Origin: Citrus sinensis | Taxonomy: Eukaryota; Streptophyta; Magnoliopsida; Sapindales; Rutaceae | Direction: 5' to 3' | Length of the DNA: 64,000 nt | Assembly (NCBI RefSeq): GCF_022201045.2 | Contig: NC_068558.1 | Coordinates: forward strand, 6,477,501 to 6,541,500 | Part shown: positions 1-64,000 of the stretch, piece after piece | Position numbering within the stretch: the stretch's first letter is position 1 | Layout: each line of letters begins with the position of its first letter | The notes under the pieces: generated by a model | Seen by the model: the letters and a program-made list of their open reading frames with translations, nothing else | The model's database searches: none | What the model was told of the DNA's origin: nothing | Made by a program: the position numbers and the translations under genes

Positions 1-238
1 CGATAGTGTTTACTTGGTAAAAATATAAGGGAATGAAAATAAATTTTGGGTGAGACCGAATAATTTGGGAATGAGTAATGGGAATCTCATTCTTTGAAGA
101 GGTGAGAATGAAAATTTGGAATGAAAATGGAGAGTGAATTAACATTTTTATTCATAAACAAAAGAAAAAATTCTTTTTTAACTTCATTTAGATATTAAAA
201 ATAATCATAGTAATAATAATAACTATAATTATAAATAT

Positions 239-274
<36 letters not shown>

Positions 275-575
275 CATGATAATTATTATAATAAATAAAA
301 TAATTGTGATATTGCTATTTCTATCATAATTATAGTTATAGTAACAATTATTGTTATAATACCAATATAATAATGGTAACATTTATAATTATTATTTTAA
401 TACAATAATAGTAAAAATAATAATAATGAAAATAATATTCAAAGTAAAAATACTTACTCTTTATTTTGTTCTTGAATAAATACATAATTGTAATTAAGGG
501 TATGTTACTAATTTATGTTGATTCTCATTCCTTATTTCGATTTCAGTCTATTTTAATTTTGAAAAAGTAAATGCA
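1..575. repeat. AT-rich MITE-like element with (ATT)n tract
   Basis: The left edge reads GTGTTTACTTGGTAAAAAT, and a similar sequence appears inverted near 550-575 (reverse complement GTGCATTTACTTTTTC). This suggests a short inverted-repeat element of the hAT-MITE style, cut by the window edge. The middle (about 185-440) is a degenerate ATT/AAT microsatellite. Any open frame through it is low complexity and not a gene. The target duplication cannot be judged because the left flank is missing. Confidence 0.35.
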
Positions 576-603
576 CCATAAATTATAATTTTAATTTATT
601 TAA

Positions 604-1138
604 GAGTTGGACTATTGGCACCCCTCTCATCTCCTCATAAAAGCCTCATTTTAGTTATATTCATTTTATTTCCGAAAATGCCCCTTTTTTAGATACACTT
701 TTCTAAGTTCTTAATTTTCATTTGATTTGTTTTATTGTTAAAACTCAAAGTATTATTGTGCTATTTTTTAATTATTTTCAATTTTATTATTAATCTACAC
801 ACAAATTGAAAAGTTATATGGGTGATAAATTTTTTAGTGTTAATCGTTGGCTGAAATAACATATATTTCAAATTATAATTTCAAAGCAATTTTAAGTATA
901 AAAATATTTAATCAATAAGAAATCAAAAGAGAACAATAGATTATTCTAAATTTGTACAATTTATTTTAGTTAAATAGGAAGAGTAACATATGGAATTTTT
1001 TTTAAAGGATTGATTATGAATTAAGTAATTTGCTAGAAAAAAAATCTATATGTGTTTAATTTTCAATTGTCCTTAATTGTAATTTTATTTTAAGTGGGGT
1101 TTTGTAAGAAAAATGTAGGGGTGCCGATAGCTCCACTC
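604..1138. mobile_element. Small non-autonomous Mutator-like element
   Basis: The left end GAGTTGGACTATTGGCACCC and the inverted right end GAGTGGAGCTATCGGCACCC match at most positions and bound 535 bp of AT-rich non-coding DNA. The flanking 9-mers are TTTATTTAA (595-603) and TTTATTAAT (1139-1147), 7 of 9 alike, as in an aged 9-bp target duplication. No coding sequence is seen inside. Confidence 0.5.
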
Positions 1139-1199
1139 TTTATTAATTATGGCATTGGCCGAGGGTCTTTTAAAAATTCAAAAGAAATAGAATAGTCTA

Positions 1200-3768
1200 A
1201 GAGTCAGTTGACTGTCGCTCGAGAAGTCTCTAAACAAAATGTGAGATATATCCTATGTTGAGTAATAAAAAGTACCAATCAGACGTCCCCCAATTTCTTA
1301 CCCGGGGGTGAATCTCTCCAGCTGAATGTATCGAGCATATTATTGGTAATGTATCTTTTATAAACCACGAGCTGACCAGAAGTTCATACCTACCAGGTAC
1401 TTGTCACCCAGGAGAAAGGACATGATCTCACAAACACCTGACAATCTCGCCATGCCCCAAATCGCTGGGAAAACACGACACCCCACGTTTACCCACGCTT
1501 GGTTGAGTGAAGACCCGTTAAAGTCCACGATCACCGGAAAATGAGGGGCATGAAGAATACTCAGAGAACGTGGGATGATTGCCTATAAAAGGCTGAGAAA
1601 TCGATGGAAAGGGGGACACAAAAATAGAGAGAGAAGGGGAAACTCTGCCAAATTAATACCAGACATTTTTACATACGAATCCTTGATACATTTTGTTTTG
1701 AGAATATTGCAGTTAATCTGCACAACTTGAATCATACAGTTTTCCCGTAAACATCTTGTATGACTTAAGTATCGGAGGATTTATGCCAAAAAAACCACTG
1801 GCGTCTCTGATTTGTTTCTGTGAACGCATACTTGGAAAGAAGAGGAAGGAAAGCAACACTAGGTATTACACTAGTAAAGACTTGGTGGACGCAGAAACTA
1901 GGTACCCAACTGTGGAGAAGTGGGTGCTGGCCTTGGTAACAACAGTACGTAAGCTCAGACCATACTTCCAAGAGCACCCGATAATTGTGATGACCGATCA
2001 ACCTCTTCGGCAAACACTCCTGAAACCATATTTGTTGGGTCACTTAGTGAAAGGGTCGGTGGAGTTGAGCGAGTTTGACATAACTTACCGACCCATAGGA
2101 GCTATTAAAGCAGAAGCATTGACTAATTTTGTAGTGGACTATACAGAGCCAGAGGAAGGGGTTTACGAAGAGCAATCGGCTGAGCAAGAAAGACCAGAAG
2201 GGGTATGGTTGATAATGGTCGATGGATCACGCAGTGAACAAGAATCCGGAGCAGAGGTGGTGATACGGAGCCCAGAAGGGGCCGAGGCCTCTTATGCAGT
2301 AAAGTTCGAGTTCCAACTCACGAATAACTAGACGAAGTACGAAGCCTTTATTACTGGGCTTAGGCTGGCACATGCACTACGAGCAGAAAGGGTAGAGATC
2401 CGAGCATATTCTCATCTGGTCTGTAATTAGCTCAATGAGCATTTTCAGGCAAGAGGAGGAAGTTGGAGCTGTATTTAAAGAAGGCAAAACAGATGATTGG
2501 GCTCTTTAGAGAGGTTAAAATAAAGCAGATAGCGATGAAAAAAAATTACCGAGCCGATATGCTAGCCAGAATGGCTGCGACTACAGATCCGAAGTTGCCC
2601 AAGTCAGTCCCATTAGAAGTGAGAACTTCGTCAAGTATTGGGGAAGAAATAGAAGTAATGGGGGTAGATGGCGTAAGATCCTGGATGGATCCAATTCTCT
2701 CGTATATTCGTGATGGCATCTTACCAACGGATAAAAAGTAAGCAAGGAGGTTGAAATGCCGAGCAGCAAGATATACATTACTTGATGGAGTACTTTACCA
2801 CCGAGGGTTCACCTTACCCCTCCTAAGATGCTTAGACGACGAGAAAACTACTTATGTGTTAAGGGAAATACGCGAAGGAATGTGTGACAATCATTTAGGA
2901 GTAAGGACTTTAGCGTTCAAAACGCTACGACAAGAATATTTTTGGACGACCATGCACCAAGATGCAAAGGATATGACCAGAAGTTGTAAAACCGGCCAAA
3001 GTTTTTCAGATATCCCTACTCAACCCCCAGAAAAGCTAACTACTATGTCATCCCCTTAGCCTTTTGCCCAATGGGGGATTGATCTGATTGGTCCATTACC
3101 CAAAGGCCGAGGAGCTGCAACACATGCAATTATGGCTATAGATTACTTCACAAAATGGGTGGAAGTGGAAGCCCTTAGCCAAATTACGGAGAAGAAAACA
3201 ACCGGTTTTGTCTGGAAGAATATCATTTGCAGATACGGAATCCCCTATGCCATTTTAACGGACAATGGGAGATAATTTGACAACTATAATTTCAGAGAGT
3301 TTTGTCAAAACTTGGGCAGAGAGTTGAAGTTTTGTTCCCCGACACATCCCCAGGCAAATGGGCAGGTAGAGGCAGCCAACAAGGTTATAAAGATGCTCCT
3401 GAAAACTAGGTTGGGAGAGAGAAAAGGGAAAACTCTGTCAAATTAATACCAGAAATTTTTACATACGAATCCTTGATACATTTTGTTTTGAGAATATTGC
3501 AGTTAATCTGCACAACTTGAATCATACAGTTTTCCCGTAAACATCTTGTACTGACTTAAGTATCAGAGGGTTTACGCTGGAAAAACCACCAACATCTCAT
3601 ATTTGTTTCTGTGAATGCAGGCTTGGAAAGAAGAGGAAGAGTGATTTGGGTCCCAGGAGCTCGGGCAATTGCTAAAGCTGGTGGAGTGCAACCTCTTCTT
3701 CATTGTTAATACAAACGTTGCTGGTACGATCTGGTCGGGCAAAAGGCGACCATATTTCATCATCAACA
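1200..3768 (+). mobile_element. Broken Ty3/gypsy LTR element, Tat-like lineage
   Basis: This is a fossil LTR retrotransposon. A 5' LTR-like region (about 1200-1855, with a TATAAAA box at 1584) is repeated in part at about 3414-3768. Between them lie recognisable pol pieces in + orientation: Ty3-type RNase H (near 1860-2140), a second RNase H-like start with a VDGS motif (near 2215), the integrase zinc-binding region (near 2750-3000) and the integrase core (near 3070-3420). A doubled RNase H is known in the Tat/Ogre/Retand lineage. Gag, protease and most of the reverse transcriptase are absent. The element is clearly broken, with large internal loss and several interruptions, so it looks old. 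The exact 5' edge and target duplication were not resolved. Confidence 0.75.
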
Positions 3769-5039
3769 TCCTAAATAAGTGATTAATATTAGGTGAAATT
3801 AATTAGTGAGATTAAAGATCAAAGAATAAAATATTTTTTTTTAGGGTACATGCAAGGAGATGCTTGTATATGTTATTTGTTGCTTTTTTTAAATAAAAAA
3901 AAAAATTAATGATAGCATCCCAAACCCTTCTCCATCCAAATAAACGAAGGTTCAAACCAAGGATGGAACTGTGGCTGACAAAAATAAAAAATAAAAAAAA
4001 TTGCAGAAAACATAGGACTAGATTTAAATTTTCCTTGACGTTTATATTACTTTTGGCGTATCAGTTGTGCATCGTAACTTTGACAAAGCCTACTAAAGTT
4101 GGTGAGTTTTCCATTAATTCTTGGAATCTTCAATTTTACAAATCTTATGTTATAACGTGAATTAATAATTTCTCTATTATTATCCCAGTCCGACCACAAT
4201 TATTGTTCCGCCACTGGGTTTAAACTTAATAAACCCAAACATCTTTCCTTTTCTACAAGCAAGAGATTTTTCCATTCGGCTGCTGTATAATAATAGCTCC
4301 AAAAGGCCGAGTTCTTCAATGATTTAGTTAAAATTGATTGGTCGATCCAGTCAAAATACGTTCTAATAGGCCCAGTTGGAAACAATTCTAGGCCTTCCTA
4401 ATCATTCTCTCTTAACGGTTTCTCTTTCAACTATTTTATTTAGCCACCCGTCCACCACGTGCGAGTGCGAGTGCGAGTGAAAATTAATAATGTAACAGCA
4501 ACATTGTGCGCATGTTTGCATACTCATCTCTTTACTTGCTCTGGAGGAGCCCACCCATGCATTTTGAGCGCATAAATTATTTTTCCATAATTCTCTGATA
4601 TTATGTGAAGATAGAAATTATTTATTTTGATAATTTTCTGATTGTATTATGTGAGGGTGAAATTTATCCATTTCTATAAATTTTCAATTGTAATATATAT
4701 TCGTATTATGTGAGGGTAGAAATTCAATCTATGTTAAAAGTTTAGAATAGATAAATCTCAGATAAATTTTTAATTGTAATAGGGATAATTGATAGTCCAA
4801 TAAATTTTTTATTATGATAGATATTCTTATTCAGGCTGTACCATAACAGAATTGATAGTCTCTATAAATTTTTGGTTGTAAATATTAGTAGAATTTTAAC
4901 TGTAATATATCAGTATATAGATATAAAAGGAAACCTTGGTTTAGAGGATAGTCGGCAGGGCATCAACTAGGAAGAAAATTTTGTTTATTGGATGTAAAAT
5001 ATTACACTCTAATATATGTGGCATCTATTTATTATTGAC
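3769..5039. other. Intergenic, no gene seen
   Basis: AT-rich DNA. It holds a short GAGTGC triplet repeat near 4464-4482 and several loosely repeated stretches built on TTATGTGAGGGT and ATAAATTTT (about 4590-4900). No convincing coding region or RNA gene was seen. Confidence 0.5.
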
Positions 5040-5155
5040 AATCTCTATCTTACATGCATGTAAGATACACTCCCCTCACATAAATAGTATATGTGTGGGA
5101 CCCACACACTATTCATGTGAGGGGAGTGTATCTTACATGCACGTAAGATAGAGGG
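5040..5155. repeat. Foldback MITE (near-perfect long hairpin)
   Basis: About 55 bp (CTATCTTACATGCATGTAAG and on through ACTCCCCTCACAT) is followed after a few bases by its near-perfect inverted copy ending CACGTAAGATAGAGGG. The arms nest smaller palindromes (CTTACATGCATGTAAG). The whole unit is about 116 bp with almost no loop, typical of a foldback MITE. Its transcript would fold into one long hairpin and could feed small-RNA production; that last point is inference. Confidence 0.7.
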
Positions 5156-5159
5156 ATTA

Positions 5160-7370
5160 TTTTATAATTCTTGAAGTAGGAAAAATTAAAACCCCTCGGA
5201 AGTTTAAATCAATTTACTCGTTGAATATGAATTAAATTAGATTAAGTTTCATTTTTCTTTTTGGAACTGGACTAGATTACTTCATATTTCATTTTAAATT
5301 CGGATCAATATTGATCGCACAGCTCGAAGTGATCGTGTGGTGCATCAGTTTTTCCACGTCTTCATCATTTTATCTGATGATGCATCATCTATGCTTTGGA
5401 TATCTATCGGAAATATTCACAGGTCAATTAAATCCTGCTACGTATAATTTAATTCTTTGTCCATTTTCTTCCATTTACATCATCTTTTTCATTTCCATCG
5501 CTTTTATCATGCACGCTAACTCAAACATTAGACATCAAATTTTAACACAAATTAAATGTTGCCCGAGAGCTGTGTTTCCATGAATGAACAAAGTTTCACC
5601 AAATCTCTGCTAAACGTAATTAAAATATCACTGATAAAATGCAGCTGAATATTTGAATCCATACTTGATCTTGCTTATAAGCAAAGCAACAATTATTTAA
5701 AGCTGCAGCTTCATTGCATTAACTTACTTGTCAGTAGATTTGATCTAAAAGCAGATTATTCAAATAATCACCGCAACAACTGCAATTCTTACGGCACGTT
5801 CTTGGAAGTCAAATAATAAACTATGAAGTCATTAAAATTTGGGTCTAAATGTCATCACTGATTCACTTCACAATTTATCTGAGAATGAGACTAACCAAAG
5901 CGAAAATGCAGAAATTATCTGCCAAGCTTATTAAAATGAATAAGCATTTTACCTAAAACATAACTTTGAGAATGAACAAAATGCAACCAAAAGTTTTATC
6001 AAATCCAACAACTAACATAACAAATGGAAGCTACTTGTATTGAAAAAGAAGTTTTAACCACCGAGAAAACTTAAGCATGTGTTTCTGTGTCCCTTTCTGA
6101 TGTAAACAGCACATTAAACTCAATTTCTCTCAATATCACAGCGAAAGCTGAAGCTGCAAAGCTAGCAACATTCACGGGTCTTTCAGGCTGAAAAACTAAA
6201 TGGTAAAGGTCACTTTCTTGCCAAAAAATGGTCACATTACAGATCCAACACACACCTGATGCACGATTGTTTAGCTGACAATTGTCCCTTGATAAATCAA
6301 TCAATAGATGAAAGCCCATCCCTCACATCAGGACAAAGATTAATGAAAGATATGACATTGCTGGAATGCTTGAATGATACAAAACAGCAAATAAATTTAA
6401 CCAAGAAATTTGGAATTCAATCAACCAGAGTTCAAAATAACAGATGGGGGCAGCCAAATTAAAATAAGCTTGAGAGCACTGAGCTGTGTCATTTTGAGGG
6501 CATTTGTAAACATTTGAAAACAAAGTTATAGCAGTAAAATGAAGAACAATCATCCTCTATGCAATGGCTTAAGTCCGAATCAAATGTTTGGCTAGCAAAT
6601 AATTTTACAACCAATGAAAAACTAAGAATTACAAGATTGCAGAGGGTAGAAAACAACCAGCTAGCACAATTAAATTATTTGACCAAGTAGGTTCAAATAA
6701 TTTATTCACACTAAATTTTCAGGAATAGGAAGGAATTCTGAATCTACCTCCCTAAAGATTGTCTGTTTTCCATGGTGACCAAATGGATCAGTTGATGACC
6801 TCAATGCTTATCAAGAAATATGCTGCATGCCTGTCAGAGTACCCATCAAATAAATATTTCCTTTATGTTCTCCATGCTATAAAATAATATGGATATGTTT
6901 GGAAGTGGCAGCGAAAAAGACATCATCCACCGTGGAAAATATGAGTGAGAAGCAGACTGATGTTAAATCAATTGGGGCCTAAAACAGATAAGATCTGACA
7001 CGATGAATATTATTACATGAAAGTTAAAATTAGATAAAGCCACTCTACTTCCTCAATACGTTTAAATGTGCACAGTAGTTCCGTTTTCACAATCTTCAAT
7101 TTGAAGAAGTTGGAGAAGGATAAACAAAATTTGAAAACGAATAACAAAGAAACCAAACAAATAGCCAATAGTTTCAGCAATAGGAAATTAATCCAAATAA
7201 TGCAAGGCATCATACACAGGAAAGAATGTAATTGCATAAACATTAAAGAGATTAACGTAACAAAAGTTGATATCTTTAACAAAATGAGGTGGGAGAACTT
7301 TTTCCCCCAATAAAACACATTGGTTTCGAATAATAATCTGAATTACACAGAGGGTAAAGTGAAAGAGAAG
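5160..7370. other. Intergenic, no gene recognised
   Basis: This is 2.2 kb of AT-rich DNA. The open frames present are short, overlap on both strands and resemble no family I know. The last few hundred bases before 7631 probably include the 3' UTR of the translocator gene on the minus strand. Confidence 0.5.
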
Positions 7371-7630
7371 AACTTTATTCTCTTAGACCACCCTGAAAGA
7401 GAAAAAAAGATGGGATCACAAACAACCCTTTCCCTTTCTCATCATACTATACAATCCCTCCCATTTCTTTGATCCAATTCTGTTCTTCTTGTCATCAAAA
7501 TCTAAGTAATTGAAATCAGTAATAAAACTTTAAAGCAAAGGAATAAAGTAAAGTAAAACGAAAAAAAGGAGCCGCACCCGTGTTTACGACAACCAAAATG
7601 AATCATTTACTCACACCAGCATCATCATCA

Positions 7631-8707
7631 TCAATGAGTTGTGACTTTAGATCTCTTCTTTGCTTCACTGTAAAGCACCACTCCCATTATGGTGACAGCA
7701 AATCCAGTCATTCCCATTACGGTCACCGGATTCCTAAAAATCAGAACCGAAACAACTGCGGCAACAGCTGCCTTTGCATTGCCAAGCACCTGCAAAGTCA
7801 ATGCACTTGTATGCTTTGTGACCAAAAAATTAGTCAAATTAACCAAATAAGCGACGGTGGCGTTCCCAAGTAGCAAGAACAAAACGAATCTGTCTTCCGA
7901 AGCTTTCTCAATTGTAGTTGCGGCCACATTCCCTTCAATATAGAGGGTAAACGGAAGCAAGATCAATGCAGACATGGGTGCCATGTAAAGCAACAAATTC
8001 ATAGAATGCAATTTCTCAGCCTCTGAAGTTAACAGGATCCCTTGAACCACAGATTTCAAAGCACGCCCAGCCGTGGATCCAACACAAACCAAGAACCCAA
8101 ATAAATGAAACAGGGGCTCGCTGTTGCTAGCCAACACAATACCAAACACGACCGGCATCAACGCACAATAAACCTCGGCAGATTCTTTCTTGCAGGTAAT
8201 CAAAAAAGCGAAAATTGCGGTGAAGAACGGGGTCGTAGCTCCAATGGCTTGGTTGAACGACACGGGCAAGTACCTCAGCGAAGTGTTGCCGCAGACAACA
8301 GAGAAAGAGAAGATGGCACTCAAAGCAAAGATTTTAAGAAACTGCTTTCGTGATAAAATGTGTTGAATCGGGACGAGTTCGAGAAAGTGAATGGCGACGT
8401 AGCTGTAAACGGCGCAAGATATCATGTGAAGCATTGTTAGGAAGATCGGGTAACGGTAACCGTAGAAGCTGAGGAGGTACTTGTTGAGGAGCAAGACTCC
8501 AATGTTGGATAAGTACCACGATGCGATGATCAGAGCCGTAAAAATGTGGGGCGACACAAATGATCCAAATCCAACGGTGTAGCTGTTGTTGTTACGCACA
8601 TCACCTGGTGGTGTCGCCGGGATGTCGAGGACTTGGTGGTCTGCCGACGTGTCCGATAGCCTCGGATTGCTCATTCGCCTTGTCGTCCATGTCTGTGCCT
8701 CCACCAT
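7631..8707 (-). CDS. Probable nucleotide-sugar / sugar-phosphate translocator (TPT family), At1g12500-like
   Basis: One uninterrupted frame encodes 358 residues. It starts [16 protein letters not shown], which I recognise from the Arabidopsis At1g12500 product, and ends in a short lysine/arginine-rich tail ([11 protein letters not shown]). About ten hydrophobic segments fill residues ~50-345, as expected for the drug/metabolite transporter fold. Family landmarks are [28 protein letters not shown], the [14 protein letters not shown] stretch and [14 protein letters not shown] near the C-terminus. Members exchange nucleotide sugars or sugar phosphates for a phosphate compound across Golgi or plastid membranes; the substrate here cannot be read from the sequence. 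The ATG at 8707 gives the full family-length N-terminus. The gene stands alone, with a GT/T tract just upstream. High confidence for family, low for substrate. Confidence 0.93.
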
Positions 8708-8785
8708 TTGGGTTTACTTTCGGGACCAAAACTGGGATTATCTTATCTCCTCAAACCTCAAACTCCAAAAGCGGAGCGTTTTGAG

Positions 8786-8826
8786 TTTTGTGTGTGTGTG
8801 TGTGTGTGTGTTTTTTTTTTTTTTTC
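8786..8826. repeat. (GT)n-(T)n microsatellite in translocator 5' region
   Basis: About ten GT units run directly into about 15 T residues, roughly 80-120 bp upstream of the translocator ATG. On the gene's strand this is a poly-A/(AC)n tract, probably in the 5' UTR or core promoter, and likely to vary in length. Confidence 0.8.
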
Positions 8827-9584
8827 CCCTCCCTATTGAGTTGAGACTGGAGATCTGGGAAGTAGAAAAAGGAGTGGAGAGTGGAGACGGAAGAATGAGA
8901 GAGGGTAGGGTAGTGTGTGAAACAAAAATAAAGAATGAAAGTGGATCCAATCAGACGGTGGAGATTTAGATTTGAAGGAGAGAGGCAGTGTGGGCCGTTG
9001 GATGGGGAACATGGGGGAGCTTACGGTTGAAGTCAGACTCGGAGAGCTGTGTCGTGATTGGATGATTTGACTTGGATTGATTGATATTTTACCATTTTTT
9101 TTTATGTAGTTACTGTGTATCTTGCAAGTACCCATATTCGGTTTACATGTGAAATTGTTTGACTGGCACGAAACAACCAATCGGATTCGTATTCTCACAT
9201 TCTCCGAATCAAAAAAATTGTGCCCCACTGTTTATTTCTCCAGGTGCCGTTCTTATTTTACCAGAGGGGTTTGAAACTTTGAATTAGCACCCCCCGTTTG
9301 AAAATTAAAAGCTTTTGCTCATTTGTTTCATTTAATTTTAGGGGAAAATAAAATAAAGCTTGAATAATTAATAATAAAGTAAATGGAAAGCGTTGCTTGA
9401 GAGTAATTAATCTGCAACAGATTAGCATAAATGGGAAAATTTCAGGGAATCTTCTAGTTTTGGCTACTCCTTCAGAGATATGATATTTCATTTCAGATTA
9501 GTGATACAAAAAGCTAAAGAGCTAGGGTTGGTTGTGGGTTGCGATGTTTATTGAGGTCGATATTATTTAGAGTCCGGTTATTAT

Positions 9585-9766
9585 CGTGTAAATAATTTTA
9601 TTTTTACTATTTATCACTTTAATTGTATTCGAGTAATTTTAACTTTCACTCAAGATATGAAGAAGAAAATTTAAATTAAAACACACAATGTTCTTGTGGA
9701 GTTCGAACCATTTCCCTCACACTCTGTGAGGAAGTGGCTCTAACTGGTTGCAACTCCATCGTACCA
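9585..9766 (-). mobile_element. tRNA-derived SINE (copy 1)
   Basis: Read on the minus strand, the head has a Pol III A-box-like stretch (CCAGTTAGAGCCACTTCC), a CTCACA...TGTGAGG stem, and a B-box-like GGTTCGAACTCC. A body follows with TTTAATTTAAATTTTCTT and GAGTGAAAG. The same order of parts occurs at 40,216-40,499, so the two are copies of one SINE family. No clear target duplication was resolved. Confidence 0.6.
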
Positions 9767-9779
9767 ATGACTTATTATT

Positions 9780-10640
9780 TATTATATGGTACTGGCTATA
9801 CTGTTACCTGTTACCGTGTCCAATAATTATCACTTTACTCAAATAATGGATTGATTCTTCGGCCTATTACGAAAATGATATTTAAATCAAAGGTTTCCCC
9901 TTAATTAGACTATTAAAATTATTGAACTATAAAGGCAAACTAAGAATTTGATATTTTTTTCAAAATTAGAATGGCTACTTGAATGACATTTGAAAATAAA
10001 TAAGATTCCCAAGTTGTGAGTGACCACACCAAAGTCGATAACAAATTTTCTAAATTGCAACTTGCAAGCCTCTCAAGTTGCTTGGTTTCTCTATCAAGGT
10101 CATAAAGAAGAAATGGACATTTGTGCGACCATATCAATATGAACTATTATTATTAGCCAATAAAATAAAAAGATAAGGTCCAGTCGAGTCGAGTCCAAGC
10201 CCTTAGAAAAATTCACATAATAACTAGCCTAAAAGTTTGTGGGTTTTTAAAAATTAAGGATCTTAGCTTTTTTTTATTATACCTAATCAAACATCTAATT
10301 TTTAAATCAAAATATTATTGTCATTCTAAAACTCTCAAAATCCTAATTTTTCTTCTCTCTCAAATTCGGCTGTTTGATGGTGTGAGTGGTTTCCCGGCAA
10401 CAATCGACGATTGTTCAATTGTAATTTCAATAGTGGTTTTTCCCTCTTTTATTTTCTTTGGCGATTTTGACACCAAAGTAATTTTTTTTTTTAAATCCTA
10501 AGATTGAACTTATTACAATGGTCAGTTGAGTATATATTTGAACATAGATGAGCATTAGGATTGACTTGTGTATGAAGATAGAAAAATATTCAATGAAATT
10601 AGGATTTAATAAATATGGTATATGATGTGTTTATTGGAAT
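9780..10640. other. Intergenic, no gene seen
   Basis: AT-rich sequence with short random frames only. Nothing recognised. Confidence 0.45.
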
Positions 10641-10647
10641 ATTTCTT

Positions 10648-12529
10648 ACGGTTAGTTTGGGATTGTGGTTGCTAATTAAATAAATTGCTTCTCCTGTGCT
10701 AATGTAATAAGCTGCTGATTAAAAAGCAGCTTGATAATTAGTAATATGTGTTGTTATGGTTGTTGTGAGTTTAAAATGCAGCGTACATGCGTTTGGTAAA
10801 TTTAATTACAAACATGTTGTTTCATTATATAAGGACCAAAACAGACATAAGTTTAAATTAACTTTTATTTTTTTAGAGTATTTTTTTTTATAGAAAAGCT
10901 TAACTTTCATTAAACGAACTTGAAAATAAATACAAAAGTTGAGTTGGACACTTCTCAGTCCACACTTTTGATTCTGCATTGTTTAGAGCCAATTTGGCTA
11001 TTGAGTGGGTAGTGTCATTACAAAGTCTTGAAATGTGCTGAATTGTGGTGTCATCCATCCTTTTAAGTCTTTATTGAATATTTGAAATAATCTAATCGAC
11101 TTCAGCTCTGCTGCATTTTCTCCTTAACACCAGATCTACAACTTTTTGGCAATTAGATTCAATTATCAAAAACCTGCATCCTACAGCTTCTGCAATTTCA
11201 AAACTCAGTTGAATTGCTTTTGCTTTTGCTGCAAGAACATCTCCAAAGAACCTTTTATGTTTTTTAGCTGTTGCTACAATTTTTTTTTTTTAGAGTCTCT
11301 AATCACAACTCCTAAACTTGCCACCTTGTTCTGTCTCTTCGTTGTTGCATCCACGTTTATCTTTAAGCACCCTGCTGATAGGGGTTTCCAAGTATGCTCT
11401 GCTAAAGAGGTCTGGCTTTGAGGGGAGGGTAGTGGTAGCGGCTTAATTTTCTTGTAAGCTTCCATTATAGCTTTTATTTTAGCCAATGATACTTGTGAAT
11501 CTTCATTCTTTCCTTTAAAGATAAAGAGGCTCCTTGAATGCCAATTCGCCCAACAAATTGCAACAAATAACTCCATCTTTGTCCTACCTTTTTTTGTAGT
11601 CAAAGCTTGGAACACACCCAATAGATCTTGATTTGCAAAGGGGTTCATTTTATCTGCAAAATCAGTGATCTTCCATGTCTTCTTGGATGCTTTGCAGTTT
11701 AGAAGGGGCATAAGTGATATTCTCTCCTTGCTTACCACATCTTAAACACCAAGGCTATTGTAAAACTTTATTTTTTTCAAAAATTCTCTGTTGTTGGAAG
11801 GAGATTTTGAGTTGCCCTCCACATGAAAATCTTTATCTTCTCTGGAAGATCCAGTTTCCATATTGTATGCCACTCGAATGATTTTCTTTTTGAAGTACTT
11901 GGCCAATCTGGGAATTTCAACTTCAAAGCCACCTGGTATCCACTTTTTACAGCATAGTTACAATGTTTATCAAAGCCCCATATGAGCTTATCTAGCCTCG
12001 GGCTTTTTGGTAGCATTATCTTCAAAATGTGCTCTGTCTGTAGGTGTGAAGTGCTGATTTATTAGAGTTTCACACGTATGCTCTCCATCTTTAATAATGT
12101 ATAAACATACCTTTTTTTTCTTTTAAAACACATAAAAATACATAAAGTGAAAAAAATCAATTAAATAAAATCTAATGACTTACTAGATCAAAACATTGAT
12201 ATTAGAGAGAATTTAAAGTAGTTTTAATGATAATTTGATTGTGGAGGAAATATGATATCTAACAGTTTATCTATTACGGCGTATGGAAGATTATACATAA
12301 TTATTTTTTTAAATATTAAGGTTATAATATGAATTTTAAAGAGGTGTGGTAGCTTATTTAATAAGTTGCTTGTGAAAAGCATCCCTCTGCTTTCAAAAGC
12401 TACTGTCAAAATAAAGAAAACTATGAAATAAACAGTTTTTTATAAAATTTACTAAACAATTATTTTTATCACAAAATATGAAATAAGTAGCTTATTGAGT
12501 TTTAACCTCGATTCCAAATGAGACCTTAG
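10648..12529. mobile_element. MITE-like inverted-repeat element, host of a LINE insertion
   Basis: The left edge GGTTAGTTTGGGATTGTGG and the inverted right edge GGTCTCATTTGGAATCGAGG (12,510-12,529) are similar. The subterminal parts share AGCTGCTT/AAGTAGCTTATT-like motifs, typical of hAT- or PIF-type MITEs. A TTA lies close to both edges. The centre is taken by a LINE, which explains the unusual length. Family assignment is uncertain. Confidence 0.35.
10880..12060 (-). mobile_element. 5'-truncated L1-type LINE, decayed
   Basis: The minus strand carries, in order, a zf-RVT-like region (around 11,777-12,025: SVKSGYQVA-type spacing, then WKLDLPEKIKIFMWRATQN) and the start of a plant LINE RNase H domain (around 11,274-11,400: LKINVDATTKRQ, GVVIRDS). 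The end on the low-coordinate side is T-rich on the plus strand (from about 10,870), matching a poly-A tail. The frame is broken between the two parts and the reverse transcriptase is missing. The same family, better preserved, is at 55,016-56,700. Confidence 0.75.
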
Positions 12530-13870
12530 AATATGTCTTGTTAATTTTTGTTAAGTTTATAAGAATTTAACAATTTGATGAATATTGGTTACACGAGAAC
12601 ATTTGTATATATATTTGACGAAATGTCATTTTAAGCAAATTGACATGTAATATTTGTTTGTATTGTGTTATTGTCGTGTTGTGGTGTTGATAGGCATGTC
12701 TGATTGTTGTGGGTTGTGGCACTATTGCACCTAAATTTGGCATGATGGGCAGACCAAAATATCAAATCTTGTGTGGGTGTGGCACCAATCACACTAAAAT
12801 TGTGCTTTTAGTGCAACAAGCTGCTATCACACCAAAACATTGTTGTGTTAATTTTTTGTTTTCTAATTTCAATTAATAAATGTTACTAATGAGTAAAATT
12901 TAGATTTTGCTGCATATACAATGGCCAAGAAGCCATAGGCAAAGCATAACCCACCTAAATCAAGGATGGAACCAGGCATGATTAAGATACCCGCATTAGA
13001 ACATTTCCCCGAACATATTACAAACTTTAAAACTTAGGAATGTGATTGAAGCTATCAAAGGAAACTTGAAGAAACGACAATTAGAATTATTTAAGAAAGA
13101 TATATTCAATCATTTTGTATAAAGACCGTCATCCCTATTAGCAGTCGAACTATTGGAAAGACTATCATCCTCGTCATAAATAAGATTATGATACGGTTTC
13201 ACTTTTAATTATCTACTAGTGTATTGTCTGTGTTATCAATGAGATCATCATGATATTGGAATGTAGAGTAACAATGTTGCAGCGATGTCATCAATAGGAG
13301 CACCTCTTCTTCAACATTTGCTATTGTAATGTAATTCTCATCAATAGGATCATCATTGTAACTATTAGAGAGTAATGTTGTTGGACTAATTTCATTACTG
13401 GTAATACCTCTTCTATATCAAGGGTGGAGACGTTTGATCAGTACAAAGTTTGAGTTTTTCATATCACAAGCTCTTGATTCAGAACTTTAGAGAATTTGGT
13501 ACAAAATATGGATGCACCTATAATTCATTGGATCAGAGATTATATATAACACAAGCCTCATCATTTTATCATCAAGTGCGTCCATAAGTAGTGAACATGT
13601 GAGTTGGGTGGAATAACTCGACCTTAAACTTATTTATTTGCAGAACCTCATACACTCTTACAAGAAATTTAACAAGTATACAGTCTTCCCAAATGAAAAA
13701 AGTTATATTCTTGCCATTCATGTATTCAAAGTGAACATATGCCAACTTCTTTCACGATCCATGAAAACACATTTAAAGAATAACTAACTCAATTAAGCAT
13801 GAATATTTAGGAAAAGAACAAAAAAATATAATTAAATAGTTAAAAATGAACTTTTAAAAAAGAGTGACAG
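12530..13870. other. Intergenic, no gene recognised
   Basis: AT-rich DNA without convincing coding potential. A few segments look like decayed exon or transposon sequence (for example 13,090-13,450 with repeated ATCATC/CATCAATAGGA motifs), but no family could be named. Confidence 0.4.
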
Positions 13871-13873
13871 GTG

Positions 13874-13930
13874 ATAGGTGTTTGTTTCACATAAGCCTGT
13901 CGCACAAATTCATATGCGACAGGCACCTAT
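13874..13930. repeat. CCTGTCGCAC palindrome, single copy
   Basis: CCTGTCGCAC and its inverted partner ATGCGACAGG lie at 13,896-13,923, and an outer pair ATAGGTG/CACCTAT flanks them (13,874-13,880 and 13,924-13,930). The same core builds the palindrome array at 15,203-15,330. Confidence 0.65.
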
Positions 13931-14544
13931 GGCACAAGATAATGTGTGAAGATGTTTATTCCACGTTTTCTATATTTCATCTCTTAGTTTGTTTTTATTA
14001 AATATCCACATAACTTTAAAACAATCAAAATAAAAAAAATGCACTTTGTGTAAAAACAAACACTAATTTTAACTTCTTTATGTTCTAATTAATGATTTTA
14101 TCTTCATTATGTATAACAACATTTGTTTCATGGATTTAGTGATTTGTAGGGGGTGGCGGGATTTGGTGATTCGTTGAGACTAGTGAGATTTAATATTTTG
14201 TTCAGACTGTTGTTGGTTTGTCAAATTTATTGATAGGTTTGAGGGTAATTTAGTCTAAATTTTAAATGTTTGATAAGATATGATAAAAAAATATTAAGGT
14301 GGTTAATTTGAAAAATCTTAAAAAATTTTGGACTACTTATGTAAATTTTATAAGCACCTGTGCAAAAACCACATTAAAGGTTGCATAATGTCACTGTCGA
14401 TGCCCGTTTCCCCCGTTACACTATCTTGTCTTTCTATTAAATTTAAAGTTAGGGGTGGCCGTATTGAATATAAATCCATTCCCTTTACCCAATTTTTCCG
14501 GGAAATTTACACTAATAACCATAAAAATTTTAGTTTTTTTCATC

Positions 14545-14991
14545 TTAACCCCTCAAACAAATTTCTATCAACATTAGCCATAAAAGAACCGTTGAGACCA
14601 AATTACCCCTCTCTCTCATCTCCCTTTCCTCTTCCTCTTGCCTTCTTCTCTCCAGTTCTCTACTAATTTTAGCATCCACCTCTTTCTTCTTCTTCTCTCT
14701 CCTATAATCCTCGTAATCGTTCGGTCTAGCGGGGTCGTGCTCCTCGATTACGGTCGAAGTGACGTCGACCAATGCCGGTTGCGGCAGCGCTACCACGTCG
14801 TCGGGGTAAGGTGCGATTGCAGGTGAGGAATGGGGTCTAGTCGGGAGAGAATTTTGGATGGTTTTGGGTTTGGATTGGGGCTTGAGGATGGTTTGTGGTG
14901 GCGCGAAAATTGACCAGACAATGGTGGTCGTGTTGGTGGGTTTGTCCTCATCGGAGGGTGGAGGTAGGTCTCCGTACAGCCCGCCTAGCAT
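14545..14991 (-). pseudogene. Captured N-terminal fragment of DRT111 / splicing factor 45 homologue
   Basis: From the ATG at 14,991 an open frame of 148 codons begins MLGGLYGDLPPPSDEDKP and contains FAPPQTIL, PALVDVTSTVIEE, DPARPNDYEDYRREKKKK and a charged RRQEEEEREMRERGN helix. These are N-terminal features of plant DRT111 (SPF45-type splicing and DNA-damage-tolerance factor). The homology stops near 14,602. The last 18 codons come from the element's inverted repeat, so the product would be chimeric. The G-patch and RRM domains of the real protein are absent. Compared with the Arabidopsis protein as I remember it, about 15 residues are missing in-frame before FAPPQ. The parent 5' UTR seems to be included (about 14,992-15,180). 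The reading frame is open, but expression is unknown. Confidence 0.8.
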
Positions 14992-15202
14992 TTCGCAACA
15001 TGGCTTTTGATGGAAAATCCCGGGGAATTTGAATTCCGAAATTGGATTTTGGAGAATTAAAAAGCTAATTTTGTTTTGTTGTTTGGGTTGTCGGATGAGA
15101 TTCGATCTGAGGTAGAAGAAGATATTACATACGAATAAGAAGAGACGAACAAAGACGAAAGGACTGGCGAAAACAAACAAATACTGAGGTAGAAGAAGGC
15201 AA

Positions 15203-15330
15203 TCTGTCGCACGAAGCTTGGTGCGACAGGCTGCCTGTCGCACCAAAGCATGGTGCGACAGGTGCCTGTCGCACCAAAACATGGTGCGACAGGGTGCCTG
15301 TCGCACCAAGACTTGGGCCGTCGCACCAAG
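15203..15330. repeat. Tandem array of CCTGTCGCACC palindromes
   Basis: Four consecutive units of about 30 bp each have the form CCTGTCGCACCA, a short centre, TGGTGCGACAGG (12-bp arms). The outermost units are imperfect. The array lies between the captured 5' UTR and the right inverted repeat of the Pack-MULE. A related single palindrome sits 1.3 kb away, outside the element, at 13,896-13,923. Confidence 0.85.
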
Positions 15331-15923
15331 CTTCTTTTCGTTTGTAAAGAAGGGTAATTTGGGGAGAAAAGCGTATGTTTGGCTAATGTTGATAGAAAAA
15401 AGTTGAGAGGGTTAATTGTGAAAATAGTAAAAATTTTATGGTTATTTTCGTAAATTTCCCAATTTTTCCCCAGTTCCCTCGACAAGCCCATGTGACTTTA
15501 GCCGTCGATATCCAAGTTGATTAGAGACGAGTGACTGGCGAGAGCGGCAAGTATGAGCATAAAAGCATTGATTTTTCAACTAAAAGAAAATCTATGGGCT
15601 AATTTCACAATTTCTCATGTAAAATGATAATTTTTTAAATATCTCCTAAATTATCATAAACTTCAATTTTATTTTTTTTTAGAAAAACAAAAAAAAAATT
15701 TACCAATTCACTCCTATTTTTTATTTTTTAAATAAAATAAAATTATGAAGAGAATTCTGAAAGCTGTAAATTTATGAAGAGAATAATCCGAAATTTTCCT
15801 GCATTTCTGCAAATGCAGCCCGATTAACTCTAATGTTAGGTGATTCTTTGTGCTCGAGTTTGCTTTGATAGCTGGATTTAATTATAACTGGGGCTTCAAA
15901 CACCAAAAGCTTGAAAGCCACGC

Positions 15924-16298
15924 CACTAAATAAGGTTTCGTTTGATACAACTTATTAAATAGAGCTTATAACAGTAGAGCTTATAGCAGTAGAGCTTATA
16001 TCAATAGAGCTTTTGGACAAAAAGTCATTGGGTGTTTGGTTGTCAATAAAAAAAACACTTTTGAACCATTAAATTGTGTGATATTTTTTATATTATATAT
16101 TTTTAGAAAAACTCTATAACCTCTACTCCCAAAAGCTCAAATTTTGGATTTTTACTAGTAGAGGTAAATTAGCTTATTTAAGCTAAAAAAACTCTACTAA
16201 AAAAATAACCAAACACCATAAAAATTTTTAAAAAGTACTTATACGATTAAATAAATATTTATGGCTCTTAAATAAGCCATACCAAACAAGCACTAAAT
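15924..16298. mobile_element. hAT-like MITE
   Basis: An 8-bp direct repeat CACTAAAT (15,924-15,931 and 16,291-16,298) flanks a 359-bp AT-rich element. Its ends are imperfect inverted repeats (left TTTCGTTTGATACAACTTATT, right inverted CTTGTTTGGTATGGCTTATT). An 8-bp duplication fits the hAT superfamily. Inside are three tandem copies of AGAGCTTATA. No coding sequence. Confidence 0.7.
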
Positions 16299-16299
16299 C

Positions 16300-17465
16300 C
16301 CATTAAAAAATATACACAATTTAGAAAACTTTAAAAAACACTCACAGTGATTAAGTAAATAGATGGCCTTTCACCCCTTTCGTCTTCTCCAAATAAAACT
16401 CCTTGTCTCCAGTGGAGCTGCCGCAATTACGTCCATACATGCTTGAAAATTTCGAAAACAAATGGAGGACTAGAGCTTGGAGATTGGCTTAGAGAAGATG
16501 CATAACCAAATTACAAAATTTATTCAAAGAAATTGATCGTTGCAACTTCAGGAAAAAAAAAAAATTTAAATCCTTCTGGGTATGTATGTTCTCTTTCTCA
16601 AATTTGTTTCTCAGAAATGTAAGCTATTAGAGTTGTTTAATTACCCACAAAATTTTATGGAAAAACAAATTTCTCTCAATGGCTGATGCTAGAAACTTAT
16701 GCTTTGCTGCTTTTCATATTCAGTAAGATAAAAGGAGACCTCTCATTGTCTTGTTTTAAAGGTAGTGATTGAATAAAAACATCACAAGCCCTGCTTATTA
16801 TTTTCATTAATTACATTCATTTTTATACTTTTATCCAACCAACCCTTCAGTGTAGGCCTGGAAACATATGAATGATAAAGACAAGATCTATTTTGTACTC
16901 AAATATATAGAAAATTTTCACATCGCTGGGAAAATTCCAACTGCACCCTACCAGTTAAACTATTATTATTAATTTTTTGGTAAATAAAAATTTTGGCTCT
17001 GTCGGGGCCTTTTCAAGTGAATGTATCATCACTATATAAATATCTACAATATTGAAATTTTTGAATCCTGGATGGGAGAAGAATATGTTACCACGTTACC
17101 AATGAATTGATTGGGTGAGGTATTTGCCACGAAACTTGCAACACCCAAGTAAACATTTCGCGTTTTCTAAATTGTACATTTTGCGTTTGCTATCATGAAC
17201 AGTCGACCGAACAAATTACTTTTAAGTTATAGGGGCAACAAGAACGCAAGCCAGAAATAGCCCAGAGATCGTAAACAACTAAATATTCACAAGATTAAAA
17301 GTTTAGAATCTAATGGCAGAAAAGTATGTTAGTATGTTGTTACTAACAATAGCTTGGCCCTTGGGCGACTGTTTGTCATGAAACTTAGAACTCCACAAGC
17401 AGAACGAGCATGAAGGGAAAAAAAGAGTATCAACTATCCTAGACAATCAACAAAACAAATTAAAC
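16300..17465. other. Intergenic, no gene seen
   Basis: AT-rich DNA with only short frames. Nothing recognised. Confidence 0.45.
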
Positions 17466-17467
17466 GA

Positions 17468-17625
17468 GTTTGGGATTCCAGCTAAGTTGGTAAAATATCT
17501 TAAGACGATACAAGATATTTGGGTTCAAACACTTCTCATTTAGACAAGGAGGGGATTTGATTATTAATTGTAATCGTTTGGCAAAACACCTACTTGAAAA
17601 GTTACAGAAACAGCCACAGCAAACT
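17468..17625 (+). mobile_element. tRNA-derived SINE, second family
   Basis: TTCCAGCTAAGTTGGTAAAA resembles a Pol III A box region. About 35 bp later, TTTGGGTTCAAACACTTC resembles a B box, with a TATCTT...AAGATA stem between them. This head plus an AT-rich body is the usual build of plant SINEs. It differs from the family at 9,585 and 40,216. Confidence 0.45.
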
Positions 17626-17747
17626 CCGATTTATAAGTTAATAAATAATAACACTAGTCAAAAACTAATTTAATTATTAATAACAATCACTTCCTGTTCC
17701 AAAACCAAACAAGATTACTGCAGAGCCCCAAGCAAGGATGCAGAAAG

Positions 17748-18649
17748 TTACAAAGAGGGTTCAAGTTTTTTATTACCTCCATCATAAAGAACACTCCTTG
17801 GTGAGAAACCAAAATTCGGCGAGGGATTACTGGCAGTAGCAATGGCGGTGCTGCTGTTATTGACAGCAGGGAGTGAAATGGAGAGGTTGGTATTAGCATT
17901 TGTAATTGCAGAGCTTGTACTGGGACTTCGTCTAGAAGCTTCCACAAGCTTTCTTGAACGCAGGCGCCCTCTGTGTACATGCCTCTCACAGTACTTGTGA
18001 TCTGGAATTGCTTCTTTGCTACATCGCCATTTTTTCCCATCTGTTCTTCTGCATCTGCCTGGCTCTGGGTCCATGCCATTCTTTAACTCCAAGTGCAATG
18101 ATCCAGACCCATAAACTAGACCCCACAACAACAAAACAGTTGAAATATTTAACATTAGCAGCAATTAGTTGAATTGCGGTTTCATCTGGGTACTTACAGC
18201 TGGGGTAGAGTTGATGAAGATCGCCACTGAGACCTGAAACAGAGCTGGCTACACTCTTCCAAATGGGAATCACAAGTTGAGAGGGCACAGGAAGCCTAGC
18301 TTCCATGTATTTGAAGATTAGAGATTGAAGCTGTAGCTCTTGTAGTTGGAAAATTGTGAAACCATAGGACCTTTTGCTGCAGCCAGTTCCAAGCTCAAGC
18401 TCAAGCGCAATTGAAGGTGATCCGTCTCCTTTACTACTTTCCATACTGCAAGAACGGCTCCAATTTGCCCGTCCGGTCCCTAAAAATTTGATACCAAAAA
18501 AAAAAGAAAAAAATAAACACAGCAATTTAGTTGTTAGAATTGTGTGTGATAAACTATAAATGTTAAATTTGAAAGAGCGAGAGATTCAAATAATACGTAC
18601 CGAAGTCTGCTAAACGGGCGAGCTTGGTTGGTGGGTTTTGGGGCTTCAT
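17748..18649 (-). CDS. Growth-regulating factor (GRF) transcription factor, short form
   Basis: Three exons: 18,649-18,601, 18,479-18,198 and 18,115-17,748, all with GT-AG borders and matching phase, giving 232 residues. Exon 1 encodes [16 protein letters not shown]. The QLQ domain (about 57-92: [27 protein letters not shown]) binds GIF co-activators. The WRC domain (about 126-168) has the zinc-binding C-x9-C-x10-C-x2-H pattern at C132, C142, C153 and H156, a basic nuclear targeting and DNA-binding region. An miR396 site lies at the end of WRC. At 232 residues it is short for the family, which often reaches 350-550; it lacks the long C-terminal tail. A GAG|GTAATA near 17,780 could be a donor for a further exon, so the C-terminus is less sure. 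GRFs promote cell proliferation in leaves and meristems. Confidence 0.88.
17940..17960 (-). promoter_or_regulatory. miR396 target site in GRF mRNA
   Basis: The gene strand reads CGTTCAAGAAAGC followed by TTGTGGAA, encoding part of RSRKLVE at the end of the WRC domain. This is the conserved miR396 complementary site of plant GRFs, with the usual single-base bulge. It predicts post-transcriptional repression in mature tissue. Confidence 0.85.
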
Positions 18650-19600
18650 TTACTTTCACAGAAAACGGTCAAAGAAACAGAACAGAAAATGAAACAGGAG
18701 CAATGTGGGCTGTAGGAAGAACACTGCTAATCCTCTGCGGAAGCAATAGATTTCAAGTCAGAGATTTCAGATTTAAAAGTTTGATGAGTACTCTGATTCA
18801 TGACGTAATGCAGTAATGGGGTTCTGTTTGGAAGCCAAGAGGGAAGAGAAACCGATTTACTAAATTAAAACCACAATGTAGCCATATTCAAGCAGTTATG
18901 CCTTCTAGCTCCAGGTTCTCAAAAATTCAAGAAAGATAATAAAAGAGAGGGTGTGCAGCTGCAGGTCTTCTGACATGTCAGCAGGTGTGGCAGAAGACAA
19001 GCGCGTTGTCAGAAACCAGGTAGTGACAAATGAACGTGGGTTCCACCTGTTAAAGCTGATTACTAGTGGGTTCGTGTTGTAAGTATCACAGATAAGGAAG
19101 TAGAGTACAAGGAGACAAAAAACCTAGTAGAAGTATCAGCTATGCCATGTCATCTCTATGCATCAACTACAGAAAAACCACAGTGCATGGACTGAGAAGA
19201 AGCACACAACACAAACAAAAGCATTCCTGATGTCAAGTCCCCGTTCTGTTCGTCGAATAGTAACCGTTCACTGCCTTCCAATAACCCATGTTTGCCGTGG
19301 AATGGAAGCCAACTAAGCTCATTATTGCCGATGGCCCGCCCCCGTTTGCAATCTTCTGCCAATTTCAGAATTTCTTTCTTTTTCATTGGTGTATTTGTTT
19401 TTTATTTTTTGGTTAAATCCGCTTTATCGCTTATATATATAAATATATTTAATATTATGCATTTCAACCAGACATGTAATTCGCAAAAAATAAAACCTAA
19501 CTCACACTAATTAAACTCGAACATCCATTTGCAAGTTAGAACAGTCTGCACCTAAAGTTAAAGAGAGGGTCATATACCATTTTAGACTCATTGACACCAA
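18650..19600. other. GRF upstream region, no gene recognised
   Basis: This likely holds the promoter and 5' UTR of the minus-strand GRF gene. A 76-codon frame at 19,156-19,386 (-) resembles nothing I know and is not called. Confidence 0.4.
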
Positions 19601-19603
19601 AAA

Positions 19604-19677
19604 TGGCGTCGCCCGGACTCGAACCGGAGACCTTCAGTGTGTTAGACTGACGTGATAACCAACTACACCACGACACC
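19604..19677 (-). tRNA. tRNA-Val (anticodon AAC)
   Basis: The minus strand gives a 74-nt cloverleaf. The acceptor GGTGTCG pairs with CGACGCC (one G-T pair) and the discriminator is A. The D arm has AGTTGGTTATCA, the anticodon stem-loop is CAGTCTAACACACTG with anticodon AAC, and the T arm is CCGGTTCGAACCCGG. A short T run follows the 3' end, as for Pol III termination. No intron. It looks functional and matches plant nuclear tRNA-Val. Confidence 0.95.
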
Positions 19678-20151
19678 ATTGTTACGTGCAAAAACAATAA
19701 TTTTAATAAATCTAACTTCCATCTAATTATATATATTTATACACGAAAAAAAAACCCGAACAAAAACCCAAATTTCTAATGTAAATTTGAGGGTTTGTGA
19801 GCAGTGGGACTCGGAGCCCACGGAAGCCCATATTGGGATTCAATATTCATGAAAACCTCAATCCTCGATGACAATTTTAAAATATGGGTCCAATTATGTC
19901 GGACATGCTTTAACTTGAAGCGTACATTGCATCTATTGAATCTAAAGTTGAAAAAATTAATAATAATTTTAATTTAAAATCTAATGGTTATAGAAAATAC
20001 TCTAAGTTAGAACATCTCTAATATAGTAATTCCCTTATAATATTTCCTTAGTTCTAGATTGTTGAGTTTCAGTGACATGATTAATGATCCTTTTGTTATA
20101 TGTATCATATGATTTTTTCAGTAGATCCCGCCGGAGGGGGGGGGGGTCTAG

Positions 20152-20700
20152 TTTATAATTTGATATTAGCTCATGATCCTTTGTGCACATTTATAAATTC
20201 ATAAAAAAAAAATCATATTTATATTATAAAACAAAAACATAAATATCATTTGGCCCAAAAAAACCCTAAAATAAAAAAAAATCATATAAATTCAACTAAT
20301 AGTTGTAAATTAAACTGTAACATAAAAAATAGTATAAAATATAATTTTCACTTAACTCTTTATATTCTCTCGAGCCCTTGCCATTATGTAATTTTTTTTT
20401 GATATTATATACAATATAAGCTCTTTATAATTTTAAATTAGCTCGTGATCCTTTGCGGAAGTTTATTATTTCATCAAAAACAAAACATATTTATATGATT
20501 AAAAAAACATAAATATCATTTGGCCAAAAAAAATCAAAATAAAAGAATATCATATAAATTCAACTAATAGTTGTAAATTTAACTGTAATATAAAAAATAG
20601 TATAAAATGTAATTTTCATTTAACTCTTCGTATTCCCTCGAGCGCTGCCCGTTATGCAATTTTCTTTTTTTTTTGGATATTATATACAATATAAGCTCAA
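20152..20700. repeat. Pair of ~272-bp AT-rich direct repeats (unit A)
   Basis: Two tandem copies start TTTATAATTT at 20,152 and 20,424. They share GCTCATGATCCTTTG (GCTCGTGATCCTTTG in the second), AACTAATAGTTGTAAATT and GATATTATATACAATATAAG. The same pair recurs at 24,234-24,780, so the local tandem doubling came before the 4.1-kb duplication. Confidence 0.8.
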
Positions 20701-22014
20701 GTTATACATAATAACACAACAAATGCCTAAAAATAAATAAATTTAGGCTATGTTTGGTCTGAAGAAAGGGGAGGAGAGGAAAATAGAAGAATGGAGGGAA
20801 AGGGATAATAAAGGAGTAGAGAATAATAGTGAAATAAAATTTTATTGTTTAGTTTGTCATAAATTTTGATAGGGAAAGAAATTACATTTTTTTTCGTTGG
20901 ACAAATTTATCATTTGCCTTAAATACTAAACTATGTATATTAGTAATGAAATATAATTTAAGATCAGTACCAAACTTTTTTGATATAAAAAAAGTCCTAA
21001 AACAATTCATGATATATTGTACATACAAACATATAAATAAATAATCATTATAATTAAAATATAATATAATTATTATGACAATAATTAATTAAGTACTTTT
21101 TAGTAATTTGGTACAATCTAACTCATTCTGATTCTGATTCCAAAATAAAATAAACATATCAATGGGATTTCAGTTCATTCTGATTCTAATTATTGTAGGT
21201 CAAGTAAACAACTTATTCTGATTCTCATTCCAACTCATTCTGATCCAGCCCATTCCGATTACTGATAAGTCAACGCAGCATAAGTGTGCTAAACTTATAT
21301 TGCTTTCATTACCAAATATTTTGACAAGTGTCCGAGGCACTTGAAGAGTGGAAAATGATTTTTTTTTTTTTTGAGAGTGTCATTTTCATTAAAAATTTCT
21401 TAAGTTTATTAGATAAGGATGATTGCACTCACAAGTGAAAAAATATATGGATGGATGGATGTTCACACATCGTCATTTGGTCAAGGCAGTTCAATTTCTT
21501 CAACAGTAGTGCTTTTCAGATTATTTAATGAAGGATATTTATCTATCATTCACCTAGTTATCTCATCCTTGAATTTAAAATACTCAATAATTCAAATCTT
21601 TTTACTTGCAGTTGTAGAAACTAAATAAACTCTCCTAAATATTTAGATGAATCGGCTCTTCGATTTTTTTTTTAAGAACATATTTATAGACCAACACACT
21701 ACTTTTAGCTTAAGAAAATTATAGAATGACGATCATGCGTGTATATTGTTATTAAGTTTTATGTGTGTAACATTTTTGTTAGATCTTAAATATTAATGTT
21801 ATGTGCTAGGTTTGGATCGAACAATTATTTATCAGTCTTAACCCACCTAAAAGTTGACTTACCTAATCATTAATTGGATAATTGCTACTTGCTAAGCATA
21901 AGAAGAAAACTTACACAACTATGATTATTTACATAACAAACAGGGACAAAGCCCTTGGCTATAACCTTATTCACGTCATTGTGGTACATAAAAGACTAAA
22001 CTATATGTTACTAC

Positions 22015-23609
22015 TTAAATGGCAATAGGGATTGCATGAAGTGGCTGAGCCTTATTTAAGGTGAGACCAAACTTCTCTTCCATGTCCATGTTATGTTGAG
22101 TAATTCCATCTTCAAATTTCCAATCAAAGGAATTAATAAGTGAACCCAACATTAGATATAACATTCTTATAGCCAACGGCAAACCAGGACATATTCGTCG
22201 TCCAGCACCAAATGGTATTAACTCAAAATTCCGGCCTTTGACATCAATCTCCGACCCCAAGAATCTCTCGGGCATGAAAGAACAAGGGCTCTCCCATATG
22301 CCTTCATCCCTGCCAATAGCCCATACATTAACTAAAACTAGGGCATCCTTTGGTATTGTATAGCCTGCGACTTGTGTGTTTGTTGAGGCTTTGCGTGGAA
22401 GTAACAAGGGAGCTGCTGGGTGCAACCTAAAAGTTTCTTTGACTACTGCTTGTAGATAAGGCAGCCGAATGATGTCTGATTCGTCAATCGGGTTCCCTTT
22501 GCCAACTGTTTGTTCTAGCTCCATTCTAGTTTTGGATAAAGCCTCTGGGTTGCAGAGTAGTTCAGTCATTGCCCATTCCAATGTGCTCGAAGTTGTATCA
22601 GCACCCGCCGCAAACAAATCCTGTTTGAGATGGCAGCCAAAGAGAAATTAATTGACTACATAACTTGTAATATAAAGAAGAAAAGGAAAACGGAATTGTA
22701 AAGAAGAAATATTACAATAAACAAATGATTGATATAATTTCTATCAATCTCCACGCTCTTGTCATCCATGATATTGAGGAGAGTATCCAAAATATCTTTG
22801 TATTCGGTGGAACCATGTTCTTGTCTGAGCTTCATTCTTTGATCAATCAAGCAATCAAAGACCTCCAACATCTTGCCAAAATGTTTTGTCATGCGACGCC
22901 TTATACCTTGCGGGTCAAGCTTTTTAAGCGCTGGAAAATTGTCGGACAAGTTAGGCTTTCCAGCTTCCACCGTAATACCCGAAATCATATCTCTAAACTC
23001 TCGCGCAGTATCTGAACTGTGATCAGCCAAATCAACGGAAAAAATTGTGTTCCATAAAAAATTAAGAGTAGTATTGAAAGCTGCCTGGCCAATATCTATT
23101 GCTTTACCGGCCCGGCAATTTTCTTGAGCGTAAGCAAGAAGTTGTTGGATTCTTTTGCGCCGGAGGTGTTGATTAGCATCGAGTTTCTGAGTGGTGAAAA
23201 TATGTGAGTTGCATATTTTTCGAAGATTTGTCCGCGGTGTCGAGAGTGGCAGCCAGCCCATCGAGAATTCATCGTGCTGGTGTGCACGGAGTGCGTCTGG
23301 GACCGTTCGATTACAGAAAGACGTATCTTGGTTTTGAAGGATTTCTCTGGCTGTAGTTGCGGAAGAAATGACTACTGTGGTTACCTGGCCAAATTTTAGA
23401 CTCATTACGGGGCCATAAATCTTGGAGAGCTTGGCTAGTGACCTGTGAGGTTTGGCTCCAAGCTCCAGGAGGTTTCCGATGACAGGATAAGGCGTCGGTC
23501 CCGGTGGAAGCTTTCTCGATCCTGCTTTGCAACCTCTTAAAAAGGAATTTAAAGTTATGACCAAAACCCATGTGAATAAAACCCATAACATGCAGCTTAA
23601 GATATCCAT
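22015..23609 (-). CDS. Cytochrome P450, CYP76-like, copy 1
   Basis: Exon 1 is 23,609-22,716, a 95-bp GT-AG intron follows in phase 0, and exon 2 is 22,620-22,015: 499 residues in all. An N-terminal membrane anchor (about 5-24) is followed by the proline hinge KLPPGPTPYP, the I-helix AGADTTS (~303-309), the ExxR ETFR (360-363), MPERF and the heme loop FGAGRRICPG with Cys442. Layout and length fit CYP76, ER-bound monooxygenases often acting on monoterpenols or alkaloids; the substrate is unknown. Odd: the C-helix WxxxR motif, which contacts a heme propionate, reads RTNLR, with Arg126 in place of Trp (LW to PR). Copy 3 keeps the Trp. The ATG at 23,609 is chosen by alignment with the other copies. 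Activity is therefore in doubt although the frame is intact. Confidence 0.9.
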
Positions 23610-24233
23610 ATCTCTAGTTGAAACTCTAAGAAACACCAGTCAGTGGCCTTTCACGTTCTTTAAAATAGAAAGTTATCTCCACTACGTGTCTTTTGGGCCA
23701 CAGATGCTGTTATCTAGAACAGTGGTTAAAAAGTCAAAATTTGTGACCGGTAGCAAGCTTATAGCCGCCTTTAAATTTACCTCCGTTCTTCAACGCAGTC
23801 GGTACTGGCCGAGGTTGCCCTTAATAGATTTTTTTTGATTCAATCTAACACTTCACTTCATCTCAATCCGTTAACCAAGTCCTTTGAATTCATTTCCTCC
23901 GTCACATCTTCTGCACTTCTGTTGACTGTTTGTTCCAAGTTGATTTCCGTTTCTCTCGTCCCTGGCTCTCTGCTGACTGCCCTGTCACGGCTACTGTCAA
24001 AGTCAAACAGATTGGGTTGGGCTTGTTTCTTGGCCCAGTTAGCATTCTTACCACTATTTTCCACGCAAAATTTTGAATTTTAGGTTTTTTGTTTTGTTTT
24101 TCATTTGAAATCTTAAATTTTGAATTTTTTTATTTTTGTTTTCCCATTCCGACGTAACTGGAACATAATAGAAATTTGTTACATGTATCATGTGATTTTT
24201 TTCACTAGATGCAAGGTGTGTGTGTGTGTATAG

Positions 24234-24780
24234 TTTATAATTTGATATTAGCTCATGATCCTTTGTGCACATTTATAAATTCATAAAAAATAAATCATAT
24301 TTATATTATAAAACAAAAGCATAAATATCATTTGGCCCAAAAAAAACCTAAAATAAAAAAAATCATATAAATTTAACTAATAGTTGTAAATTTAACTGTA
24401 ATATAAAAAATATTATAAAATATAATTTTCACTTAACTCTTTGTATTCTCTCGAGCCCCCATCATTATGTAATTTTCTTTTTTTTTTATATTATATACAA
24501 TATAAGCTCTTTATAATTTTATATTAGCTCATGATCCTTTGTGGACGTTTATAAATTCATCAAAAACAAATCATATTTATATGATTAAAAAAACATAAAA
24601 ATCATTTGGCCAAAAAAAATTAAAATAAAAGAATATCATATAAATTCAACTAATAGTTGTAAATTTAACTGTAATATAAAAAATAGTATAAAATATAATT
24701 TTCGCTTAATTCTTTGTATTCTCTCGAGCATTGCCTGTTATGCAATTTTTTTTTTTTTGGATATTATATACAATATAAGC
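24234..24780. repeat. Pair of ~276-bp AT-rich direct repeats (unit B)
   Basis: Counterpart of the repeat pair in unit A, with copies starting at 24,234 and 24,510. Together with unit A this makes four copies of one AT-rich module around the P450 genes. Confidence 0.8.
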
Positions 24781-26130
24781 TCAAGTTATACACAATAACA
24801 CAACAAATGCCTATAAATAAATAAATTTAGGCCATGTTTGGTTTGAAAAAAGGGGAGGAGAGGAAAAGAGAAGAATGAAGGTAAAGGGAGAATAAATTAG
24901 TAGAGAAGAATCGTGAAATGAAATTTCATTGTTTGGTTTACCATAAAATTTGATAGGAAAAGGAATTATAAAATTTTTTCGTTGGACAAATTTATCATTT
25001 GCCTTAAATACTAAACTATGTATATTAGTAATGAAATATAATTTAATACCAATACCAAACTTTTTTAATATCAAAAAGTCCTAAAACAATTCATGATGTA
25101 TTACACACACACACACACACATATATTCACTATAATTAAAATATAAAATAATAATTATGAAAATAATTAATTAAGTACTTTTTAGTAATTTGTTACAATC
25201 TAACTTATTCTGATTCTGATTCTAAAATAAAATAAACACATCAATGAGATTTCAGTCCACTCCGATTTCGATTGTTGTAGGTCAAGTAAACAACTTATTT
25301 TGATTTTCATTCCAGCCCATTCTGATTCCAGCTCATTCCGATTACTGACAAGTAAACGCAGCATAAGTGTGCTAAACTTATATTACTTTCGTTGCCGAAT
25401 ATTTTGATAAGTGTCCGGGGCACTTGAAGAGTGGGTTTTTTTTTTTTTTTTTTTAGTGTCACTTTCAATTTCACTTTAGTCAAGTTTTCAGGTCATTTTC
25501 ATTAAAATTTCTTAAGTTTATTAGATAAGGATGATTGCACTCACAAGTGAAAAAAATATATAGATGGATGTTCACACATCGCCATTTGGTCAAGGCATTT
25601 CAATTTCTTCAATAGTAGTGCTTTTCAGATTATTTAATGAAGGATATTTATCTATCATTCACCTAATTATCTCATCCTTGAATTTAAAATACTCAATAAT
25701 TCAAATCTTTTCACTTGCAGTTACAAAAACTAAATAGATTCTCCTAATTATTTAGATGAATCGGCTCTTCGATTTTTTTTTTAAGAACATATTTGTGGAC
25801 CAACACACTGCTTTCAACTTAAGAAAATTATAGAATGAAGATCTTGCGTGTATATTGCTATTAAGTTTTATATGTGTAACATATTTGTTTGATCTTAAAT
25901 ATTAATGTTATGTGCTAGGTTTGGATCGAACAATTATTTATTAGTCTTAACCCACCTAAAAGTTGACTTATCTAATCATTAATATTTAATTGGATAGTTG
26001 CTACTTGCTAAGCATAAGAAGAAAACTTACACAACTATGATTATTTACATAACAAACAGGGACAAAGCCCTTGGCTATAACCTTATTCACGTCATTGTGG
26101 TACATAAAAGACTAAACTATATGTTACTAC

Positions 26131-27727
26131 TTAAATGGCAATAGGGATTGCATGAAGTGGCTGAGCCTTATTTAAGGTGAGACCAAACTTCTCTTCCATG
26201 TCCATGTTATGTTGAGTAATTCCATCTTCAAATTTCCAATCAAAGGAATTAATAAGTGAACCCAACATTAGATATAACATTCTTATAGCCAACGGCAAAC
26301 CAGGACATATTCGTCGTCCAGCACCAAATGGTATTAACTCAAAATTCCGGCCTTTGACATCAATCTCCGACCCCAAGAATCTCTCGGGCATGAAAGAACA
26401 AGGGCTCTCCCATATGCCTTCATCCCTGCCAATAGCCCATACATTAACTAAAACTAGGGCATCCTTTGGTATTGTATAGCCTGCGACTTGTGTGTTTGTT
26501 GAGGCTTTGCGTGGAAGTAACAAGGGAGCTGCTGGGTGCAACCTAAAAGTTTCTTTGACTACTGCTTGTAGATAAGGCAGCCGAATGATGTCTGATTCGT
26601 CAATCGAGTTCCCTTTGCCAACTGTTTGTTCTAGCTCCATTCTAGTTTTGGATAAAGCCTCTGGGTTGCAGAGTAGTTCAGTCATTGCCCATTCCAATGT
26701 GTTCGAAGTTGTATCAGCACCCGCCGCAAACAAATCCTGTTTGAGATGGCAGCCAAAGAGAAATTAATTGAATACATAACTTGTAATCTAAAGAAGAAAA
26801 GAAAAAAAATGAATTGTAAAGAAGAAATATTACAAGAAACAAATGCTTGATATAATTTCTATCAATCTCCACGCTCTTGTCATCCATGATATTGAGGAGA
26901 GTATCCAAAATATCTTTGTATTCGGTGGAACCATGTTCTTGTCTGAGCTTCATTCTTTGATCAATCAAGCAATCAAAGACCTCCAACATCTTGCCAAAAT
27001 GTTTTGTCATGCGACGCCTTATACCTTGCGGGTCAAGCTTTTTAAGCACTGGAAAATGGTCGGACAAGTTAGGCTTTCCAGCTTCCGCCATAATACCCCA
27101 AACCATATCTCTAAACTCTCGCGCAGTATCTGAACTGTGATCAGCCAAATCAACGGAAAAAATTGTGTTCCATAAAAAATTAAGAGTAGTATTGAAAGCT
27201 GCCTGGCCAATATCTATTGCTTTACCGGCCCGGCAATTTTCTTGAGCGTAAGCAAGAAGTTGTTGGATTCTTTTGCGCCGGAGGTGTTGATTAGCATCGA
27301 GTTTCTGAGTGGTGAAAATATGTGAGTTGCATATTTTTCGAAGATTTGTCCGCGGTGTCGAGAGTGGCAGCCAGGCCATCGAGAATTCATCGTGCTGGTG
27401 TGCACGGAGTGCGTCTGGGACCGTTCGATTACAGAAAGACGTATCTTGGTTTTGAAGGATTTCTCTGGCTGTAGTTGCGGAAGAAATGACTACTGTGGTT
27501 ACCTGGCCAAATTTTAGACTCATTACGGGGCCATAAATCTTGGAGAGCTTGGCTAGTGACCTGTGAGGTTTGGCTCCAAGCTCCAGGAGGTTTCCGATGA
27601 CAGGATAAGGCGTCGGTCCCGGTGGAAGCTTTCTCGATCCTGCTTTGCAACCTCTTAAAAAGGAATTTAAAGTTATGACCAAAACCCATGTGAATAAAAC
27701 CCATAACATGCAGCTTAAGATATCCAT
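26131..27727 (-). CDS. Cytochrome P450, CYP76-like, copy 2
   Basis: Exon 1 is 27,727-26,834, the intron 26,833-26,737 is GT-AG in phase 0, and exon 2 is 26,736-26,131: 499 residues, nearly identical to copy 1. All general P450 motifs are present: PPGP hinge, AGADTTS, ETFR, PERF and FGAGRRICPG. It shares with copy 1 the STPRTNLRK sequence, so Arg replaces the conserved C-helix Trp at residue 126. Differences from copy 1 cluster near residues 120 and 218-235 (for example WGIMAEAG against SGITVEAG). There copy 2 is closer to copy 3, so copy 1 is the more diverged in exon 1. An in-frame ATG 25 codons upstream (27,802) exists, but the start at 27,727 matches the other copies and puts the membrane anchor first. 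Confidence 0.9.
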
Positions 27728-28879
27728 ATCTCCAGTTGAAACACTAAGAAACACCAGAGTCAGTGGCCTTTCACCTTCTTTAAAATAGAAATTTATCTCC
27801 ACTACATCTCTTTTGGGCCACAGATGCTGTTATCTAAAAGAGTGGTTCAAAAGTCAAAATTTGTAACAGAAGCTAGCTTATAGCCGCCTTTAAATTTACC
27901 TCTGTTCTTTAACGCAGTGAGCACTGGCTTCTACGACGACGACAAATGAATGAAAAGTCGTTTTCTTGTTACCCTTTTAACATGATTGTGCCGAGGTTGC
28001 CCTTAATAGAATTTTTTTTTTTTTTTTGATTCAATCTAACACTTCTCTTCATCTCAATCCGTTAACCAAGTCCTTTGAGTCATTTCCTCCATCACGTCTT
28101 TTGCACTTCTGTTGACTGTTTGTTACAAGTTGATTTCCGTTTCTCTCGTCACTGCCTCTGTGCTGACTGCCCTGTCACGGCTACTGTCAAACCGATTGGG
28201 TGGGGCTTGTTTCTTGGCCCAGTTAGCATTCTCACCACTATTTTCCACGCAAAATTTTTAATTTTAGGTTTTTGTTTTGTTTTTCATTTGAAATCTCAAA
28301 TTTTGAATTTTTTTATTTTTGTTTTCCCATTCCGACGTAACTGGAACATAATAGCAATTCGTTCATTCAGAATGGCAATTACTTATTTGATCAAATCATT
28401 AAGTCATAATATGAAATTATAATCAATTGTGTCGCGTTATATATCCACCTAAAACGGAAAAAAAAATTGGTTTTATATCTGTATCGTGTCATTGTGTTGT
28501 GGCTCATATTGCTACACTATTTGTAACATCATTGAACTCACGTTCAAAATGATATATATGAAGGCGTACAACAACTTGATCAATAGCTTTACATTTTTTG
28601 TGTATATGCGAGATCTTATTAAATATTAATGTTACGGGGTTACAATAACCTTAAAATTTCGACAAGTGAGTTACTGCCAGTACTTTCCCACTTAAAATCT
28701 GTACAGATCAAGTTGATAGCATCTAAAAGATAGTGGCTAAAATTCTGAATTCACATTCAAAATAGATTTATTCGAATAAGAATAAACATTGTACAAGCAT
28801 ACCGAGTAAGGACAAAGTCCATGCTACAACCTGGAAATTCATTTCATTATAGCACCAAAAAAAAAAAAAATGCTACTAA

Positions 28880-30447
28880 TTAAATGGCAATAGGAAGAGC
28901 ACGAAGGGGCCGAGCCTTCTGCAAGGTGAGACCAAATTTCTCTTCCATATCTATGGTCTGTGGAGTAACCCCATCTTCAAGTTTCCAATCAAAAGAATTA
29001 ATAAGTGAACCTAACATCAAATATAACATTCTTATTGCCAACGGCAAGCCAGGACATATTCGTCGTCCGGCGCCAAACGGTATTAGTTCAAAATTCCGAC
29101 CTTTGACATCAAGATCTAACCCCAAGAACCTCTCTGGAACAAAAGAGTATGGGTTGTCCCATAAGCTAGCATCTCTTCCTATAGCCCATGTGTTGACTAA
29201 GACTTGTGCACCATTTGGCACCATGAATCCGGCAACTTCTGTATCTGCTGAGGCTTTACGGGGAAGTAAAAGAGGAACTGCCGGGTGCAACCTGAAGGTT
29301 TCTTTGAGTACTGCTTGTAGATAAGGTAAGCGGGTGATGTCTGATTCCTCAATTGGATTGCCTTTGCCAATCGTTTGTTCTAACTCTAATCGGACTTTTG
29401 ATAAAATATCTGGGTTGCGAAGTAGTTCTGTCATTGCCCATTCCAATGTACTCGAAGTAGTATCAGTCCCCGCAGCAAACAAAACCTGTTAACAAATTAA
29501 ATGACTCAAAACACTAACACTCAACAAGTGTAATTTGAATAAGAAATAATTACCAGAAACAAGTGTTTGATATCATTTATATCAATCTCCACGCTTTTGT
29601 CTTCACAAATTTTGAGAAGAGCACCTAACATATCTTTGGATTCGGTGAAATCTCGTTCTTGTCTTTGCTTCAATCGTTGATCAATCAAGCGATCAAATAC
29701 ATCGAGCATCTTGCCAAAATAAACTGTCATGCGACGCCTTATACCTTGCAAGTCAAGATTCTCAAGCACAGGAAAAAAATCGGACAAGTTAGGCTTTCCA
29801 GCTTCTTCCATCATACCCCAATTTGTTTGCTTAAACTCTCGCGCAGTTTTTGATGTGGGATCAGCCAAGTCAATAGAAAAAATTGTGTTGGATATCAAAT
29901 TAAGCGTAGTGTCGAAAGCAGCTTGGCCAATATGTATTGCTGTACCTGCACGGCAATTTTCTTGGACATAAGCTAGAAGATCTTGGATTTTCTTACGCCG
30001 AAGGTGCTGATTGGCATCGAGTTGGCGACTAGAGAAAGCATGTGAGTTGCATATTTTTCGAAGATTTCTCCACAGTGTCGCCACAGGCAGCCAGGGCATC
30101 CCGAATTCATGATGGCCGTGGGCGTAGATTGCGTCTGGGATTGTTCGATTACAGAAAGATGTGTCTTGATTTTGAAGGATTTCTTTGGCCATGGCTGCAG
30201 AAGAAAAGACAACTGTGGTCACCTGGCCAAATTTTAGACTCATTATGGGGCCATGAATCTTGGCAAGTTTAGCAAGTGACTTGTGAGGTTTGTCGCCGAG
30301 TTCCAGGAGGTTTCCGATCACCGGATAAGGCGTCGGTCCCGGTGGAAGCCTTCTGGATCCAGATTTGAATCCTCTTGAAAAGTAATTTAAAGCGACGACC
30401 AAAATCCACGAGAATAGAAGCCATGGTACGCAGCTTACCATATCCAT
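28880..30447 (-). CDS. Cytochrome P450, CYP76-like, copy 3
   Basis: Exon 1 is 30,447-29,554, a short GT-AG intron follows in phase 0, and exon 2 is 29,485-28,880, again 499 residues. The motifs are a hydrophobic anchor (about 5-24), RLPPGPTPYP, the C-helix WRNLR with Trp126 intact, AGTDTTS in the I-helix, ETFR, VPERF and FGAGRRICPG with Cys442. It is clearly more diverged than copies 1 and 2 are from each other, so it is the older branch of the cluster and, by motif completeness, the one most likely to be a normal enzyme. ER-bound monooxygenase; the substrate cannot be inferred. The same strand and equal exon lengths show origin by tandem duplication. Confidence 0.93.
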
Positions 30448-30536
30448 CTTTAATCTCGCTCTCTTTTGTTTGAAGCTCTTGTAAACACCAAATTCAGGTG
30501 TGCATTTCCTGCTTGTGAAGAGGAAGTTAATTTAAG

Positions 30537-31520
30537 GGATGGCAATGGGGAGCGGTGGCGAGGGGAGGGGATCAATATTTTTGTATTTATTTTTGATATT
30601 TTGTGTATGTTACGTCTCTTTTTCGTCTCTATCAGAATTATTTGAGAGAATTCTCATTCTTTATTTAAATAATAACAGGAAATTTTAAAAGATTTTCGAT
30701 CTCTGAATAATTAATATATTTTTTATTTTTAATTTTGAATTAATCATATTAAAATAAAAAATTTAAATAAAAGTAAAATTTGAAATATATCTTATATTAA
30801 TATTTATTATAAAACTCACATACATTAAATTAGTAAGTAATACAACATATAAGGAATACAAACTTCTTTTAAAAATTATTATGAATAAATTAATAGTCTA
30901 ATACAAAATTGTTACAAATAAAATCAAATTTAAATTCAAAATTAATTTTTTCAATGATGGCGTGGACACTTTATAAATGTGGACTATTCCCTTTACATCA
31001 TAATAATTAAGTCGGAGCAAATCAAGAGTAAATATTATATTAAATTAGATTAGATTCGATTAAATTAGATATTAAAATTATAATTTGCTGTGGGTAATTA
31101 TAACATCTAAAAATAAATAAAAAATAGATTTAAGTTTAAAATATTTAATGAATATTAAAATCAAAATAAAAATTTTGGGCTAATAGAATTTACCTTATTT
31201 TTTTAATGTCCTAAATAAAAATTTAGAACTTTAATTAGTTAATTAGACCTAAAAATTTAATAATATAAATATTTTGATATTTGTTATTTTTATCAATATT
31301 TATAATTTTATAATTCAAATTTTATAATTTATTTACTAATAATTTAAAAAATAAAATTAAAATTAAAAATTAAAATAAAAAAATAAAGAAAAAATGAAAA
31401 TTCCACCTCATCCTCGTTCTTTTCTCAAATAAAAAATTAAATATAAAATTATCTTCATACTCTTTCCGAACGAAAAAATTTTCCGAGAATATCCGCTCCC
31501 CGTAAAATTTTTGTCATGTT
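30537..31520. mobile_element. Possible GC-edged hAT-type MITE, AT-rich inside
   Basis: The left edge GGATGGCAATGGGGAGCG and the right edge GCTCCCCGTAAAATTTTTGT (inverted: ACAAAAATTTTACGGGGAGC) share an inverted GGGGAGCG-type core around a very AT-rich interior. This pattern, GGCAATGGGG at one end and CCCC-rich at the other, is known from plant MITEs. The exact borders and target duplication were not resolved. Confidence 0.35.
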
Positions 31521-31795
31521 CATTTATAATTATTTTGATTATTCAACAAAAGAAGTGCATTATAAATTGTTTTCTCCAGAGTTGGCAATTATTATTAAGA
31601 GGACTTGTCGGCTTTTAAGTGGACCATGATCCTATAATATCTTTGAAAGTCTGGCTCTACCCAAGGCAACGTGACGTGTACGACTCTTTCCCTAGTAATG
31701 GAGTGGTGGTGCTCATTTTCAGGTGCAACACTGGGAAGATATTCAGGCGTGTCTATTTTGTCGTATTCGGCTGTACCTATTTATCCTTTTGCATT

Positions 31796-31865
31796 ATTGG
31801 AAAAGATAACTAATTTGAATTTGCCAAATTTTAGACTCACTGTGCATCGATGAATCTTATGCGTC
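31796..31865 (-). pseudogene. Relic of CYP76 exon 1
   Basis: GCCAAATTTTAGACTCA here is identical to exon 1 of all three P450 genes (the LKFGQ region). The flanks also align: GAAAAGATAACT against GAAAAGACAACT, and ATGAATCTT. Only about 65 bp are recognisable. Its position 1.4 kb upstream of copy 3, in the same orientation, suggests a fourth, lost member of the tandem cluster. Confidence 0.55.
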
Positions 31866-31869
31866 TTGG

Positions 31870-32986
31870 CATATTTCTGTAACTTATCCTTTTGTCGTTA
31901 TTTTGTTAAATCTGGGAATGACAAAATTGCATTTGAACGGTGAATCCGACCAAACTCGCGTGTAAAAATTAGCTCGTTGTGCTCAATTTGATTGGTTCCC
32001 AGCGGGTTTGATATTTTAAATTTAAATTTTATTGCGAGTTACGGATGGATTTGTTGTTAAAACAAAAATTTATCAGATATCTATAGAGATATCTGTCGAC
32101 CCACATTTTTTATTTTAATCATAAAAATTATATTAAAAAATTTAATCATAAATATACGTAAATTAAAGCCGAGTGAGTGTCAACTCAACTGCCAATAAAA
32201 ATCAGACCTCGAGTAGGGTCACGGTCACGGTCACGGTCACACATTGAAAGCCTCACATGCTGCACGTACTGTTTAAGATTATATTTCTCGAGGCTGTATT
32301 GATGATTGCAACATGTGAGAGCATGAAGCAAAAGAGAGTAAAAGCAAAATAAATTGGCTGCAGAATTGGATTCATTATTATTTATTATTACCCACTATAT
32401 ATATATATATATCAGCTACCACTTGGAAAAAAGAAAAAGAAAAAAGAAAAAGAATGTGAAGTGGAGGATATAGATGTGGACACATTCTAGAAAATTTATT
32501 TTATTTAATTTATTGCCGTTATTATTATTCTTCTTGTTATTTTCGTGGGTTGCCCAACAAACAAAAAACAATGTTATCATCTTTGTGCACCGTGGTCCTT
32601 ACATCTTTCGATCATGTCATGACATCAAAATTAAATTTAAAAATTAAAAAAAAATCCAATCTTATCCGTAAGATTATTAGTTTGTTTCCCCTATCTATCT
32701 TTAAATGTTAGATAAACTTTGTCCTAAAATGTTATATTACCATTTATTATTATGGTGTCTACTTTTACTGCTTTGAGTTTGAGTTCTATTTATAAATTAG
32801 AACATAATTTCGAGATTTCAGTGTCTTTTTCTGTTTATTTAAAAAATAATACACGGATGATTTAGTGAATAATTTCACCCACCATGTGCTGAGCATGTAA
32901 ATAATTTCAATTGATTGCTTCTAATTTTTGAAGTACAAAATAATAATAATAATAATAAGAGTATATATAACACTCACACATGTATG

Positions 32987-33020
<34 letters not shown>

Positions 33021-33900
33021 ATTTATTGTTAATGATAGCTGTGCAAAATTTAATTGTCCGTATTGTTAACAATACTTTAATATTGATTAAAAGATGGAGC
33101 AAGGTAATGACGATTTACCTTCAATAAAAATATGTTGTGTTAGATTAATGTATTTTGTGTATTTATTTTAATATTGAGATTTTAATTTTTTATTTATATT
33201 AATAAAATATAAAATTGAATATTGCATGCGGATCTTTTAGGCTATTGTTATATATTCATTGTTTGAATTATATAATTTCCGTTTTTATGTATTATTAAAA
33301 GTAATTTTTAATGATTGTGATTTTAAATGAGAAAACTTGTAAAAAAATTTACTGCAATTACAGGTGGATTTAATAATTATTGAAATTTTCAACAGATAGA
33401 TTTTTTTTTTTAAAAAATAAAAACTTATTGTAGATCATGGATGAGTTTGATAATTTAAATCTTTTTCTAAGTATGAGTTTTATAATATAAAAAATCGGTA
33501 CTGGATGGTACCCGTTGACAACCTCAATTTCTTTACTTGGAAACAGAGTTACTCCGCTAGTCGGCTAGCTCTGTTCGAAGCATTTTTGTAATTTTCATAA
33601 CTGTCAACGCAAGCAAGGAGTGCATATGCCAAGTGGATGTTTGTTTTTTTTGTTCTTTTAATATGTTACCCGGAACAAGCAAACAAACCAATGTAATGGC
33701 AATTGTTAAGCATATAATATTAAAATTTAAAAGTACAAAAAAAATTTATCGGAAACAGAGTCAAGAAAACGCAATACAGAAAGCCCAACAGGCGGCCCAG
33801 GCCGAATAGAACCAACAGTCTGGGTCGGGCCTAAAAGAAAGTTCATTGCCCTGCTGCCTGTGCCTGCTTCTCAAGTGAAAATAAACCTGACGCGTCGTAA
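31870..33900. other. Intergenic with several short tandem repeats
   Basis: AT-rich. It includes a (GGTCAC)4 tract at about 32,217-32,240, a (TA)n run near 32,396-32,413, an (AAT)n run near 32,939-32,958 and a (TATG)n run at about 32,982-33,018. The last few hundred bases should include the promoter of the Nudix gene. No gene seen. Confidence 0.5.
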
Positions 33901-33920
33901 TTATCTCCCCCAAGCTTTCC

Positions 33921-36543
33921 ATGTCTCAGCTCTTCTACACCCTCCCTAAACGACTAACCGTTTCGCCTTCTCCCCCTCTTCTTCACTTTAATTACAGATC
34001 ATCGAGAACGAGACTAGTTTGTTCCAAAATGCCCACCGAGTCATCGCCATCGCCTTTGACTCATTCTATCACCATCCCGAGTCAACTCAGCCAACCCGTC
34101 CACGTTGTTGCTGCCCCTGGTCTCTCCGAGTCCGATTTCAGGCGAGTAACATAAAATTGCATTTAAGATTCTTAGGTTTACTGTTGTTTTAAAAAGATGA
34201 TGGGGTTGCGCAGGTGTGCTGTAGAATCAACTTTGTTCAAGCAATGGTTGAAAAACCTGCAAAGCGAAACTGGGATTTTAGCCAATGGTGATATGCTCTT
34301 GAAACAAGTTCTTATTCAGGTTGCGCTTTCTCTCTCTCTCTCTCTCTCTCTCCCTCCCCCTGATGACTTTGGTTAATTTCACAAATTACCCTTAGTTTTT
34401 TGCTTAAATGCACTTACTATAACAAATCAATGACAACATTCATGCTGGCCTAGCAGGGAGTGGATATGTTTGGGAAGCGTATTGGTTTTCTAAAGTTTAA
34501 AGCAGACATTTTTTGTAAGGAAACGGGACAAAAGGTATCCAATTATCTCAATGTATGGCTTGAATATGTTTTTGACTTCAACTTAATTCATTCTACTTCA
34601 GTCAAGCTCGGTATATCCAATTATAAGTAATAAGTGTTTTGTCTTTGTCTAATGTTAATTATTCATTTTGTTGATGTTTAAAATCCATTTTCAATCTCAC
34701 TTTCTCTTGAGCCACATGAACATGTGGCTTTGTATCCCACATTGGAGACTATATACCACTTTTTTTCTTTTTTTCTGAACTAATACATGCTTAGGTTCCA
34801 GGTATTGTATTCGCACGAGGACCAGCTGTAGCTGTCTTAATTCTTTTGGACTCGGAAGGTGAGACTTATGCTATTCTCACTGAACAGGTAGTGTTTTTGT
34901 ATTTATCATTGATTTAAAAATTTTGGCTTTGAATTTCTTGAACTACTAATCTGGTCCATTATCCAAAGGCTGATGTAGTATCATGTATGTCTAAGGTAAG
35001 GGTTCCCACTGGGAGAGTTATATTGGAATTACCTGCTGGGATGCTGGATGATGACAATGGTGATTTTGTTGGCACAGCAGTCCGCGAGGTCTCTTTCATT
35101 TTGCTTCTGGATTTCTTGCTCTCTTTGTGAGCATAGAGATATCATTATCTCCTGAATAAGTGAATATGTTTGTGTTTTTGTCAATTTACTTTTGGGTCAT
35201 TATTTGTGCTGTGGAAGAATAAATTAGGGAACACCTTTTGTCCTCTAGTTTCAATTTGCTCTGTGGGGCCTGATCATCATTATGTGTTTCTTATCTTCTC
35301 GAATTTGTTCCTTCAAATTCGACCATCTTTTTTTCTACAGATTCTATTTGATTTTATCACGTGTGGCACTTCGAACTTAGTGATGTGGGATGTTTTTCAC
35401 TATCAGCGTACAAAAGAATTTCCCTTAGATTGGTTCCTTCACCCTCTAAGATGGGAGTTAAAATGTAAAACAAAAATCATTTTTCTATAACTTTCTTGAC
35501 CTTTTTATTTATTCCTTTTGAAATGGATGAATTAAAATGGATTTCAAGCTAGAAATGAAATTGGATAGTGATCTGTATATATGTTGGTGTATTAACTAAG
35601 CAGTCAATTTCAGGATCTGTTTGTGTCATGCATATGTGTTCTAGCCTTAGCTTAGATTAGCTACTTATAACTTTATTTCAATGGATATCCATATTGTGTT
35701 ATCATGTATTTTAGTGCTGTTCTTGCTTAATGGCTGCTTTGGCCTCTATCTCTGATGTATCAACTACAACTCATGACTTGTGAGAATGATTTTATAGCTT
35801 TATGGTAAATCTTAATTGGAAGATTTAAGTCATTAGGGCATGATTAAAGAGTTGATGCCATGACAGGTTGAGGAAGAGACTGGTATTCAGTTGAAGCTGG
35901 AAGACATGATTGACCTCACAGCCTTCTTGTACCCATCTACTGGATGCAAATTCTTCCCTTCTCCGGTTTGTTCTTTCTTTCTTCATTCTTTCTTCCTTTT
36001 TCTCTCGGTGGAGATAATTGTTATATAGATTAGTGGGAAATTTCATTGCATGTTAAGAAGAATTAATTAATTGCTTGCATTTTAGACTATCATGTTTTGA
36101 ATAAGTTGGTCTTCGAATTTGTGAAAAATACATCGGTTCAGAGGTTTCATGTTTCATCTTAAAAGATATGCGTACATGATTTGAGTTGCATTTGTGTCCA
36201 TTTCTTCAAAGTTGAGATGGCATCAAAGCTGACGTTCTCAGGAAGATTTGCTGTTTTTTCTATTAGTTTAATTAGTAAAATTGCATTCTTTCTTGCTTTC
36301 CGTGGTTAGGGAGGGTGCGATGAAGAAATCAGCCTGTTTCTTTTCAGAGGAAGAGTGGACAAGGAAATCATCATGCAGCTGCAAGGGAAAGAGACAGGTC
36401 TTCGCGACCATGGTGAGTTGATTAAGGTTCGTGTGGTTCCCTATCGTGAACTCTGGCGCACCACACCTGATGCCAAGGTTTTAACTGCCATTGCCCTGTA
36501 CGAGATGGCCAGTAAAGAAGAGCTATTACCTTCAAGAACCTAA
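33921..36543 (+). CDS. NUDT14: Nudix hydrolase, NUDX14-like ADP-sugar pyrophosphatase
   Basis: Seven exons: 33,921-34,141; 34,214-34,319; 34,457-34,534; 34,795-34,887; 34,996-35,088; 35,867-35,965; 36,310-36,543. They join in frame to 307 residues. The first ~35 residues are rich in Ser, Arg and Pro and lack acidic residues, as in a plastid transit peptide. The Nudix core follows: GVDMFGKRIGFLKFKAD, then LPAGMLDDD, and REVEEETG (196-203), whose glutamates bind the metal. The later RGRV and LQGKETGLRDHGE blocks match Arabidopsis NUDX14, which hydrolyses ADP-glucose and ADP-ribose. The Nudix box departs from GX5E spacing, as in that subfamily. Odd: intron 1 appears to use a GC donor (CAG|GCGAGT). 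Intron 2 begins with a long TC microsatellite. The gene is convergent with CCS. Confidence 0.92.
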
Positions 36544-37359
36544 TTTGAACTCCTTTTTCCTTTAGACCTGTCTCTTGCATGTTAGATGAATATTATGCTA
36601 CATGTATGAATTTATGAAATCATTTAGCTTCAGATTTCTGTGCATGGATTTATGAAACCAACTAATTTTAGATTTTTGTTGCCTTTTGGCTGTGTATAAG
36701 AAATTTGTTTGTCTGGATAAACTTTTAATGGAAAGGGTATCAGTATTGCCTGGTTACCCTTGCACACAATCTGTTCTTGGATGAACATTTGAATGCAGGA
36801 AATTGGGAAGTGGATGATCAGTGTGTTTCGTCTTTGCTTCTGCTTTTAATTGTGAAGCAAGAGTGGAAATGTTTGGACACTAACTTTTATGTGTACTACC
36901 ACCATCCTCTTATGCTTCATGCCTATTGATACGATTTCATTATAGCTCTAACTTACAGCGCCTATAGCCAAATGTACACATTTTGCTACAAAACTGTTGC
37001 TAGATAGCTTAGCCGCAGCCTGCGAGTCTTCTACATTATCAGTAGATTAGTTCGCTAATAGCAATTCTCATTTTCTCTGCAAAATAATGCAATCCTCTTG
37101 CCTTGTGACGGGCAACAAAGTAGCCAGATTGGGACTAAAATCATTTATCAATTATTATTATTATTATTATTATTTTGGGCTCTTCAACTGCCTTCCTGCA
37201 ATCACTCCATCCCAGCAAAGAAGCCTTGGTTAATTTTGTGTGTCGAGTAAACCGGTTTTTTTATTCAACATGTATACAAAATACATCATGATGAAGAAAA
37301 CAATTCCCCCACCAGGTGGACATGGCACCTGTAACCAAACTGCTAAATACTTTAATGCA
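36544..37359. other. Convergent 3' intergenic region between Nudix gene and CCS
   Basis: Contains the 3' UTRs of both genes and an (ATT)n microsatellite at about 37,147-37,173. No other gene seen. Confidence 0.6.
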
Positions 37360-39873
37360 TCAGACTTTGCTGGCGACGAAATCATTGCTACTTGACTCCC
37401 AAATGATGGTTCCATCACAAGCGCAAATCTTTTTGTAGTTCTCACCAACTCCTGCACTTCTAGCAATTACCGCTGCTGTGACACCTGAATCTGATTTATC
37501 TTCAGTACCATATACCACAATGGATCGCCCAATCAGATCAGCAACTCTCAGCACCTCTTTGACACCTGAGAAGAAGGCCTCACCTTTCTCATCAGCAACT
37601 AGTGTTCCCAGGTCACCAAGTGGCTGAAAAAATCAAGCAACCCGGTTAGAAAATGCCATTGCAAAATCATTGGGAAGATGTAAACCAGTGACAGCACTGC
37701 CTGAATAGTCAAAGATGAAAACTTAAATAGATAAAAAAAAAAATTCACTAATACTTGATAACTAGTAAAACTAATATAGGAAATAACAAAACATTAATTT
37801 GTTTGCCAAACTACTAAGTGGCATAAGACTTATGGCTATTGACAGTATGAGACATTTTTCGCCAATTGGGATATAGTCATGTAGATTAAAGTATTCAAGC
37901 GGGCATCATAAAGCAAATAGATATTCCCATTTCATCTACCACAGACTCATGAACACAAATAAAAGAAAAATAATATGTTGGGCATAGAAATACACTGAAG
38001 CAAACCTCTTTCACACTTCCTTCAATCTTTGGATTATAAACTCTGCCAGTGCTCACTGCACCTTTTGTCAGATCACCAAATTCATTAATAGACCAGCCAT
38101 GTTTTCCAGGTGAAAGCCCACTAAAGTTGGCTTCAATCCTAGCCAATTCCATATTCACTTGAGCCAAGCGAACCACACCAAATACATCTGGACCTTTGAA
38201 TTCAGCAACGGCAGCGGAGACTAAAAAATCTAGATAAAAGGGCAAGGATAAATTGCATCAGAAACTGATAATATTTTACGTCAAGAAAACATAAAGACTA
38301 AGATTACACTTTTATTGTCAAGAATAAAATTAAAATGGAAAACCAATGACAATGGAAGAAACCTTTTTCTTCTTCCAATATAAATATATTTTTTTTTCTG
38401 GGCATTGTCATTCACAGGCTGTACAGAATTGCAAATAAGCCTCTCTCAGATTTCATTGGCGGCTCATGAGTTCTAATTATCTATCTATTATCCAAGCTTA
38501 TCACTGTGGTTGCAGCAGGAAGCTGTTTTCGGGGCTCCTAATTCCAAGATAAGGATAACAAGGAAAACAGGACAGGAACTCTAACCACTTCTGCTCTCTT
38601 TTGTTTAACGAATGAATTGGAAGATGGCATTATTCAGCATCCCACCTCCCAAGCTAAACAAAACAATTCACAAAAGTCATTTCACGTACCCCTTCCACGT
38701 GCTATCTCATGAGCAAAGCTTGTCTAGCCGCATCCTCAACTAACTCTATACCTAGGTGTACCAAGTAAATTATAGGCTAAAAAATGCAAAACTCTCAAAA
38801 ATTCAGCCAACACACTAACAATATAGAAAATGGATAAAGAACAGATAAAAGTAATTCATGAAAGGGAAAATTATCAGCCACATTAAAAATTATAATCCAC
38901 TAATGAAAATTTGTGTCGACCGACCTTCAGGCACCCCTTGTCCAACTAACCGGGCTTTTCGTCCTGTTTGCTCCAAAGCTTCGGTCATGGTCTTCAGAGG
39001 TGAAGATCCCAAAATTCTCACAACTTGATTGCTCAAGTCCACCTCAACATTCTTGACTCCTATAATATGGGTCCCACATAAGAATTAAGAACACATGATG
39101 TTCACAACTAACATAAACTACTAAAACAACGCATTTAGTAAATACTGGCTGCAAATTGCCTACCAGTAACAGTCTGCAACTTCTGCTTGACGGCATCAAC
39201 GCAACCCTCACACTTCATGTCCACCATGTATTCTGTCTGATTAAAAACCAAAGACCAACTTTTTGTAAGAAGAATACAACCACAGCTCTTAGTGTTAATC
39301 AAAATTCCACCACCAACGGTATTACAAGAAAATGATAATCTCCAGCGTCCAGATAAAATAACTAAAATTTAGCTTAAATGCACTAACATCAATCTCAAGA
39401 GCAATAATGATATAAGTCACCAAGAACCCAAAAATCAAATCAAAAGTTCAACGCCATAAATCTTACCAGAAGCTCAGGCAACCCCTGATCCCCCTGCAAA
39501 ATCCAAACATCAACAACAATTCCAGATTAAAAAGACGAACCTTTATTAAAAAAAAAGGGACAAATGAAAGAAATATCTTTGAAATGAATCGAAACAAAGT
39601 GGTATTATATTGAACCTGGGATGTGTTTTTGTGATCAGATGTGGAAGCGTCCATGGGAAGAGCGGAAGGTGGGTTGCTGAAGTTTTTGACAAGAGGCGAT
39701 TTATTTGAATAGAGAAGTGAGAGAGATTGTGAAGAGAAAAAGGAGAGATTTTGGGATTTGGGTTGATGAGATTTTGACGAAAAAGAAGAAGAAGAAGAAG
39801 GGAAGGCAAAGGCCGCTACTGCTGTTGTTGTTGTGGCTGTTGCTAACGTTGCCACTGTCCTCAGAATAGCCAT
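37360..39873 (-). CDS. CCS: Copper chaperone for superoxide dismutase (CCS), plastid/cytosol
   Basis: Six exons: 39,873-39,616; 39,493-39,467; 39,236-39,164; 39,059-38,925; 38,229-38,006; 37,623-37,360. All have GT-AG borders and join in frame to 326 residues. Residues 1-~70 are a Ser/Ala-rich transit peptide, and an internal Met (PMDAS, residue 74) could start a cytosolic form. Domain I is the Atx1-like copper domain with MKCEGC (C104, C107). Domain II is the SOD-like docking domain (FKGPDVFGVVR ... PGKHGWSINEFGDLT ... GRSIVVYG). Domain III carries the CAC copper-transfer motif (C306, C308) before FVASKV. It loads copper into Cu/Zn-SOD and forms its disulfide. Exon 2 is only 27 bp. It matches Arabidopsis CCS (At1g12520) closely in length and motifs. 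Confidence 0.96.
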
Positions 39874-40215
39874 TTTTTCGTGTTATTATATTAAGTCTTT
39901 TTTAAGGCTTTTGGTTCCGGCCGAGTTATTACTTCAGCGGCCTCTGTTGTGCGCCCGGTCACGACTCGAGAGTTATTTCTAGATGTGTCCACATTTCATC
40001 TTCATGACAACATCGATGTTGTTACTGTTACCTTTTTTTTGTTTTTTAATAATATCATAAAATAAATTAATAAATATTTGTTTTCTTTTTCCTGTATCAC
40101 TACCGTATAATTGGAGTAACTACTACTACTATTATTATTATTATTATTATTTCACTTTAAAAAAATCTCTTAGGACTGTCAATAGATGTGAATCAAATTC
40201 AATTAATTGATTATA
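39874..40215. other. CCS upstream region
   Basis: Promoter side of the minus-strand CCS gene. It includes an (ATT)n tract at about 40,130-40,150. No gene seen. Confidence 0.5.
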
Positions 40216-40499
40216 GGTAATTCAAGGATCAACCAAGTGGTTAGAGCCACTCCCTCACAAATGTGAGGGAAGTGGTTCGAGTGCCCGCAAATACATTATA
40301 AGAGTTTAATTTAAATTTTCTTTCTTGGAGTCCAATAGTTTGAGTGAAGGCAGTTTTTCTTTCAAGATGAGAGTTGTACGTCTCTCAAATAAGATGGGAG
40401 CTGGGCGTCTTTTAAATATTTGAGAGGGTTAAAAAATCTGAGCGGTTAGTAATTTGTATAGTGTAAATATCATGAGTAATAGTTCTCCTAAAAAAAAAG
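40216..40499 (+). mobile_element. tRNA-derived SINE (copy 2)
   Basis: The head AAGTGGTTAGAGCCACTCCC (A-box-like), the stem CCCTCACAAATGTGAGGG and GTGGTTCGAGTGCCC (B-box-like) are followed by a body with TTTAATTTAAATTTTCTTTC, GAGTGAAGG and GTAAATATCATGAGTAAT, ending in a run of A. It matches the SINE at 9,585-9,766 (-). It inserted between CCS and the first subtilase. Confidence 0.65.
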
Positions 40500-41595
40500 T
40501 AATTTAAAGACCAAAAAGTCGAGAATAAGACTTGACAATTCGTGTGTGAATGTTTAATTGTATTTATTGATCATTTCATTCATACATGACAATTTAGATT
40601 TTAATAGTGTAATAATTAAAAAGACTATTAAATCATATAGTTTAATAATTTTTTCTGGACATTAATAAAGCCTGAAGCTTAGATTGAAATTTAATAATTT
40701 GTCCAGCTATTATACTATTAAATTATATGGATTAACAACTTTTTTGAATTTTAATAAAGTTTGTATCTTGGATTAGAGAATGTGTTTATAATTTTTATAT
40801 ATATATATATATATGCAAAGTTGAAATAATGGTACGTTTGTATATATATGATGTCACCAGGTACGTTTGTTTCAACTTTGCAAGTAGTTTATTAAAGTTT
40901 TGTTAATGTAGGCGGGTACTTCTCGAAAACGAAAAAAAAAAAAATTATAATCATATGCAAGAAAAGCACTAATTTAGATTTAAAATGTTTATGTGTGTGT
41001 GATAAATTCATTTATTAATTAAATTTACTAAATGTCTCATGTATATATGTACTAAATGTACATATACTATTACAATCTAAGTTGTCGAATTATATGATTT
41101 GTTGATTTTGAATTTTTATCATTTTAATTTGATTAAGTCGTTATAATTTTTTGTCAAAATTTTAAGTTAAAACTACATATATAAATTTTTACCATATAGT
41201 ATAGGCAACCAAGCTATCAGAAAACAAAAATTATAGACTGAATTAGGTAGCTTGTAAACTGAAACAATCAATAACGGAGCAGAATCCGAAATTTCTGCAA
41301 ATTTAGTGCAATAAAGTGTCCACATTTTGTTAATCGTTATAATAGCTGCTTTAGCTTGGGACTTCTTTATCTCGGATCATCTCCTCTCCACGGCCACATG
41401 CAAAAATCTATTCAACGGGGCTGATTCCGAACTACCCCCTATTTTATCTCAATTCACGACAGTGTTTCTAGCTTCTAGTTTTGACTTTTGAGGCCTGGCA
41501 AATCATTCGGACACTCAACTCTCTCTACCATACACACACACACACGCTATATTAATGTGCACTGAATCTGTGCATCAACTGGAAATTCTTTTTTC
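40500..41595. other. Upstream region of first subtilase
   Basis: AT-rich, with a (TA)n run at about 40,797-40,814. A short (CA)n run at 41,532-41,545 is followed by CTATATTAATG, a TATA-like stretch about 45 bp before the ATG. No gene seen. Confidence 0.45.
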
Positions 41596-43854
41596 ATGGA
41601 GAACAAGAATTGTATAGTGTTAAACATGTTGACCATTACAATTGGTCTCATTTTCTCTTTGACTTTCTCTCCGGCATTTGCACTGACAAGCAATGGAAGT
41701 GATACAGATAGCTTAGAAACCTACATTGTATATGTAAGAAAACCAGATCAAGATCAGGCTACAACTTCCATCAAATTAGATTTAGATAGCTGGTATCATT
41801 CATTCTTGCCAGTTAGCATCTCAAGTTCAATCAATAATCAACCACGCATGCTGTATTGCTACAAGAATGTGATTACAGGTTTTGCTGCAAAGCTGACAGC
41901 AGAGCAAGCAAAGGCTATGGAAACCAAGGAGGGTTTTATATCAGCCCACGTTGAAAAGACATTGCAACTACATACAACACACACTCCTAACTTCTTGGGT
42001 TTGCATCAAAATTCAGGATTTTGGAAAGACTCAAATTTGGGGAAAGGAGTTATTATTGGAGTTATGGACACAGGAATAACACCTGGTCATCCTTCATTTA
42101 GTGACGAGGGAATGCCTCCACCACCAGCAAAATGGAAAGGTAAATGTGAATTTAAAGGGGCAGCCTGTAATAACAAGTTAATTGGTGCAAGAAATTTTCT
42201 ACAAGGAAGCACGGGTGAGCCACCACTTGATGATGAAGGCCATGGAACCCACACGGCTACCACGGCGGCTGGAAATTTCGTGAACGGTGCCAATGTGTTT
42301 GGTCAGGCCAATGGTACCGCAGTTGGCATTGCGCCTTTGGCTCACTTGGCGATATATAAAGTTTGTGATTTTGATGGTTGCTCCGAGAGTAGAGTTTATG
42401 CTGCAATGGATACTGCCATTGATGACGGTGTTGATGTGCTTTCGCTTTCACTTGGTGCTGCTTCTGTGCCATTCTTTGAAGACCCACTTGCAATCGGATC
42501 TTTTAGTGCCATTCAAAAGGAAATTTTTGTGAGCTGTTCGGCGGGGAATGAGGGACCAAATCCGAGTACTTCATCTAATGAGGCTCCCTGGATTCTTAGT
42601 GTGGGAGCAAGCACAACGGACAGAAGCATAGTTGCATCCGTAGAGCTTGGAAATCAGGCAGTATATGACGGTGAAGCCCTTTTCCAACCGAAAGATTTCC
42701 CTTCAAAACAATTTCCCCTTATTTACCCAGGCGCGAATGGTAATGTATCATCCGCACAGTGCTCACCAGGATCTCTAAGCAGCAATATTCGAGGCAAATT
42801 AGTGTTATGCGAGAGAGGTGGAGGTGAGAGAACTAAAAAGGGACAGGTAGTCAAGGATGCTGGTGGTATTGGCATGATTTTGATGAATGACAAGCTTAAT
42901 GGCTATAGCACTTTAGCTGATCCTCATTTACTTCCAGCAGTTCATGTAAGCTATGCAGCAGGAGAGAGCATCAAAGCCTATATAAATTCAACTTCCTCAC
43001 CAAATGCCACAATCGTGTTTAAAGGAACGGTAATTGGAAAGAAATCTACTCCTGAGGTTGCCTCTTTCTCTTCAAGAGGACCCAGCATAGCAAGCCCAGG
43101 AATCTTGAAGCCAGACATTATTGGACCTGGTGTGAGCATTCTAGCTGCTTGGCCGTTTTCTGTGGAAAACAAGACAAACACAAAATCAACATTTAACATG
43201 GTTTCAGGAACATCAATGTCTTGCCCGCATCTCAGCGGTGTTGCAGCATTGCTTAAAAGCGCCCATCCTGATTGGTCTCCTGCTGCTATAAAATCTGCCA
43301 TCATGACTACTGCTGATATAGTAAGTCTTGATGGCAAGCCAATTGTCGATCAAAGGCTTCTTCCAGCTGATATGTTCGCAGTTGGCGCAGGCCATGTTAA
43401 CCCATCAAGTGCAAATGATCCGGGGCTTATTTACGATATCCAACCGGATGATTACATTCCTTATTTATGTGGCTTGAATTACTCAGATCAGCATGTACAA
43501 GACATTGTGATGATTAATGTGCAATGCTCAAAAGTGTCAGGTATAGCTGAAACGGAGCTAAATTATCCTTCATTTTCTGTTATTTTGGGATCTACTTCTC
43601 AGACGTACAATAGAACAGTAACAAATGTTGGGCAAGCTGAGTCATCCTATACTCATAAAATTGTTGCACCCGAAGGGGTAACAGTTACTGTAGAACCTGA
43701 AAATATTTCTTTTACGAAGAAGAACCAGAAGGCAATATACTCTATAACATTTACTAGAAGCCAAAAAACAAGCGCGTTGTTTGCCCAAGGATATCTCAGC
43801 TGGGTTTCTACTAAGCACACTGTAAGAAGCCCTATTGCTGTCCGTTTTCAATGA
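41596..43854 (+). CDS. Subtilisin-like serine protease (SBT1-type), member 1
   Basis: Intronless, 752 residues. A signal peptide (about 1-29, hydrophobic [16 protein letters not shown]) leads to the secretory path and apoplast. The I9 inhibitor propeptide (about 42-126) ends near LQLHTTHT, the usual start of the mature enzyme. The peptidase S8 domain has the triad Asp158 (DTGI), His216 (GHGTHT) and Ser540 (GTSMSCPH), with the oxyanion Asn318 (SAGNEGP). A PA domain is inserted at about 370-465, and a C-terminal Fn3-like domain (from about 655) begins LNYPSFSV and includes TVTNVG. All key residues are intact and the length is normal. It is the first of three intact paralogues on this strand. 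Targets of such proteases include cell-wall proteins and peptide precursors; this one's are unknown. Confidence 0.95.
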
Positions 43855-44130
43855 GAATACTGCGATTAGTTACTTGGGAGCTCGGGGATTAAATAGCAAG
43901 CAAGTTCTTAATAGTTCGTGTAATATTAACCATGTAATTTCATAATAGTTTGTCTTAATAACAGAAATTCACAAAGAAAAATTTTGAACAGATGATCATT
44001 GATGTTCTTATGAAAATTTTCTAGATAAATTACAGAATATACCTCTAATACCCGGAACCACTCATAATTTAACTACATAACTTTCAAGTAAATCCAACCT
44101 AAAGTGCTATTTTATAAATGGCAATGGCTT
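43855..44130. other. Downstream of first subtilase
   Basis: Likely 3' UTR and spacer. No gene seen. Confidence 0.5.
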
Positions 44131-45867
44131 AGTTGGAGCATCTCCAACTTAGAGCCAACTCTTTACAACCGCTGGATGAAAGGTGGGCATAATATATCTA
44201 AATCAGTAGGAGTTGGATACATTTGATGTGATGAGTGCTGTTATGCTCATGAAATCCTATCCACATTCACGGTTTTGAACCTGATGAAAATTAAATTTAA
44301 AGATAAAAAAGAGTATTCCGAGTTAACTCGCACTTATAACTTCTGTGAATATAAAATTTTATAATTGTCCTGCATCTTCTGCTGTGACGTCTTTTTCTGG
44401 AAACACTTCCCTTCGGTGGCCACTCTACGGCCTATAAATATTGAAGAATCATGTCAAGCTCCGCTTCACTACCTTACTCTTGACCGAGCTTCCACTCCAT
44501 AATATAATTTTGCTACTATATATTCATTATTAGGTGCGGACACCTGCATTTTTCTTAATGCGAATACGTTTTTAAACTGTGAGATTTAAAAAAATTAGTT
44601 ATTGAATAAACTATAAAATCATACGGTTTAAAATAATTAAAAACTAATTCTCTTAAACTCCACGGTTTTAAAATGTATCAGCATGAAAAAAAAAAAAATG
44701 AGAGCGCGGATATTAGAGAATGACTACATACGTACATGCTTTCTTGTACAATTGCACTAATATAAATATAAAATCCTTATAATTTCATATGGAAACAAAT
44801 ACTACATTAATTATAATTTGCTAAAATACAATTAAATCCGTATGATATGTTTGGAAGGCCTTTTTGGGAAATTTTTTTTTAAAAGGTAAATTTATGATTT
44901 TACTTATTTTAAGCAAAGGGTTTGGTTCCTTTTCCTCATTTGTTTAGATGAAAAATTAGATCAATATTTTAGTTCAAAAATTTAAACTTAGGGAACCCCA
45001 CCCATAAATAAATAAAATATGTGGAATATAGTTTGTTCGTAAAAATAAATATTTAATTCGCTTAATTACAAATGAGAATACTAGATGCAATATTTTTAGA
45101 GAAATAAGGTATAAGCATAATTAATAAGTTATTTAGTAATTTATCTGTTAATTAACATATCTTTTGTCCAATATGTTTTAATTACTTGAAGTTCTACCGC
45201 ATTAAATGTACCAAAAATAAATAAATTATTTATTTTTGCCTAAGATTCTACATGAACAACTTTTTTTTTCTTTGTTCCTTGAACTCTCATCAAACAAACG
45301 ATAAACTTAGAGCTTTAAAATCTCTTTTCAGAGATACAACTGGCGAGTTTAGTGATAAACTGAGTTACATAGAGCTCTTATTGAGCAAGAGGAAGCCCAT
45401 TGAAATAATTTAAATTGCCAAGAGATTCTGTATCTGTCAATGCTAGATTTTTAACAATAGCTAATAATAATGATACGTCAATATTAATGTACGTTTAAGA
45501 TAAGACAAATTACATATAATCTTATTCATTAAGGGGATTGTCAATTCCAATTATTTGTTGTACCTAATGGATTTCAAGTAACTTCAGAGGTAGGGGTTAA
45601 AATATCCATATAAGCATTGTTCATCCTTTTATCTTTAAAAAGAAAAAAAACAAAAAAAATACTGATCAAGTTTTACAACGTGTCATCCAACCATTACATT
45701 TCTTCCATCAACTGAAGACTGTTTACTTACTTGCAGTTGCACGTTTTACCATTTCAGACAATCACCCCTGTATTGCTTTAACACTAACTTCTCTTCCCAT
45801 CCGTCAGATTCCTGACTTCTGATCCAACGGTTATGTATACCCCGCTCTAAGTTGGAGCTACTCCGAC
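44131..45867. mobile_element. Putative long-TIR DNA element between subtilases 1 and 2
   Basis: The left end GTTGGAGCATCTCCAACTTA continues GAGCCAAC and, further in, AACCGCTGGATGA. The right end, inverted, reads GTCGGAGTAGCTCCAACTTA, then GAGCGGGG and AACCGTTGGATCA. The similarity reaches about 60-70 bp into each side, a terminal inverted repeat. No transposase frame is present in the 1.7 kb, and I could not find a clear target duplication. It is probably a non-autonomous Mutator-like element. Confidence 0.5.
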
Positions 45868-46288
45868 GCAGCTGGAATTTATCAAAAGCAAATTAGAATA
45901 TTCATTTATTTATAGCAGAGTGGTTATCTTGATGAATTGGCAACAAAGTAAGATGAAAAGGGACAAGAGTTTATTTCTAATTTTTCTTGCCTGATGCTTG
46001 CAAACTTTGGAGCAGCCTCCATAGTAGTTAACATCATCTGATGTTGAAATGAAACAAGATTTCAAATATTTAGAGCACCCTACAAAGTTTTTGTTACTTA
46101 TTGGCTACATAAGTTGTATCACCATCTTGTTTTAACAGCAGATTCTAGCTGGCATTGCCGAGGTCCAACCAGGAAACCCATATGGTAACTAAGCACACAC
46201 AATTTTCGAATCACTGCTACCAGGTAGAAATGCCGTCCTTGGTTTTGTTCTCTCACGTCCTCAGCCTATTCTCTCTCTCGGCGTATAC

Positions 46289-46296
46289 TATAAATA
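46289..46296 (+). promoter_or_regulatory. TATA box of second subtilase
   Basis: TATAAATA stands 36 bp before the ATG at 46,332. Transcription would then start close to the ATG, giving a very short leader. Confidence 0.5.
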
Positions 46297-46331
46297 TGTC
46301 ATGAGGTTGGTGTTGTAACTCAGAAGTTAAC

Positions 46332-48611
46332 ATGGAAAAATATAAGCGCAGCCTATTGCCAACCATGGTCCCCATCTGCCTTATTAGTCTCATTTTCACA
46401 TTTTGTTTTACTCCAACTATTGCCAAGGAAAAAGAATCTTTAGGAAGCAACTTACAAACTTACATTGTCCATATAGAAAGACCAGAGGGTGGGGTTTCAA
46501 CAGATTCGGTAGAATTGAATAATTGGTATAACTCATTTTTGCCGGCCTCCACCGCTAGCTCGGGCCAGAAACAACGCATGGTACATTCCTACCGCAACGT
46601 GATTACAGGTTTCGCTGCAAAGTTGACAGCGGAGGAAGTTAAAATCATGGGAAATAAGCAGGGGTTCATATCAGCCCATCCTGAAAAAATATTCCCTCTG
46701 CACACAACTCATAGTACTCAATTCTTGGGTCTGCACAAAAGTTTAGGATTGTGGAAACACTCAAGTTACGGCAAGGGTGTGATTATCGGAGTTTTGGACA
46801 CTGGCATAACTCCTGGGCACCCTTCTTTCAGTGACAAAGGAATGCCTCCTCCCCCTGCCAAATGGAAAGGGAAGTGTGAGTTCAATGTGACAGCATGTAA
46901 CAATAAGTTAATTGGTGCAAGAAATTTTTTTCCTTCATATGAAACAGGGAAAATTGAGCCGCCATTCGATCTTGTTGGGCATGGAACCCACACAGCAAGC
47001 ACAGCAGCCGGGAATTTTGTGGAACAAGCCAATGTCTTTGGTCAAGCCAATGGCACAGCAGTTGGCGTAGCGCCTTGGGCTCACTTGGCAATTTACCAAG
47101 TCTGTTCCGACTTCCGATGCTCTGAGAGTTCCATATTGGCCGCAATGGACGCTGCTGTTGAGGATGGTGTAGATGTGCTCTCGCTTTCACTTGGTGGTGG
47201 TTCATCTCCTTTCTATGCGGACGGGATTGCAGTGGGTGCATTTGGGGCAATTCAAAATGGAGTTTTTGTTAGCTGTTCGGCTGGAAATACAGGCCCGTTC
47301 AATGCCTCTTTATCAAATGAAGCTCCATGGATTCTTACTGTGGGAGCAAGCACCATTGATAGAAGCATAATAGCCACTGCACGGCTTGGAAATGGAGCAG
47401 ACTTAGAGGGGGAATCCCTTTTCCAGCCAAAAGATTTCCCTCCAACGTTGTTGCCTCTTGTCTATGCTGGTGCCAATGGTAAAGAATCATCTGCATTTTG
47501 CGAACCAGCTTCACTAAATGGTACTGATGTCCAAGGCAAGATAGTGTTGTGTGAGAGAGGTGGGCTTGTATCAAGAATTGGCAAAGGCCAAACAGTGAAA
47601 GATGCTGGTGGCGCTGCCATGATCCTCATGAATAACGATATTAATGGCTATAGCACATTAGCTGATCCCCACGTACTTCCAGCAACACATGTGAGTTATG
47701 CAGCAGGGTTGAGAATCAAAGACTACATAAACTCAACTTCCATACCAACAGCGACAATTTTGTTTAACGGGACTGTAATCGGCAAGCCGTCTGCTCCAGA
47801 AGTTACTTCGTTCTCCTCAAGAGGCCCCAGCATGGCAAGCCCTGGAATATTGAAACCTGACATTATTGGACCTGGTGTGAGTATTTTAGCTGCGTGGCCA
47901 GTGTCTGTGGAGAACAACACAAATACAAAATCAACCTTTAACATAATTTCAGGCACCTCAATGTCCTGTCCTCATCTTAGCGGTGTTGCAGCTTTGCTGA
48001 AAAGCTCGCACCCTGACTGGTCGCCTGCTGCCATAAAATCAGCCATGATGACAACAACTGATATTGTAAACCTTGAAGGCAAGCCCATTATTGATGAAAG
48101 GCTTCTTCCCGCTGACATTTTCGCAATTGGTGCAGGACATGTCAACCCGTCAAGAGCGAATGATCCGGGTCTTGTTTTTGATATCCAACCCGATGATTAC
48201 ATTCCTTATCTATGTGGCCTAAATTACACTGACAGAGAGTTAGCGATCCTTGTACAGCGGAAAGTGAAGTGTTCTGAGATATCAAGCATAAAAGAAGCTC
48301 AACTAAACTATCCTTCATTTTCTCTAACATTAGGATCCGGTGCTCAGACTTATACGAGGACAGTAACAAATGTTGGTCAGCCTAATTCACTTTACAAAAG
48401 CTTGATTTTCGTGCCACAAGGAGTAGAGGTTGAAATAACACCCAGTGCACTCCAATTCAATGAGGCGAACCAGAAAGCAAGTTTTGCGGTGACTTTTAGA
48501 CGAACAAGCTATGGAGGGAACAGACAGGACATGCCGTTTGCTCAAGGATACATAAAATGGAGTTCTGATCAGCATTCTGTCAGGATACCATTAGTCGTCA
48601 TATTTGAATGA
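46332..48611 (+). CDS. Subtilisin-like serine protease (SBT1-type), member 2
   Basis: Intronless, 759 residues. Signal peptide about 1-31 (hydrophobic [15 protein letters not shown]). I9 propeptide about 42-125, ending FPLHTTHST. Peptidase S8 with Asp156 (DTGI), His217 (GHGTHT), Asn319 (SAGNTGP) and Ser543 (GTSMSCPH). PA domain about 375-470. Fn3-like domain from about LNYPSFSL to the end (RIPLVVIFE). It is strongly similar to member 1 along its whole length, including [14 protein letters not shown] and [20 protein letters not shown], so the two are tandem duplicates separated by 2.5 kb that contains a transposon-like element. Secreted; substrate unknown. All catalytic residues are present. 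Confidence 0.95.
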
Positions 48612-49785
48612 GGGGTAAGCGCAAGCCAAGGTGCAAGAGCTTGTACAAAGCAAGCTGGCAGCCTACTAAGAATAATGCTTGAGCTAGTGATCGTTGTGAT
48701 CATTCATTTTCTTGAATAATTTGTTGTTTGACTGAATATCGAATATCATTCAATTTCAGTCATTAAGTTGTTTTATGTGTGTTTATTTATTAACTTAACA
48801 TTGTCTTAGAAAACATTTAGCCAAACTTTTTTTTGACTTTTTAATTAATCAAACGCTAGGTCGTGTTAATCGGTAAAGACAATGTGCGACTGGAGGGGAG
48901 CCAAACACAGTTTTTTTTTTTTTTTTTTTTTAAACAGCCAGGCAGCCGCAAAGTGGGAATTCCTTTGACTGCATCCATATTTGCCAATTTCAGACCTGGT
49001 TATTGATTAAATGAGAAAATTTAAAATCTGACATTCCCAAACCAAAAAAGGCATCCAAATACTATTAGAGCTAAACTGATTCTAAATTCGTGCACATAAA
49101 TAAACTTACTTTTCAACATAATACTATAAAGTCCAATTTCAAGCACGGCAAAAAATTCTTCATTCGCATACAAAAAGACCAAAATAACACTCATTTCAAT
49201 ATTACATCAAATTTTTTATGCACGTCAAATTTACTATGTCCGAAGCTAACATTTCAACGTAGACTGCTGCCATTTCCGTTTGAGTTCCTGACAAAGCTAT
49301 CAATTCAACATAAACTTCACCGGTCTTTGCTGATTACAGTGAGTAAATTAAATTCACAAAAATAAAGTTTATTGAAGTAGAGAAATAACTAGTCACAGTT
49401 CAGATATTGAAAAGATTTAATTGTTCATAATAGTATAGTACCTACGCGAAGAAGGCCAGAACACCAAGTTCAAAGCATTCATTCACCAAGTACATGCATT
49501 TCAAATAGGCAAAATAAAATGAAAGACTCAGCACATTGATGCTGCATGACATATGGTGTCTAAGTACCTTCTACACGCTTATGGGTCAAGATTTTCTGAA
49601 AGTTTAAAGCAATGAAATCATCCTCCAAAACTAATATCATATATTTTTTAGAAGCCACAAACAAATAAATTTTACAAATTTCACAAGCCAAGGCAAAACC
49701 ATGTGGAATGCTAGGCAGGATGCATTATTAGTACAAGTCTTAAAGTGAAAGCATTAAGTAGAAGATAGTAGACGAGAAATGAAAC
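48612..49785. other. Intergenic, no gene recognised
   Basis: The 3' flank of subtilase 2, a long T run at about 48,911-48,931, then AT-rich DNA. A 91-codon frame at 49,090-49,365 (+) has no recognisable features and is not called. Confidence 0.45.
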
Positions 49786-49789
49786 CATT

Positions 49790-50450
49790 GATCCCAGTAT
49801 GGGTGAAATCACCCATGATGAAGTCACCCTCGCAAGTGAACTCCAAAAGACAGCACTATGTCACGGGATGAATGTTTTTCGCAATGAACCCGTGCAACAC
49901 TTAGACAACTCTTGCCGAAAGTTACTAAATAAGCCTTTGAGCTTCTCGACTAGCTAAGCCTGGAGGTTTTCGAAAGAGTTAGAGAGAAGAGAGCAATAGA
50001 GCCGAAAGAGAAAATTTGTATTATTCGCAAAGTGTTTACAAGAGAGCTTACAAGAGTGCTTGAGTTGCTTGCTCTTAGCTTGATGCTCAAATGTCAAATG
50101 TCATGCCCTATTTATAGGAAGACTTGCCAAACTCTAGATTTCTAGAGAATTTTACCAACTTGCCTAAATATCTAGATATTTACATGTGCTAGGGATGTGT
50201 AGAAAATTCTAAATATGTACAAGCTTGAGATGTTTTAGAGTTTGTTAGAAAATTCTAGAATCGGGCCAAGCTAGTACTATTGGCTTATGTTTGAGCTCTT
50301 ATCCAAAAATTGTGGGCACTTGGGCTAGGAACTTAGGCGGTCTGCAACAACTAGCTCCCCATAAAAAGACCAAATCTAACCATTGATTTTACTAAATAGT
50401 GTGGTGGAGACAAGGCGACCATCAACCTGAAAAATACAAGATACTGTTAG
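49790..50450 (-). mobile_element. LTR-like remnant
   Basis: Read on the minus strand, ATGGGGAGCTAG resembles a polypurine tract and is followed by TGTTGCAGACCGCC (near 50,353), a TG-starting edge. A TATA box TATAAATAGG lies near 50,113, then about 300 bp of moderately GC-balanced sequence unlike the surrounding DNA. This arrangement fits a 3' LTR with a little internal sequence. No coding region is left; it is broken. The family is uncertain. Confidence 0.35.
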
Positions 50451-51236
50451 TGGATAAAAACATAACAAATAAATATAAAGGAGAACAACTACCCCTCAAT
50501 GATAGAGCGATAAAAAAAAAAAAAAGAAGAGAAGTTATTTTAGACTTAAACATAAGCTACTTATAAATTACGTTTGGTATTGAGGTGGTGTAACTTTAAG
50601 AGCAAAGTTGGCGTTAAAAAAAGTTATAATTATGAAATAAAAGTTAATAAAATGTTGTAAATAAAATTTTTAATAATAATTTTGACAAATTAAATATATA
50701 ATAGATTTTTCATCATATACGTGTAAAATCAAATTAAATTATCTTCCAAAGTATAACAGTTAGTGTTTACCAAATATTTGAAAACTATAATTTTACAACT
50801 GCCAAATTTCAATCCCAAACATGGTCTATAATACCTAATGGACACAATAATTTTCAAATAGCATTAAATAATCGTTAAAAGTCTCAAAGTTGGATTTTAA
50901 GTCATGGGGCATCCTTCATTTGCAAAAGATACATATTTGGTTGGTGCACAAATTCTTCCAGAAACTTTATTCATACATAGCCAAACGCATCCCCTGCTTA
51001 ACTGAATTGCTGCATGCTCAATTAAATTTCTATTAAAAGGCTCCCAATCCCAAAGAAATCCGCAATATCATAATTAATATTAAAATATTAATTAACAGGA
51101 AGCTCAAATAATGTTCTTGCAACCAAGTACCAGCTGCAGCCAAAGAAAAGAGCAAGCCAGCAAAAAAAAAAAAACTTCTCCTGAAATACATAACATCAAG
51201 GTTTCCCTTATGCATCGTATTGGTAACATGGGTTCT
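50451..51236. other. Intergenic, no gene seen
   Basis: AT-rich spacer between two LTR fossils. Nothing recognised. Confidence 0.4.
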
Positions 51237-53104
51237 TGTAACACCCCAGTTTGAATTTCAAAGACAAATATGTCCACAACTCACATATGAATTTAAATAA
51301 CTCTTTACAAACGATAAAATTCGAGCCTCAAATACAAAAGCCAGCGGAATAACTTAAAAATTTAGCCAAACAATCTACCATTCTCAATTCAAATCCATCT
51401 TCTTACTCATCACGAATCAATCTTGACTTCTGAAAACTGAATCACAATAAACTATACCGAGTACAAAACTCAGTAAGCAAACTAGTTTTTCTTATACTAA
51501 AATACATTCATACTTATACATAATGCAGATGGATAATATGCCATGATTTTTTGGAAATACTGTAAAACAAATTCATTAAAATCTCTTTGTCACTTTCAAA
51601 CTTCCATATTTTCTTTCAATAAAATACATATTATGCAATTGTGGCACTTTGCGCTGTGTGTGGCACTTTGCGTCGCTCTGACTCTTAAGAGGTGGCCTCC
51701 GCATAGTCTCAAGAAGCGGCCCCCACACAACTTCAAGAGGTGGTCCCCAATATAAAATCTCGTAAAACAGAAATCTCATTTGCTAAAATCCACTTTCTCA
51801 TTCATAAAAAACTCATTGCATTTTCGTACTTATGCCAATGAAATTTCACACATACATATACCCATGTACGTAATCACGCCCAACACATCACATAAATACA
51901 TGAGCATAGACATATAAATCCATAATCGTACATATAAAAAATAGGCTCTTCACACAAGTCAAACATATATATTGTTTATTGTGATTCATTTAAAAGTTTA
52001 TTTAACTTACCTCTTGGCATCCTCATGCAACAAATGCGTACTGATATCATCAACCTAAAATCATCAATAAATTTCTTATAAAATATAATCAAGTCTCAAT
52101 AATAAACTCTAATGTCCTCAGCTATCTCAATTTAAACATCTCATAAGCTCAACCTCAAATGTCCTCAATAATCGGCCCTCAAAACATAACAGTCCATATT
52201 CTCCGATTTTTTAATAAATTATTCCCTCATTGGAAAACTCTCAAATTTTACAGACCATATGCTGACATGTTGAAAGTTCACTGATAAAAATTTCATAACT
52301 TGATTCCTTCAAAAACTATTGAAAATAATTGACGTTTCAGACATCATCAATGCTGTCAAACAGTTTTCTGTTTTGCACACACTTGCTTTAAAAATACAAA
52401 ACAATTTATTTCTTTATCATAAAATCATGAAAATTTACAGACTCATACTAGACATATGTAAAAATCACTGATCCAAATTTCATAATTTTTGAAGAAGTCT
52501 AGCTATGGTAAAAATAGTTTCGTAATTCACGTTATGCACTGAAATCATAAATTTTCAGGTTTTCAGACTTGAATTTGAAAAATAGTAACTATTTGAAATC
52601 TTATCCGATTAGCTTGAAACAAGTTTCAAAACATTCTAGATGATGTCTAGTTTAACATATCCAAAAATTAGAATCAAAATCAATTTGTAAAAATTACTAA
52701 GATTTTCGTAATAATTCACTGTCAGCATATTTCTGCAAAATCTTAAGTTTCTACTTCTATTGCAATCATGCTTCTCCATAACGAATTAATAAAGAAAACC
52801 AAGAATTAAAACTTACCTCCAAATCTAAATCTTCTCTCAACAATACCCAATTCAAATTATGCAACTTGATCTCATGTGTTGCCCATGACAGAATAAAGAA
52901 GAAGACTTTCTTCTTTTCTTTTCTCTCTTTTCTCTCTATCTCTCTCTCTCATTTTTCCTATTGTTTTTTTTTCTCAACCGATCTCTCTTTCCCTCTCTCT
53001 TATAATGAGAAAGGCATACTATTCTATTTATACTAGGGTAAAAAATAGATCACTAAAATTAAAAGATTTAAATACCCTTAGAAGAATTGGGATATTACAG
53101 TTCC
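51232..53104 (-). mobile_element. Solo LTR of a Ty3/gypsy element (Tekay/Del-like)
   Basis: The edges are TGTAACACCCC at 51,237 and GATATTACA ending at 53,099, so on the minus strand the LTR runs TGTAATATC...TGTTACA. The flanking 5-mers GTTCT and GTTCC are almost the same, as in an aged 5-bp target duplication. A TATAAATAG box on the minus strand near 53,032 sets the orientation. The ACTCAGTAAGCAAA motif and the ~1.86-kb length fit Tekay/Del chromovirus LTRs. No internal domain remains: one LTR only, the usual product of LTR-LTR recombination. Moderately old. Confidence 0.65.
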
Positions 53105-53161
53105 CATCAATAACTATTCTGAAAACTTTACCACAGTTGTAGTCAAACGGCTACTGCCTAT

Positions 53162-53600
53162 TGTCACGGCCCGCTTGTTCCCAAGTTGTGCCGTGCGGCC
53201 TTAGGCGCCAAATCACACTCTCTTAACCCTAAGTTAGCATTGCACACTCCGAACGTTGCTGGATTCAAAAGTCGAAATGAGTATTCACACAAACTCGCTC
53301 AAGATGGGAGGAAAGAACTCTTATTGCTCAAAAAAAAGCTTACAATGCTTTGTGTGCTGGAACTTGTGTGTTTCTAGTGTGTCTTGAACCAAACGATGCC
53401 CCTCCTATTTATAGAGTACAAGAAAATGTCTAGATGGTGTCCTAGAACCATCTCAACGACCACCTAACTCATTAATTACATGAAAATATTTACAAGAGCC
53501 TCCATGTTTTTAGAACCTTCTTGGGCCAAGGCTTGCTTGGGCCATGGTACTATGTAGGGATAAGACGTTGGCCAAAGCATAATAAACCCCATCCATACAC
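53162..53600 (-). mobile_element. LTR-like remnant with TGTCACGGCCC edge
   Basis: One edge, TGTCACGGCCCGC at 53,162, is a common LTR terminus (on the minus strand it ends GGGCCGTGACA). A TATA box on the minus strand (TATAAATAGGAGG) lies near 53,410. The sequence between is GC-balanced and unlike the surrounding AT-rich DNA. The other edge is unclear. No coding sequence. A decayed solo LTR is the best guess. Confidence 0.35.
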
Positions 53601-54728
53601 CTTTAAATGTGAGAAGCAAGATGTTTCTTTTTTTCTTTTTCTTTTTTGAATCACTGATATATATTACGCTATTTATATTTAAACAGACATATATAAGGAT
53701 CACCTAGATCAAGTTCTATTGTCAAGTAACCCAAATTTCTATTTTCAAAAGTATTGGAGGGATATTTGCTCCACCCACAAACTGGGGGGAGATATCTATC
53801 TCTATCCAATTTTAATGTAAACTAATTAATATATAGATGTATAGGTTAAGAAAATATGCAGATAAATATCTATAGATGAATAAGCTACATAGTGCCACAG
53901 GAAAAAAAATTACCTGTAAATATGTGAAAACATGCTGAGACGATTGGCTAGAGCCAATAGTATTTTAAAATGCAATAACTCATTCAGCTAAATGATTGCT
54001 GATCAAAGTCATAGCGTGAGAATTACTCTGCAAACTTCGGCGAGAAATGGAATGGTCACATAGTCATGCTTTTAACCTCCATTGCTTCAAGAGAGAGATG
54101 TCAAAATCTACTGAACATAAAAGAAATGGAGTTTGACTTATATGATACCCAACAGATTTTATAAAATCAATAAAAATCAACTTCACAATTAAAATAATCG
54201 AAGGAAAAACAACAGAGCATGATCATTATTCTATCTTTGCACCACGTAAACTATAATGAATGGGCTGTACAAGAAGAGACATACGCAACCAAGACTCCAA
54301 GAGAAGATGCTCAAACATTGACAGAAAACTGAAATAAATAGTTCCAAAATAAACTTGAATCAGCTAAGCCAGGTTTCATCAAATCCAATTTCAATGAAAT
54401 TATCTAGGAAAAATATCCACTGACCACCTGATTTTTCACACTTTATCAAAAATACACAAATTTTTTTTTTTTTGGCAATAATCTACTTAAAGTTTACAAA
54501 GTTATCATTGTTCCACTTCCGTCATAACTTCCTTAGAATATTGCTGACATCAAAGGGTTAAAATTGTCATTTGAAGTAAACACACTAAAACGATGACGGA
54601 TTCCTCTTACAAAAACGGCCACCAACTGCTGGTGCGTTGCTGGTGCCCTAAATGCACAGATCGAACAAAAAAAAAATAGAGATAAAAACACAAAACATAC
54701 TCAAATCAAAATTTCAAGAACCCAAATC

Positions 54729-54905
54729 ATGTCATGGATAATATTTGAAGGATTACTGTCGTTGGGCATCATAGCAGCAATGATAACAATTGCGGGAAAT
54801 GCGCAGTATCACATCCACAAAGCCGCTCACGAATGCTCGAAGCACGTCGGTAATGATATGTGGGCCGTCGCGATGGAGAGAAGGGACAAGAAGATTATGG
54901 AATAG
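54729..54905 (+). pseudogene. Captured NDUFA1 (complex I MWFE subunit) copy
   Basis: ATG at 54,729 opens a 58-codon frame: MSWIIFEGLLSLGIIAAMIT, then IAGNAQYHIHKAAHECSKH, VGNDMWAVAMERRDKKIME. A single hydrophobic segment near the N-terminus, then the QYHIHK and VAMERRDKK blocks, match plant NDUFA1, a 65-residue one-membrane-span subunit of mitochondrial complex I. The frame stops at TAG (54,903); the next seven codons LFNASSN and a second TAG at 54,927 stay in frame. The first stop is probably a CAG-to-TAG change in a 66-codon parent. The whole coding region, apparently with some 5' UTR, lies between the inverted repeats of a Mutator-like element, so it is a captured copy, not the working gene. 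It is too short for most ORF filters. Confidence 0.82.
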
Positions 54906-55015
54906 CTCTTCAATGCTTCCTCCAATTAGATGTTGTCTCGCCTGTCTAGAAGCTTTACTTATGAAGATTCAAGCATATGCAATATGTTCATTTTCTTATC
55001 TTTTGTATGTGAATC

Positions 55016-56700
55016 TTTTTTTTTTTTTTGAAAAGAAAGTATACCTTTCAATATATTAACTGGAAAGAATAAACATGATGTCTGTTGGAAATTCATCCAA
55101 CCAAATTACAGTTTCGTTCCTTTGCAGGGCTAACTTAGCCAAAGCATGAGCTATACCATTCCAAGTTCTAAGGACATGCTGAGCTTTGAAATTATGAAAA
55201 GTCTTCTGCTTTTCCAGAATTTCAGAGATCACCAAAAAAACTTCAGACATATTGCTTGACTTCTTGTTAACGAGCTCAACAACTTCTAAAGAGTCAGATT
55301 CAACAACTCCATTAGTAACTCCAATGCTTGATGCAACCTGCAAACCCCACTCCATGGCTGCAGCTTCAGCCATTACTACACTACCAAAATACTTAGAGGT
55401 CTTAACAACAGCAGCTTTACACTTGTCATCCGAGTCTCTAATCACCACCCCAAGGCCTGTCACTTATTTCTCAGCATCCACTGCAGCATCCACATTAATT
55501 TTTAGCCAGTCTCTTGGGGGAGGGCACCACTGTTTCTGCTCCACTGCCCTCTGACTTGCAACATAATTTGTTTCAGGCTGTTTGACTTTCCTAAACGACT
55601 CTATAACAGATTCTGCCCGAGCCACTGCTCTGGTTGAATTCTCTTTTTTGCCCTCAAACAACCATTTGTTTCTCGCATTCCAAATAGCCCAAAGTAATGC
55701 AGCCACTAAGGCCCCTTCTATATTGGCATTCAGTTGAGGCAAGACTTGTAATAACCCAATTATGTCCTGGTTGTGCTCCCTTTGTGGATCCACTGTTATT
55801 TGAGAAGCTTTCCAAATCTTCTTTGCCATTTTGCACTCTATCAGAGCATGAGAAGTGGATTCCATCTTGCAGCAGCAAATTTGGCAAGTTGACTCCTGAA
55901 GAATTCTTCTCTTCCATAAGTTTCCAGCAGTTGGCAAAAGGTCATGGGCTGCTCTCCACAAGAAAATTTTAATCTTTTCTGGTATTGAAAGTTTCCAGAT
56001 AACATTCCATTGACACCTGGTTGAGCAACTTGGCTTGTCTGGGAACTTCATCTGCATAGCCACTTGGTAGCCGCTTTTGACAGAATATTGGCCTCTTTTA
56101 TCATAGTGCCATATCAGTTGATCATCATGTGGCCTTCTCGGCAAAAGGATTTGAGAGATAGCTTTTGCATCTTCTGCTCTGAAGTGATCACATATCAGTT
56201 TTTCTTTCCAATGTTGCTCGTTGTCAATTAACTCTGCCACTGTTGTGTCTGGAGCCATTGTTGGGGCTGAAATTGGCCTGAAGGTTGAGGGTCTGGGAAT
56301 CCAATTACTTTTGTACACCTTTACATTTTCCCCATTGCCAATTCTCCACCTAGACCCTTGTTGGATCACTTGCCTCCCCCACAACACACTTCTCCAAATA
56401 AAAGATGGTTTTGACCCCAATCTTGCATTCATAAACCCCTCGTGCTTAAAGTACCTAGCTTTCAAGACTTTTGCCACCAGTGAGTTTGGAGACTGCATAA
56501 TTCTCCACCCTTGTTTAGCAACTAAAGCTTGATTGAAACTTGATAAGTCTCGGAACCCCAATCCACCCCTCACCTTTGCATAACTCATTCTCTCCCATTT
56601 CGCCCAGTGAATACCTTTCTTCTGCCGATCAGTTCCCCACCAGAATTTGGCCACTGCTTTTTGGATATCCTCACAAATCCCTATGGGGATTTTAAAAACA
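55016..56700 (-). mobile_element. 5'-truncated L1-type LINE, well preserved
   Basis: The minus strand encodes the C-terminal part of a plant LINE ORF2. From about 56,654 it reads MAKFWWGTDRQKKGIHWAKW and RGGLGFRDL (the region after the reverse transcriptase), then zf-RVT (YSVKSGYQVA, WKLSIPEKIKIFLWRAAHDL, CQICCCKMESTSHALIEC), then RNase H (LKINVDAAVD, GVVIRDS, AEAAAMEWGLQVA, ESDSLEVVELV, RTWNGIAHALAKLA), ending at 55,056. Only one in-frame stop (55,464-55,466) interrupts about 530 codons. A long T run at 55,017-55,030 on the plus strand is the poly-A tail. The endonuclease and reverse transcriptase are lost by 5' truncation. It sits inside the Pack-MULE, so it is younger than that element. 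The decayed LINE at 10,880-12,060 is a relative. Confidence 0.88.
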
Positions 56701-57155
56701 ATCTAGGCAGGGAAGAAGGAGGTGTTCTTCTTAACATTTGTTATCTAATTTATTTATTTATTATATATTTTAAAGATTTTTTATAATTATTTATTTTTAA
56801 GATTTTTTTATAATTATTTATTTTATATGCAACTTCTATTATCTATTTATTTATTATTATTTTAAGATTTTTATTTGATAGTTAATTATTGTTTTTAAGA
56901 TTTTTTTTATAATTACCCCTTTGTAACTAAAAGTCTTGTTTTTAACTTGGATAAAATAGTTATTTTAAGTTTTATGGATAAAATAGTCATTTAATGAGTA
57001 TTCCATTAAATACCCTAACGGTGTTATAACATGAGTGGAGTGGTGATACACCTTGTAAACTTCAGGTGAATTGTTGCAAAAAAAAAAAAAAATTATATAT
57101 TTTTGATAAAGTGCGAAAAATCAGGTGGTCGTGTGGATATTGTTCCAATTATCTA

Positions 57156-57924
57156 AACCTGAGAAACCTTAAGTTTGTGCCTTCAGGAAACTTAAGAATC
57201 AAATGACGGTGATCAATTATCCGTGCTTTGAGTTCTAACCTTTGTAACTCTATTTACCTTCATCCAAGTACAAATTTAACACATCAGCAAATCACTCAAA
57301 TATTAAAAAGCAAATGGCATGAATACTCGACATCGAATCCCAGTTTCACAAAATCAACCAAATGTAAAATTTTGTGCAATACGGAACTACGTTAATAAGC
57401 ATCAGCAAATCAGATTTAGATCTAAAGAAACTGTAAGATACGAACCACACATTGTTGAACACTGAGCTGAAACTTCGATAAAATACGAACTTCTTGTCCG
57501 TACACATCTGATATCCGATTAGCTGAAGATAACAAATTTCACAGAGAAATGAATTCATTGAAGAGGATTTTAAATGTAACTAAAAACGAGGCGGTCGAAT
57601 ACAGCAGCAATGCATATCAAATGTAAAAGTGTAGGTGCCGATCGACCAAAATAAAGTGTGATGAAATATTCAATACATTGGTAAAATAATAAAATTTCCT
57701 CAAGAATAGAAAATTATGTGCATAAAGGAGGTAAACACTCATAAACCACAATTATGACAAGTAGATTGCATGTTATTTTCTTTTTTATCTTTCTTCATAG
57801 AGTGGGGATGCAAGAGAAACCTATAGCACTCCATTCACAGAGCATGTTAGGAGACCTCCATCAGTTGGTTGCTGGACACGGTATAGATTCAGGCATCAAC
57901 AATGGATCCCAAAAAAATAAAATT
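57156..57924. other. Intergenic, no gene recognised
   Basis: AT-rich spacer right of the Pack-MULE. Short frames only. Confidence 0.4.
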
Positions 57925-58015
57925 GAAAATTGTCAAATATTGCTTGTTCAAGCATACAAGTAAAATGGATTCTTGATCAGCACTCTGCTAAGATCTAAGA
58001 TACCATATTTATAGT
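57925..58015 (+). pseudogene. Relic of a subtilase 3' end
   Basis: TTGTTCAAGCATAC, AAAATGGA, TGATCAGCACTCTG and GATACCATATTTATAG align in order with the last ~80 bases of subtilase 2 (TTGCTCAAGGATAC, AAAATGGA, TGATCAGCATTCTG, GGATACCATTAGTC). In the intact gene this codes [18 protein letters not shown]. The relic has several small indels and no usable frame. It lies between subtilases 2 and 3 in the same orientation, so it is probably what remains of a further tandem copy. Confidence 0.55.
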
Positions 58016-59034
58016 CCAAGCAAAAATATGAACAGGTATGTTCCCACTAGTGGGCAAGAAATCTTTATTATCTATAAAAAATCATAGCATTGCCGATGGC
58101 AGACAGAAGAGTTTCTATAGTAATTACCGAACATTATTATTAAAGAAAAAAAGAGAAAAGATAAAGGGTCTATTAAATACAACAATGAAGGAAACTTTGG
58201 TTCGAGCTTTCTGATCAATTTCTATTCTGTATACGCTCAATCTTACCGGTCCAAACTCTCTCTTTCATTGAGTGCAATTTTTCTAAGTTCTTTAACAGGA
58301 ATTTTAACTTCTTCGAATCAATTGGTTCTTACAATTGGTACAGATTAAAACCCAATTGGGCAGCCAAGAGTTTTCTAACTAGTGTCTACATCTGTGATAG
58401 TTTTTTCCTTCGAATTTTGTTAACATATTACAATTTCGGGTAAAATAGGGAGTCAAGACCAATCCGAAAGGAATAAAAGCACCTTCTCATGTAGCGATAT
58501 CAAAAAGATGCTGAATGCTGGAGCAACGGAACCAAACAACTTATCAAGGTTTCACCGGGGGCATCGTTGCCTTTTGTCTGTTCCATTTTCTTCTTGTCCT
58601 TACTTACTTATTTAGTAGCACACAAAAAGATCTGTAAAAATTCCCCATCCATTAAATCCATAACAAGGTACCCGTCTGGCTTAAAAGCTACAAATTGGAC
58701 TAGACGTGGACTTGGTCATATCATTCAAGTGGTAATTTAGAATATACAAACAAGACAAGAGTGGCAAGTCAATCAGTGCAACATTATCGTTTATATAAAT
58801 TTTTTTTTCAAAAAAATAATCTTACAAACAGTAACCTTTTGCCGTCTCCTAAGTACTCTTGCAAATGGAATTATACAACCCACAATTTCTGAACAGGCTA
58901 GACTACAGTGTTCCAGTAGCAGTGCTTAACTCTAACTGACAGACTTATGTGCAGCAACCGGCCAAGTTTCAGTCATTCAGCTATATATATAGTTGATTGA
59001 GCAAACCTTTGGTAGCCACAAAAAAATCCTGACA
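58016..59034. other. Upstream region of third subtilase
   Basis: No gene seen. A TATATATATAG stretch at 58,982-58,992 is a plausible TATA box about 45 bp before the chosen ATG. Confidence 0.45.
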
Positions 59035-61329
59035 ATGTGCTCCTACTTCACAAAGAGTACTGCATTGCTAACAAAGATGGCTGCCACTGCTTTCATCTTT
59101 CTCACTCTCTTGTTCATCTTCCATTTTAAGAAAGCTCATGGAACTGATCAAGTTTCATCTGTTACTGAAAGAAGCAATTTACAAACTTACATTGTCAGTG
59201 TCCAGCAGCCAGAAGGCAGCGATCTTGCTGAATCGGAATATGTAGAGAACTGGCATAGGTCTTTTCTGCCATATAGCTTGGAAAGCTCAGACGTGCAGCA
59301 ACGCCCATTTTATTCATACAAAAATGTGATCAGTGGTTTTGCGGCAAAACTTACCGAGGAGGAAGTGCAAGACATGAAAAAGAAAAATGGTTTTGTTTCA
59401 GCACGTCCAGAGAGGAAGGTAAGGCTCCAGACAACACACTCGCCCAGCTTTTTGGGGTTGCACCAGGGGATGGGAGTATGGAAAGAATCAAACTTTGGAA
59501 AGGGAGTGATAATTGGAATACTGGATGGTGGAATTAATCCAGATCACCCATCGTTCAGTGATGAAGGAATGCCACCCCCGCCAGCAAAATGGAAAGGACG
59601 GTGTGACTTTTCAACCTGCAACAACAAACTTATAGGAGCAAGGACTTTCAATATTGAAGGTAATGTGAAGGGAACTGAACCGCCCATTGATGTAGACGGC
59701 CATGGAACTCATGTAGCAGGCACAGCTGCTGGTGCATTTGTAAAGAATGCTGAATCGCTTGGAAATGCCAAAGGCACAGCAGTAGGGATGGCACCTTATG
59801 CTCACCTAGCAATTTACAAAGTATGCTTTGGAGGCGATGTAGATTGCACTGAGAGTGATTTACTCGCGGGGCTTGATGCAGCCATTGAGGATGGCGTTGA
59901 TGTCCTCTCCATTTCAATCGGTGGAGGTTCAGTTCCATTTTTCAACGACAGCATAGCAGTAGGTTCTTTTGCAGCAATACAAAAGGGAATATTTGTAAGC
60001 TGTGCAGCTGGAAATTCCGGCCCTTTCAACAGTACAATCTCTAATGAAGCCCCATGGATTCTCACAGTTGGAGCAAGCACCCTAGATAGGAGCATTGTAG
60101 CAACAGCAAAGCTTGGGAACAGAGAAGAATTTGATGGTGAATCCGTTTTCCAGCCCAAGGACTTCCCTCAGACGCCGTTGCCTCTTGTCTATGCTGGCAT
60201 GAATGGTAAACCAGAGTCTGCATTTTGCGGAAATGGATCCCTCAGTGGTATTGATGTGAAAGGCAAGGTAGTTCTGTGTGAACGAGGTGGGGGCATTGCA
60301 AGAATTTTCAAAGGGGAACAAGTGAAAAATGCTGGTGGTGCTGCCATGATTCTCATGAATGATGAACCTAATGCCTTCAGTGTTATAGCTGATCCTCATG
60401 TTCTTCCAGCAACACATGTCAGCAACGATGCTGGACTGAAGATCAAATCCTACATCAATTCAACAGCAACACCTATGGCAACAATCATCTTTAAAGGAAC
60501 AGTTATCGGAAACTCCCTAGCTCCCACAGTTGTTTCCTTCTCCTCAAGAGGTCCCAATTTGGCTAGCCCTGGTATCTTGAAGCCAGATATTATCGGGCCT
60601 GGTTTGAGCATTCTAGCAGCTTGGTTTGAACCACTTGACTTTAATACAAATCCAAAATCCATTTTCAACATAATGTCCGGCACATCAATGGCATGTCCTC
60701 ACCTAAGTGGTATTGCAGCCCTGCTCAAGAGCTCTCATCCTTATTGGTCACCAGCTGCCATTAAATCTGCTTTAATGACCACCGCTGATCTCTTGAATAT
60801 GAACGGTGAACGCATAGTTGATGAAACACTTCGCCCGGCAGATATCTTTGCCATTGGTGCAGGCCATGTTAATCCATCGAGGGCAAATGATCCAGGATTA
60901 GTCTATGATATCCAACCAGATGATTACATTCCTTACCTATGTGGTCTGGGATACAGCGATAAGGAAGTTGGGATTCTTGTGCACAGGCCAGTCGTGTGTT
61001 CAGGTATAGGAAAAATACCCGAGGCCCAACTAAACTATCCTTCATTTTCTGTCACACTGGGGCCAGCTCAGACCTTCACAAGGACAGTGACAAATGTTGG
61101 TCAGGTGTATTCATCTTATGCCGTCAATGTTGTTGCACCACAAGGGGTTGTTGTGAGTGTGAAACCCAGCAAGCTTTACTTCTCGAAAGTGAACCAGAAG
61201 GCAACATACTCTGTGACATTCACTCGTTCTGGGTCAGGTTACACATCCGGTCAATTTGCTCAAGGTTATATAACTTGGGTTTCAGCCAAGTACTCTGTAC
61301 GAAGTCCAATCTCTGTAAGGTTGCAGTAA
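59035..61329 (+). CDS. Subtilisin-like serine protease (SBT1-type), member 3
   Basis: Intronless, 764 residues from the ATG at 59,035. That start is chosen because members 1 and 2 also have 10-11 residues before an inner Met and the hydrophobic core; the Met at 59,077 is an alternative (750 residues). Signal peptide core [17 protein letters not shown]9 propeptide follows and ends near LQTTHSP. Peptidase S8 with Asp164, His223 (GHGTHVAG), Asn327 (AAGNSGP) and Ser551 (GTSMACPH). Then PA and Fn3-like domains, ending SPISVRLQ. Odd: the Asp motif is DGGI instead of the DTGI of members 1 and 2. The Asp itself is kept, so activity is likely, but the neighbour of the catalytic residue is changed. It is more diverged from the first two than they are from each other. 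Confidence 0.94.
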
Positions 61330-61870
61330 GAAATAGATTTTACTCAAGAGTGGGAAAAGCAATGACTTGCATTGTCATTGAATAAAGTGCTCCTGAAACT
61401 GCAACAAAACGTGATTACCATCTTTTCATCTCATTGTTTTTATATTTCCGAGTAAATTGTTTGAAGTTTTGGGTATACTATACTAATTTCAAATGAGCAA
61501 AGTAGCAACGTACATAGAATTTTCAGTGCACCCCGAAAAAACTTTGTCAATCATTCATCCAACTATAAGGAACATAAAAGCAATGGTGTGAAGAAAAATT
61601 AACATCCAATGAGGTTGCAAAAGTTGGTGAAAAAAGACAACTGTTAACATATAAGTAGAAAATGAACAACTCATATTTCAACACTGGCACTGGGATTGTT
61701 ATATATATACATATGTGCAAAGTTTTGTTTGCTCAAGGACATATGCAAAAATTGTTTTTTACCGTTTCCCCCCCCTCTAGAATACTATTTTCAACAGATT
61801 CGCTCCCTCTAGTGAGCAAAAAATGTCCTTTCCATATTGTAAATTGTTTGAGGGAAATACTCCGACGAGA
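61330..61870. other. Downstream of third subtilase
   Basis: 3' flank and spacer, with a C run near 61,768. No gene seen. Confidence 0.45.
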
Positions 61871-64000
61871 CCAGACGTGATGAGCAGATGTTTGGTGGCA
61901 GAAGTCTGCGAGCAGGTGTGTCCTGTAAGAGCCAGGTAGCAGGGAAACAGGGGCAGGAATATCCTGCTCATCCATGAGCACGTCATCTGCGAGGCCAATT
62001 TCCTGTAAGAAGCATAAAGCCATTCCTGCTGTATTATTGCTAAGGGTTGATTCGAGGAGACCCGGTCAACGACAGTTGGCGAGGCATGCTCTCCAGCCCG
62101 AGAATCTAGGCACGAAGGCCACGCAACCACCCACGACTACGGAAATGGAGAATCCACGTTCGAGAGGTGGGAGGATAACAGACGTAGACTGCGGAAAACT
62201 GGGATTCAGAGGAAGCCTATAAAAAGGTAGCCAACGAAGGTAAAATGGTTAGCGATTTTGAGATTAGAAGGGAGATAAAGAAATTCTAAAGAAGAGAAAA
62301 CTACCCAAAAGCCATAAGATCTGTGGCAAGCATTCCCTGAACCTTCATATCTAACTTGAGCGTCAAAGGGTTTGCGCCGGGAAAACAACCGGCGTACTCT
62401 GACTTGTCTGTGTGCGCAGGAACCTCTGGAGAAGAAACTTTACGAGGAGAGATCCTGGTCGTGGTGAAGTTGATCGAACAGAGACCCTGGTCGTAGAACG
62501 AGGAGAACCAGAATCTCGCATCAACATTTTGGCGCCGTCTGTGGGGAGCTGATCAAAAAGCTTCTGTTGATAGCAAGAAGAGGAGTGAAGCAAGTGAAAA
62601 GCAATGGAGACAGGAGGAAGTAGTGCACAAGGGGGTGATATGAGGCTTAACGATTCCATGACTCTGAGAGAGATAGCCAGTGAAGCATGGGAAAAAGCCA
62701 TGTTCGACCGGATGGAACGGATGGAAAAACAGATGGAGACCCTGACAACCATCCTGCATGAGTTGCGAAGTGAACGAAGGGTAACCCAGGAGGAAAGGAT
62801 GAGAGTTGGGGAAGTGGCTCCAGGTCCCGAGAGTACGAGGAGAAGTCAAACCACCGGGAGATTTGGTGGTGAGAGAGGTAACATACCTCTGCGGGGAGAA
62901 TTCCGTAGAGAGGAAGAGCAATCCCCGGCAAGACAGATTTTTGACGAGGACGACGGGGTGGCAAATGCAGAGGAAACAGAGTTGAGGCAACACTTGCTTG
63001 ATGTGGAGCAAGAGAGGGATCAGGTTGCAGCACGTGACCCTAGTCGTGCAGTGCAGCTGGAGGAGGAAGTGCGCAGACTAGCGCAGATAATTGACGACAT
63101 GCAAGGAAGGAGCAGAGCTCCTGGTTGGAGGATAATGCTGGACGGAGAATTACCGCTCGCAGCAGAGATCATGAGGGCAATTATTCCGAGAGATTTCCGC
63201 CTCCCAGACCTTAGATACTCGGGAAGAACTGATCCTCTGGTGCACATAGAGCGCTTCAACGACATAACTGGGGTACAAGGATTATCTCAATCCCAAAGGT
63301 GCAGGGTGTTCCTACTATCCCTTGAGGGACGTGCACGAGAATGGTACATGAAACTTTCTCGGGGCAGCATTAAAACCTTCGAGCAGATGTGCCAGGAATT
63401 TGCAGAGCAGTTTAGTGGGGCAATGGCACCATAAGATGACATGATGGAGCTGAAAAGCATGAAACATGGGGAGCAAGAAACCATTCAGGAATTCATCAAG
63501 AGGTTTCATCGTGCTGTCCTCGACTTGGGAGCCTTCAACCACCCTCAGGCGTTAAGGGGATTGAAAGAAGGGGTGAAGATAGGAAGGTTGTGGTACAACT
63601 TGAGAAGCCCAGTTATTCAGACGTACGCGGCCGTATGCGAGCAGGCTAAAAGAGACATTGAGATTGAAGAGGAGAAGGCAGCACGGATTAAGACAGACCA
63701 GTTAGAAGGGTTGGGGAGGAAAGAGAAGAAAGCATTACCGGGGAATGGCCCGATCAGGAGGAGGGACCACCAGGCCTCGGGTAGTGGAGCAGGAGGTCGG
63801 GTAACTGCTTACCAACCTCATCAGAGGCCACCACAGTATCAGCGCAGCAGGGCGCAACCTCCTCGTTCCCCAGCTAGGGAGCCTTGGAGAATGCATGATT
63901 CGGCATATGGTGGCCTCCATCAACATTCCCACAGTAGCAGAGGGAGCAGACCAGAAGTACTGCTACCGCCCCCAACTCAGAACGGAGCAAACAGAGAAAG
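61870..64000 (+). mobile_element. 5' part of a Ty3/gypsy LTR element (LTR, PBS, gag), cut by the window edge
   Basis: An LTR ends at CATCAACA (62,526). A TATAAAAA box at 62,218 marks its promoter, and a primer-binding site TGGCGCCGTCTGTGGGGA follows at 62,530-62,547, a form seen in Tat/Athila-type elements. The gag region starts at 62,604. It has an N-terminal coiled-coil-like part (about residues 25-50 and 115-150) and the retrotransposon gag core (RDFRLPDLRYSGRTDPL, then FLLSLEGRAREWYMKL), continuing toward the window end. The gag reading frame looks broken at about one place. Its LTR 3' part (GGGTTTGCGCCGGGAAAAC to GTGCGCAGG, ending CATCAACA) resembles that of the fossil at 1.2-3.8 kb, so both belong to related families, this one better preserved and probably younger. 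The 5' LTR edge is approximate. Confidence 0.8.

What the first reader, a model, noticed from the sequence alone, without database searches (positions are those of the whole stretch)
54398..57155. Second Pack-MULE: captured complete NDUFA1 coding region, later split by a LINE
A 9-bp duplication AATTATCTA and >120-bp inverted repeats enclose a nearly whole gene for a tiny mitochondrial complex I subunit. The copy is short enough to be missed by ORF filters. The LINE inside gives a relative date: capture, then transposition, then LINE insertion. The coding copy shows no intron, so if the parent has introns in the coding region, an RNA intermediate would be implied.
Basis: partly seen in the sequence, partly recalled or inferred. 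Interest (0 to 1): 0.7.

Follow-up and report, generated by a model that had tools for sequence, protein, structure and literature searches.

The report
Jumping gene carrying spliced host messages
A plant DNA transposon picked up a spliced, intron-free copy of a small mitochondrial gene, and close relatives of the same transposon hold spliced copies of other genes too, so these "DNA-only" elements seem to collect host messages by way of RNA.

Summary
A Mutator-like element (54407-57146, 9-bp TSD AATTATCTA, ~140-bp TIRs) carries an NDUFA1/MWFE copy (54729-54929) and a truncated LINE that lies in the captured 3'UTR, not in the coding part. Eleven elements found carry it.

Beyond the finding: the same backbone also carries spliced mitoribosomal mL60 (2 elements) and spliced metallothionein (2 elements), the latter starting at the predicted cap site. 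All 14 places found with the non-TIR backbone hold one of the three; one further broken end shows no cargo. A neighbouring MULE of another TIR subfamily carries spliced ABC-F pieces in scrambled order. In total: 4 donors, 6 of 6 spanned introns missing.

Best reading: recurrent capture of mRNA-derived cDNA, probably as filler during gap repair, followed by ordinary transposition. Capture of earlier retrocopies is the main rival. The window copy looks like a pseudogene (stop at codon 59 of 66).

The parts
54398..54406 (.). left target-site duplication AATTATCTA
   Evidence: 9/9 match to the right copy
54407..57146 (+). whole Mutator-like element
54407..54546 (+). left terminal inverted repeat (about 140 bp)
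54547..54727 (+). left non-TIR backbone, shared by NDUFA1, mL60 and metallothionein elements; cargo starts at its right edge
54728..55016 (+). NDUFA1 spliced cDNA cargo (starts 1 bp before ATG, runs into the 3'UTR, cut by the LINE)
54729..54929 (+). NDUFA1 coding copy, 66 original codons plus stop; TAG at 54903-54905 ends the frame after 58 aa
54836..54837 (+). exon 1/exon 2 join (134-bp donor intron absent)
54948..54949 (+). exon 2/exon 3 join in the 3'UTR (2690-bp donor intron absent); a 42-bp deletion shared with L034-L036 lies just 3' of it
55017..56695 (-). 5'-truncated LINE (poly-T at its left end on the + strand), seen only in this copy; replaces about 107 bp
56696..57006 (+). right backbone
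57007..57146 (-). right terminal inverted repeat
57147..57155 (.). right target-site duplication AATTATCTA

Best explanation
This is a non-autonomous Mutator-like DNA transposon whose cargo is a DNA copy of a spliced NDUFA1 mRNA. SHOWN: TIRs, 9-bp TSDs, amplification to 11 NDUFA1 elements, absence of two donor introns at the exon edges; in the same backbone, two further unrelated spliced cargoes (mitoribosomal mL60, metallothionein) joined within a few tens of bp of the same left edge; in a neighbouring MULE subfamily, a fourth spliced cargo (ABC-F) made of two mRNA pieces in scrambled order joined at 2 bp of shared sequence. INFERRED: reverse transcriptase from resident retroelements made cDNA fragments of host mRNAs, and these were stitched into the element as filler, by microhomology or template switching, while the gap left at a MULE excision site was repaired; element transposase then spread the product by normal transposition with 9-bp TSDs. 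The window copy moved, then received a truncated LINE. It probably makes no functional protein.
For: RNA step: the NDUFA1 134-bp intron is missing in 10 of 10 elements that span its site (9 with no gap at the join, L043 with a 1-nt gap beside it), and the 2690-bp intron in 11 of 11; in the latter, 4 of 11 (WIN, L034-L036) have a deletion beginning beside the join and L044 keeps only about 9 bases of exon 2. mL60 1514-bp intron (GTATCC...TTGCAG) missing in 2 of 2. Metallothionein introns of 99 and 217 bp missing in L052 and L054. ABC-F 630-bp intron missing, the exact exon join found in the cargo. The metallothionein cargo starts at donor position 1258, 35 bp after the start of a TATAAATA box, as a full-length mRNA copy would. 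Recurrence: 14 of 14 places found with the non-TIR left backbone hold one of the three cDNAs, one of them (C4:1367741) only the NDUFA1 3' end. Left edges collinear. Filler-type capture rather than LINE-style retroposition: no poly(A) at the NDUFA1 (9 copies), mL60 or metallothionein 3' junctions; the ABC-F pieces are internal mRNA fragments in reverse order with a GG overlap; no free NDUFA1, mL60 or ABC-F retrocopy among the scored matches.
Against: An intronless metallothionein copy without detectable TIRs exists at C6:9156982 (L060), so a captured older retrocopy is possible for that cargo. The NDUFA1 capture is not recent (UTR distance donor to copies 0.11-0.17), so poly(A) tracts could have been lost; L052 has an A-rich tract inside, though not at the end of, its cargo 3'UTR. 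L051 (C3:12536793) keeps the TIR and part of the left backbone (213 of 321 bp, 77%) but breaks off before the cargo edge and holds none of the four cargoes, so not every relative is known to carry cDNA. Sites of entry differ by up to some tens of bp, and the right edge of the metallothionein class lies further in. No reverse transcription or repair intermediate can be seen in sequence.
Confidence: 0.6

Rival explanations
1. Two-step origin: LINE or LTR machinery first made ordinary retrocopies in the genome, and MULEs later captured those retrocopies at the DNA level by their normal route.
For: L060 is an intronless metallothionein copy with no detectable TIRs within the fetched 1.5 kb either side. 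A human retrogene (ARF6) nearly completely captured by a MER20 element is on record, with recurrent retroposition named there as an alternative (PMC8277862, passages seen).
Against: No free retrocopy of NDUFA1, mL60 or ABC-F among the scored matches (one search also has one 124-bp match at 72%, probably a paralogue). L060 shares about 8-10 A-rich bp beyond the mRNA 5' end with the MULE copies, weak evidence that it may be a broken MULE copy rather than a source. The ABC-F cargo has scrambled pieces. Each of the four identified cargoes would need its own retrocopy.
Confidence: 0.27
2. Direct retroposition (TPRT by a LINE) of mRNAs into MULE copies, which then amplified by transposition.
For: A LINE has inserted into one of these elements. 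5' truncation of NDUFA1 and mL60 cargo is typical of TPRT. Left of the mL60 cargo the motif AAATCAA(A/G)ATTTC stands twice, though both copies are on the same side of the cargo.
Against: No poly(A) at 3' junctions and no duplication seen by eye on both sides of a cargo. Orientation differs between cargoes. ABC-F pieces lack the mRNA 3' end.
Confidence: 0.1
3. DNA-level capture of intron-less ancestral genes, with donors gaining introns afterwards.
For: Only one donor gene per cargo is available in this genome for comparison.
Against: Six introns in four genes would all have to be gained after capture, with canonical GT-AG ends, exactly where the cargo is contiguous. The ABC-F cargo is 96-98% identical to its donor.
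Confidence: 0.02
4. The window copy, or one of its sisters, is a working retrogene under selection.
For: Against a UTR-based neutral simulation, six copies show 1 new stop where 6.1 are expected (P 0.015) and somewhat more synonymous changes (45 against 35.8, P 0.052) (a first run with UTR columns that ran past the cargo end gave 7.1, P 0.006 and 34.8, P 0.033). L038 keeps the whole frame.
Against: Coding sites change no slower than UTR sites: 136 of 1182 against 97 of 1060. The window subfamily (4 copies) and L042 stop at codon 59; L037 has a stop and an 8-bp insertion; L043 and L036 have frame-breaking gaps; L039 has lost the ATG. The simulation assumes a star tree and a majority consensus that itself carries the stop at codon 59.
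Confidence: 0.06

Closest known systems
Pack-MULEs (plant Mutator-like elements with captured gene fragments; PMC13317346, passages seen)
   Same: Long TIRs, 9-bp TSD, host gene sequence between the ends, multicopy spread, chimeric pieces.
   Different: Cargo is spliced mRNA sequence in all four cases whose donor introns could be tested here. The passages seen describe DNA-transposon capture as transduplication of gene fragments; the held text has no word beginning 'intron'.
Pack-TIR elements of animals (PMC8277862, passages seen)
   Same: TIR elements duplicating host sequence by gap filling or template switching.
   Different: That study's methods discard intronless captures of multi-exon genes as retroduplicates, so this kind would have been filtered out; a related case named in the passages is a retrogene (ARF6) inside MER20.
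LTR-retrotransposon gene capture by template switching (PMC13317346, passages seen)
   Same: Host RNA becomes part of a mobile element.
   Different: Here the carrier is a DNA transposon; no reverse transcriptase belongs to the element itself (the LINE is a later insertion in one copy).
LINE-made processed pseudogenes
   Same: Intronless copies, sometimes 5'-truncated.
   Different: No poly(A) at the junctions and no cargo-specific TSD seen; copies are spread by a DNA transposon.

Membership tests
Mutator-like element (MULE) | 9-bp target-site duplication | tested here: met
   Read by eye from the ends printed. Of 11 NDUFA1 elements: 9/9 in WIN, L034, L037, L039 and L044 (L034 and L044 low complexity), 8/9 in L043, 7/9 in L038; not clear in L035 and L040/L041; one end lost in L036 and L042. 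L054 (MT cargo) 9/9.
Mutator-like element (MULE) | long terminal inverted repeats (over 100 bp) | tested here: met
   138 bp aligned at 79.7% in the window element.
Mutator-like element (MULE) | mobilised by a MURA-type transposase | not tested
Pack-MULE | host gene fragment between the TIRs, with a separate parental gene elsewhere | tested here: met
   Donor C6:18214207 and on, intron-bearing, 66 aa MWFE protein.
Pack-MULE | capture at the DNA level, introns kept (recalled as the usual description) | tested here: not met
   6 of 6 donor introns spanned by four cargoes are absent.
Processed pseudogene (LINE type) | intronless | tested here: met
Processed pseudogene (LINE type) | poly(A) tract at the 3' end | tested here: not met
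   No A-tract at the NDUFA1 3' junction in the 9 copies that keep it (WIN is cut by the LINE, L039 is altered there; L040+L041 counted once), nor at the mL60 or MT 3' ends; loss by age not excluded.
Processed pseudogene (LINE type) | target-site duplication around the copy | tested here: inconclusive
   None seen by eye in the flank alignments, but old, diverged flanks and no empty-backbone element to compare.

The most novel reading that the evidence does not exclude
This genome's MULEs take host sequence mainly from mRNA: spliced transcripts (as cDNA, or RNA directly) serve as filler templates when MULE gaps are repaired, at a preferred internal edge, so that a DNA transposon acts as a recurrent carrier for short, spliced host messages.
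Probability: 0.4. Interest if true: 0.8.

Novelty: new variant of a known kind. Interest (0 to 1): 0.62.

Why it matters
How MULEs acquire gene pieces is an open question (the abstract of PMC8277862, seen in the listing, says their origination mechanism remains perplexing). Spliced cargo from four donors shows that, in this genome, an RNA step is part of it. Because at least one published pipeline discards intronless captures (passage), the phenomenon could be commoner than reported. The ABC-F element, 96-98% identical to its donor and with a second copy at 99%, is recent enough that junctions, relatives and possibly polymorphic insertions could be read directly.

Tried and rejected
Selection on the captured frame: the stop-codon test leans towards constraint (P 0.015; P 0.006 in the first run), but coding sites change as fast as UTR sites and several copies are broken; treated as suggestive only.

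Source of the left backbone, or of the stretch GGCCGCAACAGCGGCTGC right of the cargo: no donor gene found. Rfam match in 54300-57300 at gathering score: none.

L051, a relative with part of the left backbone, was checked for the four cargoes and holds none; its left end breaks off before the cargo edge.

Literature: ten counted paper searches over the open-access library listed no paper that I could recognise, from titles, abstract starts and the passages seen, as a report of spliced cDNA cargo in plant MULEs. Subscription papers were not available, so this is not proof of absence. Of papers, only passages of PMC8277862, PMC13317346 and PMC4858842 were seen, plus search listings.

Empty site in a relative: not testable, as no plant relatives are held. 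Sizes of the cargo-free short relatives were read only from pairs of coordinates.

Full report
What is there. The window is G000:C3:6477501-6541500 of an unnamed 299.7-Mb, 11-contig genome; a flowering plant is inferred from its genes and elements. At 54407-57146 lies an element with TIRs that align over 138 bp at 79.7%, flanked by AATTATCTA on both sides. Inside are an NDUFA1/MWFE copy (PF15879, 2e-10) and a 5'-truncated LINE on the other strand (zf-RVT and RVT_3). The LINE lies in the captured 3'UTR; sister elements L034, L035 and L036 run through that place, with about 107 bp that the window copy has lost.

The parent gene. A search with the captured region found 19 matches, and a search with the 58-aa product found 14. 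They resolve into 11 transposon copies and one ordinary gene at C6:18214207 and on (L033). The spliced gene encodes a 66-aa protein (MWFE 4.5e-14). Its first intron (134 bp, GTGTGT...TTTCAG) lies in the coding part. Its second lies in the 3'UTR and is 2690 bp (GTACTT...ATGCAG; one search had placed its first base one position early). In the alignment the first intron is missing in 10 of 10 copies that span its site, 9 without a gap at the join and L043 with a 1-nt gap beside it. The second is missing in 11 of 11; four of those (window, L034-L036) have a shared 42-bp deletion that begins beside the join, and L044 keeps only about 9 bases of exon 2. The captured stretch starts at the ATG and ends at donor position 7418-7424 with no A-tract.

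Copies. The 11 NDUFA1 elements are the window copy, L034-L039, L040+L041 (one element split by a large insertion), L042, L043 and L044. L044 keeps only the cDNA's 3' end; L036 has lost its left end and L042 its right end. TSDs, read by eye, are 9/9 in WIN, L034, L037, L039 and L044 (L034 and L044 in low-complexity sequence), 8/9 in L043, 7/9 in L038 and unclear in L035 and L040/L041. The nearest sisters, L034 and L035, are about 94% identical to the window copy over about 610 bp. All four members of the window subfamily (WIN, L034-L036) share the TAG at codon 59; L042 has a TAA at the same codon.

Other cargo in the same backbone. Some elements matched the left, non-TIR backbone but not NDUFA1. 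Reading them showed different contents at the same place. L049 and L050 carry a copy of a gene at C4:28489917-28491718 whose spliced product, 87 aa, matches At1g27435 and mL60 of the plant mitoribosome (1.9e-29 and 6.5e-29); a 1514-bp GT-AG intron is absent in both copies (L050 has one substitution beside the join). L052 and L054 carry, in antisense, a metallothionein (PF01439, 5.9e-13 for the L052 copy) from the gene at C8:28935007-28935559; introns of 99 and 217 bp are absent, although L054 has deletions in the coding part. The metallothionein cargo begins at donor position 1258, an A after TC, 35 bp after the start of a TATAAATA box, which is where an mRNA would be expected to begin.

How general in this lineage. 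The union gives 14 places with the left backbone: 10 hold NDUFA1 (one of them only the 3' end), 2 hold mL60 and 2 hold metallothionein, so 14 of 14. L036, which has lost the backbone, is the 11th NDUFA1 element. One more place, C3:12536793 (L051), matches the TIR and part of the backbone (213 of 321 bp, 77%), breaks off before the cargo edge, and holds none of the four cargoes. Backbone identity between cargo classes averages 70-78%. In a tree of 12 rows the mL60 and MT classes are each one well-supported group, while the NDUFA1 class is not resolved as a single clade (9% of bootstrap trees), so its history relative to the mL60 class is open. The first look of these searches has limited sensitivity, and only 40 of 588 candidates were scored, so more distant members with other cargo may exist. 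Twenty-two short places have paired TIR matches and look cargo-free, by coordinates alone except for L053, which was fetched.

A fourth case outside the lineage. Next to L035 sits a MULE of another TIR subfamily (L035:4956-6382; left TIR 73% to ours). Its cargo matches an ABC-type ATPase gene (ABC_tran 1.1e-6 for one piece, no Pfam hit for the other; the ABC-F label is recalled from the sequence) at C8:26930375-26932184, at 96-98%. Two exons separated by a 630-bp intron (GTTAGT...CACGCAG) are joined exactly, and a piece from nearer the 3' end of the same gene stands before them, joined through a shared GG. A second copy at C1:8715395 is 99% identical. Taken together, four donors and six spanned introns give six absences and no intron kept. 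I did not find an intron-bearing cargo, but only these four donors were resolved; a fifth element in the window (14490-15475) could not be tested.

Mechanism. Splicing of the cargo is shown; the route is inferred. Against simple LINE retroposition: no poly(A) at the junctions read (9 NDUFA1 copies, mL60, MT), no duplication seen on both sides of a cargo, both orientations, and internal, scrambled pieces in the ABC-F case. L052 does have an A-rich tract inside its 3'UTR. Filler capture of cDNA fragments during repair of a MULE excision gap accounts for these, and for repeated joining at nearly the same left edge. The chief rival is capture of existing retrocopies: an intronless metallothionein copy without TIRs exists (L060), though it shares about 8-10 A-rich bp beyond the mRNA 5' end with the MULE copies and may be a fragment of one.

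Function and age. The window copy has a premature stop and no evidence of expression could be sought. A UTR-calibrated simulation gives fewer stops than expected (1 against 6.1, P 0.015) and slightly more synonymous changes (45 against 35.8, P 0.052), but coding change is no lower than UTR change (136 of 1182 sites against 97 of 1060) and several frames are broken. I regard the copies as pseudogenes carried by a transposon. UTR distance from donor to copies, corrected, is 0.11-0.17 (the window copy left out because the LINE cuts its UTR).

Comparison. By TIR and TSD this is a MULE; by content it is a Pack-MULE whose cargo went through RNA. A transposase for it was not sought. A published animal survey discards intronless captures by design (PMC8277862, passage), and passages of a 2026 review of plant gene capture describe DNA-transposon capture as transduplication of gene fragments (PMC13317346). 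Paper searches listed no paper recognisable as a report of a plant MULE with spliced cargo, within an open-access library only.

Noticed in passing
window 14490-15475: Another TIR element (81-nt arms, 78%) whose internal sequence resembles the start of an SPF45/DRT111-type protein (name recalled); 30 near-full-length matches at 95% or more, itself included, so a recent burst; possible donor C1:300717-300931.
   Followed up: partly
L035:4956-6382 and G000:C1:8715395: Neighbouring MULE with scrambled, spliced ABC-F cargo 96-98% identical to its donor; sits directly against the left end of an NDUFA1 element.
   Followed up: yes
L060 (C6:9156982-9157260): Intronless metallothionein copy with an open frame, no TIRs found; either a free retrocopy or a broken MULE copy.
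   Followed up: partly
L040/L041 (C2:1952700-1962100): An NDUFA1 element interrupted by roughly 9 kb of other sequence, not identified.
   Followed up: no
L034:4110-4139 (- strand): A conserved stretch GGCCGCAACAGCGGCTGCAAACAATCTAGG right of the cargo in NDUFA1 elements, with a counterpart in mL60 elements and no donor found; possibly an older captured piece.
   Followed up: partly
places, e.g. C2:14220987-14221468: Twenty-two short elements (about 270-720 bp by coordinates) with paired TIR matches of the same family and no visible cargo, like MITEs.
   Followed up: no
L051 (C3:12536793-12537004): A broken left end of a related element that keeps TIR and part of the backbone but no cargo and no right TIR found.
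   Followed up: partly
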